Positions 1 through 64,000 of a stretch of DNA of 64,000 nt are shown here, in pieces. How positions within the stretch are numbered: position 1 is the first letter of the stretch; every line of letters starts with the position of its first letter. The notes under the pieces are model-generated. The model worked only from the letters and a program-made list of their open reading frames with translations, searched no databases and was not told where the DNA came from. The stretch is from Larus michahellis (taxonomy: Eukaryota > Chordata > Aves > Charadriiformes > Laridae): the NCBI RefSeq assembly GCF_964199755.1, contig NC_133901.1, positions 8,409,016-8,473,015 of the forward strand. The letters run 5' to 3'. A program made the translations under genes and the position numbers.

Positions 1-560
1 TTCCCTGCTCCCCCAGCCCCTCCCGACGTCCCCCTGCCCTCCCAGTCCCTCCCGATCCCCCTCCAGCATCCTCCCCAGCCCCCCAGCATCCTTCCAGCCC
101 CATCCCCTCCCCCCCCCATCATCTGCATCCCCCAGCATCCTCCTATCTCCTCCATCTCCCCTTCCGTAGCCCCCGCCCCCAGCATCACCGCCCTCCCCAT
201 CGCTTCCCGTCCCCCCCATCTCCCCCACCTCCCCCACCTTGCCGAACCCCAGCGAAGGTGCAGCGCCCAGAGGGTCCTCCCCCCAACTCTCTCCGCAAGC
301 CGCAGCGGTTTTGGGGCGCAGGGCCCAGCCTTGCACCTGCAGCGGGGGTTCCCCAAGCCCTGCCCCCCCGCTCCCCCCCTTCCCCCGCCGCCGTGTCGGC
401 GCAGCCTCCCGCGGCCCCGCTCGGCATCCTCTCCTCCGGCGAACAAAAGCGCTGGGCGAGCCAGCGCCGTTCCCGCTCCACCGGCTCCGCTCCGCCCCGG
501 CCCCCCCGCCCCGCCCCGGCGGCCCCGCTGCCCCGGCTACAGCCCGGGGATTGCCCTAAC
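1..560. promoter_or_regulatory. GC-rich, CpG-dense stretch (probable CpG island)
   Basis: The first 180 bases are an almost pure pyrimidine tract with repeated cccagcatcc-like units. From about 240 to 560 the sequence becomes very GC-rich with many CpG dinucleotides and GC-box-like ccgccc/ccccgcc strings. Vertebrate CpG islands of this kind usually mark promoters. It lies upstream of the + strand FIIND-death gene and could be its promoter, or belong to a gene off the left edge. Open frames here are GC-rich chance frames with no recognisable protein. Confidence 0.5.
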
Positions 561-1954
561 TGGCGGCAGCTGGGGCGGTGGAGAATGGAGCCTGTTTATC
601 TCTCCCCTCTAAAGCCGGAGTCGCCCCGCTTTGGTTTTGCTTCAGCGGGGGCTGGGAAACACCATCACAACCGTGCAGGGCAGGGGGTGAAGCTGGCAAT
701 GCCTCTCTTTCCTATTGTAATTAATTGTGGGCAATAATTTCTTACACTGAATAGGGCTGGGTCGTTTTTGTTTTTTTCTTCTCTCCCTGCTTCTCTCCTC
801 CGGAGCGTGTTTTTTTAGCCCAGGAGGAGGGAAATGCAGCTGTGAGGGGTATAAGGCTGCTGCAGGCCAACCTTATTTAGCAAGTCAGCACTTGGTGGAT
901 GGGTTGCACAAACAGCACTTGGCTCGGGCCCCGTCTCTGGGGTATATCCAGGCTTTGTCCAAGTCTTGCAGATGCTATGTCATTATTTACTTATTTTTAA
1001 GATACAGTTTGGAAGCACAAACCCTGTTGTGTAATTTCCCATTCGTGCCCGCGGTGAAACCTTTGCCCAGTTTCTCCTGTGTGTCTTAACTGGCCGCAGC
1101 AGCGTTTTCCCTGCCCTTGGCAGATAAACTCTTCCAGCTCCAGGCTGCGTGGGAGCATCCCTGCGCTGCTGCCCGCCCCGCCATGCTTCACCCAGGACGC
1201 CCCCTTGCTTGCATCGCTTCACCTAGTGCCTCAGCCATACATTAGGGGATTACCTAATGTATGGCTGTCTTTACCACCTATTTATTTTTCGTATTTGAAT
1301 TTTGTGTTTGAGCCAGCCCACCATGGCAGCAGCTGAGGCTCTGACCCCCGTGCTGATGTCCAGCCACTCGGGTGGCACCCCTCTGCTGTTGGTTCTGCCT
1401 TGGGGAGGTGGGGACCGGAGCGGACGGGCTCTGGATGCACGGTGGCAGCCCGGGAAGGTCAAAATCAGCCTCCTGAGCTAAGCTGCTGAAGAGCAACTCC
1501 TGCTGCTTGGCTTCGGCATCACCAGCATCCCTCAGCATCACCGAGGCATCACTGAAATCCCCCACCTGCCTCCAAAGAGTGAGGGAATATTTGATCTTTG
1601 CCTGCCCGCATGGCATATGGCTGCTGTTCCAGCTGGCCGCTGGCAGGGCGGAGGGGCTGGCATAGTTGTTTGTGCCACCGAAGCGAAGGAGAGCTGGATG
1701 TCACCTGCTGGTTTACGGTAACTGCGCCCAGGGCAGTTCCCTTCCTCAGCAGCAGCTTTTATGGTGATTATTCAGTGGGGCTGCAGGGAGGACATTGTGG
1801 AGCTTTGTGGAGCTTCACGGAAACATTTTCAGACCTGATCTTTACACATAAATGATAAAAGCAGCACATTTCCCCTTTCTGAGAGCAAACGGGGACTGAA
1901 GGTTGGTCTGGCTTTGCCACAGATGGGCAATGGGGTCTGTTGGAGTCATCTGCC
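561..1954. other. Upstream non-coding stretch before the FIIND-death gene exons
   Basis: No coding exon can be supported here. The stretch falls from GC-rich to mixed composition and contains a perfect hairpin at 1232-1267 described separately. It may hold a non-coding first exon or the first intron of the + strand gene. Confidence 0.4.
1232..1267. repeat. Perfect 15-bp inverted repeat (hairpin) with 6-nt loop
   Basis: The left arm cagccatacattagg (1232-1246) is matched exactly by its reverse complement at 1253-1267, with ggatta as the loop. The arms end cleanly, because the next outward bases do not pair. No flanking gene end explains it as a terminator. It could be a relic of a small inverted-repeat transposon or a chance palindrome. 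Confidence 0.85.
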
Positions 1955-2118
1955 ATGTCTGAGCCACCGCATTTATCTGAGCTTCACACCTCACCGAAGA
2001 AGATTGGTTGGATTCCCACCAAAACCAATGGGCGCCTGGCACACAAACACCGGGCGCTTTGCAAAAGGGGCTGGGGCCGAGGGTTTGTGCCAGAGGGAAA
2101 CATGCGCAGCAGAGCCAG
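1955..2118 (+). CDS. Candidate 5' coding exon of the FIIND-death gene (tentative)
   Basis: An open frame with an ATG at 1955, a further upstream in-frame ATG at 1940 and a downstream one at 2102, runs to cag|gtgtcc at 2118. Splicing there leaves two bases, the phase needed to join the exon at 2346 in frame. The composition is basic, unlike the acidic exons that follow, and the donor is only moderate. This is an inference from phase alone. Another upstream exon, inside or outside the window, is equally possible. Confidence 0.25.
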
Positions 2119-2205
2119 GTGTCCCTGGCACGGCAAGGGCGAGAGCCGGGGCCATGAGTGATGATAGAGAAAATTAATTTTTAATCACCAACCTCCCATC
2201 CTAAG

Positions 2206-2245
2206 TAACCTTAGGTTACCTCTGATTCCCTGGCTAAGCCAGGGA
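2206..2245. repeat. Two adjacent short palindromes
   Basis: The string gtaacct-t-aggttac is followed a few bases later by tccctggct-a-agccaggga. Both are perfect arms of 7 and 9 bp around a single central base. They lie in an intron or the upstream region of the FIIND-death gene. No function is assigned. Confidence 0.6.
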
Positions 2246-2345
2246 GCGATGCCAGCGGGCAGGGAGGTGGGTAAATGCCAGCTCGTGTGAAGGTGTGGCA
2301 AAGGTCTGACCGATCTGCTCACGTATTGCCCGTTTTATCTTCCAG

Positions 2346-2377
2346 CGGAGCTGAGTCCCTCTCGTCAGATGAAAAAG
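2346..2377 (+). CDS. FIIND-death gene, acidic microexon a
   Basis: The exon is 32 nt, with acceptor tccag and donor g|gtacag. It completes a codon from a missing upstream exon and then encodes GAESLSSDEK, ending in phase 1. Confidence 0.65.
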
Positions 2378-5300
2378 GTACAGTAATTTTGTGAAATACA
2401 GCACGTCAAATGGGTTTGTTATGAAAAATGCCCATCCTTTGGAACAGGAACGACGATTTTATAACTGCTGGCTTTAAAAAACACAGTGTAATGCTCTATG
2501 CTGATGAATAAGAGTTTTGATTTTTTATACTGATTTTTAAAATTCTCATTCCTTTGCTATTTATTCCCTTCCTCTGACCTGCATAGTACAAAAACGCCAA
2601 GAGAAGAGTTAAAATTTCTTTCAAGCTTATGTGCTCTGCCTGCTTTTCTCTTGCAGAGGTGGCGGCCGGCGGTGCGGAGGGAGAGGGCTCAGCCGAGGAG
2701 CACCCAGTGGGTGAGCACACCCGTGGCTGGTGGCTTTCCCCGCACGTGGGGTGGCGGGGACAGCCTCGCACCCCCCATTGCCCCTGTGATAAAACGGCAG
2801 TGTAGACACTGCTGCAACTCCTCAAGTCACTTGCTTTGCAATGCTGGTTTCTCTTCAACTTGTGCATGTGGCGCATCCCCATGAGTCATGTCACTGGTGG
2901 AACACACCGGCTCCCACTGATGCTTCTCCCATCTCATGTGAAAACCATAATTTAACAGGGTGAACTGGGATGTGCCATGGGTGAAGCTCCTAAATAGTCC
3001 CAGTTTGTATGAAATATTAAAATTAGGCATCTTGAACATCACACATACCCTTTAGAAGGGCCTGGGTGACCCCTAAGTCTTCTCTGATGCTAGGATTTGA
3101 TGCTCTGATGTTCCTCTCTGCCTCAGTGTTTTTTCTACTCTGTTACGCTATCTAACTTGCTGACCAACCTGATGTATTTAAACTTCTTATTGTACCCTTT
3201 TACTTACTTGTGGCATTGCTTTATTTCATTCTGCCTGTGATTAACGGGGTGTTGTTTTGTTAAGGAGAGGATGGTTCCGAAAACAGCTCCAGCAGTAGCT
3301 CGGAAGAGGAGTCAGGTGAGCATCGCTTCGCGGTATTTTCTCCGTTTTGAAATGTATGTTCAGTTTCAACCAGCTTCTTTTCATGGGAACGGTCTTAGGC
3401 TTATTGTATAAGACTGTTAATTCAGTGATTGCATGCTGAAAAGCAGAATGATATTATTGTGAGCAAATGATTTCCTAGCCGCTCCGTTTTGAGCAGAGCA
3501 ATAATAGAGGAGCAGCGGCTAATGTTGCTTTAGCCTCATAGACACAATACAGGCAGATGTTTTTACACCACAGTAGTTGTCCAAACACCAAGAGGCTATA
3601 AATCTGCTTAAAAGTTGGCAGCAAAAGTGGCAAAACAGGATGGACAGGAAAAGAATTAAAGGAAGCGTTTGCTGTTGATGAAAAGCCTACGGGTTTGCGC
3701 TTACATGGGTTACACCACCAGCAGTTAATTCTGGTTTCACGCGAGGTTGATAGTCTTTAGTAATCACAAACCCTTTTCTCATCAGATGCGGAGGAGTCGG
3801 ATGGAGGAAGGTCGGGTGAGTGTGCTTTTATTTTGTTCCTTGTATCCGCCTTGCAAGGCGCGGGGGAGCCAACCCCGCTGAGTGATGCGCAAAGGGAGTG
3901 AGATGCGATGGCAAGAGGCTGATTTAGTGCTGGCCCAGCCGTCACCTCCATGTCTTTCGGTACAACCCCTTGCTAGAGAGCACACCCGAGGAAAGGGGGG
4001 TGGCATGTGCCGTCCCTCGATACGCAAACAGAGCCCCGGCGCAGGGCTGTGGGCGCAGGGAGCTGCCGGTGGGAGCCGAGGGTGGCCCCGGGTCACTGCA
4101 GCCCCGCTGCAGCTCGGGGACAGAAATAGCATCGCTGCGGGCAGGGAGCCAAGGCGTTGGCGGGTGTTTGCCTGATGTTTTCCAGGCTGTTTGCTGCAGC
4201 GATACATTTTCTGCCTTCTCCCGCATCTGCCTGCTGGCCCAGGAGGGTGGTGTTGTCCCAGGGCTGGAGTCCCTGCTGGCCGGGAGGGGCGTTGGTGGGA
4301 CGGGGAGCAGGAGCGAGCAGCAAGGCGCCCGCGTCCCCGCACGCCGGCAGGCACCCCGTCACAACACCTCCTCACGACCGCTCTGCCACGCGGCTTCTGC
4401 AAAATCCACCCTTCGGGCTAAAAGCTTTTGCCCGATGCGTCAGCTCTGTTGGCTGTCGGCGGTGTTGGGTTTCGTAAGGAGGATTCAGGCACTTTTCAAT
4501 CATTTTGGGGACAAATACGTCGCTCTCGCATGCTTTCCTGCCCACTGGGAAGCACCTTTGCCAGCTTGCGTGCTGGTGATTGAACTTTGTACTTGGCATG
4601 ATAAAATTCATCGTGGGGATTAATAATTTTTTAACCCCTGTCAAAAATTTCCAGTAGTTTGGGCAAGTTATGCGATCTGGCAAATGTTGCATCCTGCACC
4701 CGCAGGCGTGCAAGTGTGCGTGCAAGAACTTCGCCTTAGGAGTATTCTCCTGGGGTATTTTTTTGATCTAAGCAAATTAAACTAGTGGGTTGTCCTGGCT
4801 GAAAATGGGAGCAGAAACTGGCTGGAGGCTGAGGTATTTGCTGCAAACTTCTTTTTTGTAGATGAGGAACAGGAGGAGAAGGAACCGCTACCGCGCTGCA
4901 ATGAATCAGGTAGTAGCAGATCTCTTGAGGGCTGGGTTTTATTTTTCTGAGCGTTGAATTACTTTGCTTTTAATGAGCTGATCTTCCTGTTTTCTCACTA
5001 GGAGTGAACTGTCTGCCACCCTGCGAGCACTGCAGAAATGTAAACGTATGTTTATAAAAAAAAAAAAACCAAAAACACCCCAAACCCCGCATATTTTGCA
5101 GGAGATAATCTGCAAATTGTAATTCTGCGCTCCCGTCACATTTTTAAATATGTATTTTTCTTTTATCTATGTAGGACCAGAAGGAGCAAGTGACCCCCAG
5201 GAGACTTGCTGGAGGACAGCATGTGTATGTTTTATTTTAATATGATGGGTATACATTTATATTGTTCTCATCAAGTTACTTCTCTCTCCAATTTAAGTGG

Positions 5301-8300
5301 GAAAAAGACTAATTTGGTGCACAAATACATTTGGAGTTATAACGGATGCCCCCAAATCCTTAAAAATAAACAATTTAGAGCAGCTTCCCTTGCTGCCTCC
5401 AGATCTTGGTCCAAGAAAGCTCTTAGGACGGCTTCCTGCCTGCCTCATCTTGCTGCAGTAATTAACATCAGGCACATTTTTATGTGCTTTTTCATTCTGG
5501 ACACACATGAGGGGTCTTGCCCTGCTTTGCAGGAATACTCGTCCTCCCCATTTGCACTGACCTTGCATTTTTTGCTGGACGCCGGCCTTGTGCTCCCTCT
5601 CTCTGGCTTGGAAGTTGTCGTGGCTGTGTGATGTCGGTGGCGTTTGTGTGTGATGTCGGTGGCGTCTGTGCGTGGTGTGGGTGTTGTCAGTGTACGATGT
5701 TGGCTCCGACATTGATGGGAGCTGGGCTGAGTCCTTCGTGTAAAAGCAGCTGCTTTGCTTGCAGGAAATGTTATGCAAAACGTTCATTACAGTTATTTTG
5801 CAGGCACTGGCTGGGTCCTCCCGGACAGTTTTTAACACTTCAGTGACGGTTTAAACATAGAACTGGAGAAAAAAAATTGTTGTGGCATCTGTGCTATCCA
5901 GATAAAGTGCTCTGTGCTTGTTGGGAAGGGAGCTTCTCTGTTATCCCTTGCAAACCACATTTTCATGGTATTTACTAGGTGGCAGAAACTAAACTAACCA
6001 GGTCACTCTTGCCCACGGCAGGGTGCAGCTGGACGCAGAGGGGACTTACCAGTGCAGCCTCACGGGCTTGATTTTTGAGGTCACAGAGGCCGTTAAAATC
6101 ACATATTCCCTCTTATCCTGGAGCAAATACGCCAACCTCGTGGAAAAGCCGTGGATCGTGGGCGGCCCTCTCTTCGACGTGCGCTGCGACTCGTCCCGCG
6201 CTCTTACCTCCATCCAGTTTCCCCACTCCCTCTGCCTCGGCGGTGAGTGCCGGCCACCGGCCTGGCGGGCGCGGGAGGCTGCCGGCTCCCCGGCGCAGGA
6301 GGCGCTGAGACATCCCCGTGTCCCCGCAGATCATGGCGCTGGCATGGCCTTCAAGGTTTTGCACATCAAAGGCGAGGGCGCAGCCATCGAGCCCTCCGCC
6401 GACTACTCGGCCTCGCACGTGAAGTGGCTGGTGAGCTCGCTCTCGCCAGTGGGACCGCTCATCCAGAGCCAGGAGCCCGTGCAGTACCATGGCGCCGTCA
6501 TCCTCTACAAAGTCGTCGACCAGCATCCCTCCTTATCCTTTCGGGTCTACGTGGCTACAAACAACGACTCCTTTATAAAGGTGTGGCTCGTGTCAGGGCT
6601 GCAGGGTGATGTGACGTAGAAACACTGGTAGGGCTGGTTATGGGGATGTTGTGTTCAGGATGGGGTACAGTGAAGAGATGCTCTTCTCTCGCCCCAGTGT
6701 TTGCATGCAAAGCTCTGGAGAGAGAAATATATATATTTTTATATATGCATAACAAGACTTCCGTACCAAAAAGGTCTGCCAACTTAGGACATGATACTTA
6801 AGCAGTTGTACCAGCCCACGTGCTCACTCCCAAGCTGCTAGAGAAAGGAAATACATCAGACACCTGTTTACCACCAAAAGCCACGGAGCTCAGGATTTAT
6901 ACCTAAAAGGGCTTGTCTTCTCACCCGTTCCCCGCTACAATATGTAGGCAAACACCAAGAAAGGACAGCAACGAATAACCTTCCTTTTACTGGGGTTGCA
7001 GACCTCTTCTATCTAATTTCACCCACGTAGCAGAACAACTGAAGAAGTTTATTTGATGTTTATTGAGGATGGTGTTTAGCGCACAGCTTTCCGTAAATTT
7101 TGCCCTGTGGAACACATCATGGACACTTCATAGAGCTGGGGACAGAGAAAAGCCCAAGGAGCCGCATTAGCACAGGTTTTAAATGTTAATTCCTTTACCG
7201 AAGTGAGTAACCTTTAAATCGTATTTTTAAATTTTAGGATATCGCAAGAGCTGTAAAACATTCAAATAAGAAATTCATTAAAATTGACAAGCCCCCTGTA
7301 TGCCAAAAATTACTACAGAACGGAAAGAGGTATAGATTAGTTTGTGAGCCAGAAGCTGAAATAACTCCAGAGGTAAGTAAGTCCCTTACACCACCCTCAT
7401 TTCATGCATTGCGGCTTCATTAGAAATGTGGTACGACGTGACTTTTCCTGCACTAGCCTTAAGGGCATTTTTCACGTTCTTTTTCCACTGCTGCAGAAAG
7501 CATTTGCCTCCTGGAGCTCTAAAATATTGGGATGAAATCTTGATGCTAAAGTCAACAGCAAAACTCTGTGAGGGTTGGAGTTGGGCTCAGATTTGTGCCA
7601 ACAGCCAAATACCTCCTCTTTAGTTTATGTTTTGGGTAAATATTTATTTTTAACATATTTACATTGCATAGGAAATTGAATTTGTTGACGGATCTCTCTT
7701 GAAACTAAAAAGTTACATTGAAGTCTATTTGGAGAAACCCGACGACTTCACCTTGTCTTTGGTTGAGCTGGAGTCTGATGCGACCGTATGGAAGGCAAAG
7801 CTACGAGAGAGTGAGTCTTTGGGCTTCCACCACGGGTTTCTTCCCGCTGGAAAGATGCAGGAGTTGGGGTATAATTCAGCCCATGGATACACTGAAATCC
7901 CTGCTGTTAAAGTGGTGAGGTTTGGAGCTGGAAGTGATAAAACACGAAGGGAAGAGCTCTGGGGGGTCACGCAGGGGATGTTGCAGTAACCTGCAGCATC
8001 CCTCCTCAGCAAACAGGCGAAGGCCTCGGGGATGCGGGCCGTGCGGGAAGACGCTCCGCTTTAGTTTTACTTACTGGGAATAATACTCAATCCTTACTGC
8101 GTATTATAGGTGGCGTGCTGCAGCACGTTGGATAAAAGGGGAAAAGTCATCTCATTAATAGAAAATCTTAGCTCAGCAGCCGGAATCCACCCAGCAGCTT
8201 GGGTTTGTGCCAGGGAGTTGCTGGATGTAGGGCACAGCAATGGGAGTTCCTGCCTCACCTTTTGTTTCCTCCGAAAACTGTTTCCCAGGTGACTGGATCC

Positions 8301-10475
8301 ATTACGATCAGAACAAAAACGAGCAGAAAAGAAGCGCAGCGGGTAAGTTGATTTGAGGCGAAGTCGGCGTTGCCTATTTTCTGTGCACCTCGCTTGCCGT
8401 TGCAGCTCGAGCGACGTGCAAGAAGTAACATCAGCTCCTGCTTGCTTTTTAGGTGTCAAAAAACGGAAAACAGCCCTCAGCGTTTCAGAAGAAGAGGAGC
8501 TCTGTAGCAAAAAGCAGAAAACCGGCAACACTGAAGGTAGAGCATTTCTGTGTCATTTTAAATAACAGGTTTGGATTGTCTTTTTGTTCTGTTTTTTTAT
8601 ATCCCAGGAATTGAACCTGAGCTCACTTCTTTTTAAGAGCGTGGGAGGCGATATAGGAGGGGAAAGCGCTGCTTTTGTAGATACGGGATTTGTATCTACA
8701 TTTGTGTGTTTTGGTACACTTTCATTCCGTTGGTAAATAAACGGGGAGAAGCAGCTAGGAAATTTGATTTAAAGGGGTCAACTAAAATGGTATTGTCTTC
8801 TAAGACTGGGCAACAGTTATGTTTTTGGAAGGAGCTTCTGCTACCTGTCTCAGATTTATTTTGCATTTGGGATGTCTCCTGAGCTATAAGCAGCTGAGTT
8901 TTTCTGAAAAAAAAAAAAAAAAAAAATGATCTCGCGTTTATTGTTGACGCGTGATGTCCGGATGGTCAGGAATGCTTGGTGTCTGGGAGCTGCCACCCAG
9001 AAACTCCTCATTTACTACTCGTTCCTTGGAAAAAAATGCAGAAGAAATAATGTTAGTTCAATAAATAATGGGAAAAAAAAAAAATCAGCAAAAGTAGCCA
9101 TGTAGCCACCAGAGGGAGAGCTTCCATCTCTCAAAACTTCAGTTGTATGTGAAATTGGTGACGCGGAGAAGGAAAGCGGCTTGCGCCGTGTAACAGCACG
9201 GGCTGAGGCTTCTGAGCCGTTGTAATTAAAAGGAAAAACAAACGTCACCTCTCTGGAGCAGCTGTAGGTTTCAGGAACAACAGGCATCTGAACTTGCTGG
9301 GAGGTAAGGAGTGCTTAGTGGGGCCTTAATGTTATATATCTCAAAATCTCTGGGTGCTTGGTAACCTAACGTACCAAGGGACGTTCTTCTGCTGGATGAA
9401 TAGCTGCTTATAAATGGGGAAAAAACCCTTTACAGCAGGAATCGTGCAATCAGATGTTGCCATCTTCATGAGCCAGGCTTCTTAGTCCTTCAGGAGCTCT
9501 TCTCCAGCGCTTGGCTCTGACCTTGATGGATAATCTGGATAATAAGATCACCTTCCTCGTATGTCCCTGGCCACGCACAAAGCTAATAAGTGTCAGTTTA
9601 ACGACAAGAGCAATGTTAAATCTGATTTTTGTTCCATGTCTTTTCAGATGGAATCGAACCAAAAACCTTAACTGATCGGCAGCTGATGGTGATCGCAAAG
9701 TTGTTTGGTCGGCAGTGGAGAGAAATCGCCATTGAGTGTCTTCAGATGGAAATGAAAGACATTGAGCAGATTCAGGCAACGGAGGAAGAAGTTAACATGC
9801 AAAAGTTTCTGCTGTTAAGCAAGTGGAGAGACAGAGAAAAAAGCAACGGAACTGCAGAAGCTTTGTACAGAAGTCTCCATGAAAAAGCACCCTATGAGAT
9901 ACTGCAAGCCCTGCAAGGTATCGCCTCCCCATTTTATTTATTTAATTACATCACTGTGTTTCAGATGTATTTTAAGAACTTGCATCGGAGAGTTTACCGA
10001 ATACCTAGTACGTGTTTTACTGTGTAGGTCAAAGTTGTCTCCCTTCTCGTATTAATAATGACTGACTGACTTGTGTCATTTTTATACTTCCCTTCAGAAA
10101 CTGATATAAAATGAACAATTTTTTGGCTGTGTTGTGAGTGCTGGGTGCGTGACCTGGCTGTCGCGGCCAAACCGGTCGGCGTTACATACCTAAACCAATT
10201 CTTGATTTTCCTCAAGGAGTCCAAAGAAGAGATGTTGGGGTCTTTATTCTTATGTATTTTAGGAACAGTTAATTAACACCTTCCCCGGCGGATGAACTTA
10301 GTGGGTCGGTCCTGCAGACCCCCGTGTGTCTGTATGTCCTTACTGCCCACGGGTGCTCCCACCGATTTCTGGGGGTCTCTTTATGTTTGGTTCACCTTGT
10401 GCAAACCACAGTTGTTCAGTGGGCTGAGAACTCAGCCAGCCGAGGGGAGCCTTTCTCAAAAACTAAATGTATGTA

Positions 10476-10512
<37 letters not shown>

Positions 10513-10731
10513 CTGGAACAGGCAAAACTTTGTTCTTTCCTAATTCTCCCTAAAAGCAACCTGCCTGTTCGTGCTCCCTCACAAACCCGTCTGCGCCACA
10601 GCCTCCTGCTGTCTCACGGGGTTTTAATACGTTTATTATTCAACTCGAATATTGCAGTAACTTGTAGAGGTCAGATAACCTCGGCGTGTTTGTGCGTGTT
10701 CCTTTCCTCAGGTTTCTCGGAGGGATGCTGA
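2346..10731 (+). CDS. FIIND (ZU5-UPA) - death domain protein, 15 exons read
   Basis: Exons: 2346-2377, 2657-2710, 3265-3315, 3786-3815, 4862-4909, 5002-5045, 5175-5224, 6022-6242, 6330-6580, 7238-7372, 7672-7810, 8289-8342, 8453-8536, 9648-9917, 10712-10731. All introns are GT-AG and the phases join to one frame of 493 residues plus stop (numbered here from the first full codon at 2347). The N-terminal end is missing. Residues 1-70 are acidic and Ser-rich. A Cys cluster lies at about 69-83. The FIIND spans about 103-352, with ZU5-type YQCSLTGLIFEV at its start and a UPA half after the cleavage site. Residues 370-397 carry two basic clusters. Residues about 403-487 form a death domain (QLMVIAKLFGRQWREIA, later WRDREKSNGTAEAL). 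FIIND proteins known in mammals (NLRP1, CARD8) end in a CARD; PIDD1 and UNC5 carry ZU5-UPA followed by a death domain. A self-processing death-signalling adaptor is inferred. I do not recognise the gene by name. It is convergent with IL12A. Confidence 0.85.
2657..2710 (+). CDS. FIIND-death gene, acidic microexon b
   Basis: The exon is 54 nt and phase 1-1, with acceptor cttgcag and donor g|gtgagc. It encodes a Glu/Gly/Ala-rich peptide including GEGSAEEHPV. Confidence 0.65.
3265..3315 (+). CDS. FIIND-death gene, Ser/Glu microexon c
   Basis: The exon is 51 nt and phase 1-1, with acceptor gttaag and donor g|gtgagc. It encodes GEDGSENSSSSSEEES, a dense casein-kinase-2-like acidic serine stretch. 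Confidence 0.7.
3786..3815 (+). CDS. FIIND-death gene, acidic microexon d
   Basis: The exon is 30 nt and phase 1-1, with acceptor atcag and donor g|gtgagt. It encodes DAEESDGGRS. Confidence 0.65.
4862..4909 (+). CDS. FIIND-death gene, acidic microexon e
   Basis: The exon is 48 nt and phase 1-1, with acceptor ttttgtag and donor g|gtagta. It encodes DEEQEEKEPLPRCNES and supplies the first Cys of the cysteine cluster. Confidence 0.7.
5002..5045 (+). CDS. FIIND-death gene, Cys-cluster exon f
   Basis: The exon is 44 nt, with acceptor tcactag and donor |gtatgt, moving the frame from phase 1 to phase 0. It encodes GVNCLPPCEHCRNVN, which contains C-x3-C-x2-C. Confidence 0.7.
5175..5224 (+). CDS. 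FIIND-death gene, exon g before the FIIND
   Basis: The exon is 50 nt, with acceptor atgtag and donor gt|gtatgt. It encodes DQKEQVTPRRLAGGQH plus two bases of the next Val. The alternative donor two bases earlier would break the FIIND frame, so the end at 5224 was chosen. Confidence 0.7.
5627..5690. repeat. Short GT-rich tandem repeat in intron
   Basis: A unit of roughly 23-25 bp based on gtgatgtcggtggcgt is repeated about twice with a degenerate third copy, inside the intron between 5224 and 6022. Confidence 0.6.
6022..6242 (+). CDS. FIIND-death gene, ZU5 (N-terminal FIIND) exon h
   Basis: The exon is 221 nt, with acceptor cggcag and donor g|gtgagt. It encodes the beginning of the FIIND, including GTYQCSLTGLIFEVTEAV. 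This matches the conserved YQC-TGL-FEV signature that opens the domain in NLRP1 and CARD8. Confidence 0.9.
6330..6580 (+). CDS. FIIND-death gene, self-cleavage-site exon i
   Basis: The exon is 251 nt, with acceptor ccccgcag and donor aag|gtgtgg. The catalytic-position His is at 6362-6364 (in VLHIKGEG). The Ser nucleophile is at 6443-6445 (in VSSLSPVG), exactly 27 residues later. The rest begins the UPA half (AVILYKVV, FRVYVATN). Confidence 0.9.
7238..7372 (+). CDS. FIIND-death gene, UPA exon j
   Basis: The exon is 135 nt and phase 0-0, with acceptor attttag and donor gag|gtaagt. It encodes FIKIDKPPVCQKLLQNGKRY, equivalent to the FVRIHKPP stretch of NLRP1. Confidence 0.9.
7672..7810 (+). CDS. 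FIIND-death gene, UPA end exon k
   Basis: The exon is 139 nt, with acceptor ttgcatag and donor a|gtgagt. It encodes the end of the UPA half, including LKSYIEVYL and ATVWKAKLRE. The latter corresponds to the TLVWEALVK segment that closes the domain in NLRP1. Confidence 0.9.
8289..8342 (+). CDS. FIIND-death gene, linker exon l
   Basis: The exon is 54 nt and phase 1-1, with acceptor tttcccag and donor g|gtaagt. It encodes SDWIHYDQNKNEQKRSAA, a charged linker following the UPA half. Confidence 0.8.
8453..8536 (+). CDS. FIIND-death gene, basic NLS-like linker exon m
   Basis: The exon is 84 nt and phase 1-1, with acceptor ctttttag and donor g|gtagag. It encodes GVKKRKTALSVS, an EEEE run, and SKKQKTGNTE. 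The two basic clusters about 13 residues apart resemble a bipartite nuclear localisation signal. Confidence 0.85.
8906..8926. repeat. Poly-A tract in intron
   Basis: A run of about 20 A residues lies in the large intron before the death-domain exon. The flanking sequence does not reveal a recognisable retroposed gene. Confidence 0.7.
9648..9917 (+). CDS. FIIND-death gene, death domain exon n
   Basis: The exon is 270 nt, with acceptor cttttcag and donor g|gtatcg. It encodes the whole death-fold domain: helix 1 LTDRQLMVIAKLFGRQWREI, helices 2-4 including MEMKDIEQIQATEEE, then LLLSKWRDREKSNGTAEALY and a final helix ending LQALQ. The GRxWREIA and W-N-GTAEAL pattern is characteristic of death domains and does not fit the CARD that follows FIIND in NLRP1 and CARD8. 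Confidence 0.9.
10474..10512. repeat. (TA)n microsatellite followed by T run
   Basis: About 12 TA dinucleotides run directly into about 15 T residues, in the last intron of the FIIND-death gene. Confidence 0.9.
10712..10731 (+). CDS. FIIND-death gene, probable terminal coding exon o
   Basis: An acceptor ctttcctcag fits phase 1 and adds GFSEGC before a TGA, ending the protein just after the death domain. The alternative is reading through the donor at 9917, which stays open to a TAG at 10027 and adds about 36 residues. The spliced form is favoured because the acceptor is strong and well placed. Confidence 0.55.
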
Positions 10732-12277
10732 GCGGGTGAAGCCGGAGCTAGGAGTGCGGTGGGAGCGAAGCTTCTCCGGCTGCTTCCCTGGGATCCCGCT
10801 GAGGTTGGGGAAGGAAGATGCAGGGCATCACCACTCAGTGGGCTGCGTAGGCAGGATCTTCGCAAGAAATGTGAATAACGAAATTTGGCACAGCTATAAG
10901 CACACGTCGGGCTTTCGGGAGCAATTCCTCACGCGGTGGATCCCAGCATCGCGGCGGGGGGAAACCCAACACTGCCACCCAGCTTTGTCCCATCTGAGCC
11001 AGTCCTAAAAGACATGAACACTGGAAAAAAACAGTTTACCTTATTCAGGTATATGATTGTTGTCTGGAAACGTTTTTATTGACATCAGGGAAAGACAGGG
11101 AGAAAAGTTATGCAGGAACTTTCATCCCCTTAAACAAAAAAAAAAAATTGAACTGCCAAAATCATGAGGTCCATTGTATTTCTCACAGATGCCCAAGATC
11201 AGGGAAGAATAATCCTAAACTTGCAGATAATTTCCTTTGCGTAATCACTGTATATATACATAATTACTGTATATACTTGTGTACATTCAGTCCTTGTTAA
11301 GCTGTGGTTCTGTCTTCTAAAAACCCGAAGGCTGGTTTCACGGGCACACCACTATTAACTCCAGGCAGCTTTGAATTTTCCCTGGGAATTTCTTCTTCAC
11401 TCTTTTCTGTATAGTCTGTCAATTTTTATGAGATAATTTTTTACGTTGTATAATTTTTTTTGTATTATAAACTTTTTATAATTTTTTTTTTTTTTTTACT
11501 TGATTAATTTTAACTTGAATAGAATTAGGTGCTTAAACAAAAATGGGAGAAGCCAAAATCTCTGCGAAGGCTGTTATTCTCTCGGCAGTGTGCGTACGAC
11601 ATACGACAGAATTGGAAAAGATTTGGAAATAATGTTATTTGCGGAAGAGAGCGGTGACCTGATATGGGAGATTGTCTTGTTTTTAAAGACACGGGGTTCT
11701 TTTGATCATCTTCCTCTGCATATGTTTATGAAAGAAAAAGCATACTTTTAAAAAATAAGGATTAAACCGGAAACATTTACACTATTTACGTATGATTTTG
11801 GATTTTTAAAGAAATTTTATTTTAGCTATTGGATGAAATGTTGCAAGATTGCTGTATGGTGTGGGCCGTCTTTCCAATCTTTGCTGCCCCACTGCTATGT
11901 AGATCCCGGGCGGTGGCAGATGAAAAGGGCTGTGTTGGTGCTCAGGACCCTGTGGGCTCTGCTGCCGAAGGGGATTTTAGGGGAAAAAATTGCTGTGGGA
12001 GGCAGGGAGGCTCGTGTGGGGCTCTCCAGCCCCAGGCAGAGCTGCCCCTGGCTCCTCTCCGGGACAAGTGGGGGGAAAATTGACATCAAGGGAACCGTTA
12101 AAATACCTGATAAAAAAGGAAGTTCTAATAGAATCCTCTGGTCAAAAGCAGAATTCAGTAAATCTAAGCTAGAAATAGGATGTTTATTTATAATAATGAG
12201 GGTAATTGGATAACATAGCAGACGGTCAATGGAGATGATAAGGTCTTCAACCTTCAGGTTCTTTAAATCAAAATAAA
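10732..12277 (+). other. Probable 3' UTR of the FIIND-death gene
   Basis: The stretch follows the stop codon, is AT-rich with T runs around 11,400-11,500, and ends at the first canonical AATAAA on this strand (12272-12277). No exon was recognised in it. UTR status is inferred from position and the poly(A) signal. Confidence 0.4.
12272..12277 (+). terminator. Candidate poly(A) signal AATAAA of the FIIND-death gene
   Basis: This is the first exact AATAAA downstream of the stop codon at 10731 that I could find on the + strand. Confidence 0.4.
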
Positions 12278-13209
12278 GAAGCCTTGTTAGAAAAAAAAGT
12301 ATGTTGTATTTCTGTGCTTTTCAGTTTGGCTTTGGCCAGTTCTTGCAGACAGAAGGAATTAAACCATCACGGTTCCATCACGGCACCAAAGCGTGAGGTT
12401 GCTCTTACCTTACGACTTGGTCTCCGTTGCCCTTGGTCTGTGGGAGCAGGGCTCAAGCGGTGGGAGTTTATAAAGATTATAATATTTATAAGATTACATT
12501 ATAATGTTTATAAGGTTACACGTTAAGGGCTGGTGTGGTGCGCAGGTGACACCAACGCCTTGGGAAGAGGGGAGAGGATGAGGATGGCAGCTATCCCCTC
12601 GGCATCTGGAAGAGCAGGGGGTCCCACCAGCCCCTCGGCATCACAGGGGGATGCTCGGGGGTCCCCAAAGAGGGCAGAGCTTGGAGGAACCAAGCGAGGG
12701 GAGAGAGGTGAAGAACAAGGCGCTGGCGATGAGGGGCAGTGGAGGCGGCATGGGATGTGGCCAAAGCCATTGCTGGGGCGAGGGCAGACCCGACAAAGAG
12801 GGGATGGACGCCTTCGTCTGCGCAGGCTGATGCGCTGCCGGCACCCGGCATCCCTCCCGGCCTCCAAAGCTCGGCATAAATCCTTGCCTCGCTGAAACAA
12901 ACAATTTAGCCATTGAGTTCAGTGGGGCCAGGATTTCACCCCGGAAACTATGTAACCGTCTGGAAAATCACTGTAAACGAGGATGAAACCGAGGGGGTTG
13001 CTCCGAGTGCTCAATCTGAGAGAAAAGCCACAAGCAACGCGTCTGATGTAAGTAAGACGACGGAAACAGGATTTTAAAATATGAAACCAGTGCTGAGTGT
13101 TACTGTGATCTTTACAGGCCAGCAATGTTCAAAGTATTTTAAGAGTATTCATGTTACATCTCAAGGAAGGGAAAAAAAAATCCACAAAAATTTTCATGCA
13201 AACTTTAAT
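12278..13209. other. Convergent intergenic gap
   Basis: This gap of about 0.9 kb separates the 3' ends of the FIIND-death gene (+) and IL12A (-). A GC-rich patch at 12,530-12,890 has overlapping open frames on both strands but no recognisable protein. Short imperfect tataagattac repeats lie at 12,470-12,525. Confidence 0.5.
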
Positions 13210-13215
13210 TTTATT
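13210..13215 (-). terminator. IL12A: Poly(A) signal of IL12A
   Basis: TTTATT on the + strand reads AATAAA on the - strand, about 380 bases past the IL12A stop. It lies at the end of an AT-rich 3' UTR. Confidence 0.6.
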
Positions 13216-13593
13216 AAGCAATAAATAGAATAAATAAGGAATATAATCATAAATAAGTTGATTATTACAAATATGTTTCAATTTCTGAAAATTACGTCTG
13301 AATAAATAAAAAAGTTAAGATAAATTACGGTTGAGTGTTCAGTGGTTCGAGAACATTTTGGAACTACGATGTAGCTTATTTTCTAGAAATCTAGAATTTT
13401 AACATGATAGCTTAAAAGGCATTGACAACATCTTGCTAAAACATGATGTATAACAAACTTTGTGAAATATCATATGCTAGATTCCTTAAAAATCCCAAAC
13501 CACCTCGCAGGGTGTTGACCCTATTTTTTTTTTTTTTTTCTTCAGAACATCTTTAGGTCAGATTTATACCCAAAGTGCCGGAGGGCTGGGAGC
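13216..13593 (-). promoter_or_regulatory. IL12A: IL12A 3' UTR with AU-rich elements
   Basis: On the - strand the part between about 13,218 and 13,330 holds five ATTTA pentamers (TAAAT on the + strand). These are the AU-rich elements that destabilise many cytokine mRNAs. A T run at about 13,525-13,540 (A run in the transcript) lies closer to the stop codon. Confidence 0.65.
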
Positions 13594-13761
13594 TCACAGT
13601 GAGCTCTCTGGAGAGGTCAGGTAGCTCATCACCCTGTTGATGGTGACCGTACGGATCCGGAAGGCGTGAAGGATGCCGCAGAGCCTCATCCGCGCTTTGA
13701 AGGAGGTCAGCCCCGCGCCCACGGGGGGCTGCGGTGCGCTCCCGCTGCCCGTCTTCAGGGC
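13594..13761 (-). CDS. IL12A: IL12A last coding exon
   Basis: The exon is 168 nt including TGA at 13594-13596. Its acceptor reads tttcccag on the - strand. It encodes ALKTGSGS through the conserved helix D ([17 protein letters not shown]), ending TSPESSL. Confidence 0.95.
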   Translation of the reverse strand, partial: ALKTGSGSAPQPPVGAGLTSFKARMRLCGILHAFRIRTVTINRVMSYLTSPESSL

Positions 13762-16700
13762 CTGGGAAAAGGTAAGGGCGTTACAAAACGATCACCAGAA
13801 AGTGGCTAAAAAAAAAGACCTCTTTAGCTTTTTCAACCCCTGAGCGATAAATGAGAAGACTTAGAAAGAAGAATGCATTCTCATAAATGAGAAGTTTAAA
13901 ATATTTAATTATATAATTAATATTTAGTAGTAAGCCAGCTGTACTTTCCTTGGGCTAAAAACATCCATTCACGTACAAAGGCTCTTTCTGACTAAGAATA
14001 AAGATGCTTTTTTAATAATAAGCCTACGGCCAGCTTTGTCTAGTGACCCCTTAGGCTGAGCTCATCTGCCCATGGCCAGAATCTCCAAGCTATTGTGAGA
14101 CGCTGTGCCGATACAAAGGCAATTAACTTTTTTTTTTTTTTAGTTAGCTTTTGTTAAACAAACAAACAAGCTTTTAGCATCTATTCCCTCTGCTCACCAG
14201 TAATACTTCTCAAAGTTCAGTACACCCTATGTCATATTCAGTATACCAGGTGTATTATATTTCTGTATTTGGAAGAGAAATAGAGCTATGTCCCTTTTAC
14301 TCTATCTTTTATTCTATTTTTGAGTTCTCTGAGGAACTGGCAGACAATCCTGTACCCCATCTCCTTGCGGGAGCGGAGCAGTGAGAAAGAAGGATTGCTG
14401 CTAAGGAGCCATACATCCGAGTCCTGATGCGTTGACCATATTATATCAGCAAGGCAAAAATAGGAAGTGCGAGACACAATTCATGAGCATCAAGTCCCTT
14501 CTAGGAAAAACATTAACAGGTAATTTTTTAAATTACCAGATTAAAGAAAGGTCACTGTTCGACTGACTACAGAAAGGAGGAAACTGGATTAAAAACTCTG
14601 GTTTAAGACAGGAATAGTAGAAAGGAAGGAGACCGGAATACTTACTTTCATCATTTCATCAATAGCTGCCAGCACCTTTTGATCATTGAAGTTCTTCAGC
14701 TCTGCCCTGTAGGCGTTCAGATCCTCGTAGATGCCCTGCAGGCATTTACTCTGCAAACATCAGAATTATTAGGAAGTGCAGGAAGCTGTTGTTACACGCT
14801 TTAAACGCACAACAGGCAAAAGGAAGGGTTCTTTGGGGAAACCTGCAATTTACCGTATCAAAAGTAGATCTTTCCAGTGCTGTACAGTTTCCAGTCTGCA
14901 AGTTAAAGAAGAAACGAGACATGGTGATTTTGTGGAAGTGTGAATTATGTATGTCTACTATGTTCCACGAAAATATGATGCTGAAACTGGATATGTTTTT
15001 TTTTTTTACCCCTGTATCTTCAGATATACAAGCTTTTATCGTGTTGATGTGATTCTTCGTGATATCTTCAAGATCAATCTCTTCAAGGATACATTCAAAT
15101 CCCAGGGTGTTGAGCTCCTGTGTTAAAAAGGGCGTAAAAAAGGGTCATTGACACAGCTTCATGGCACTGTGCATATGTATGTAAATAAACACAATTATAA
15201 GTGATGTGTCACAGCTGCCTGTGCTTTGCTGAATCCTAGGAATGAGGCTGTGTGAGGACTACGGTTCAGTACAAAAGCTAGAAAACAGAGACTGAAATGC
15301 ATGTGGCAGTTGCGTTTAATGGGAATAAGCTCAGGCTTTGCACAGATTTGGTTTATGTGTTGTTGCGAGTTGCACTGCCTCCATTACTTTAAATTATCTT
15401 CTCAGACACCAAATCTATTGAGAGCTTTATGTTGCTATAGTTTCAAATGTAAAGTATCTCTTAGAATGTGAAAAACAATGAATACCATCCGCATAGACAT
15501 TTAACAGTGCTAACTGACCCGCTGCAAGCGAGGCGCAATGCACCTATTTAGTGGTAGGGGATTTTGCGGTTCTCTGAGGTGAAGCTTATTAACAATAGCA
15601 GGGAATTTTAGCAAAAAAAAAAAAAAAAAAATCCCCTTGGCACTACTGACAGGGAGCTTTAGTGCAGAAAGATGCTACTGCACCAAGCCAATGACACCAG
15701 CAACAACGAGCGAACACTACAGCAGTGTCGGAACCAGGTATTTCCTGAGCCAGCTCTGCAGGCGCCTCAGAGCGAAAATGAGAGTGCTCGATCGGCCGTT
15801 GCTGTGCTGCCAGCGCCACTAACGCTGTGGTGTTTCTGTGGGGGTCAGTGAACAAGGGTTGAAAAAGACACCTGAGTAAATCCCCATCTTAAAGGGCTGG
15901 TCAAGGGAGGCACGCAAGCAAAGATCAGGTATGGAGTCCTAAAGAGAGTCTACAGAGAGCATCCACCCTCCAGCAACACATCACTGCCCTCCTGGATACC
16001 GTCACTGCCCCATCACTGCCTGGTTGGGTACCCTCGCCAAACCATCACCTCCTGCCTGGGTACCATCACTGCCCCGTCACTGCCTGGGTAGGTACCGTCA
16101 CCAACCCATCACCTCCTGCCTGGATACCCTCACCAACCCATCACCACCGTCCTGGGTAGGGACCCTCACCAACCCATCACCTCCTGCCTGAATACCATCA
16201 TCGTCTGCCTGGGTACCCTCACCAACCCATCACCACCCTCCTGGGTACCCTCACCCACCCATCACCTCCTGCCTGGGTACCATCACTGTCCCACCACTGC
16301 CACTGCCTGGGTAGGTACCCTCACCATCCCATCACCTCCTGCCTGGGTACCACCACCACCCTCCTGGGCACCCTCACCACCCCATCACCGCCCTCCCGGG
16401 TACCCTCACCAACCCATCACCGCCCATCTGGGTACCACCGCTGCCCTCCTGGGTACCATCACCGTCCCATCATCGCCTGCCCCTGTCCCCTCACCAACCC
16501 ACTCCCCGCCCCGGCCCGTTTCTCGCCGGGCCCCTGGCAGACCTTCAGCCGGTGGAGGGAGGCCTTGGCGGCCTCCAGCATCTCCCGGGAGCGGCTCAGC
16601 CCCTCGGCGAGGCGGTGGCGGGGGGGCGGCGGCAGCGCCCGGACGGGTGTCAGCAGGGCCAGCGCAAGGCAGAGCCTGGGCAGCAGCGCCCAGGGCCCGC

Positions 16701-16800
16701 ACCGCTGCCTGCACACCCGTCCGGCGGCGCTGCGGGGCGCTGCCTGCCCGCCGCTGCCCGCGCTGCCCGCGCTGCCCGCGCTGCTGCCGCGCTGCTCCAT
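13594..16800 (-). CDS. IL12A: Interleukin-12 subunit alpha (p35)
   Basis: Five coding exons on the - strand, all phase 0-0: 16543-16800, 15010-15117, 14854-14895, 14646-14750, 13594-13761, giving 226 residues. Residues about 36-56 form a hydrophobic leader core ([14 protein letters not shown]) after an unusual Ser/Gly/Ala-rich start; no later Met precedes it. The four-helix cytokine core is clear: [35 protein letters not shown] and the near-invariant [22 protein letters not shown]. The protein pairs by disulphide with IL-12 p40 (or with EBI3 as IL-35) and is secreted to drive Th1 and interferon-gamma responses. Cys at 95, 116, 126, 139 and 199 match the human FYPC, EAC, ESC, ALC and KLC cysteines; Cys126 is the expected link to p40. 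A glycosylation sequon N-C-T is at 125-127. The gene sits next to SCHIP1 as in mammals. Confidence 0.96.
13762..14645. other. IL12A: IL12A intron 4
   Basis: This AT-rich intron of 884 bp has a T run at about 14,128. No additional exon was seen. Confidence 0.7.
14646..14750 (-). CDS. IL12A: IL12A exon 4 (coding)
   Basis: The exon is 105 nt and phase 0-0, with acceptor gtttgcag and donor aaa|gtaag. It encodes [19 protein letters not shown] and continues to AAIDEMMK, equivalent to human LCLSSIYEDLK through AVIDELMQ. Confidence 0.95.
14854..14895 (-). CDS. IL12A: IL12A 42-nt microexon (interchain Cys)
   Basis: The exon is 42 nt and phase 0-0, with acceptor cttgcag and donor acg|gtaaat. It encodes [14 protein letters not shown], matching the human ESCLNSRETSFIT segment that carries the Cys bonded to p40. 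Introns on either side are only 103 and 114 bp. Confidence 0.9.
15010..15117 (-). CDS. IL12A: IL12A exon 2 (coding)
   Basis: The exon is 108 nt and phase 0-0, with acceptor ttaacacag and donor ggg|gtaaaa. It encodes [20 protein letters not shown] through ACISEDTG, equivalent to human FYPCTSEEIDHEDITK. Confidence 0.95.
15118..16542. other. IL12A: IL12A intron 1
   Basis: This intron of 1.4 kb has an A run at 15,614-15,631 and a GGTACC-rich minisatellite filling its first third in transcript order (15,960-16,500). No exon was seen. Confidence 0.7.
15960..16500. repeat. Minisatellite, unit about 32 bp
   Basis: About 15 degenerate copies or half-copies of a unit built from aacccatcacctcc, tgcctgggtacc and ctcacc fill this interval. 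Many copies carry the KpnI hexamer ggtacc. Units differ by substitutions and by half-unit insertions such as atcactgcccc. The array ends about 40 bp before the IL12A exon 1 donor. Confidence 0.9.
16543..16800 (-). CDS. IL12A: IL12A first coding exon (signal peptide)
   Basis: The exon is 258 nt from ATG (16798-16800) to donor aag|gtctgc. It is very GC-rich. It encodes a low-complexity GSAGSAGS start, the hydrophobic leader, and the first mature helix ending ASLHRLK. No other in-frame Met precedes the leader, which supports this start. Confidence 0.85.
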
Positions 16801-16845
16801 CCCGCTGCCGAGGGAGAGGTGCCGGGGACGGAGGGACGGCGCCGG

Positions 16846-16853
16846 CTTTTATG
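16846..16853 (-). promoter_or_regulatory. IL12A: IL12A TATA box
   Basis: CATAAAAG on the - strand lies 46 bp upstream of the ATG, in an otherwise GC-rich stretch. Initiation 25-30 bp downstream would leave a 5' UTR of only about 20 nt. Confidence 0.55.
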
Positions 16854-16866
16854 GGGCGGCGGGAGC

Positions 16867-16876
16867 GGGAGTTCCC
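16867..16876. promoter_or_regulatory. IL12A: NF-kappaB site in the IL12A promoter
   Basis: GGGAGTTCCC matches the GGGRNYYYCC consensus and lies 14 bp upstream of the TATA box in the IL12A direction. A second, shorter GGGAATCCC is at 16963-16971. Control of IL12A by NF-kappaB (c-Rel) is established in mammals; use of these sites here is inferred. Confidence 0.5.
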
Positions 16877-17221
16877 CCTCTTCTCCTTTCTTTTCTAGCA
16901 GGCTGGCCGGGCCGGGGGGCTGCCATCACTCATCCCGAGAGCGGCGGGGCCGCCGCCCCGACGGGAATCCCGGCACTGCGGGAGGGGGGCGGGGGAGCCC
17001 GGCCCGGAGCTGCAGCTGCGGGGGTCGCTGCCGGCGCTGAGCCTGTCTGAGGATGCTGCGGGGCAGAGCTGGGCGCTTGCAGAGGCTGGAAGTCCTTTAT
17101 TCAGGACTATTCCCTTTGCACTCAGTGGGCAGCCAGCTTAGAGAAAAATAAGAATTACTAAAAGTACGTGCATGACCCGTAGATAAGCTTTTACATTTCC
17201 ATTCTTTATTGTTAAAAACTA

Positions 17222-17339
17222 TAATCGTAGAATTGCCTAGGTTGGAAGGGATCTTTCAGATCATCTAGTCCAACTATCAACCTAACTCTGACAAAAACCA
17301 TCACTAAGCCATATCTCTAAGCACTATGTCTAATGATGA
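17222..17339 (-). mobile_element. CR1 LINE 3' fragment
   Basis: The sequence gttggaagggatctttcaga, followed by catctagtccaac, is the typical CR1 3' UTR read from the element's end. It is 5'-truncated at about 17,339, next to the LTR. The orientation is - strand. Confidence 0.85.
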
Positions 17340-17344
17340 GGTGT

Positions 17345-18273
17345 TGTCCTGGTTTCAGTTGGGATAATTTTCTTCCTATTAGCTGCTGTGTTTGGGATTT
17401 AGTATGAGAATAATGTTGTTAACACATACTGTTTTAGTTGTTGCTAAGTAATCACAGAATCACAGAATAGTAGGGGTTGGAAGGGACCTTCAGAGATCAT
17501 CTTGTCCAACCCCCCTGCCAAAGCAGGGTCACCTGCAGCAGGTTGCACAGGAATGTGTCCAGGCAGGTTTTGAATGTCTCCAGAGCCGGAGACTCCACCA
17601 CCTCTCTGGGCAGCCTGTGCCAGGGCTCTGTCACCCTCAAAGTAAAGAAGTTTTTTTCCTCGTGTTGAGATGGAATTTCCTGTGTTCCAGTTCGTGCCCG
17701 TTGCCCCTTGTCCTGTTGCTGGGCACCACTGAGAAGTGTCTGTCTCCATCCTCTTGACACCCACCCTTTAGAGATTGGTAAGTGTTGATGAGATCCCCTT
17801 TCAGTCTTCTCCAGGCTGAACAGACCCAAGTGTCTCTGCCTTCCCTCATAGGAGACATGCTCTGTTCCCATGCTTATATTAAGTCAAGGACTTTTTCAGC
17901 TTCCTATAGAAGCTGAGAGGGAGCATAAACAGGGCAAGCTGGAAAAAGGAATATTCCATACCATAGACTTTATGCTCAGTATATAAATGGGGATTGCTGG
18001 GGGGGGCAGGAATCTGCGATCACTGCTTGGGAAAGGCAACTGGTCCTCAAGTGGTGAGAGCACCTTGTGTTGTATCACTTAATTTTGTATATACTTTTAC
18101 CATTATTACTATTATTACTACTATTATTATGACTATTATTATTTTTTTTCTCTTCGGTTACCGGTCTATTAAACTGTCTTTGTCTCCTTTTCTCCTTCTC
18201 CCTACCCTACTGGGGGGAGGAGTGAGCGAGCAGCTGTGTGGTGCTAGTTGCTGTCTGGGGTTAAACCGTGACA
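17345..18273 (+). mobile_element. Solo LTR of an avian endogenous retrovirus, interrupted by CR1
   Basis: The element starts TGTCCTGGTTTCAG and ends TTAAACCGTGACA, the ends of an LTR family frequent in neoavian genomes. It contains a TATA box (17980-17987), an ATT-rich stretch and an ATTAAA signal (18168-18173). No internal retroviral genes flank it. The flanking pentamers GGTGT (17340-17344) and GATGT (18274-18278) look like a decayed 5-bp target duplication. About 420 bp of CR1 sits inside it, so the LTR itself is about 0.5 kb. It is non-coding. Confidence 0.85.
17451..17870 (-). mobile_element. CR1 LINE fragment nested in the LTR
   Basis: This CR1 3' end is in reverse orientation: atcacagaatcacagaatag begins the interval, followed by the ggttggaagggaccttcaga motif. 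It retains the C-terminal part of the reverse-transcriptase ORF as broken frames. LTR sequence resumes at about 17,871. It is very similar to the CR1 at 28.5-28.96 kb. Confidence 0.92.
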
Positions 18274-18278
18274 GATGT

Positions 18279-21200
18279 TATTAATGAAAATTCATGAAAA
18301 CCTGCCTGTAAACTTGCTTTTTGCTAATATACTTGGTATAATCACCACATATTTCAATATTAATTCATCTTGCACGTGGCCATTTGTAGCCTGGCCAAAA
18401 AGCTGTAGAAAATTTTTCTATCCGTAGGGTCTGCCGTGAAGTCAATGGGAATTTTGCTATCAACTTGGAAGGGAGCAGGATGAATCAAGAGTTTTATATC
18501 GCATTTTCAGATTCTTTTTATTTTAATTGACATCTTGTTTCCCATAAGAAGGTTGTGGTGTGTCTAGAGACTTGCTTTGCTAGAATACCAGCACTGCATA
18601 ATTTTCCAATTTCACTGTGTGTTTTCCATTTCTGCGCTAGTCATTAGGCTGTGGGCTGTGGTTTTAATCTTGTGTAGGAGACTTCTTTTATTTCTGACAC
18701 AGAAGTGAAAGAGGCCTTCGGCGTGTGCTTGCATGCGCGTTCTTGAAAAGGCATCGGGTTGGCTTTCCAGGTTTCCTTGCCCGATGTTCAGTCGTAGTGT
18801 TGCCCTCAGCAGCAGGGCATGAGGGTTTTCTTCAGGTGGGGGCACTGATGCACAACTTGGACAACAGTTTCTGGTTTATGGCAGTCCTGCGCTGCACTTT
18901 GGCATGTGCTGGGATATTAGTTACGGTTATTTGTGTGAAAGGAGAAACGTTTAGCTCAAACACCTCCAGAGGTCTCTGAATGCAGCTGCTGTTGAATGGG
19001 CATTGTGCACAGAACAATTATCTCAAGGGAAGCTGTGCTTGGAGGTGCCTCTTCTCAATGGTCTCACCGGCCAGGAGAGGACTTTCCTTCCTGCTGCTGG
19101 GTCCCAGCCACCGGAGGGATTTGTTTGTGACCCCAGGCAGTGAGGTGGGGGAAAAAAATTGAGCTATTTTTCCCCCCCACAGGCTGCAGAAAGCTGGCTA
19201 GGATGGCAAGGGCATCTTCATGGAGAGCTTCACCTCCAAAGGGTCCCCCAGCAGCCCCCAGCCATGGGGGTGCTGACAAATACAGGCTACACAAGTAGGA
19301 CAGCCATACAAGTAGGACACTTCTGGTTCCTTTTTATGCAAAACCTTGAGCTATATTTTGCTTTCTTCATGTGATTTTTTATCTCTTATGATACATGGCT
19401 CACAGGTAATTTGCAAGGAATGTTCTGTTGTTGCACAGGTGTTCCCAAAGCAGAAATGCTTTCATGGTCAATGCTCCCTCAGCCCAACGATTAAGTAATA
19501 TGTTACTGAAACATGGGGTGGGTTTAATTTGCTGATAAAATGGAATATATTCTAATACTGGTGAGTGTATGTTTTCCTAATAGAAGAAGAAATAATTGAA
19601 TGTTGCTACATTTGCTGTTTCAGAAATAGGAAGCTTTTTCTCAATTATCTATAAAGAACCGTGCCCGAATGGTACCGTTGTCACCACTCATTTATTTTCC
19701 CAATAGCATGCGAAACAGAAGTCCTTGCCACGCTGGGCTGCTGAAGATCCTTGTACACCTGTTGCAGGATCAGAGGTGGTAAATCCAAAGAACCGTTGAA
19801 GCTCCAGCACTTGTAATCACACTCTGCAGACTCAAATACCCCCTGGAGCACCAATTCCATGTGTACTGCGGTGTGAGTCGCTGGGGCAGATGCTGAACAT
19901 GGTGTTAACGTGGTGGTTGTGTTGGTTTGGATGGGTGGTGAGTTGAGCCTGGCCAGTTTCTGCTCCTTTTGCCCGATTTGTACCACATCTGTATTCTCTG
20001 CCCGGCTGCGCTTGTGTTTCGGCCAGGGACTGAATGCAAGCGTGCTCTTGTGTAAGGCACTTTTCATCTAGATTTGTCTCAAAGCGAAGTCTAAGGTATT
20101 AACTGCTGGGCCCTGGCAATGTGGTAATAAAGTCTTAATGATACCTTTATTCTGGGCAGATGTTACATCTGTTTTTCATTCCTAACCTCATCCATCTGTC
20201 TGCCTCCTCCATCTCAAAGCATCCTTGACCAGTCTTGAGCCTGAATGAAGCATCTCAAGAATTACTGTGTACCATCTGCCCTTTGAGCTTCTCTGTGTCT
20301 GTCTGCTTTGCCCAGGGCGAGCACGGTCTCGTGGCCAGCCCGGAGGAGGTGAATCGACCCCCTCTCACCCCCGGGGCGGGTGCTGCAGTCGCCGGGCTGG
20401 CGATCCCAGGCACTAACCATCTTTCTGCCTTAGCTGAAAAATGGGAATAACCGCAGATCTATAGCTTGGCCTTTGACATTCCTTAGCCTAACACCTAATA
20501 TTAATATTATTTCGGTGAGGCAGACTTAGTAATATTTTCTGTGTCGGCGTCATCAAAAAGTGAACAGCAAGTTCTTTTGAAATTGAAAAATTAGTGTTCT
20601 TTTTATGGCATATTGTGTCCTGATCTCAGGTACCCATCTCATCAGGCAAACGAAGGATTATAGAGGTGGGGTGATGCATTTGTTATTAAAGCAACAAAAG
20701 ATCGGGATATAACAAGTACGCATTTAGAGATACAGTGCAGTAATTGCATACCACAGTCTATTAAAGCTGTTAGAAGATGTATGATTTTACACGAGAAAAT
20801 GTAATTCCACTGACTTTATTTCAACCATAAATTGCTCTTGCTGAAATTAACCTCCTGAGAAAAATAAGAACCGTTCTGGGTCTGGCTATAAAACTGTAAC
20901 ATTATTGTAGTCAAAACTGGATGAAGCTCTGTTCTTGGCTACGCTGCACTCAACCAAAACAATACTTAAAAATCCTATTTGAAAAAGAAAGGAAAAACAA
21001 TAATAATAAAGAAACCCAATTAGAAAAAAACCAAAACCCCCAAATCCCTCAGCTCAGTTTAGTTTTGAGGACCATATATGCGAGTGATGACAAATAGGAT
21101 CTTCTCCAGCCACACTCTTCTAAAAAAACTGGGAGGTTCCTGGAAATGTGCGCTGACACGGGGCGCTGGGGTGCTATAAACTTTTGTTTCAGTCTTGGCT

Positions 21201-24200
21201 TGCCTTCTCTCCCCTCTAATGAATAGCAATCTAATTTTTGTCTTCATGGTTGCTCTCAATGTCCAAGCTAAATGAAGACTACCTTGCTTTCAGACTAAGC
21301 TACGTAAGAAGAGCCACGAACATCACACGCCGTCCTCTCCATCGTCAGCTGTGTGCTGCGGTGAAACTGGGGGGGGGGGGGTGAGGGATATTTCCTAAGC
21401 GGGTCTCTGGTTGCGTGGTGTTAATTCTCCTGTAACCTGCCAAATTACCTGAATTTTCTTCATTAGCAGGCCAGCTCCCGAACACTTTGTGAAGGTCACG
21501 TAGCAACTTGTAATGTGTCTTCCATGGGAAGAGGTGGGTTATTTGTAGGAGGGTCCTTTTCACCATAATTATAATTATATATAATTATGCAATAATTTTA
21601 TATATATATAATTATGCAATAATTTTATACCTATAAAAAATAAAGCTGCAGTATGATTATATCACAGCTAGGCTGACGGTTAATTGTAGATTGTTGCCAC
21701 ATAAAAAGAACTGCAAAATGTTGTGTAGAGTAAGATTTCTGGATGCTTCAGTAAATAAAACTAATTTTTATACTATTTACTGCTCTCAGAACATACGGAG
21801 GATTGATCACGGGTCGTTTTTTTGATCCTGGATATTTTTTTCAGGAGATCCTGGGTCATATATCTCATCAAAATAACCTCCCTGACAGAAGTGTTGGGCT
21901 CCATTAAATGGGAAAGCAAAGACTTGAAACTTGCCTGGTGTTTTTTTGGCTTTTGGTGCTTATTCATTGAGGAATCCCCTGAAATACGTAACCCTGAGAA
22001 TGTGCTGGAGTTTCATTGATTTGAGAGCTAAAGTCACATAATTAAATGTTATTTCTGAGTCAAAGTGGCTTTCCTGAGCCCACAGTCAGCACGCTGAAAC
22101 GCATAAGATCCCGTGTGTTAATCACCTGCATCTCCTGGCTCTTCTCGCTTCCAGCCATCGCTGGAGTTCATGTGGTTTTCCCCGTGACCCTGCCGTGTAC
22201 TGCAGCTTTTCTGCTCTTCACTGCTGGTTTCTGGCCGTTGGCTTTCAGGTGACAGCCTGGCAGTTTTGTATCCTTAGGTGGCCAGCCAGACTGAGGACCC
22301 CCAAATTCAGCGGGTGTTATTTGCAGGCTCCACGCCAAAGCTCGAATCCACGTGCCAGGGCACAGCCTTTCCCAGGAAAGGGCTGGAGCTGGTCATCGCC
22401 CCTGGATAGGTGCTGTAGCTCCCGAAAAAGCACACAGGTATTTTGAATGGTTACATTTTGGGCAGATAACTTCTCACACCGAAATGGGAGCCTTGTCTGA
22501 AGAGCATCCTAGAACATGTGGGGAGAGGAAGGTTTTTTTCTGAATCAGTGTATGCCTGAGATAAGACAAGAGTTATGCTTTTTTGTCCCAAATTTTTTCA
22601 GCAGCTTTTTCAATTGGATCTAGGAGTTGATTTTTTTCACCCATTATCAGCCAGCTGCGTTTACTGCAAGGTTAACTGCAAGCTTTCTCTTAAAGGAACA
22701 TTCACATCAATCTCAGCATTGTCACTCTAAGGGATCGCCGTACCGAAGTTGTGACGCTTTACAGAAAATAAGAGATGCGGGCAAGCTCCAGGAACCCTTA
22801 CCCACAGAAACAGGGTTGGTGATGTGGTTAAAACTCCCCGTCACCCCTGTGGGTTTTGTTTTAATGTTTTATGACACTAATAGAAATAAAAAGCTCCTGT
22901 GAAGACCTTCACGGGGCTGGATGGTGCTGCAGTGCGGAGGGGCAGGCGCCGTGGGCTGGGGCACCATGTTCATCCCCTGTTCCCTCCGTCAGAGCAGTGG
23001 TAACTCTCCTGCCCATCACCCCGGGACCTCAGGAGCCCCATGAGATTGTCCTTTGTCTCCTTGTCTTCTCTGCCACCCCAGCCCTGAAAACACCCGGGTG
23101 AGTAATGTGACGGGTGCTAGTGGTGCCTGTGGTTTTGTGTGCGGGGAGGGAGTGCTGGCCTCTGCTGAGCACAGCGCTGCCAGCCTGACAGCACTTTCGA
23201 GGTCCCTCTTTCACTCTCACTTTCTGTTTTCACCCACTGCAGCTTTTCTCACCCCTGGGTACTTTTTTTCTCTTCTTTCATCCGTCCCTTCTATCTCCTC
23301 TCTGTGCGTTCAGCTGCTGTGGCTCTGTCCTAATGGGGCAGGCAGGAGGACAGCTGTGATGGAGAAGGGGGTGACCGTAGTTTTGCTCTCTTCTTGCTGG
23401 TTTTGTGTTTGCCGTTTCACCCAGCAGTGGTCTTGCACCCGGGAAAAAAAAAAAGGAGAGGTGATATTGGTTGACCAGGAGATGCATCAGGGCAAAGGTT
23501 TTTTTGCATTTCTTTGCTGCAATGTGGTTGTCCGAATCACATTAACGATGGATTCAACCCTTCATGCAGTCCTGAAGGAGCAGGATGGGAAAAGTGCCTG
23601 TGCTTTTGGTGCTGAGCCAGCTGATGATTTAATACCCGAGAATACTTACTGAGGTGCATGGGTCAGAGTCTCGAGTGCCTGGGGATACCCGGAGAGCTGC
23701 TGGCATGACTCATGGTCAGAGCGTTCCCCCGATGAGAGAGGGAACCAAGCTCCGGTCCCAAGAACGCGTATTTGGTAGGAGTTATTCGAGCACCCGCCAC
23801 CCCGGGGAATGCTCTGCCCAGGATTTTGCACCAGGGTGAAGCACTTTGCGATGCACTGTATGGGTGGGAGGGAGCGCATCGCTGGCTCCCCACGCCGCTC
23901 CTCCGGGTCAAGCGCTCCCCTGGCAGACAGTTTCTATACAGGGACACATTTCATATTTTTTTTATACCTTGGTTAGCATTTAAAAAAAAAAAAAAAGCAG
24001 TCTCAGTGAAATGAAGCCCTGACCAAAAGGAGATTATGGCCCCTAGGTGTTCGTGGGAAAGGTGGGAAAGGGACCAGTCCTTTCCACCAAAGCAATTATT
24101 AGAAGAAAATTATGTCTCTCCAGCCCTTGTGGCATCACAGGGCGGTATTTTGTCTGCACATGCTGGAGGGATGGGCAGGGACATCCTGGACCCTGCAATG

Positions 24201-27200
24201 GTCACTAGGAGGGACTGAAGCAGCCGATGTCCTTGCAGGAGCAAATATTGCACATGTGAGCAGAGTGTGAGCAAAGTACGGATTGCATGTGTGAGCAAGT
24301 GCCATTTGACTTCCAGTTTCCAGTACCACAAATACATTGAATACGTATTATCCTCATCAGACCAAAGATTATTCATATTTTAGCTGATCGCAGAGGTTAA
24401 GTCCCATCAGGTCAGATAAGGGCAGGCCCTGCTGGTAACAGGTACTGGAAAATAGAAGCTTTTTGTTCAAGTTACTTGAGGAAAAAAGAGCACCCAGCTC
24501 ATGTGCGCTCGTAGGTTGTCAGGATAAATGATGCTCTGTGTGAGCAGTAATTCCCAAAGAAACATGGAAGTATACGGGCTAACTTGCTTGCTCCATTTGC
24601 TGAATCCGTGGGGAAGGCGACCACCTCGCAGGCAAATCGTCATGAATGAGAACATTAAAGATATTTGCGGCAGCTGCACTGATTTCAAATTACAGATTAC
24701 CTCATCCTCAGAAATGAAAGAGGAAAGGATTGCAAAAGTGTCTGAGTCTGGGGTTCAAGGGAATTAGGTAGCAGGGAAGCGGGGCTTTGCCGAGCCCATG
24801 TGGAAAGGCTGGGAAGCATTAAGCAGGTTTGAATCCTAAAAATGCCATCTGAAAGCCACCACAGAAAAAGCTTTTCGATTTAGCTGCCACCAGTTGGCAT
24901 GTGCATCTCTCCCGGCACAGCTTTAATCCGCCGTGGGTTTGGGGAGCTGGCTGGACACAGGCTGGGTGACCCACAGCGCCTGAGAGCTGGTTTTCTTGAG
25001 CTGGCTTCCACTAAATAGGAATGAGGGGGTCCGCGGTGGGTTAATGACTCGTTTCACATCTGGCTGTACGCTTTATCATCGGCAAGGGAAAGTTGACGGT
25101 ACTGAGTCCAGCATCTGCTCGGATGCTCTTGCAATGTACGTGCTGTGTGTGCTGCTGGGCTGCGGCTACAGCTCTGCCCACTGCCACTGGGCAACGGGCA
25201 AAAACATGGGTCACACAACAGAGACTTAAGAGATTTAATGTGCGAAACTATTTTTGACGTAGCTGCAATCAACTTTGCTTTCGTTTTCAAATAATCAAAA
25301 TAGAAATTTCTGGATTTGGTTTGATTAGGGCATGAACGAAACACCACATTTGAACTGTTTGAAGCTGTATAATTATGTGTAAGCTCTTTCCAGTTCTTCT
25401 CCTGAAGCCTGTGTGATTGCTCAGAGGAGCAGACTCCCCATCGGGTCCTCGGAACCTGCACGCGTTGGCCCATTCCTGCCATCGAAAGTGGAGAGCTGCA
25501 TTTTGCCCACGTGCAGAGAAAGTGAAAAAATCCCCAGGGCCAGCCGTGGGGCAGGTCGGGCTGTGCTGCCCTGTTAGGCAGAATAATCCCTCATTTCCAT
25601 GGACTAGGGTGAGCGTGGTGGCTCTGGCTCCACCACAGAGCCCAGGGACGAGCATCTGGGTGTGATACGGGGACATGGGCTCTGTGGTGGTTGTGCTGTG
25701 GTTCGTGCCTGTTGTCACGGGGTGGGGGTGCAGGAACCAGCTGAGGGTGGGATGGGGAGGGGATGCCTGGCACCCTGACATGTGTCACCAAGAGCCCTTT
25801 GTGAGGATCTCCTGCTTCACCGCAAGTCGAGGAGCAGCTGCTGCTCCGGGATGTTTCCCTGGTTGTGTTTGGCTTAATCCTGGCAGTGATGAGGATTCAT
25901 TCATCACATCTCTGTTAATGAGGGTGCTGAGGCAGGGTAGCACACAGAGCCCTTGACCCCAACAGCCCTGAGGAGCAGCAGTCGTGGTACCCCACGCCCG
26001 GAGGAGCAGCCCTCTGAAATTAGAAGAGCGATTTGGAGAGCCGTGAGCTATGCTCATACATATTGGATTTTATTTTTTTTCCTTAGGTGTGTAATGATTC
26101 TTCCCTTGAGGTCGTCTTGTGGGTGTTTGAACCTCAGTTGCCTCTCACCATGGCCTGGCACTCGTATGTCTCCTCCTGTGCACAGCTGGCTAGGCAATAC
26201 ATGCTACAAAGCCCTAACTGGCAGGGAGCAAAGAATTTGCAGTTAACCTGAAGACGCTGCTGTTCATGTATTTGTGGAGCCACGAGGATCTTCAGGGCAC
26301 GGTCAGTCACGCAACCGCAACCGGGCTCATCGCTCGCTCCGTGAGGGATGACATCTGGGTCCTCCTGTGCTGGAAGAGGAAGCTGCTGCTCGTAAAGAAA
26401 CTTGCTGAGCACGTAAGTGTGGGGCAGCCCTGCGTCCCACGGCGGGGCGGCCCTGGAGCTGGGCTTGACGTCACCCTTAGAGGGGAATTGTTGTGCTGGG
26501 GACAGGGTCACAGCTGAGGTCGTATAAGGTACAGCAGCTCCTGGGGAGAAGGGGTCTTGGACAGGGAGGAACTGTGGCAACCGAGTGCTGCACGGCTGGG
26601 CAAGGATTGTCAGAAGAGCTGGTTCTTTCAGGTTGGGTATCTTACTCCCAGGCCAAGGCAGCATCAGCTACTCCACATGTCCTAGCAGAAGGGCAGCCCC
26701 CAGCTCGTCAACCAGCTTGTTACTGCTAGCTTGGAGGAGACATAGTACGGAGAGGAGAAAATACATGACAGCGCTATAAATGAGGCTTCAGCTGTCCCCA
26801 GGGATCCACCCCTGGTGTTGATTAAGAAAAAAATTTACAATTTCGTATTTTGCATAGAGTACAGAAAATTAAATGGGGTGACTTGAAACCATGTGTTTTG
26901 GGCGCTACGAACTGCGACAGTCGGTCTTGTTTCCCCATGCTGGAGCTGGGGGTTGACCACAAAAAGCAAATTCAAGCCCGAGGAAGAAGAAGCCCTATGT
27001 TTGGTGCGTAGACAGGGCCTGTGGCACTTCCAGGTGCTGTCCTTCCCTTGGTGAAGGCACCCAGAGCACAGAGGCTTCATTTTTGCTCATGGCTACCTCC
27101 ATCTGTTGGCCATACAAGGGCTTTAAAGGAGACCCAAACCATTTCCAAGTGGGCTGTGCTAAGCTGCAGGCTGCTGGTGTGATGTTGAACTCAAAGGCAC

Positions 27201-27950
27201 CCCAGATATGATTGTGCAACCTGTAGGCACATCTTCCAACCCAAAACATCTGCTGCAGGCTCTTGACCTGTGCTTGGACATGGGGGCTGGTGTCCCTTTT
27301 CATCCCAGACCTCATATTCCAAGGCAGCAGGAAGATGCAGGATGGGTGGTCTTGCACAGTGACATGGATCCCTTCCCGACGCCCAAAAGTAAATCTCCAT
27401 GTGGTTTGGAGCTGCAGAGCTCTGCAGAGTGCCTCGCCAGCTCTTAGTCTTGCTTTGGTGGGGTCGGTCTCCTACAGCCTTGGCTGCAGCCTTTGGTGCT
27501 GGTTACTCCAGCAAAACTCCCTGAGGGTCTGATGGGAGTTTTCCAAACTAGTGCCTGTTTGGGGGTGTCAGCCCTACCTCCATGGTGGGCTGAGGCCAAC
27601 ACCTGGGAAAATTCCTCCTCCCACAGCTCTGTCGGCAGTTTCACCGCTGGGAGGTGGAGGAGTGCTGAGCCAGCTGCCTGGAAACGGCTGCTGCATGCAG
27701 GCTGTCAGCTCAGGAGATCCATGTGAAACCTTGCAATTCCCTTTTTTCATACAGCCGTGACTATTTCACTTCTCTTTTGATGTCGTGTTTCTTCCCTGAA
27801 CACGCTGTCCTTAGGAAGCCAGAGGGTAGGTGGGTATGGTGCTGAGCAGCATTGTGTCCAGGCTCTGCTGCCAGTCTTTCATGGCGGTTGCTCCATCAGC
27901 AACAGAGCCAGCATCCCAATATAGCATCAAATACTGGAAATTTAGTATTT
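18279..27950. other. Intergenic region between IL12A and SCHIP1, left part
   Basis: No gene was recognised on either strand. Open frames up to about 200 codons occur but show no domain, no splice-consistent partners and no homology I recognise. It contains a two-copy AT-rich duplication at 21,582-21,635, A runs at 23,442-23,453 and 23,981-23,996, and otherwise apparently unique sequence. Regulatory elements may exist but none can be named. Confidence 0.5.
21582..21635. repeat. AT-rich two-copy tandem duplication
   Basis: The block ataattatgcaataatttta occurs twice about 27 bp apart, separated by a tata stretch. Confidence 0.75.
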
Positions 27951-27955
27951 GCAGA

Positions 27956-28960
27956 GTCTAGTTGGAGTCACAGAGCCTAGTTGGAGGCCTATAGCTACCG
28001 GTGTTCCCCAGTACTGGTCAGTACTGGGTCCAGTCCTGTTCCACATATTCATCAATGACCTGGATGAGGGGACAGAGTGTACCTTCAGTAAGTTTGCTGA
28101 TGATACAAGACTGGGAGGAGTGGCTGACACACCAGAAGGCTGTGCCTTCTGTTCAGTGAGACCTGGACAGGCTAGAGAGTTGGGTGGAGAGGAACCCAAT
28201 GAAGTTCAACACAAGCAAGTGTAGGATTCTGCACCTGGGGAGGAATAACTGCATGCATCAGGTCAGGTTAGGGGTTGACTCGCTGGAAAGCAGCTCTGCA
28301 GAGAGGGACCTGGGAGTCCTGGTGGACAACAAGTTGACCATGAGCCAGCAATGATGTGCCCTCGTGGCCAAGAAAGCCAATGGTATCCTGGGGTGCATCA
28401 AGAAGAGTATGGCCAGCAGGTCAAGGGAGGTCATCGTTCCCCTCTGCTCTGCCCTGGTGAGGCCACATCTAGAGTATTGTGTCCAGTTCTGGGCTCCCCA
28501 GTTCAAGAAAGACAAGGAACTACTGGAGAGGGTCCAGTGAAGGGCTACGAAGATGAGCAGGGAACTCGAGCATCTCTTTTATGAGGAAAGGCGGAGAGAC
28601 CTGGAGAAGACTGAAAGGGGATCTCATCAACACTTACCAATCTCTAAAGGGTGGGTGTCAAGAGGATGGAGACAGACACTTCTCAGTGGTGCCCAGCAAC
28701 AGGACAAGGGGCAATGGGCACGAACTGGAACACAGGAAATTCCATGTCAACACGAGGAAAAAAACTTCTTTACTTTGAGGGTGACAGAGCCCTGGCACAG
28801 GCTGCCCAGAGAGGTGGTGGAGTCTCCTCTGGAGATATTCAAAACCCGCCTGGATGTGTTGCTGTGCAACCTGCTGTGGGTGACCCTGCTTTGGCAGGGG
28901 GGTTGGCCGAGATGATCTCTGAAGGTCCCTTCCAACCCTACCATTCTGTGATTCTGTGAA
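27956..28960 (+). mobile_element. CR1 LINE, 5'-truncated copy of about 1 kb
   Basis: The copy starts near cctagttggagg and ends ccattctgtgattctgtgaa, the CR1 3' hallmark. Translated fragments include [20 protein letters not shown] and the reverse-transcriptase catalytic FADDT, then thumb and C-terminal pieces in shifted frames. It is therefore a dead copy. It shares the 3' 420 bp with the inverted copy at 17.45-17.87 kb. Confidence 0.93.
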
Positions 28961-31055
28961 GTCATGAACCACTGAGAACTGGGATCATTTATTTTGCGTT
29001 GATCCTTTTATCCCCTTCACTGTCAAAGACTTTAAAAAATAACATTTCACCACTAAAAAGGAGCTTATGGTTGATCTAAGTGAAGAGGGAAGGTCTAATC
29101 CTACCGAGTGACCAAAGCAAGGCTTGGTACTCGCTGCCAAAGCTCGCAGTGGTTTTGCTGCCCAGCGTGCGGGATGTCCCTAGTCACCTCTGGGGCGGCG
29201 GGTGGAGGACGAAGGGTCCCACACGCATGGCTTTCGCTTTGCTTTACAATAAGAAGGAAGAGAAACTCCCCGGGAGTGGGTGTAGGCTTCTGCAGGGAAG
29301 CGAGTGCGGACCGTAAGCCCCCCCCACACCCAACGGCTTTTCCTTGGGGATGCCCTGTGCAAAGCTGAGCCTCCCTTGGGGATGCGCAAGGACGGGTTCG
29401 CTTTGAAGAGGTAAAATCCAGTGCCTTCATGCTAATCGCCTTCCCTGGCAGCAGCGCAAAGCAACCGGGGACGTCCTCAAGTGGGCTGGGAGCAGGGACC
29501 CTGCAGGCAGCAAGCACAGGGTTGTGTTCCACCACCCCGGCCCTTCTCGTCTGAATCCACACCTGACTTAATTCTCCTAAGTTTTTTAGTGCCTGTCCTC
29601 CAAAGGCTAAAATAAGTAAAAGACTGCGTGTATGCTCTGCTATGGTTTTACGTGGCCACGGTCCATGGCGGTACCTGCGTGCCCAGCAAGATGATGTGCA
29701 GCGAGCCCCGTGTACAGCGAGTGCTGCTCCTCCGTGGTGACTAGGACATGGGCGGTGGGGGTGTGTGTGTGTGTCACCAAAAAAGGGAGGAAAAAAATAA
29801 AAGGGGAACCCAAGCCGCAAGGTTTGTTTGAGAGGAAGCGTGTGGCTCATAAAGCATGCCTCTGTTCCCAAGGGCTGATTAAACGTCAGCGGGATGTTAT
29901 CAACTCACACATCAGAATGATTTTTTTTTTTTTTCACTTTTCTTTTTTTAATGTTTTTTTAATGTAACATTTCATGCTTTTCAAGCATAGGTGAGTTTAG
30001 AACCAAGAGACCACTTAAAAAAAATGAAGAAACACGTTGTGAGACCAGCTGAAGGCAGGCAAGGAAAAGCAAGCAGAATTTCCCGTGGATGGCCAGGTAC
30101 GGTTGAGGAAAGGGGTGCCAGAGGAGAGCGTGATGGGGGACAGGACACGGTGCAGGTCCTTTCCTGCCCAGCTATTCAGGCAGCACGCAAAAAGAAATAA
30201 TAATAATAATAATAAAAAAAAGTTGCAACAGCTAAAAAACAAGATCCAAAATTGTTTCCAAGCTGCGCAATGCTCTGTGCCTGTCCCTTGCCCCCAGGGC
30301 TGGTGAGGCATGGTGGTGCCCAGGTCTCCATGAGCAAGGACCTGCCGCGGGTGATGTGCTGGTTGTTTCGGCACTGGACTGCGGTGACACAGGCTGGGAG
30401 TGATGGGGCCATGCAAGTCCCATGGCCATGCCGTGCCAGGCAGGGAGAAAGTGTGTGTGTGGGGGGTCATACAGTTTTCACACACACGTTGCCTTGTGCT
30501 CCCTCAGCCCCAGCCAGCGACGCCAGCTGGAGGAGACAACATTTACCACAGCTCTGCAGCTGCCTTTTATTATTTCCCCCCCCCCCATGCTATGAATTAT
30601 ATACATTTTTGCTGGGGGGTCACTGATCTCTGGAGGCAGCATCACTGCAGGCAGCAGCTGGACATTTGCCTGCCACAGCCTGTCCCTTCGGCTTTCCTTT
30701 AATTTTTTTAATGTTTTCTCCAAATGAACACATTTTTCCCACACACACGCACCCCCCCCCGCCCCAATTATGGGTGAGGTACACCGGGCATGGGGGCTGC
30801 TTCAGGCACCTGATGGTTGCATGCTGAATCCTGGGGCCTGGGGTGGAGCAGTGGCCACTGTCATAACAGAAGCTGTTTATTACTGTCCCTGCTGAGCTCA
30901 CCCCCCCCTCCCCCCCCAACAGCAACCTTCTGACTGAGAGCCCTTTGAGCCTTCTTCGGGGAATTCAGCTCCAGGGTTACAGTATTGATACTGGGAGTCC
31001 CAAGTGGAACCGTGTAAATGCCCCATTCATGGAAGAAAAAAAAGGTCAAAAAGTT

Positions 31056-31078
31056 AAAAAAAAAAAAAAAAAAAAAAA
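31056..31078. repeat. A23 homopolymer
   Basis: A run of 23 A residues is followed by a gaaagaaaaa stretch. No retroposed gene is recognisable next to it. Confidence 0.9.
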
Positions 31079-31965
31079 GAAAGAAAAAGCAAGGCAGAAC
31101 AAAACCCTCAAATTCTCCTCAAGGATGGAGGCTGGAGGCTACCAAAAATCCCATGCTGCGAGGAGCAGCTATTCCCCGTGGAGAGAAAGAATTAGTTACA
31201 GCCAAGCGCGGCTGGTGCATGGAGGGTGGCAGGCTGGGCGACGCGGGGAACTCGTGGAATCCCCATCCCCATTGCCCCATGCACAGGCAGGGCGGGTAGG
31301 TGTTTTTGCTGACTGCATCAGGTATTTTTGGTGACTTCTAGTCCCGGGAGGTACTTTTCCCGTTGCACACAGTGAGCTGCGGGCAGCCTGCAGAAGGAAA
31401 GCCCTGCAAAGTCTGGCATCCCGTGCGAGATGGTTTATGTTTGGTGGGGACTAGGGAAAGAGGAACCAAAAACCCACCCAGGAGGACACAGGAGACTCAA
31501 AAAGTGTGACTGATACCCGGCAAGAAACAGGTGACAAAATACATATTGCCCATGACCGGGCGGCGGCAGCAGCTCAGACACCACGCAACACCCTTCTCTT
31601 TTAAAAACGTCATTTAATCCATTAATTCCACAGCATTGCCATCGTACACACCAGCACGACACCTCGGTACATGGGACACAGAGCCAAGGAGATGCAGTTA
31701 CCCAGAAACACGCTTTTTCTTCAAAAAAAACCCAACCCCTTCCCCCCCCACAAAGGATGTAAGGGGGAAAACCAGCAGTAGGTGACCGGAATAACTAGTT
31801 CTCTTCAGCAAGTTAAAGGCACTTAGCAAGGGAACGAAACGCCAGCCTGACCAGGCTGCCTCACCCCGGTGCCCCATGAGCTGGACCCTGCCGGGGCCGA
31901 TACCAGGGGCGATGCTGGGGGGCGGCCATGGGGTTCCCCGGGAGCACCCGGGGGCTTTCTTACTT

Positions 31966-31972
<7 letters not shown>

Positions 31973-31996
<24 letters not shown>

Positions 31997-32149
31997 AAGC
32001 TGAGAGCAAACTTTTTTGTATTTGGGGCTTTTCCTGTTCACGCTTTAAATCCAGCAGCCAGCACCTCCCCACCGATACCTGACCAGCCGCTGCTGATGGA
32101 GGCACCAGCTCCGCGCACCTCCCCCTCCCCCCCCCCCCCCCCCCCCCCC
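31973..32149. repeat. T23 run and C23 run
   Basis: Twenty-three T residues at 31,973-31,995 are followed 131 bp later by 23 consecutive C residues at 32,127-32,149. The G-rich - strand of the latter could form a quadruplex. Exact run lengths may be assembly-dependent. Confidence 0.85.
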
Positions 32150-33467
32150 GCGACGGTTTTGGCTTCAGAGCGCTGCAAATACGGCAGTTTTACAGAGCAG
32201 AAATATAAAATCCAGCAGGTCTCCCCACATGCAGGCAACAGCATCAAGATAACCAAGAGCTACAGGGAAACTAACACCCCCTATATATATATATATAATT
32301 TTCTGCATAGATTAAAAAAAAAAGAAAGAAAAATAAAGAGTTTACATCATCCCTGGTCTGCAGGCGAGGGCTTTCCAGCTTAATCCATCCCAGCATCTTT
32401 CTGCAGTAGCCGGGGGCAGGCACAGCTCAGGGACACTGCCCGGCAGGGACATGGGACACGGGCCCCCATGGGGACTGCGGGACAGGGACTGTCCACTGGA
32501 AAGCCCCTGGAGCAACTCCTGGGAAAGGAAAAACAACCCTAAGTTAAACCAGCACCCCCCCCCTCCCTCCCCAGCCCCACCAAACGCCGCCGAGGGCTGG
32601 CGCCTCCATAACCTGCACTTTCTGCAAAAAAGAGTGGTGGGGGGGGAAAGAAGTCATTTTACAAAATACATTCTTGGCGGGGGATGAAATTTTAATGCAG
32701 CTCATGCTTTTCTGAAAACACCCTGAATAAGACATTGGCCAGACCCTTCGCTAAGATGGATTTGCCCCCGAGGAAAAAAGAATTAAAATGTAAAAAAAGC
32801 TGGCGCGGGCGAAACGCTTGTCTGCTGCCGGCTACGGCCCGGCAGCCTTAGGAAGGGGATGGCCGAGCTGTTTCAGCATTAAATCAAATAAATGAGGGTT
32901 GGAGACAGGCCTATTAGTCTCCCAGTGTCCCTCCGCCTGTATGCGCAGGGGAGGACACATCCGGCTCTCAGCTAATGAACGCAGCCACTAACGGAGAGCC
33001 CAGCCCAAAGGCAGGGAGGTGAGTAATTACCATATATAATACATTTAATATGCTGCTTAGATTTTTAACATAGATTTTTTTTTTTTATTTATTTCTGACA
33101 TCGGTGAGTCATTTAAATATTTAGCCCAGGCAATAAAATATAAAAAACATCCCATCTATGGTATGTGCCTGCTGATTCTAACAATAGTCACAACATTAGG
33201 GCCCAGTGAATGTTATTGTATAAGAATCTCTTAAATCCATGTCGTACATACATTATGAACTCACAAATAAATAGCTCTACAAAAATCCTGTCTTTTCTCC
33301 ATAATTTCACGCGATCGGCAAAAAAAAAAAAAAAAAAAAAAAGGCTCTTTCTGGTGATGACAAATTAGGAATTGCACATTTAGTTGGAGGAATACATTAC
33401 TGGTGCATCACCAAAGTCAACCACTAGGCAACAAAAAGACGTATCATATGAAACAATTTTTTAAATT

Positions 33468-33473
33468 TTTATT
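33468..33473 (-). terminator. SCHIP1: Candidate poly(A) signal of SCHIP1
   Basis: TTTATT on the + strand (AATAAA on -) lies about 570 bases beyond the SCHIP1 stop, in AT-rich sequence. Another exact signal lies nearer the stop at about 33,677, and TTTATT also occurs near 33,090, so the 3' end is uncertain. Confidence 0.4.
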
Positions 33474-34038
33474 TTACATATTTATACATAAAACTTTCAA
33501 GGTAACTCTCTGAATCCAACCGAATGTTAATAGCACATCTAAAAATGAATGTCAGGTAGTCAACATTCACAAAATGTTGAAAACTGATTAAAATATACAT
33601 ATTACTGAAAGCTACAACTTCACTACGAGGCAGGCATGTATTTTTTTGACTTGTATAGCACCGTCAAGTACAGTTTCTTTATTTTAAAACTACAGTGAAG
33701 AATAAAAAAGTAGTCAATGGTAAAATATCGTTCAACTGAAAATCTCTAAACAAACAAAAATAAAGTTAAACTACCCTCTCTTCTCACCCATGATTTATAA
33801 TGTTATAAGTACTGTACATTTTTTTGTAATAATATTATTAAAATGCCTGATATTTAGTGGCACGAGTAAAAAAATTAAAATAAATTAAGAAGCAGAGGCC
33901 AATCACCGGACATAAAGCTTCAGACATGGTCAATGACTAACACTGGTTTTCTTGTGCGCCACCGTGGACATCAGCGCTTGGACACACACAGAAGCAAAAT
34001 GAAGCCTCGCTCGAGCTCTGTTCCCGGGGCTCCGGGGT
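33474..34038 (-). other. SCHIP1: Probable SCHIP1 3' UTR
   Basis: This AT-rich stretch directly follows the SCHIP1 stop on the - strand. Assignment rests on position and the poly(A) signals. A 223-codon open frame on the - strand here is out of frame with SCHIP1 and is a shadow. Confidence 0.5.
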
Positions 34039-34090
34039 TCATTTTGCCGGCATCTTCTCTGCCATGTGCTTCTGCTGACTTTCGGCGTGT
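34039..34090 (-). CDS. SCHIP1: SCHIP1 last coding exon
   Basis: The exon is 52 nt including TGA, with acceptor ccccccag. It encodes [16 protein letters not shown], the family C-terminus. Confidence 0.97.
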
Positions 34091-37000
34091 CTGGGGGGAG
34101 GAAAGAAGCTGCGTCAGTGGCTGGGCCGGGGGGAGGAGGAAACCCAAACCACAGGCAGGGCTGTGCTCCAAGCCGGCATCCGCGCCGCTCTGGCAGCCGA
34201 CCAAAACCAGCATTTCCCAGAGGCAAAAACAAGCACCAGGCGAGGGATGTGCGGTCTCTGCCCAGGCTCCTTCCCGATGGGAGGGAACCAGGAGGTGGGC
34301 GAAGGGGAGAGGAAATCCTTCTCCAGAGCGGTTTTGGGTCAGCTGGGATCATCTCCTCCCCTCCTGCAGGGATGGCCCCGAACAATGCCGGGATGGGGAC
34401 AGGCGGTGCCCCCCACCATGCACCAAAGCTGCCACCATCCTGACCAGCTTCCCAATAAATTTCATTTACTGAACTGTCATTAATTGCATTTAGGAAGCAA
34501 AGCCTTTCTTGAACCACAGAAGGACAAACAGATGTGTGGTGTCGTTGTCGTTTGTTTGACCCAGTTCTCTCCCCATTCCAAACGCCCCCCCCGTTCATCA
34601 CTTGTTCTTCCTTAAGGGAAGCAACGACGGTGTCTCGCTAGACCCAGAAGTGACAACCTGCCTCCTTGTCCCTGGGGTCACCATCCCCTGGGCAGCACAA
34701 GAGCCACTCCCCAAATCCCTCACGGCCACCCCAGCTGGCGGAAACTTTTTCCGGGCAGAGCACCGTCAAATCTCAACCAGCTGCTATGCAGCACCACGGT
34801 GTTTTAAAATAGCAACAAGTTTAGGCTTTTTTTTTTTTTTTTTTTGCAAGCTTATTGCTTCAGTTCTGAAACCCCAGCCCTCGTGCACTGACAATAACCA
34901 GCATCACCTTTTCAGCTTTCAATACTCCTCTGTGTTTCTGCAGCACATCACGAAGGATCTCAAAGGAAAATGCCTCTTAAGCCTTGCTGCCCAGGAGATG
35001 GAGTCCTTTAGGAAACCTGCCTATATTTTGCAAGGCTTTCTGTTTTATCGGCTATTGGACATTAATATTTAAGAGACTCTGAAATGCTCCCGTCGGCCAA
35101 GTCCTCCTGACGGTGGAGGCAGACCTGCTGTCGCTCACGCCAGTGAGAGGGGTGAGGGACACGGGGAGCTGCTGGGATTTTCCTTAGATGCACGAGGGTT
35201 TTGCAGCATTGCTCCTTCCCATGCTCTTTTCAGGCTTCAGAAAGGGAAACACCAATTCAAGCGCATGTGTTTGGGGAGCTCTTAAAAGCTGCTGACAGTC
35301 TCCAGAACCCAAGTGCCTTGATCTCTTGTTTTGGAGGAGAGAGCAGCGTCCTGCCCAGCCCTTACCTTTGATGGCAAAAGCTTCAGAACTGAAATTCTGC
35401 TAAAAGCTAAAAGAAAACCCCTATGCGCTGCTGATGGTGAGCTGGGGACCTGCGAGGAGAGAGAAAATACCCCGAAGAACCTCCTTCACCTGGTCAGGTC
35501 CTCGATGTCCACCAGCATGGCGTCCTGCTCCGTGTGCAGCTCGTCCCGAATGAGCAGCAGCTGCACCAGCTCCTCGTTCAAGCCTGGTGCCGGGGAGAAA
35601 GGGGGTGAGTTTGGGATGTCCCGAGGAACCCTGGGCTGGGACCCGTACATCATGCTTCCCTGCTGCATTACATTTAAGCTGGTGTGCAGAACCAGAAGGG
35701 ACCTCCCCAAAGGATGCACATTTTCTAGGATACACTGTAAGGCCCTTGCTGCTGCATGCAAGCAGTTCCTCCCCTGAAATAGCTTAATGCAGCAGCAAAA
35801 ACAAAGATGAATTTCTCAGTGTGCCCACCCGCCCTGCTTTGGGGACACTGGCCAAGCCAGTCCCTCTGCTCAAGAGGGATGTTTGTGACACTGGATTCTT
35901 GCTTGGGGCTGTGTCAAAGAGTGGGTAAGAAGAAGAAAACAAAAAGGACCATGTGAAAAATTGACCTGCTGTCCCAGACTCCCCCAAAGGCTCTACCTGC
36001 CCATCACTCACTGCCAGCGCTGGCGTTTAGACTGCTTAAATACTGGTTTAACGCCTCTTCAGTTTGGGACACAAGCTCGGTGTTAACGACATTAACGCTC
36101 ATGCTCCCATACTTGGGGCGCTTTCTAAAGTAACATTAATTAACAAGCGTTGGCTTTTTTTTTTTGGTGCCTTTGCAGCACAAAATAACAAATCACGACT
36201 CAACGGCGCAGCTCCGCATCCTCAGAAGGGCTGCTTCCAGAGGGGATGCCAATTAACCAACACAGGTGGGAAAGGAGCAGCACAGCAGCACCCAACCAAC
36301 CTTCTTTTGACCTACGGCCACTAGAGAAGTCTACCTTAAAATGGTTAATTAATTAATTAATTACTTGGAAGATGGAGATCCCTTGGGGAAATAAACCCCT
36401 GGATCTTTTGGAGAGAGCAGAGGTGAGGCGGTGTAGTACCGCCCCTGTGGGCAAATGCAAGGACCCATAAAATGCGTTAAGGGGCTGTAGCCAGCACAGC
36501 ATCGTGTTAACTAGGGAATGGATTTACCCTGGGACATCTGCTAAACCGGAGGGTTTCTGCGCTTACAGATGTTTTTGATGCTGTGGCATAGCATCACATG
36601 AAGATGCAGCCATAAAGCCACGAGTGGCAGGTGCTTCCAGGAAAGGCAGACTTCCCAAGACTATTTTTACCCCACCGGGTTTTGAGTTACAAGTGGACCA
36701 TTAGGTGCTGGCACAATGCTACAGCCCTCCTCTCTTACGGAGCCAAGCGAGGGCTTTAGGAGAAACTGGAAAAAGGAAAGAAGAAGGTTGAAAGAGCCAA
36801 ATCTGGAGGCAACTCCATCTCCAGCTTCTGTGGTGTGTCTCTTCCATATATTCATGTCTAATACAACATTTATCAACGTTTCTATGTGTATCCTGGAGAA
36901 CTGTTCTTAATTAAATGGGGCATACCAAAGAATAATTAAACAAGTGTCACTTACTTTCTATCTGTGAGTGGAGATCATTGACTATCACTTGTAGCTGCCC

Positions 37001-40000
37001 GATAGTCATGTCTCTTAGATCAGTGGGTTTTAAACTTCTCTTCATCAGGCATTCACTTATATGAGGCATATGTGGCAGCTGAAAAGAAATGTTCAATTTT
37101 GTACTGTTTTCTTCGAATTACTTCTATTCCTGAGCAGTTTGCCTTGCAGGCGTCCCCCTCTCGCAAGCCTGCATCAAGGACAGCACTGAGAGTACCAAAA
37201 CAAGCTAAAACATCTACACAACGTTTGACCCAGGTCTTCAGATCTACCAGGAACAGTGGTGGAACGATGCAAGGGGAGGCGAGGGCTACGGCGAGCAGCA
37301 TTGGACCAAGGCAGGAGTGCTCCAGGTTGGGATGGGATGCGATGGGATGGGATGTGCTGAGCAGACTGCACCTTAGAGGGTGCGCAGCACCATGCCAGCC
37401 TCAAGGCAGTAAGAACCTTCACACTTCATCATCTCATTCCCTGCATCCCGTAACGCCCTGATGAGACAAGCTATGTCAACCCTTCAACTCCTGACTGACA
37501 GTCCCTATCTCCACTGCTCCTCTGCATCTCTACAAGCACCGTGAGCAAGGACTGACGGCTGCTGTACGTGTCTTAACAAGCAAAAGCAAACAGCAAAAGA
37601 GCTGGTGTTACCCCCCTTCCATGCCGTCCCACGGCCCCCACTTACAAGATCCGCTACTGGCGATTTCTTCCTGTTCTGCTTTTCCACCTCGACCTGCATT
37701 TTGGCCATGGGCTTCGCCATAGCCAAGGCCATTTTGGCTTCAGCTTGGAGTTTCTTTTGCCTGGTGAGGAAGTCCATGTCATCGAGGGACTCCGACTCTT
37801 CCTCCGTCGTGTCTCTGTCGGAGTAGGACGAGCTCTGCTTGCTCTAGGGAAGCAGACATGCAGCTGTTACAGGCCCGTCGCCCCAACCGTGACACAGCAA
37901 AGAAGTTTGCTGTCAGCTTACAAGTTTGCTGTACACTTACAAGTGGCATCATTTCTACAGAAAAGGCGAAAAGCACAGATATTTTTTTTTACTTTAATCC
38001 ACAAGTCTACCTTTAAAAATCCGAGTAGTTCCCAGGTAGGCCCCCTTGACTATTAATAGCAACTCGAGCACTTCAAATGGAAAGAGGAGCCAACCAGATC
38101 AATAGGTGTTGAAGGGACAGGCTGGTTAAGCTGGAGGAAAACATCGGGGGCTGTGGTGTTGTATTCACAAAGGAAAAGAAAGGAGAGGAAAGCTGGTGGG
38201 AGCTGATACTGCGTCATATCCATTACTGCCCTGATAATTATCAGAGCCAAAAAGAAAGGGAGGAAGGAAGGAAGGAGGAACACCTTCACATGAAGGCATC
38301 TGCTCTACAGCAGCTCTGTGCAAGCCAGGGGCAATTTGCTATCTGCCCCTTAGGATCTCGCATTTCTTTTATTGATGGCTGAACCTGCTGCTCTGGGGTT
38401 TAGCACCGCTGTTTTAATAGGATCAGCTCTTTATCAGCTTCCATTACGGATGGTCTCATGGTTTCCATGCTCCAGAGCCTCTGTGGGATGGGTTCTCGGA
38501 CCTACCATGGGCGACAACGGCGTATCCAGGCTGGTTTCTGTCTTGCTGTCATCGGCGTCGCTATCCTTGTCGCTGCCACTGTCATTCACGAAGCAAATCT
38601 GCAGGTTCATCCCACTTTGTAATCTGCGGGGGCAAAGGGAGAGGTGACACCTTGGCCCCCTTGCGCCAGCTTTTCCCGCTGCGCCGATGGGCTGCGTGGA
38701 CAAGACGCTGGAGCACTGTCAGCAGCGAGTTGTTCACCTTTTGAAAGGATGCTGTTGTCCTGATGTTGTATTGGCCTCAGGAAAATATAACCACTTTCAC
38801 TTTTTTCCAAGAAGAATGTCACCCCCCAGCCAAAAGCCGAGCCAGGACCACCAGCTCGCAGCAGCAGGGCATGGGTAAGCTCCTGGGGCTGCCCAGTGCT
38901 GACATTTCCGAGCGGCAGTTACATGTGGGACCGGGAACACAGTGGCCGGATGATGACAATGCTTCTACCACCATCTATTGATGAACTTCAGAATTGCCAA
39001 GACACTGCAGAGCTTTTGTCATCGCAGGTGGCTATATTATTACATCAAATAAAAATATTATATATAAAGTATATATGGAATATATAAAATTATATATAAA
39101 TATATAAAGTATATTTTCTATATAAATAATATAAATAATTTATTATTGTACTATATAAAGTAACGTGTTCACGATCGAAACTACTTGTTCAGAAGGTTAA
39201 TAAGGCTGTTTGTGGCCAAGAGGCGCTACTGTACAGCAAGAGATGGTTACTGTGTTTTCTGGACTCTCCACACCATCGCCCAATTTGGACAGGTTAAGAC
39301 CACCCAAATTCACCTTCCCGGGAATGATTTTCTCCATGGTGGCTCAGGGCAGGGGCATCCCAGCACAGGCTGAGAGAGGGAAAAGCACTTCTCCAGCTGA
39401 GAGCATCCCGGCTTTGGCTACAACGACAGTTATCCCCCAAAGCCACTGCAGAGCAGGTCATCAGCAGATAACACACGTTTTATGGGTGCCGGCTGATGCC
39501 CGCAGAAGAGCATGGCACACCAAGCTCCAGGTGGACCCCATGGCTCTCTCTGCTCAGACCAGCCTCCAAGAGCAAACAATGGAATGGATTTTTTGGACAA
39601 AAGGGTGTCTGTGAAAGGCCCCACTGATGTTCACATTGCGGAGCAGCTCTGCAGCCACCAGCCAAGCCCGGGATCTCCAGAAGAATTCACCCAACTGACA
39701 CCAGAGTCAGGCCCATTTGTCTCCCACAAATTCTGCTCTCCTTGCACATCTTCCAAATTCATTAAAAATCAGCCCCAGAAACTAGAGACTTCGGGGGTCA
39801 CCTCTATCAGCCTTCTTGGTGCACCCTACCCCATTACTACCTGCTGAAGATGGGGCAAGCCCCCCCATACATTCTGCTGCCTGTTATTCCTCATTCTCAA
39901 CATGGCAGGGGGCTTATATTGGTACTTACAGAAAGCAAACCCTTATTTTCCATTTATTTTCGTGGAATTTCTTATTCACCATTACCATAAAACAGATAGC

Positions 40001-43000
40001 ATTAATAATTGAATTTTTTTTACAATGAGGGTGATGAAATACTGGCCCAGGTTGCCCAGAGTGGTGGTAGATGCCCGATCCCTGGAAACCTTGAGGTTGG
40101 ACGGGGCTCTGGGCAACCTGATCTAGTTGAAGATGTCTCTGCTCATGGCAGGGGCCTCGGACTAGATGGCCTTGGAAGGTCCCTTCCAACCCAAACCATT
40201 CTATGATTCTATTCCATAATTCTACACAAGATTTTAAGCCATGGTGGACAGATGCGGGTACCCAGGCCGGGCAGCAGAATGCACCCTTGGCTCAGCTTCA
40301 AATTGCATTGCACAGAAAGGGCAGAGCAAGCGCAAAACGTGGGTCTATGACTCACTTGCCTTTCGAGAGCATGACCCCAACGCCTGAAACCCAGCAATTC
40401 ATGCTCTTTAATTTCGTACACAAGCACAGTTCTCAACGAGAGCAACGGTCCCCCAAAGGTTCCTGTAGGTCCTGTAACAGGCAGCGTGCAATACTAATGC
40501 TTTGCCTGAACGATAAATATTAATGAAACGCCAAATCGTCCAGGTACAGCTGGTAATTTCTCGTGGCACAGCTGCCAAACCCTGCCGTGCAGTGTTAATT
40601 AGACCCCTGCTATAATTACAAGATAGCAGCTCCTGGTTTAGCTGTAACTACACAGAGAAAAACTGTTTTCCCTTTCAAATGACTCGCAGTTCAATTTAAT
40701 TTCACAATTGTACCTCTCTGGTGTAATAACAGTATTCCTCCTGGCTTTATGCCTCTCTCAGACTTTTTTCTTCTCCCACACCATGGCAACAGGTAGATCT
40801 TCACTCCCAACGTGGGAGGCGCTCAATCCTTTCCAAGTGCCATGGGTTACTCCCCGGCAGCTGAATATAAACAAGCCTTTTTGGAGTATATTTGATGTAG
40901 ATATTTAAAAAATCAGAATAAGTGAGGTATCCATGCTACGCAATGTGCCAGCCCCAGGGATGCAGCCGTGTCCAGCCAGCAGGGCCTGTGTGGAGGATGT
41001 AGATGTTGGGGGGAGGCAGGGAGCCATGCTAAAGCTCATTTTTTCCATTCTCTGGTGCTTTCTGTGCTTGAGATTAATTGCTCTCCACTGCCCTGATGTC
41101 TCCAGGGCTAGCTATCAGCATCAGATCTCTTTCCAACGGGCTGCCACCTCCTCAGCCACCCAAGGAAGATGCGCTTTCACAAACCTGTGATTTTTCACCA
41201 ACCATCACCACCACGCTGCCTGGCACAGCACTGGTGGCACCGGGGGACCATCCTCGAGCCTTGCCCTGCTTTGGACACACACGTCTGGCATTAAACCAGG
41301 CATTCAGACGTGAAAATCCTCAGTATTTTGCAACTCAACTTAAAGAACTCCTTTGGGAAAAAAAAAATTAAAAAAATCAACTGTTTTCCTGACAATAACT
41401 CCAGTTGTGCATTCACCACCGTTCTCGGTCCGCCCAACTCAAAAGCAATGCTCACTTCAGGGCAGAGATCCTAAATGCAAGCCAAAAGGAAACCTACCTC
41501 AGGAAAATTCATCATTGCTTTATCCTCTCAGCATCCAAATATCTCTTCTATACAGTTTTAACCTAGTATTTTAGCATATTATTTACAATTAGTTACATAA
41601 CAGACAACTATTGCGTTTGGAGCATAAGACGTTGCTCTAAAACAAGGAAAAGTCAAGAATACGGTTGCAAGCAAAAACTGAGGGATCCTCTGAAGGGCAG
41701 GTCTCAGGATGCCCCACTGGAGGCATCTCACGCTTTTCAGCCTCCAGAGAGGTTTTGGGCTGCGAGGCCCCCTGGCTTACCGGGAGGAGAGGCTCGGCTT
41801 GCCGCTCTTGCTGCAGCTGGTGTAAAGTCCCGGGCCATCGTCAAAGAAACTGCCCAGAGCCAACTTCTGCCTGATGGATTCCCGCTCATTCTTCTGGGCC
41901 TGAAAGGGAAGGGCGACAAGAAGAGATGAAGCTGCCGGTCACGCCAGCGCGCAGGAAGAAGAGTTGTCCCACCAGCCCCACCGCCATGCTCATGATTCCC
42001 AGCATCCCCCAAGCTGTCTCCAACGCTTGGGTGGGACACATAGCTCATCCCAACAGAAAAGCTCATCTACATCTCTCTCCACATATCAATAGATACATAT
42101 CTATATAGACATACACGTAATGTATACTTCTGATACATACCTTATACATATATATATATATAAAATATATAAGCCACCAAGGCCACGCTTGCACCAGTAG
42201 CGTCTTCCACTTCCCTGAGCAGCCTCCAAAACCACACAATCCTTCTTCTGCCAACGTGTTTAGAGATTATCCATTATCAAATTATTCATTATCAGATTAT
42301 TCAAATTATCCACGGTTTAACAAATTTATTTTTATACATATATGCTTTTTTGAATAAGGGCAAGCCACAAAGTGGTTTGAAGTTAATCACCGATCAATGA
42401 TTATGGAGATGACATTGTAACCAATGTGCAATAAATGAAAATCACAGATCTACATTAAAAATTAGTACCAGTACTATCCCCGTGTCTGTCACTAACAGAT
42501 TATGTGCCAACGCTGACTACAAATTCATACAAGGCGGCAAGTTATTGATAGAAGGAACATTCTGAAGCCCACAAACATTTAATTTTAAAATAACACATAA
42601 TACTCAATCAAGAATACACAACAAAAGAAAACATAGCAGGCAAGCACGGGCTGCCTCCACGGTGTTAATTAATATAACTGCGCTTCCCATATTTCACCTA
42701 AGTAAAAATAAAGCACCTTTTTTTGATGCAAGGAAATGAAATGTAACAAAATGCAAATTATTAACTTAAAATAGCTAACAATTTAATTCCAACTCCAGTG
42801 CTGACTACATACATAACATTATCACACTGCCCATTATATTGTCAGTCCCTTACCAAAATACATACTTCATTCGTAATGTAACTTCTTTTATTTAAAATAT
42901 TAAAAATAACCCCCACGGCATAAAGCACTATTGAGTTTTTGGGTTCAGCTCCTGGCTTCTGAAGTTCTACCCGGACCACCCAGCTACGTTTTTCTGCTTT

Positions 43001-46000
43001 GTTTTTTCACCTTTCAATAATTGATGCCTCAATCACATGGAGGCAGCTAGACTGAGAAGAAAAAGTAGCCAGCCCTGCTGGTGAAGGCAGCACAGTGAAA
43101 AAAATAAGTCAAAATGAGTGAGAAATATTGTTTTTAGTGGTCTGAAAGCAGAGACAGGGCTGCCTGTGCAGGTTCCTCACGGTGTCCATCTCATGATGCA
43201 CGTTGGCGTCTCCCCCGTGAGCACCAGCCGCATCCCTCAGTGCATCAATATTTCACGGAGTCAGGGATACTTAGCCTCCCCGTTTTTTCCAACTCAGCTG
43301 ATCCTGTCCCACATCTTCCCATCTACTTCTGATTTTCCTTGCGTTCCAACAGAAATCAGGAGCCCAAAGTACATCTCCACGTCCTCCTGCCCAGCCGGGA
43401 CAGCGCACCCTGGCCAGCCCGGATGGCTCCCTCCCCCCGCAGCACACCCGCCTACTCTCTGTGTGCTGAAATCTGCTCTTCTTTGCATTAAAATACACAT
43501 AGATACAGGCACACTTCCACATATTTACCCCTTTCAGATGGGGCTGTCTCTCCAGATCTTTTTTAATTTTGCTCCATTTCCCACCGAGACCCAACTGCTC
43601 CCGGTTTGACATCTGTACATTTACTCAATGTGCAATTTGTTTTCTCCACCAGGTCATTACTGAGGATACTAAATAACAGTGCTCCCAGGACTGAGCTCAG
43701 AATATCCCGTTTTATAAGCCAGACACAGGCTAATGACCATAAAGAAATCAAGAGTCCTATTTGTTATTATAAAATAGGGAACAGTTACTAAGAAATAGAC
43801 TATACCTAAGGGAACTGGACTTTAGGCTCTAGATAAATTACCCAACAGCTGCAGTATATGTCCTGAGCTGGGTATTGAAAACTATAAATTGAGAAGGAAA
43901 ATTGCAAGTGTTTTTTTGATTATCAAATATACTTACTTGGTATATAAAAAGTAATGGATCAAATACTCAAAATGCAAAAGCACTAGCAAGAAAAACATAA
44001 ACCCATGTTTTCAAATGTGTATTTTGGCACCAGATCAAAAAACGCCTGTATTTCAGGGGTCCGTAGAGCTGAAGTCTGGTTCAGACAATTATTTTAAACA
44101 AAAGGCTGCTTTTTGCTTTTAAGGCCAAACAGTTTTGGGCGGATGTTTTCCTTCTTACTGTTGACCTTCCAATTCGGAAGGTCAGTAGCTACCTTTGTTT
44201 AAGTACACGAATGAAAACACAATGCCGGGGTCTGGCTGTGACCGCCTACATGTCAAATGCTTTACCCAACCATCCCAGGAAAGGCAGATTGCCAGGAGAG
44301 GTTCAACCGTTTCCCATCCCCGTCGCCCGCTGTAATTATTGCTGTTTATAAATCTATTGCAATCACCTCGCCGGTGTTTGCAGATCATACACGACTGTTT
44401 GTGCTCTTCACCACCCGCCTCCGACACGTGCCGTCCCTCGCACCAAAAAACCCTCCATTTTTGGGGTAATTCAGAGCCTGAATTTATCCAATGTACGCCT
44501 TCTCCCCACACAGTCCCATGCCTGGGGATACACGGAGGTACCGCTGATGCTGGGCGCCATCCCCAACCGACCCGAGGCTGGATGGAGAACAGATGCTCGT
44601 GGTAGTGGGCACAAGATTTCTGCTGTTTTCTGGGAAAAAGAGCAAAGTCCACACTGTGTTATTTATGTCACTCAAGAAGTAGTAGCTGGACTGCTCTTTT
44701 TACCACGTACACTCCATACTATTTAGCATACAGGCACCCGTACTAGCAGCCTTTACTCCTTACAGACATCACCTGAAACAGCACATAAAATTGCTTACAG
44801 ATCTATTCAGCGTTGAGGTATAGCAGCCATTTGCTATGCTCCTCGTCATGCTCTGAGATGAGACTCCCCCCTACCTTGGGTAGAGCAGCCAGCTCCTAAT
44901 AACGGAGCTAATAACTCCTAATATCTTCTGGAGTCATACTGATGGAGACCAAAGCCCGACCAAATACCAGGCAAGCTTTGCTAAGGCGCTGCCTGTTTGA
45001 AGAGGGAAGAGGCTAATTACACAGTGAATTACAGATTAAGGGGTGCCAGCAACACTTCAGCAGGACCCTGCAGTGCCACTGCGATGTGAGGGGTTAAAAC
45101 GCAGTGAGGCCAGTGGAGGCTGGATGCTGGAACCATCCACCGGCACCAAACAGGGTACACAGCCCGGGACACGGCCAGGCCACCGAAGCTATTTTTGCCA
45201 GGCTCTGTCATTACCAGCCACGGACAATTACTATATTTAAAGTTCCAGACCCATAGGCAGTGCCTTACTTTATCGCCGTCAAGTACAAGGGCTATTCTTG
45301 GATTTACAAGCACAAATTGTAACCACAGAGCATTTGTTTTTATCTCCTTTTTCTTCAAAAACCAAGTCAAACTTGCGTATCTCAAGCCACGTGGCAAACT
45401 GCCTTAAAACCCAGGGGTCTCGAGGTAGGAGAATGCGTTTGGAAACATCTCTTTACATTTTCTTTACCATAAAGTGACACGGAAACACAGAGGGAGGAAG
45501 GTTTGCTGCCCCGCGTCAGTGCATTAAACGCTATCGAGCGCTTCCCTGCTCCGGCACCTGAAACGCAGTGCCCTGGGAGGGTGTTGGGCAGCGTTTCGCC
45601 CAGTCCCCTCCTGCCAAGAGGGCGACTGTTGGCAGACAAAAGGCTCCTTTTTGTCCCTTACCTTTTTATAACTCCCCTCCCCGGCCGGCGCGGCTGCTTT
45701 CCTGATGACGTCACCCATGCCATCACCCTCCCGACTCATCTCCTTCGCTCCCGGGTCCTCACGTGGCCGGTGAAACGCTCCCCCCGGGGCATCTCAGTCT
45801 TTCCTCCGCTCTTCAATCGGCACCATGGGACCAAACGCTCGTCCCCAGAGCCGAGACCTGCGGCAGCCCACCGTCCCCTGCCCGGGATGCCTCCCCGGCC
45901 CCTCTCGCCTCCTGCCCGCTCCAGAGCACCTTGCTTTTCCCTAATAAAGTCAACGGCAGCGCCGGAGCCTCGGCCAGCTGATGAGAGGGAGGCGAGGGCT

Positions 46001-49000
46001 GAGCCGGCCAGGGAAGCCGCGTCCTCCTCCAGCCACTGCCAGCGCCGGATAAAAATAGCCCCGAGCCCTCACCGGCTACACAAGGGCAGGAAAAAACCCG
46101 GTATCTGATGTCAAAATCCAAGCCTGGCGGGGTAGTCACGGCTAGAGCAGGCAGGAGGAAGGGGCTTTCTCACAGGGTTTTCCCTGTGGAAGTTATCCTA
46201 ATGAAATTCCGGGGGTCGGAGGAGTTGCCCACGGCCGCGGCAGTGAACCCAGGCCGAGCCGGAGCACCCTCAGCCCTCGCATGAGGATGGGCAGTCACGG
46301 CAATGTCAACCACAAGATGAAGGTTTTTTTCCCACTCTTTAGACAAAAAACACCAGGAGGACCCAAGGGGGCTATTTCTTGGCTAAACCAGCCTTTTAAG
46401 GTACAAAAAAAAGTTTCTAGGAATTAACCAAGAGCTCAGAAAGGCGTTCAGCCTTAACCTGCCGCCCGCCTTGTGGGCTTGCAGAGCCTTGGGATGCCTG
46501 CAATGCCTCATCCCTGCTCAGGGGTGGCCAAGCACCCCAGACCTCGCTCCCGGGGGGCTCTGCAGCCTCCAAACCTGCACCGCTTACAGCTCCAGCTCGT
46601 GCCTCCAGCAGTCCTCCCTGGAGACTCAGGCTTCCCAGGCACGCGCTGCTGCTCCCCGACCCCGCGCAAATCCTGCTCAGTCCCTGCTGAGATCCCACCT
46701 CCGTCTCACCCATCACGGAGTGCGATGTTCGCTCCAGATCAGCCGCGGGTGGGCAGCGAGAGGCAGAGATCACGCGCTCGAGGCCAGCATTTCTATAGGG
46801 AATACTTAGAAAGGTGGAATTGATGCCACAATTTCTCAGTGATCCTCAAAACGTGGCGCAGCAGCAACAAAAGTACTGATTTCTGGTGCCACACAACCAC
46901 GCTGCATGCTAGATGAGTAATTTTAACAACCCTCCAAAGTTTACATGTTTAAATGACATATCCAAGTCATGTTGACATCATTTCACCCAAAATGCGTATT
47001 CTAGTTAGATCACCAGCTCTAACGACATACGAACCATGCATCACGGCATTACTCTACTCTGAAATTTCAGGAAAAAACAGTAATAATAAGCAGGACTGTT
47101 CAATTCCATTCTTGTCCCACAACACTGCTTTGTAACTGCAATTCCCAAATGAAACAAAGTCATTCTCTGGATATTTAATTATTTTTAGTTCCCCTCCACC
47201 ACTGACTCATTGTGTCCTTTCCTGCTGTTGCTAAATTAACTTCCTCTCCTGGCCGTGGGGATGGATCCTGACACAATAAATCTGAAAAAATAATAAATAA
47301 TAAATCTCACAGCCCAAGAGGAAGGATGTGGTAGCCAGGAGCACTGGGCTGGAGGCTGAGCTTGCAATTTGTCACATACTCCCCCCCCGCCCCAATTTGG
47401 GACAAGCTCCCGCATCACCCTGCCCTCCGTTGTCAGAGGGGGATGTCCCCAGACCCGTTCCTGGGCTGAGCTGGGGAGCCCGGCCCGGTCCCGCTGCGCC
47501 CGTAGTACCCAACGCGCAGGGGGAAGGATGCTGCGTGAACTCCCATCCCTCCACAAACTGACATCAAAGTCAGCCCTAAGGGAAGGAAGTGACACAGTTT
47601 ATCGAAAATATTTTTAGCGCTTTTCACCTACATTTAAAAAAATGGTTTATCCTCCGTTTCAGGTTTCAGGCCAGCTCACCTCTGCCCTGCCCTCCGAGCC
47701 GGGATGCTCCAGGACCAGCCTCACGGAGAGGCAACCCCTGAGGAGATCCCACAGAGCTGGTCTCAGCCTCCAGTGAAAGCCCCGCTTCCAGCAGCCGCCT
47801 CGTCCAACGCAACAGGAGAAAACCAAACGAGGTTAAGAAGCACGGCCGGGAGCCTCTGCACCCCCATAACCATTGCTGGGGGCAGATTTGGGTGCCCTGC
47901 TCGGTGACCAGGACCAGACCTGGCCCTGCACTCCTGGGAGGGGCATCTCCCCACTAGCAGAGGAACGGCCAATTTAAACCCTGGATATCAAAAACACAAG
48001 ACGAATGAATTTTGTGATTGTCTCAGTGCAGGGACCAAACCCTTCAGTGTTTGTCTCCTTCCCCACCCGATGCAAAAAGCCACCGCGGGCAGACGGGCTG
48101 CCTGCACTGGGCAGCCCAACAAACTCCCGTGACAGTCCCTCTGGCAACCGGCCTCTGCTTGAAACACCCCCACACACACCCACCCCCAGCTACTGGGTTT
48201 AAACAAACAAAAAAAGGCAATGTCAGGGGCGACACCGTCAGGTACGCTCCACGTTGGCATCACCAGCCAAGGACTAGCATGCCAGACTGCATCAGAAGGA
48301 AACCGGCCTCCATGGCCACAGCCACGGCTTCTCCAGCAGCCCACGGCAACGCTGGCGGGGGGAGGGGGGGGAGAGGTGGCCATGGCCACCTCAGCCCAGT
48401 TTGCTTTTTATAGCATGAAGGGAAAGCTGAGAACGGGCGTATCTGGAGCAGGTCAGATGTGTGGGAGCACGGGGCCACGGACCCAGCGCCGCGGGGAACA
48501 CACCGGCCGGGGATGACAGTGCTCGAGTTGTCCTTAAGCAAGGCGAGGAAATAGGACACATCAAGTTTTGTGTGCTTTAAACATGCACTGACTCCGTATG
48601 GACAAGCAAACAGCTAAATTTAACTCTACTGTGCGTACGTAACGCTTGCTTGAATCAATGAAAAAACCCTCAACGCTGTTGGAGCATCCTCCACCGGGGG
48701 AGGAAACCACCACTGTCCCCTTTCTGTTGGGGATCAGCTCCCACACGCCGCCGGTTACCAAATCAGTGGATAAAACCCCCTAAATTCCCAGCAAAGTTCA
48801 ATGAAAGCACGCCAAGCACCCTCCCTGTGAAACCGGCGTTCGTGGCCATGGGGCGCTCGGGCCAGCATACGGAGGTGGCTTCCAGATTCACAGAAATCTC
48901 AAGTTGCCAGAACTACTTCGCAAAACGTTTATTTTATTGTAAAGTTTGGAAGAAATCTCTTCAGACAGTCCCTCCAAAGCACAGCATCCTTCCAGTGCAG

Positions 49001-52000
49001 AGCGGCCGGTACAAGGCACTTACAAGTCACTGGAAATTTAGGGATGAGATGGACCATGCCCTCCCCTCAATGATGCTTCCCTGAGTTTTTGCACTCCAAA
49101 TGCTTTCCATCTAGTTCGCAGAGCTCTTTCTTTTCTACCTCTGCCTAAACAAGAAGGCCTTCAGCCTCAGCTGTCTAAAATGCAGGCTTTATTTTATTTT
49201 ATTGTAAGTAGTTTGGGATGCAGGGTCAGCGTGCTCGGCCACATCAACTGTGGGTCCCCTGCTGTACCACTCTGCAGCGTCCCTCCAGCCACAGGCCAGC
49301 AGCTCTCCGGCTCTGCCAGCGCTCCACACTGGGTTTCGTGGCATTTGAGGTTTTCTCCGAGGCCCGTCTCTTGAGGTTATATTCTGCCACGAGAATCTGT
49401 ATTCGCTTTAATGAAAAAGATGATGACAGCCTGGTATTTTTACATGCCACGAAAGCCTACAAAACCCTGAAGATATCAAACAAAAGAAACCTAATAAAAA
49501 AAATTTTTTTTTTTTTTAATGAGCCCTTCATATTTTAAGCTTGTGATTTTTATTGCCCAACTTTTATGGTTTGGTGCTTGGTGGGGACCTGGGAGCGGTG
49601 GGGGCCACCCAGCCTTGCCTGGTCCATGCCCTGGGCAGTCAGCCTGACCCACAGCGACACCAGCACCTCCCCACTGCAGGGCTCTTTCCAACCAGCCCCC
49701 CCGGAGAGACACGCACAAACCTGGCACCACCAGAGCAGCAGAGAGTCAAGGCTGATGCACGCACCCAGACCAGGTCCCAGGAGAACACACGGGGCCGAGC
49801 AGGATGCTCCACACACCCCAACCCGCCAAAGAAATTATTTCTCAGCAAATAAAAATCTCATTTTTCACATCAGATTTTTTTTTTTTTTTTTTAATTTTCT
49901 TTGCCTGTGTAAAGCCTGGTAACATCTCCCGAGAGACCCTCCCGCCAGCAGATAGCTCAGACCGTGACTGATGCCAGCGCACGGAGCCAAAACCGGTTCC
50001 CACGGGCAACTGCCTGTTTGGAGTCTCCTGCCTTAGGCTGGGGCTACGGGTGCCGAGGGGTTTTTCCACTTTTAGAGACGCATTAGAAATCAACCCAAGG
50101 AGACGATGTAAATCCAGACATATTACCCACTCGTACAGCGGTGGCAAAGACACACAGACGAAGGCGGTAACACCCTGAAGAGTCCTGTTTTGCTCCATGC
50201 AAAGGTGGACCTACCAGGCAATGCTGGAAATACACATTTACAAAGTGAACTGAAACATTAGCTAAGGCTGCAGGCCAGTAAAGCACTGCTAATACACACA
50301 CTAGAATAAAACCTTTATTTCCATGCTAAGGCCCGGATTTGCACGCTGGCCTTTTATACTGCAGGAGCTCGGGACCTCACAAAACGTAGACCCACTGTGC
50401 AAGAGCCGACATTGCTCTTGTAAAACTGTAGGAGCAATATGGAGCCCTAAACAAAACGTTTGGCATAGGAAAAGAAATCGGTATGAAACAGGAAAAGAGA
50501 AATAACTAAGAGAAAAATACACAGCGGGAAGAGTGGCTGCAGCCTCCAGGATGTGGTCATGGGAAAGATGTCAGACGCTGGGACGTCCTGACCATGGAGG
50601 ACCCGGCTTAAATTCAAACGACGGACCTGACTTAGCCACATTCAAAACCCCAGGAGGACCTAGGGCCACCTCAATTTCAGAGAGCAGCAGTGCCAGCTCA
50701 TTTATGGTATGAAACAGGACTTCGGAGGCAAGGCACAGCATGCAACAGGAATACCCTCCTCTTCCTCAGCACCCACCTGCGCTGTGCCCTGCCCCCAGCA
50801 CCCTCCCTGCCGCGGAGCTCATGTGCCAGCCGTGACGTGGTCATATCAGAGTTTTTCTGCTGAATTTCTCCAAAACAAACACATTTTCAAGTTTTCCCCC
50901 TGCGTTGGCTTGTTCCTCTATTTGGTTTATTTTTAGTTTATTTAGCAGCTTCAAAAAAAGGGGCGAGAAGAGGGAGGCGAGCAGAGTTACATGCTGCCAC
51001 CCTCCTCCCCTGGGGCACTCCGAGCAGCCATCAAAATCCTATCATTGCTGGCTTCCAGTCGGATCCGAAACCCGGGATTGCCGTCCACAAAAGGATTAAA
51101 ACTTGGCCTTTAGGTTAATGGGTTTGGGAGGGGGCTGGGGCTGCTCCTAATCTTTGCAGTGTCGTAGGAAGGTTTTGAAACAGATTTCATTTGAAAAGAC
51201 CGTTTCTCTAGACTTTTTTTTTTTCTACGATTTGCATGCTTTCTGGCTGTTTTCACTCTAATATTTATTGGTTTGGAGGAGAGGAACCAATTCATAAACA
51301 AGCAAGTAGATTAAAGCAGATAAAAGGCGGCAGCAGCACTGCCATCGCAGCGAGCCCAGCGCATTAACATGCAGGGATGCTGGCCAGGCCTGCGCCGCAG
51401 CTCGGCATCGGCTCGGCTCGGCATCGCTCGCCCACCACCATGGCAGGACCCGCTTCCACCCAGGAAACAATGCGCAACCTTTAACCCTTGCGTTCCTACA
51501 AGTATGCCGGGAAAACATCCGCTGCGCAGAAACAATGGCACCATTTATTAATGCACTAGACAGCAACAGGCTCCAAGCTGCAGAAAAATCAGATCCCCTC
51601 AAAAGGGAGGCTGAAAAAAAAAAAACCCAGGATTTTTTTTTTGCAAAGAAGCTAAAAATGGAAATTCATTTCCAGAAGCATTTGCTGGATTGAAAACATT
51701 CAGTGAAAAATCTCTTCAACTCTTCTCTCTCTGTACATACATACGCTTTTGTATCTTTTCCCTTCACGATGTATTTTGCAATATGAGACATTTTGTCTTA
51801 AAACACAGACTGAAGTTTAAATCAAATGCGGTGGTGGAGAAATTGAGGATATGCCACTGTCCTGGGCAAAGCCCCGTCTCCCGAGGGTCCAGCACTGCCG
51901 CTGGGAATGCCTATTGGCTGTTTTGCAAAACACACTCCTCCGCACGTACGCAAACGCATTTCTCAGCATCGCCGTAGCAGATGGACAGGCGTTTGTGCAT

Positions 52001-53058
52001 TTGATAATCTGCCCGTACCATCGAGCCCTAAACATGCCATTTTCTGTGCAGGTGCACCCAACAGCACCCACCCCTCTTTACAGGGAAATGAAGCCACAAT
52101 AACAGCCCACCCCAAGCTCTGACTTGCCCCACCAAAATAATCCTGACGCAAACGCTGTTATTGATGCTGCCTCCCCCAGCGCTGCTGCCAGGCCCCAGGG
52201 CCCCCCCAGGGGACGGGGGGGGGCTGTTATGGATGCTCAGAGAAGGAAATGCTAACCCCAAAACCCATCACCAGTTAGAATCATAGAATAGTTTGGGTTG
52301 GAAGGGACCTTAAAGACCACACAGTTCCAACCCCCTGCCATGGGCAGGGACACCTCCCACTAGACCAGGTTGCTCCAAGCCCCATCCAGCCTGGCCTTGG
52401 ATGATTCTTGCATGGATTCCATGCAATCCACGCAGCTCTTGCATGGATTATTTCGCGGAACAGCATAAACCACGACGAGACTGCATCTGAAAAGAATTAT
52501 CTTGCAGGTCAGCTCTCATTCTTACATAAATAGAGAAAGCACTGAGAAATACGCTATTTATTCTAAAATTCCCATCGCTCTCCTACGGCAGCTCCAGAAC
52601 CGCAAACCCGCAGCTCGCTTACTTACACGGAGCAGTTTCATCAGGGCAGGCAGGCAGGAGGCAGGGGCGCAGGCAGGGGCGCAGGCAGCTGCCTGACCAA
52701 CCCGCCCTCCGCCGGGCGAGCGCATCCCCGGCGCCCGCTGCGCCTGCCAGCCTCACATGGCGACCACAAAAGCCCCTCGGGCAAACAGACGGCTTCTCCC
52801 CGCCGCGGCCGCTACCAGCCCGCTGCCCTGAGAGCCTCGGGATGCCCCGGCGGCAGGAGCCCACGGTGTAAACCCGAAAAGGCGGACCCGGGCTGCCCGC
52901 ATCCCCCGACACCCCGGGGCCGGCGGCGGGGCGGAGGCCGGCGGAGCGGCTCGGCTCGGGCGTGGGGGGCGGCTGGGATCGGGGGGCCAAGCTCGGATCG
53001 TGGGGGCCAGGCCGCGCTCGCCCCTTACCTGGTAGGAGCAGTTTTCCTGGTGTACCAT
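34039..53058 (-). CDS. SCHIP1: Schwannomin-interacting protein 1, short isoform
   Basis: Seven coding exons on the - strand: 53029-53058, 41781-41899, 38506-38623, 37646-37843, 36955-37078, 35490-35583, 34039-34090, all GT-AG, 735 nt, 244 residues. The start [10 protein letters not shown] is the known short-isoform start. Residues about 60-115 are acidic and Ser-rich ([18 protein letters not shown], then [14 protein letters not shown]), fitting casein kinase 2 sites. Residues about 112-150 form a Lys/Ala/Met-rich helix. The C-terminal SCHIP-1 domain (about 156-240) contains [18 protein letters not shown] and a leucine-zipper coiled coil ([20 protein letters not shown]). SCHIP1 binds schwannomin/merlin (NF2). 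The IQCJ-SCHIP1 fusion isoform binds ankyrin-G at axon initial segments and nodes of Ranvier. Near identity to mammalian SCHIP1, as I recall it, shows strong constraint. Confidence 0.98.
34091..35489. other. SCHIP1: SCHIP1 last intron
   Basis: This intron of about 1.4 kb has a T run near 34,828-34,846. No further exon was seen. Confidence 0.7.
35490..35583 (-). CDS. SCHIP1: SCHIP1 coiled-coil exon
   Basis: The exon is 94 nt, with acceptor gcaccag and donor ag|gtgaag. It encodes [20 protein letters not shown] through VDIEDLT, part of the leucine-zipper coiled coil. Confidence 0.97.
36342..36362. repeat. (TTAA)n short repeat
   Basis: Five tandem ttaa-type tetranucleotides lie in a SCHIP1 intron. 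Confidence 0.8.
36955..37078 (-). CDS. SCHIP1: SCHIP1 exon LPHMPHISE
   Basis: The exon is 124 nt, with acceptor cttttcag and donor a|gtaagt. It encodes [20 protein letters not shown] through NDLHSQIE, the start of the conserved C-terminal domain. Confidence 0.97.
37646..37843 (-). CDS. SCHIP1: SCHIP1 exon SKQSSSYSD
   Basis: The exon is 198 nt and phase 0-0, with acceptor ccctag and donor ctt|gtaagt. It encodes [20 protein letters not shown] through KKSPVADL, with an acidic Ser segment followed by a Lys/Ala/Met helix. Confidence 0.97.
38506..38623 (-). CDS. SCHIP1: SCHIP1 exon [10 protein letters not shown]
   Basis: The exon is 118 nt, with acceptor cccgcag and donor atg|gtaggt. It encodes [20 protein letters not shown] through DTPLSPM. 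Confidence 0.97.
39040..39165. repeat. AT-rich (TATA)n low-complexity tract
   Basis: Repeated tatataaa/atataaag motifs span about 120 bp in a SCHIP1 intron. Confidence 0.85.
40018..40214 (+). mobile_element. CR1 LINE 3' fragment
   Basis: The fragment begins in the C-terminal ORF region (gggtgatgaaatactggccc) and ends ccattctatgattctattcc after the cttggaaggtcccttccaac motif. It is about 200 bp, 5'-truncated, and lies in a SCHIP1 intron in the orientation opposite to the gene. Confidence 0.92.
41781..41899 (-). CDS. SCHIP1: SCHIP1 exon 2 (AQKNERES)
   Basis: The exon is 119 nt, with acceptor ctttcag and donor cg|gtaagc. It encodes [20 protein letters not shown] through KPSLSS. This exon is the junction point shared by the alternative SCHIP1 first exons. 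Confidence 0.97.
42062..42172. repeat. Imperfect (TA/CA)n microsatellite
   Basis: Alternating atacatatctatata, acatacac and atatatatatata blocks form a low-complexity tract. Confidence 0.8.
42250..43000. promoter_or_regulatory. AT-rich enhancer-like block in SCHIP1 intron 1
   Basis: This unique AT-rich sequence has many TAAT/ATTA homeodomain-type cores (for example gttaattaatat) and a perfect POU octamer ATGCAAAT at 42751-42758. Open frames are absent. The appearance resembles conserved non-coding developmental enhancers, but conservation cannot be tested here. Confidence 0.3.
43590..43745 (-). mobile_element. Degenerate CR1-like reverse-transcriptase fragment
   Basis: On the - strand a frame reads [16 protein letters not shown] followed by TNCTLSK. 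This resembles the CR1 [24 protein letters not shown] segment with many changes and without the FADDT motif. It appears to be an old, decayed copy. Confidence 0.5.
45706..45713. promoter_or_regulatory. Perfect CRE (TGACGTCA)
   Basis: The palindromic CREB/ATF octamer lies in a GC-rich block (45,640-46,100) of SCHIP1 intron 1, 40 bp from a cctttttataac TATA-like string. A cryptic or alternative promoter is possible. Confidence 0.35.
52278..52400 (-). mobile_element. CR1 LINE 3' fragment
   Basis: The string agaatcatagaatagtttgg, then gttggaagggacc and aagaccacacagttccaacc, is the CR1 3' UTR in reverse orientation, truncated at about 52,400 (cagcctggccttgg). Confidence 0.93.
52408..52426. repeat. 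19-bp palindrome
   Basis: ttgcatgga-t-tccatgcaa is a perfect inverted repeat just beyond the CR1 5' truncation. The half cttgcatggatt recurs at about 52,438. Confidence 0.75.
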
Positions 53059-53071
53059 CTCCGTGCATCAT
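53018..53071 (-). CDS. Overlapping upstream ORF start in the SCHIP1 5' leader (exon 1 part)
   Basis: Two adjacent ATGs at 53071-53066 lie 13 nt upstream of the SCHIP1 ATG and in a different frame. After splicing at 53029 the frame runs into exon 2 and stops at TGA, giving 18 codons. The coding part in this exon is 53029-53071. Translation depends on the unknown transcription start. Confidence 0.35.
53029..53058 (-). CDS. SCHIP1: SCHIP1 first coding exon ([10 protein letters not shown])
   Basis: The exon carries 30 coding nt, ATG at 53056-53058 and donor cag|gtaagg. It encodes the 10-residue alternative N-terminus of the short isoform and joins AQKNERES in phase 0. Confidence 0.95.
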
Positions 53072-53114
53072 CCGCCGCTACCGCCCAGCCGCCCCGCGGG
53101 GTCTCCGGCCCCGG

Positions 53115-53205
53115 CGGGGGAGGAGGAGGAGGAGGAGGATGGGGAGAAGAAGGAGGAGGATGGGAAGAAGGAGGAGGAAGAGGATGGGAGCCCGGGCCAG
53201 CCGCC
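53115..53205. repeat. (GGA)n purine tract
   Basis: Imperfect gga/gaa triplets spanning about 90 bp lie 60 bp upstream of the SCHIP1 ATG. On the SCHIP1 strand it is a CT-rich tract, probably in the 5' leader. Confidence 0.85.
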
Positions 53206-53560
53206 CGCCGGTAAGATGGATGCTGCCGCGCTGCTCCGCCTGCGCAGCGGCGGCTCCGGCGGAGCTCGGGGAGGGGGAGAGCCCGGTCCCGCCTCCGCCG
53301 GCGGCGGCACAAAGAGCGGGGGGGCTCCGCGCGGGGCTGGTGCCAGCCACGCTCCTCCGCGGGGAAGCGGGGGGGGGGAAAAACCCAAATAACCGCCCCT
53401 AGACACTGCGCTATGGCTGGGAAGTTCCTCCCCCTCCGGCCCCGGGGCGATGCTGCGGCAGCCGCAGTTCCAGCCCCCCCAGTTCCAACCCCCCCCCCCA
53501 CCCCCCTCGGCTCCATCTGCCGGAACGGGGTCGCTCCGCAGCTGAACCGGCCCCGGCGTG

Positions 53561-56500
53561 GCGATGGACCGCGGCTCCAAGGACCGCAGCCTGGGATGCA
53601 TCGACTCCCCGAGACGCTGCGAGACCCCGAGCTGCGAAATAAGATCTGAAAGACACCTTTCTTTTACTCTCTGCCGCAGAAACATAGCGCAATCTTTACT
53701 GGAAAAGGCTCTGCCCTACATTTCCAGCTAATTATACCTCCACCCTGCAGTGAAGGGGAACGCGGAGCCCTCTGCCATAGCACCCGCTTGGCCTGGCCTC
53801 CAACCTCGGATGCGACCTGGTTTTGGGCAGAGGGATGGATGGAGGCAATGCTTGCGCTTGCCCCAGCACCCTTCTCCCACCACTCTAACCCTTCTCTAAC
53901 CAAATTTCTCCAAAGAAAAGGCCAGTGAAGATGAGGCAAACATCCAGCGCTGGCTCTGCAGAGCCTTTCTGCAGAGCCTTTCTGCAGGATGATGGTTTGG
54001 TGGGCTGAGCTGGCACTTGCAACCTGGGGACAGTGAAGTCTCTGTGTCCCAGGGCTGGGAAGCCCCTCTCCAGCACCCCCATCATTACACACCCAGCAGG
54101 AATTCACTGCCATTTGCAGAATACTCCTGTACTACCCCAAAATAGCATTGTGAGATTATCAAACTTTCTTCCCTGCTTGCAAGCTCAGGCTCGAGGCAAC
54201 AGAATAGAAGGAACTGAACCCTAATTTTGCTTTCTATTTTAAAAGGAGAGACTGGAAAGAATGGCGGGACAAGTGCATAGTTTATAATTCTCTGCATTTG
54301 CAACCTGCTGAGTGCTGGGTTCTCAGTTAGCTCAAGTCAGCTCAGTTTGACTTTGCCACTCATTTTCCAGGGGGTAACACGTACCCCAACAGCCTCATTC
54401 GCAAGAGTTTGGGGTCTGGGCCACAGCAAGTCGCATGTTCAGTCCCTATTTTTGGCTGGACATGGACCATCCGAGGGGCACCAAAGCACCCAGAGAGCGA
54501 CGGCAGTGCCATGGGTTGAGCTCGCACCATGCACTGCCTCTTACCCGGGCAGGCGATAGCACTTTGGCTCGCAACTAAAAGAAACTCCACGCCTTGCCTT
54601 CCTTCGTTCATCAAATAGGGCTTTATTCTGCTCCTAGTCACAGCCAGCTGTGGCTACATTCAGAAATGCACATGACTGTGAAACCCAGAAACACTTGCTC
54701 ACAGAGCGTCCCAGATTTGATTCCCCGCACCAGATGTGCCTCTGGAAAAAAAAAGGCCTTTGTGGGATCATCGCTTTGCCCCAGCTTTCCCAGCTTCTCA
54801 CCCCCACAAACAGGCCAGAGCCTCTGTGGGTGGATGGCGAGTCCCCGTGCAGCTGGAGAGAAACCCCCAGACCCGCCTCAGCTCCAACCCTCCTCCTCAA
54901 TGCCTTCTCTCCTGCAGGAGTAAGAGCTTTGAAAAAAAAATAGAGCTTTCATTTAAAAAGAAAAAAATAATATCTTCTGCATAAGTTTTTAAGAGAAGAT
55001 GAAGTCATGCCTGTTTTTTACTGGATCTGCAAAGAGTCCCATTCAACTAGGCAGCTATTTCCAAACATCAAAATAAAGAATCCCCACTTTTCAAGATACC
55101 GCATAAATCTTTGGAAAATTATCTGCGGCAAGCTGAAAGCAGCCCCACATATTACGTAATCTCTAATGCCATTTATTATGTGCATCACAAGGAAAACTCC
55201 TGAAATTACCCCCCACTTCCCACGTGCGGGTCTATCTATAACGGCAGTGACTCAGAGCTGCTCCGCACGCAGCAGATTCCCAGTGGGAACTGCACCAACC
55301 TCCCGGCACCCAGGCCTGGTGTGGCACGGGGCAAGCCCCCCCCCCAGTCTATTTAACAGCTTATTCCTTTTGCAAAATTCGGCTCAGCATGTCACCCGCT
55401 GCAGAAAAGCCACCCGTTTGCAGCAAGTCTCTTCCCTCCAGGGCAGGGAGCCCCGCACGAGCCTGCGATGCAGCCGGAAAGGGCCAGGCATTGCTCTCAA
55501 CCTCTGGATGTGCTCCTCTGTTCTGCATCCGTTTGCGATTACCCGTTCAGAAACGAGGCAGGCAGGCAGGTAATAATTAAAGCAATGAGTAATTAAATTG
55601 AATGAAAGGCTTCTGGCAGTCCTCCAGGTGGGTCAATGGGAAACGATGCTTCTGGATGAAGGCAGTGAGCAAGCGCTGCTGCTCACCACGGAGGCACAAC
55701 CCAGCAGGAAGCCCCAGGAAAGCCCTGATGACCCCCAACAGCCCCTCTCGGCTGGGAAGAGAGACCTGGGGGGGTACCTGCACTGCCTCCTTAGGGCATC
55801 TGATACCACTTATGTGATGATCTAGACAAGTTTTCCTGAAGCTTTCCCCCAAACCAGCTCCAAACTAGAAATGTGTAGTTCAGAAAGCCCCGGAGAACGT
55901 CTCCAGGGGGTCTGATACCAAGCCGGGGACACCCGCACGAAACACTTCCCTTCAAGCCCCCGCTTCCAGGTCTCCTCCAGAGGGTCTGGGAAGATGCTGC
56001 TTAGAGGCAGGGTCAACCTTGGCTGAGCAGCGCCCCAGCCTGGACCTGTGCTGTGGTTAAGGCGGGCCACCAGGAACAGACCAGGCCTGATGCCCTGCAC
56101 GCTTGCAGGGCTTTAACGGTGAGGACACAAGAAATTCAATCCCATGGCGCAGGCAGCAGCATCCCTCCACTTAGTCCCTGCAGACACACCGCTGGGGCAG
56201 CTGCTCCGCAGAGAAAGAAGACACAGCTTTACCAGACACTCTCAAATTCTTGTAGAGAAACAACAGGATTTCATTAATTACCCATCTACAGAAGGAGAAA
56301 ACACCTGGTATCCCCAGTTCTGGGGGAAAATATATATAAAATATATATACCAGCCGTATTCGCAGCAGCAGGTGTCAAACGCAGGCAGCGCCGCTCCTGC
56401 AGGCAGGCTGGCCCTGCTGCCCCATCGCAGCCCTCAGTGCTTTCCCTGGCTGCCGCATCTCTGCCCCAGGCCCAAGGCAATCATTAACAGGGGAGAAGGG

Positions 56501-59500
56501 GATATCAGCCGAGGTCATCAACTCTCCCATCATCATTCCTACTCGGGGAAAACACTCCTTAAAAAAAATAAAGCTGCACAATAAAGCCAAACCCCCCTGT
56601 TCACACCGCCTGGGAGCAGAGGGCAGCCGAGCGGAGCGCGTTCTCACCGCCGCGGGAGGGAAGGGAAGGAGCCCGGACGTATTACTCACATGAAAGCCAC
56701 AGACAGCCCTTTTCCTGATGTGTTTGTCATTTCTCACTGTCTCACACATTTATTTTTACACACACGTGTCCGGCGCTGTGTGCCTGAACCCCACCAGCTG
56801 CAAGGACTCACAGAGCCCTTTAGCCCAAAAACTATGCAAGGGGAAAGGCAGCGTTCCTTCAACAAGGGAGGCTAGCGTTGGGTTTCCTTGTCTCCAATGA
56901 AAACACCAGAAACGATTTCCTGACCACAGTCATTCCTCGAGGGACCTTGGCAGGTGAAGCTGGGAAAGTTTATTTTTCAGGCTGGTATTGGCCAGCCCAT
57001 TTGGTTGATACAAAAAGCTAGTCTAAATTAATAAGTTTTTTTTCTTCAAATTGCAAACCAAACATATAGCTGGATCAATTAATATGCTTTTCCGTCAGAT
57101 CTCAAAATAAACATACAGCTGGGTCATGTACCAGGCAGAAATGAGGTAGAAGATGAACACCGCATCACTTGGGCACAGCGGAGGGAGAGGCAGGGAGCCC
57201 GCCCCGAGCGACCCCCACCGGCCTCTCAGGGATGCTCCTGCTGACCCCGAGCCCATGGGCTTGCCCAAGCACAGCAAGCTTGCAGGGAACCAGGAATTAT
57301 ATACGGCATCACGGGATTTCAGCTTTATTTGCTGATGATTTACTAGGAGTGATGGATTTAGCTCCTCTTTAAGCCAAGCTAAAGCTTTTCCAGGGTTTAA
57401 ATCTAGCAAGGAAAAAAAGAAAAAGATTACTTTTTTAATCAGTTAATACTAGACATCTGCTTGGAAAGGGGAATATTTGTTTGGATTACATACATATACA
57501 ATGCTTTAGACTATTACTTTTTTATTTAAGGAGGATAATGCTGAGGTGTTTTCCATCATTTTGGATGCGTAACTCTTCTCTACAAGGGGATAAACCTCCG
57601 ACAGTTTAAGAATCCAAACAGTGCCCTTCCCTCCTCTGCGCTCCTGTTACTTCCACAGAGGTTTCTGGAGCCCTTTACAGACAGCAGCGTCACAAACCCC
57701 TCCTGAAACACGCGGGTACCAACTGTTCAATTTTTAGGATAAAAACTTGTGTGCTGAAATGTTGGAATAAAACTCTTCTTGTTCCTTTGAGGACCAAATA
57801 TGACTTTATCAGGGAAATGCAGGGGAAAAACCCCACTCTATAGTGAGTTACTATTAGTTTGGAACTTGTATGTGACCAGGGAATAAAGGAGTACCAGGAA
57901 GATACCCTCTGAACTTTTATTTTGCTGCAGAAGTGCACATCTTGCACTTTTAACAGCCTCATGCTCCATTTTTCATCTAAAACCATCACTTTTCTCCACA
58001 TCCTTGCCATTACATAATCGAACCATGATTTTCTCTTCCCTCAAAACATGGAACAGAAGGTGACAGTAATTTCACATTCTGGTACCTCTGATGCACAGGA
58101 TGTCAAGCACTTTACAGGGAATTGGAGTGAATAATTTAAGTCACCCAAGTACTTACTACTTTCTGGTGATACAAAAGTGGTAAAACATATGGTAAACAAC
58201 CAGAGTTTTCCATGAAAACCATCTAGAAAGACTCGCTGGTACTGTTGCACAGGCTTACTTTTCAATTATACAATTTATAAGCTGGATCACACTTGCTTAA
58301 TACAGAATTTACACGGGGTCTGATGATGAGCAGGCATGAAAGCCCACCAAGTATGTCCTGCTAATGAATGGCATCTACCAGCTCCTAAGGAGCCTGGGGA
58401 GAAAGCAACCGAAAAGCTACAGCTGCCTCCTTGCAATTTTGTTTATATTCTTAAGAATAAGCCGCTCTTTGGGAAATGTAATATCGACAGTATGCAAAAT
58501 GCTATGGAGAACGTGAGCTTTTCAGCAGGACAGGGTGAACCTCTAAGTTTTTGTACTAGCATCAATAAATTAAAATGATGCAGCCCACCTCGCTCTGCAA
58601 TGCTACTTCTGGCCCATTTGGGAGGGGATTTGTAGCAAATCCCATCAGCTACAGACAATTTTCAGCATTTTTAGCCTGTGCACGCAGACGGTGCCGTGCA
58701 GGAGACCCGACGTTCAGTGAAAGCAGAGGGGCTGGGTTAGCTGGCACCAACCATGCGACACTCTGTCACAGCCTATTATTTTTACATCGCCTCTACCCAA
58801 CCAAAAATCAAACCTCGCCCACCAGTTCTCCCCACAGCCGCCGTGCAAACGAGCCCCAGGGCTAGCTGACCCCCAGCAGCATCCCCAGATGGCCGATGGA
58901 CCAAGACGTGTCCCCGCCAGCGCTGCCCGGACCAGCTGTGCCCGACCTCATTCTCCTGCCTTCGCCAGGAGCAGCCAGGCACCGGCAGCCGGGGCATCCG
59001 CACCCGGCACGGCCACGCCGCCGGCTGAAATAAAGGCGAGACCCCCCCGATTTCATCTCAAAAGCCCATTTTCTGCTGCGAGCTGTGCCTGGGTGAGGGG
59101 ATGCTGGCACCAGCGGGAGGCACCCAGCAGCTCCCCCAAAACACCTGAGATCTTACATAAAAGATTCCCAAATCTGCAGCCCTATAAATATTGATAGATA
59201 ATAACTCAAAATCATTAAAGCTGTTTCTTCTGATGCATGAGCTCTGAGTAACGTCTTTGTCAGATCTCTTGGATAACAAATTTGGTAGAAGTTTTTAACG
59301 GAGCTAATAACCCAGTTTCGTGTTTTCAAATTCCCCTTACCATGCAGCCCGCTCGGGCTTGCTGTGTGCAGCTTGCAGGCAGGCTTTCCTATCCCTCCTC
59401 CACCACTGATTTTTTTTTTTTTTTCATTTTCATTTTTCAAATATACATTTCTTTTATATTTGCATTGGCCCCCCATTACGCAGCCTTGCATTTTAACAAG

Positions 59501-62500
59501 AAGGCAGGGAGAGAAATTAATGTATTTTCCAACAATGAAGAGAGAAAAGGGGAAAAAAGTGGCATGAGAAGAGGGGGTAGAGAGAAATTTTCCCTGAAAG
59601 GTTGAAGGACAGGGTGGCCTTCAGCTTCGTCAGACTGGGGACAGCAGGAGTTACACAGAAACGTTGATGAGCTGGAAGCAGGTACAGAAATCCCACGTCC
59701 CATGCTCAACACTTAGCAACCATTAAGTTACTGGTCTGGGGCCAAAAGCAATTTCTGGATGAAATATTAAGCCCTTTTAATTGTGGCAAAGTCCCAGAAA
59801 CTCCAGCCCGGCCATGCAGGCAGACAGCACTATAACCTGCATTTCAATATGGGCGATTCATTTGCCTTTAGCCTGGCACTTACCAACAGGCTGCACCAAT
59901 GTTCATCCGACAACAAAAATTAGGCGCCGAGTTATCAATCATAAATTAAGCCACTGACCCCATGGGAGTCAGAGGGCAACATCTGTGGGTGGGGATGGGA
60001 TTATCCCTCCGCCGGTCGCCTTGAGCCCGTCTATCCCTTTCCATTCCCCTCGTGCTCTCCAGCAGGGAGCAGCTGAGAGGGCTTATTTCTGGGCTGGCTT
60101 TATTTTGCAACTTTATTTTAATTGCAAAATGGATGGTAAAAGCACAGAACGGGGACTCGCAGGCTGAAGAAGTAAATAAACCATACTACAAACTCACTCT
60201 GAAATTAAGTTTCTTTTCCAGACAGCCAAATACCATAAGATACTAATACAAACAGGTAACAGCAGTGTCCTTTAAATGCTTCCTCAATAAAAGCATGAGT
60301 TTACAGAGACAAACCTCCCTCTGAGTCATGGTCAGGATAAAAATAGACAGAAGGGGATTCTTCACACAGCTCTGAAGTCTGATGTCCCTAACTCCAAGCT
60401 CACTGACACAGCCTGGAAGAAATACACCCCTTTTTTCGGGTCCATTTATACTATGCGCACAACTCCCCAAAAATCAATAAGCCTTCAGAGAGGTTCAGAC
60501 TCCTACACTGTTGGGATCAGGGGTTTTTGGAAGGGTGCGATTACTGTGTGGGAACAAACCTGGGTCCATGCGTGCAAAACCTGGCTCTTGTTTTAGGTCT
60601 ATTTTACATTGTCAGCCTTTAAGAAAATGGACGTAAATCTGATTTTCTGAGTTTGACTCACAACCTCACTGTCACTTGAGAAAGAAGAAAATAATAATCC
60701 TCTTGTGCTGTAGCAGCCTGTAAGGTTGGAAAGCTAATTACAACTAATGGACACGGCACATTTTGCAATGGGTATCAGTTACAAGCTCCAAAAACAATAC
60801 CATCAGCGATAAGAAACCTCATCCCTGCCCGGTCCTGACACCACAGCCCTCCACAGGAGACTGCCAGGTCGCAAAACCAGTATTTAAAAGAAGGCATGGA
60901 GTTACATCCCTCGGCAGGGCAGGCACACTAAGCATGAGGCTGGAAAAAGCTAAAAATAACAGGATAAGCAAGGGTGGATCCCAGCTGAGCCTTATTAGTC
61001 ATGGAGCGAAGGAGCCACGCGGGGCTGCTGCCTGGTGGCAGAGCCGCACCATATAAGAGAATGACTCTTGTCTCTGAAATCAGATTTTCCCCCTCTCCTG
61101 TTCTGCCTCAGGCACACTCTTTTCCTCCGAGCAGACTTGCTCTGGCAGCCTTCAGCTCCTACTAATAATATGGTGTATTGTTTTCTGCAAGTCTTTAAAC
61201 GGAATAAAGATCACGGGTGATTCATTTTAAGGTGTCTGCTGGAATCAGACCAATATTGATAGGCAGGCATGTAAAGGGTTTATTATAGGTTGGCTTTTTT
61301 TTTTTTTTTACTTACACCATCTTTGTATCAAAATTGAACGTTTGAGGTGAATGACGACTGAGTCACAGATGGCAGAAGAGCCTAGCAAAGGCAGCGCTTG
61401 CTCCTGGAGGATTAATTGGGATGAGTAGAAAGGGTAAGGTGCAACGCGCCGTGTTTTATCTTGGGATGAAGCCATAGGACAACAAAGGGAACAATCAATA
61501 ATCAATCAATATTCAAACACGGCTTAACATGGTGGGAACCGCCTCCAAGGCTGCTCCAGCAGCACTCGGCCACACCAGCCTCACCATTCGCCTCATCTTC
61601 TCCCTTGGCGCTAATTGCAATTACAGCACCACACCGGTCCTCCCACTCTCCACCCAGCCAGCGCCAAAACGAGCAGGGCCATCGCCTTGCCAAGGGGACG
61701 CAAGTGACACCGTCCAGTCCCTCAGCCCAGCAGATGCGTAGCAGCCCGGTGCCCATCCTGCCCGGGCTCTGCTGGGTGGGTGCTGAGGGCACATCCCAGG
61801 GCCACCTCACCCAAAGTCACGCCGTCGCCACCTGGACATCCCAGCCCAGCAAAGGCACTGCTGGCAGCTTTCCAGCACCTCAACTGTGAAAATCCCTGGG
61901 AGTGCTCAAAATACCTGGGAGCAGCACGTCAGGGCCATGTTTGCACACAGTGGCTCCTTGTTCCTGAGGCCAAAATGCAGAGAATTACCGTTTGTTCTCA
62001 AGACGGGGGCTGTCTTTGGAGCTTCTCTAAGCACCACATTCATCCGAAACAGCATTCCGCTCTCCGAGCCCCTTTTCCGGCAGGACCAACGCACACACAA
62101 TGCGTTCAGGCTCCATGCGCTATTCCGATATAATTTTCAAGTTTAAACAGAAGAAACGCTAATGAAGCAGCGAAACGAGGCTTTAGTACTTCAACGCTCG
62201 TGAAGACAAACGAGAAGTCAAATATAAGAAAGAAGAGAGAGCAGCGCTGCAAATAAAAACCCTGCCTTGGCCCGATTTCAGCCTTCGCAGCTGGCCAGGG
62301 GAATCGGAGCACTCACCCCAGCCTGTGCCCTGTGCATTTAATGTTGTGTTTGACTTCTGGCATGTAACGTCAAGGACATTAAATTCACCCTTATGCCCGA
62401 CGGGGCAGGCTGAGGTGGCTGCAGGACTAAGCCTAAACCCTGCAAACAAGCTCAGTGATGTTTTTGCCAAGCTCCAGGAAGTCCCCAGCAACGAGGTATT

Positions 62501-64000
62501 GGCACAACCTCTCCATACGCCATGAAGCAGAAGCTGGGTTTGGGCCTCAGACTCCCTCTACAGAGAAACTACAGTTTATATTTTTTGGGTTTCACCAAAC
62601 TATCAGTGCAAAAGGAGCTGGGGAAAAGGTGCTCACAGAAAGAAGGCGCTCAGAGACGGTGTTTGCTTTCTGCTGCATGGCTTCTCCCTCCATCACCTCC
62701 GCCGGGAGCTGCGAGCCCAGAGCAGAAGGATAACAAATGGCATTTTAACTTGAAAGTAGAGCAACAGCCAGGCAGGTTCATAAACCGAGGGATCGTGGTC
62801 ACCCCTTCAGTGTCAGCTCCACGCCAAGGAGCATCCCTGCATCCTGCACACCTGCATGGCCTCTGCGTGCCCCTGCACCTTGCCCCGGGCTGGCTGCAGT
62901 TCTCCGCTCAATCAGTTCTATACCGAGCGTAGGCAAGACATCTTTTGGCCCAAAGAGCTGCTGCTGGAGGTCAGAGAAAGCTGCGTGGTCTCTCCTCGGC
63001 TGTTCCAGAGAAGTTGGCTTTGGCACCTGACGGGTCGCCGTTTGCTCCAAGCCACTGATGCACCAACCCAGAGAGAGCAAAGGAAAGCTTTCCGTAATAA
63101 ATACAATTATTTAGCATTTTCTTTGTCCTTGCTTGTGGCCATGTTTCTGCATGTCACGCGTGGGCTGTAGGATGTTGTTCGGGGTGGCGGGGGCTGTGCT
63201 GGAGCTTGCATTCGCACCCCATCTAGGGAGCAGACCCTAGGTCTGGCCTGAAGACTGCTTGGTTTTCAGGGAACAAGGGAGAACGGGAATGGGGGATACC
63301 AAATATCTGAACCATAGGAGGAAAAAGAGATGGCGATGAGAATGCTTTGCTGCCACAGCAAAGCAATTACAGTTTAAAGTTACAAAATAAATTACCCCAA
63401 TCTCTCGGGGCGCTGCTTTGGGGAGCAGAGAACCGCTTTGCTTTGCCGGAGCGGGTATTACTCCAAAGAATACCTATCGCCAGCCTGGAAACAGCAGGAG
63501 CATGTCCAAGGCACGGAGATACTTCTACTGTGGAAAGTTTATTTTACCAGAAGCTGTTGTATCTCCGCCGGGCATGTGCTATGTTACATGTTTACTAGTT
63601 TTCCTCCAAATACATTACTTTAACAAGCAAAAAAACTTTTAATAAAGCTACAACTACTACGTCAAGCAAATTGGCTCTGTCTCTGGGATGAAGTGCTGCC
63701 TCTTGGGGATCAAGGCAGCGACATCTGCCTGGTTGGATCCAGACATCAAACTGCTCCAGCCTTGATTCCAGTTATGTTTTGCACTGGACCAAACAAAAAA
63801 AATAAGAGTAACTAACAGGCATGCCTTAAGCAGTGTGCTATATTCTACAGACAACACCGGCTGCAAGCTCCAGCCTTGTTAGCGCGTGGCTTCCTAAAGG
63901 CTGAAGCCCTCAGAAGAGTTTCTGGATGCTGCAGAAGCTCTCCAGCATCTATTATTAATATCAGCAATTTCAATGATATTAACCTTCAGCTAATGCTAAG
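53561..64000. other. Upstream of the SCHIP1 short promoter; probably intronic to longer isoforms
   Basis: No coding exon was recognised on either strand. In mammals longer SCHIP1 and IQCJ-SCHIP1 transcripts begin further upstream, so this is probably intron sequence for them (inference). Minor features: a tandem cagagcctttctg duplication at 53,957-53,985, a ggca repeat at 55,557-55,569, a (TA)n-like tract at 56,330-56,350, and T runs at about 59,409-59,424 and 61,297-61,309. AT-rich, enhancer-like unique sequence occurs around 55,000-55,200 and 57,400-58,300. Confidence 0.5.

What the first reader, a model, noticed from the sequence alone, without database searches (positions are those of the whole stretch)
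2346..10731. A bird gene joining a FIIND domain to a death domain, next to IL12A
Fifteen exons with canonical splice sites and matching phases give acidic region - Cys cluster - FIIND (ZU5-UPA) - basic linker - death domain. Mammalian FIIND proteins NLRP1 and CARD8 end in a CARD. ZU5-UPA-death domain order is known from PIDD1, UNC5 and ankyrins, but here the ZU5 half has the NLRP1/CARD8-like YQC-TGL-FEV signature. I know of no such gene in mammals at the IL12A-SCHIP1 locus. It could be an innate-immune sensor or adaptor kept in birds and lost in mammals.
Basis: partly seen in the sequence, partly recalled or inferred. Interest (0 to 1): 0.88.

Follow-up and report, generated by a model that had tools for sequence, protein, structure and literature searches.

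The report
Third FIIND gene, with death domain
A real, well-conserved bird gene joins the self-cutting FIIND module of the NLRP1 and CARD8 inflammasome sensors to a death domain instead of a CARD; relatives turn up in fish, an amphibian, reptiles and many mammals under misleading names, but none was seen from the group that includes humans and mice.

Summary
Fifteen exons at 2346-10731 (+), with canonical splice sites and matching phases, encode acidic tail, Cys cluster, FIIND (ZU5-UPA), basic linker and death domain (DD). All three domains pass Pfam cut-offs. The canonical first coding exon lies 5' of the window (503 aa in all). An IL12A exon lies nearby.

It is not a bird gene lost in mammals: relatives occur in turtles, alligator, squamates, echidna, marsupials, xenarthrans, many laurasiatherians, a caecilian and two teleosts, under names such as CARD8 or NLRP1-like. 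No primate, rodent or afrothere was named among the rows listed. The same genome also holds two FIIND-CARD genes, and a tree splits the two types at 100/100. So this is a third FIIND lineage, against a 2025 statement that NLRP1 and CARD8 are the only mammalian FIIND proteins. Ten literature searches showed no description of it.

The autoprocessing His and Ser are invariant (48 of 48 proteins), but Leu (47 of 48), not Phe, precedes the cut. Best reading: FIIND cuts itself, ZU5 holds UPA-DD, and release gives a nuclear-targeted UPA-DD nucleator of a caspase complex. Cleavage, release and partner are inferred.

The parts
2657..2710 (+). coding exon, acidic/serine-rich region
3265..3315 (+). coding exon, acidic/serine-rich region
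3786..3815 (+). coding exon, acidic region
4862..4909 (+). coding exon, acidic region and first Cys of the cluster (4897-4899)
5002..5045 (+). coding exon, Cys cluster (last Cys codon 5031-5033)
5175..5224 (+). coding exon before ZU5; donor at 5225 (gtatgt)
6022..6242 (+). coding exon, ZU5 half of FIIND; His codon 6224-6226 aligns with CARD8 His252
6330..6580 (+). coding exon, end of ZU5 and start of UPA; codon aligned with CARD8 His270 at 6362-6364, with Glu279 at 6389-6391, predicted cut between Leu 6440-6442 and Ser 6443-6445
7238..7372 (+). coding exon, UPA
7672..7810 (+). coding exon, end of UPA
8289..8342 (+). coding exon, linker
8453..8536 (+). coding exon, linker with two basic clusters (KKRK from 8458, KKQK ends 8520), bipartite nuclear-localisation-like (label recalled)
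9648..9917 (+). coding exon, death domain
10712..10731 (+). last coding exon (FSEGC, stop)
14749..15144 (-). neighbour: open frame holding an IL12A exon (PF03039, just above cut-off)

Best explanation
The gene encodes a 503-aa member of a third vertebrate FIIND lineage, FIIND-DD, with a DD in place of the CARD of NLRP1/CARD8. Most likely working: (1) FIIND folds as ZU5-UPA (model and homology); (2) it cuts itself at Leu|Ser-Pro-Val using the conserved His and Ser (inferred, about 0.6); (3) ZU5 and the disordered acidic N-terminus hold the UPA-linker-DD fragment silent, perhaps with DPP8/9 docking on the Ser-Pro neo-terminus (inferred, about 0.45); (4) loss of the N-terminal half frees UPA-NLS-DD, the UPA clusters the DDs and these nucleate an adaptor-caspase complex of RAIDD/FADD kind (inferred, about 0.35), possibly in the nucleus since the basic linker stays on the released half.
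Confidence: 0.5

Rival explanations
1. Cleavage-dead scaffold: FIIND-DD is a permanently closed ZU5-UPA-DD supramodule like UNC5b or ankyrin, acting as an adaptor opened by ligand binding or modification rather than by autoprocessing and degradation.
Against: The other residues important in CARD8 (His252, His270, Glu279, Ser297) have identical partners in 48 of 48 and, by eye, in the amphibian and two fish proteins, which a dead site would not need; one turtle (P0057) has Phe; the fold is nearer NLRP1/CARD8.
Confidence: 0.3
2. Pathogen-protease tripwire: the acidic disordered N-terminus is bait for pathogen proteases, and its cleavage leads to loss of the N-terminal half and DD signalling, as in CARD8/NLRP1.
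For: The N-terminus has pLDDT about 30 in both models and is the least conserved part; CARD8 and NLRP1 use such tripwires (passages of PMC10249858).
Against: No cut site or selection test was possible; within amniotes the DD-type FIIND branches are short and the CARD-type ones long (the CARD-type rows are not strict orthologues, so this is a rough contrast).
Confidence: 0.2
3. Nuclear regulator related to THOC1 (p84): the DD and basic linker place it in the nucleus, with a role in RNA handling or nuclear cell-death signalling; the FIIND serves only for dimerisation.
For: THOC1 is the best DD match by sequence and its match extends into the basic linker; two basic clusters are kept in the 48 aligned proteins with small variations (by eye).
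Against: Ankyrin-3 is close behind (1.1e-8 against 1.5e-10); by structure FADD, RIPK1 and RAIDD are as near; the DD subfamily was not resolved by a tree.
Confidence: 0.15
4. Gene-model artefact: FIIND exons and the DD exon belong to two genes.
For: The first-stage model was made by eye; no RNA reads were seen.
Against: Same joined architecture in proteins from fish to mammals; short contigs hold both in one frame, 5 of 5; phases match.
Confidence: 0.02

Closest known systems
CARD8 (human; PDB 7jkq, 7jn7)
   Same: FIIND ZU5-UPA behind a disordered N-terminus; aligned His/Ser of autoprocessing; similar size; sources name many FIIND-DD proteins CARD8
   Different: ends in a CARD; SF|S cut site followed by Leu; separate side of the tree at 100/100 support
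NLRP1 (rat 7crw/7crv, human 6x6c)
   Same: FIIND best structural and sequence match; Ser-Pro after the cut
   Different: NACHT-LRR in front (PYD in human), CARD behind, Phe before the cut
PIDD1
   Same: ZU5-UPA-death domain order and autoprocessing at HF/S (PMC3210808 passages); stress-signalling scaffold (recalled)
   Different: leucine-rich repeats; none found in FIIND-DD
UNC5B and ankyrins (3g5b, 4d8o)
   Same: ZU5-UPA-DD order; Leu at the cut position in UNC5b
   Different: here FIIND-type ZU5/UPA by Pfam; no transmembrane or ankyrin-repeat family matched; lower Z
TRADD-N proteins with FIIND (PMC8195603, passages) and 'ded' FIIND proteins in PMC3210808
   Same: printed cases of FIIND joined to other domains of the death-signalling kind
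   Different: TRADD-N or DED partners, not this DD; the 'ded' set shares SFS and at least 47% identity with CARD8
THOC1 death domain (1wxp)
   Same: closest DD by sequence; nuclear protein
   Different: THO complex subunit; no FIIND (recalled)

Membership tests
FIIND proteins (PF13553 + PF23679) | Pfam FIIND and UPA-FIIND matches above curated cut-off | tested here: met
   121.6 bits (cut-off 25.8) and 90.5 (27)
FIIND proteins (PF13553 + PF23679) | ZU5-UPA fold as in NLRP1/CARD8 | tested here: met
FIIND proteins (PF13553 + PF23679) | catalytic His and nucleophile Ser | tested here: met
   48 of 48 selected proteins
FIIND proteins (PF13553 + PF23679) | SF|S autoprocessing motif | tested here: not met
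   SL|S; Leu in 47 of 48, Phe in 1 (P0057)
FIIND proteins (PF13553 + PF23679) | autoproteolysis | not testable with these tools
   needs protein
CARD8 / NLRP1 inflammasome sensors | C-terminal CARD | tested here: not met
   7 of 7 family proteins scanned have Death as their last domain, none a C-terminal CARD (P0160 has a CARD, but at its N-terminus)
CARD8 / NLRP1 inflammasome sensors | FIIND groups with NLRP1/CARD8 FIINDs in a tree | tested here: not met
   20 DD-type rows and 4 CARD-type rows split 100/100; same split without the own C17 row
CARD8 / NLRP1 inflammasome sensors | DPP8/9 binding | not testable with these tools
   the Ser-Pro neo-terminus is compatible, no more
PIDD1 | leucine-rich repeats and two ZU5 domains | tested here: not met
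   only FIIND, UPA-FIIND and Death matched in P0001
Death domain superfamily | PF00531 match and six-helix bundle | tested here: met
   27.9 bits (cut-off 22.6); six helices 418-503 of the P0055 model

The most novel reading that the evidence does not exclude
A vertebrate-wide third FIIND signalling system: an autoprocessing FIIND with a Leu|Ser site that, on loss of its N-terminal half, releases a nuclear-targeted UPA-death-domain fragment which nucleates a caspase-activating complex parallel to the PIDDosome and to the NLRP1/CARD8 inflammasomes, kept from bony fish to many mammals but missing in the primate-rodent group and therefore never studied.
Probability: 0.33. Interest if true: 0.9.

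Novelty: new variant of a known kind. Interest (0 to 1): 0.74.

Why it matters
FIIND biology (DPP9 checkpoint, protease sensing, pyroptosis) is built on two human proteins. A third, slowly evolving FIIND lineage with a death domain changes the evolutionary picture (FIIND joined to two different death folds in vertebrates), offers a natural Phe-to-Leu test of FIIND autoproteolysis, and supplies a possible non-CARD output. It is listed for dog, cat, horse, yak, bison, sheep, warthog and bats, often under the names CARD8 or NLRP1, so studies of those genes outside human and mouse could confuse them: the dog longevity hit reported as 'NLRP1 like' is this gene.

Tried and rejected
Considered and rejected: orthologue of CARD8 or NLRP1 (tree, and separate FIIND-CARD genes in the same genome); gene-model artefact; bird-only gene.

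Led nowhere or weak: Pfam on 16462-16848 minus (guessed first IL12A exon) found nothing at E 0.01. The first structure model had a poor UPA. A SCHIP1 search in the own genome did not complete, nor whole-genome searches for UPA-FIIND and Death (82, 87). A DD tree was not made. dN/dS was not computed for want of coding DNA of relatives. I saw no PIDD ZU5 among the rows shown by Foldseek or VIA-align; this excludes nothing.

Limits of the distribution claim: one search listed 120 of 347 hits, one search listed 120 of 260, one search listed 8 of 8. The fish and caecilian members came from one length-shifted search, so how common they are in fish and amphibians is unknown.
Full report
WHAT IS THERE. 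The joined frame gives 493 aa. Pfam finds FIIND (residues 103-226, 2.2e-35), UPA-FIIND (230-348, 1.4e-25) and Death (409-487, 2.5e-6), all above cut-off. By sequence the FIIND part finds NLRP1 (best 6e-19) and CARD8, and the DD part finds THOC1 (2e-7) and ankyrins in the PDB. A predicted protein of Rissa tridactyla is 99% identical over residues 100-490, so the window is from a gull-like bird (inference). Several bird models begin MSRRGQE or nearly so, an exon not in the window. In the window's own genome it lies just upstream: MSRRGQEPDS, window coordinate -281, donor GTGAGC, correct phase, in a CpG-rich stretch. The full protein is therefore 503 aa in 16 coding exons; the ATG at 2275 used by the predicted Rissa isoform is an alternative start.

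EVIDENCE OF TRANSCRIPTION. The five 'lgn' proteins listed (312 to 501 aa) come from contigs of at most 1,422 to 2,546 bases; 5 of 5 hold UPA, basic linker and DD in one reading frame, by eye. In the window exons 8-15 alone span 4,710 bases. Spliced RNA is the simplest source; a retrocopy is not excluded. I did not see reads.

DISTRIBUTION. With the gull-type query, 347 proteins matched and 120 were listed: birds, turtles, alligator, squamates, echidna, marsupials and placentals. With a sloth-armadillo profile, 260 matched and 120 were listed. Apart from four shorter named mammal rows (310 to 449 aa), the named mammal rows come before the first reptile row, and they are Xenarthra, Cetartiodactyla, Perissodactyla, Carnivora, Pholidota, Chiroptera, Eulipotyphla, marsupials and echidna (orders recalled). 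A long-query search (8 of 8 listed) added a caecilian, Rhinatrema (60% identity), and two teleosts, Lucifuga (46%) and Girardinichthys (38%). So the lineage seems at least as old as bony vertebrates, and lost in the group holding human and mouse (inference). Names given by the sources include 'CARD8', 'NLRP1a/b-like' and 'uncharacterized'.

SYNTENY. A reverse-strand IL12A exon lies at 14749-15144 (PF03039 1.3e-5, just above cut-off; IL-12 alpha chains E 0.009 in the PDB, with an unrelated chain at 0.012). In dog, LOC102153616 is one of the relatives listed (P0100). A GWAS paper (PMC11737349, passages seen) puts that locus, which it calls 'NLRP1 like', at chr34:26.17 Mb, between its IQCJ-SCHIP1 SNPs (25.66 and 26.01 Mb) and its B3GALNT1 SNP (27.10 Mb). 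The passages do not mention IL12A (0 occurrences in the text); that IL12A lies in this interval in human is recalled. [quoted passage not shown] neighbouring genes are hits too, so the gene is not singled out.

NOT CARD8, NOT NLRP1. The own genome (1.4 Gb) has six FIIND exon matches: two of this gene and four on contig C17. The C17 matches are two inverted copies, 98.0% identical over 11.7 kb (98.2% over 7.9 kb). The plus copy has NPSF|SALG at the cut site, UPA pieces (29.3 and 21.1 bits, cut-off 27) and, about 5.9 kb beyond the FIIND's second exon, a CARD (PF00619 2.2e-13); the minus copy has the CARD stretch at 98.5% identity. A tree of 24 FIIND sequences splits 20 DD-type rows, including the fish, from the four CARD-type rows (rat and human NLRP1, human CARD8, own C17) at 100/100. 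The tool warns that joins with the long own-C17 row may be false; without that row (22 sequences) the same split has 100/100. Within amniotes the DD type has short branches and the CARD type long ones. [quoted passage not shown] The 2011 FIIND alignment (PMC3210808, passages) had a 'completely conserved SFS motif' and a most remote member, 'Dog_ded', at 47% identity to CARD8; on that description this family was not in it. FIIND joined to TRADD-N domains has been reported (PMC8195603, passages). My ten paper searches showed no description of this FIIND-DD gene. I looked at passages or sections of ten papers and only at the listing of the others; most papers of subscription journals and all bioRxiv preprints are not held.

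ACTIVE SITE. In 48 aligned family proteins (chosen by me from the 157 ids then known) the residues aligned with CARD8 His252, His270, Glu279 and Ser297 are identical in 48 of 48; the residue aligned with Ser295 is Ser in 47; Leu stands in place of Phe296 in 47, with Phe in Dermochelys P0057; Pro-Val follows in 48 of 48. The caecilian and both fish also read Leu-Ser-Pro-Val (by eye). CARD8 F296H was severely defective, and the position is Leu677 in UNC5b, so the Leu argues for caution. The invariant His and Ser argue for a working site. Rat and human NLRP1 also begin Ser-Pro after the cut and CARD8 Ser-Leu; in the NLRP1-DPP9 structure the UPA N-terminal loop blocks the DPP9 substrate groove (PMC8081665 passages).

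HOW IT LIKELY WORKS. By analogy with NLRP1/CARD8 (UPA lowers the threshold of CARD filaments; PMC7794386 passages), the released half here would be UPA-NLS-DD. Domain order and structure suggest a PIDDosome-like or FADD-like output. The teleost prediction P0160 joins a CARD-caspase nearest caspase-1 (4e-49) to FIIND-UPA-DD, which links the family to an inflammatory caspase if it is not two merged gene models. Shown here: architecture, homology, conservation, distribution among listed rows. Inferred: cleavage, inhibition, release, partner, nucleus.

Noticed in passing
G000:C17:531200-538983 (+) and the inverted copy around 789792-791480 (loci L001, L002, L007-L010): Two inverted near-identical copies (98.0% over 11.7 kb, about 258 kb apart) of a FIIND-UPA-CARD gene; the plus copy read has an SF|S site. 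So this bird has FIIND-CARD genes too.
   Followed up: partly
P0160 (Girardinichthys multiradiatus): Predicted protein CARD - caspase (nearest caspase-1) - FIIND - UPA - Death: natural fusion or merged neighbours.
   Followed up: partly
P0159 (Lucifuga dentata): Three near-identical tandem death domains behind one FIIND; tandem exon duplication or assembly error.
   Followed up: no
P0057 (Dermochelys coriacea): Only member of 48 with Phe before the cut Ser; a natural Leu/Phe swap to test.
   Followed up: no
dog chr34:26.17 Mb (PMC11737349): Longevity-associated intronic SNP in the dog relative, reported as 'NLRP1 like'.
   Followed up: no
window 15965-16511: GC-rich minisatellite arrays (periods 32, 38, 64, 85, 155) between the IL12A exon at 14749-15144 and the presumed, unverified IL12A first exon on the minus strand.
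   Followed up: no
window 27946-28221: Open frame resembling reverse transcriptase of a CR1-type LINE (label recalled).
   Followed up: no
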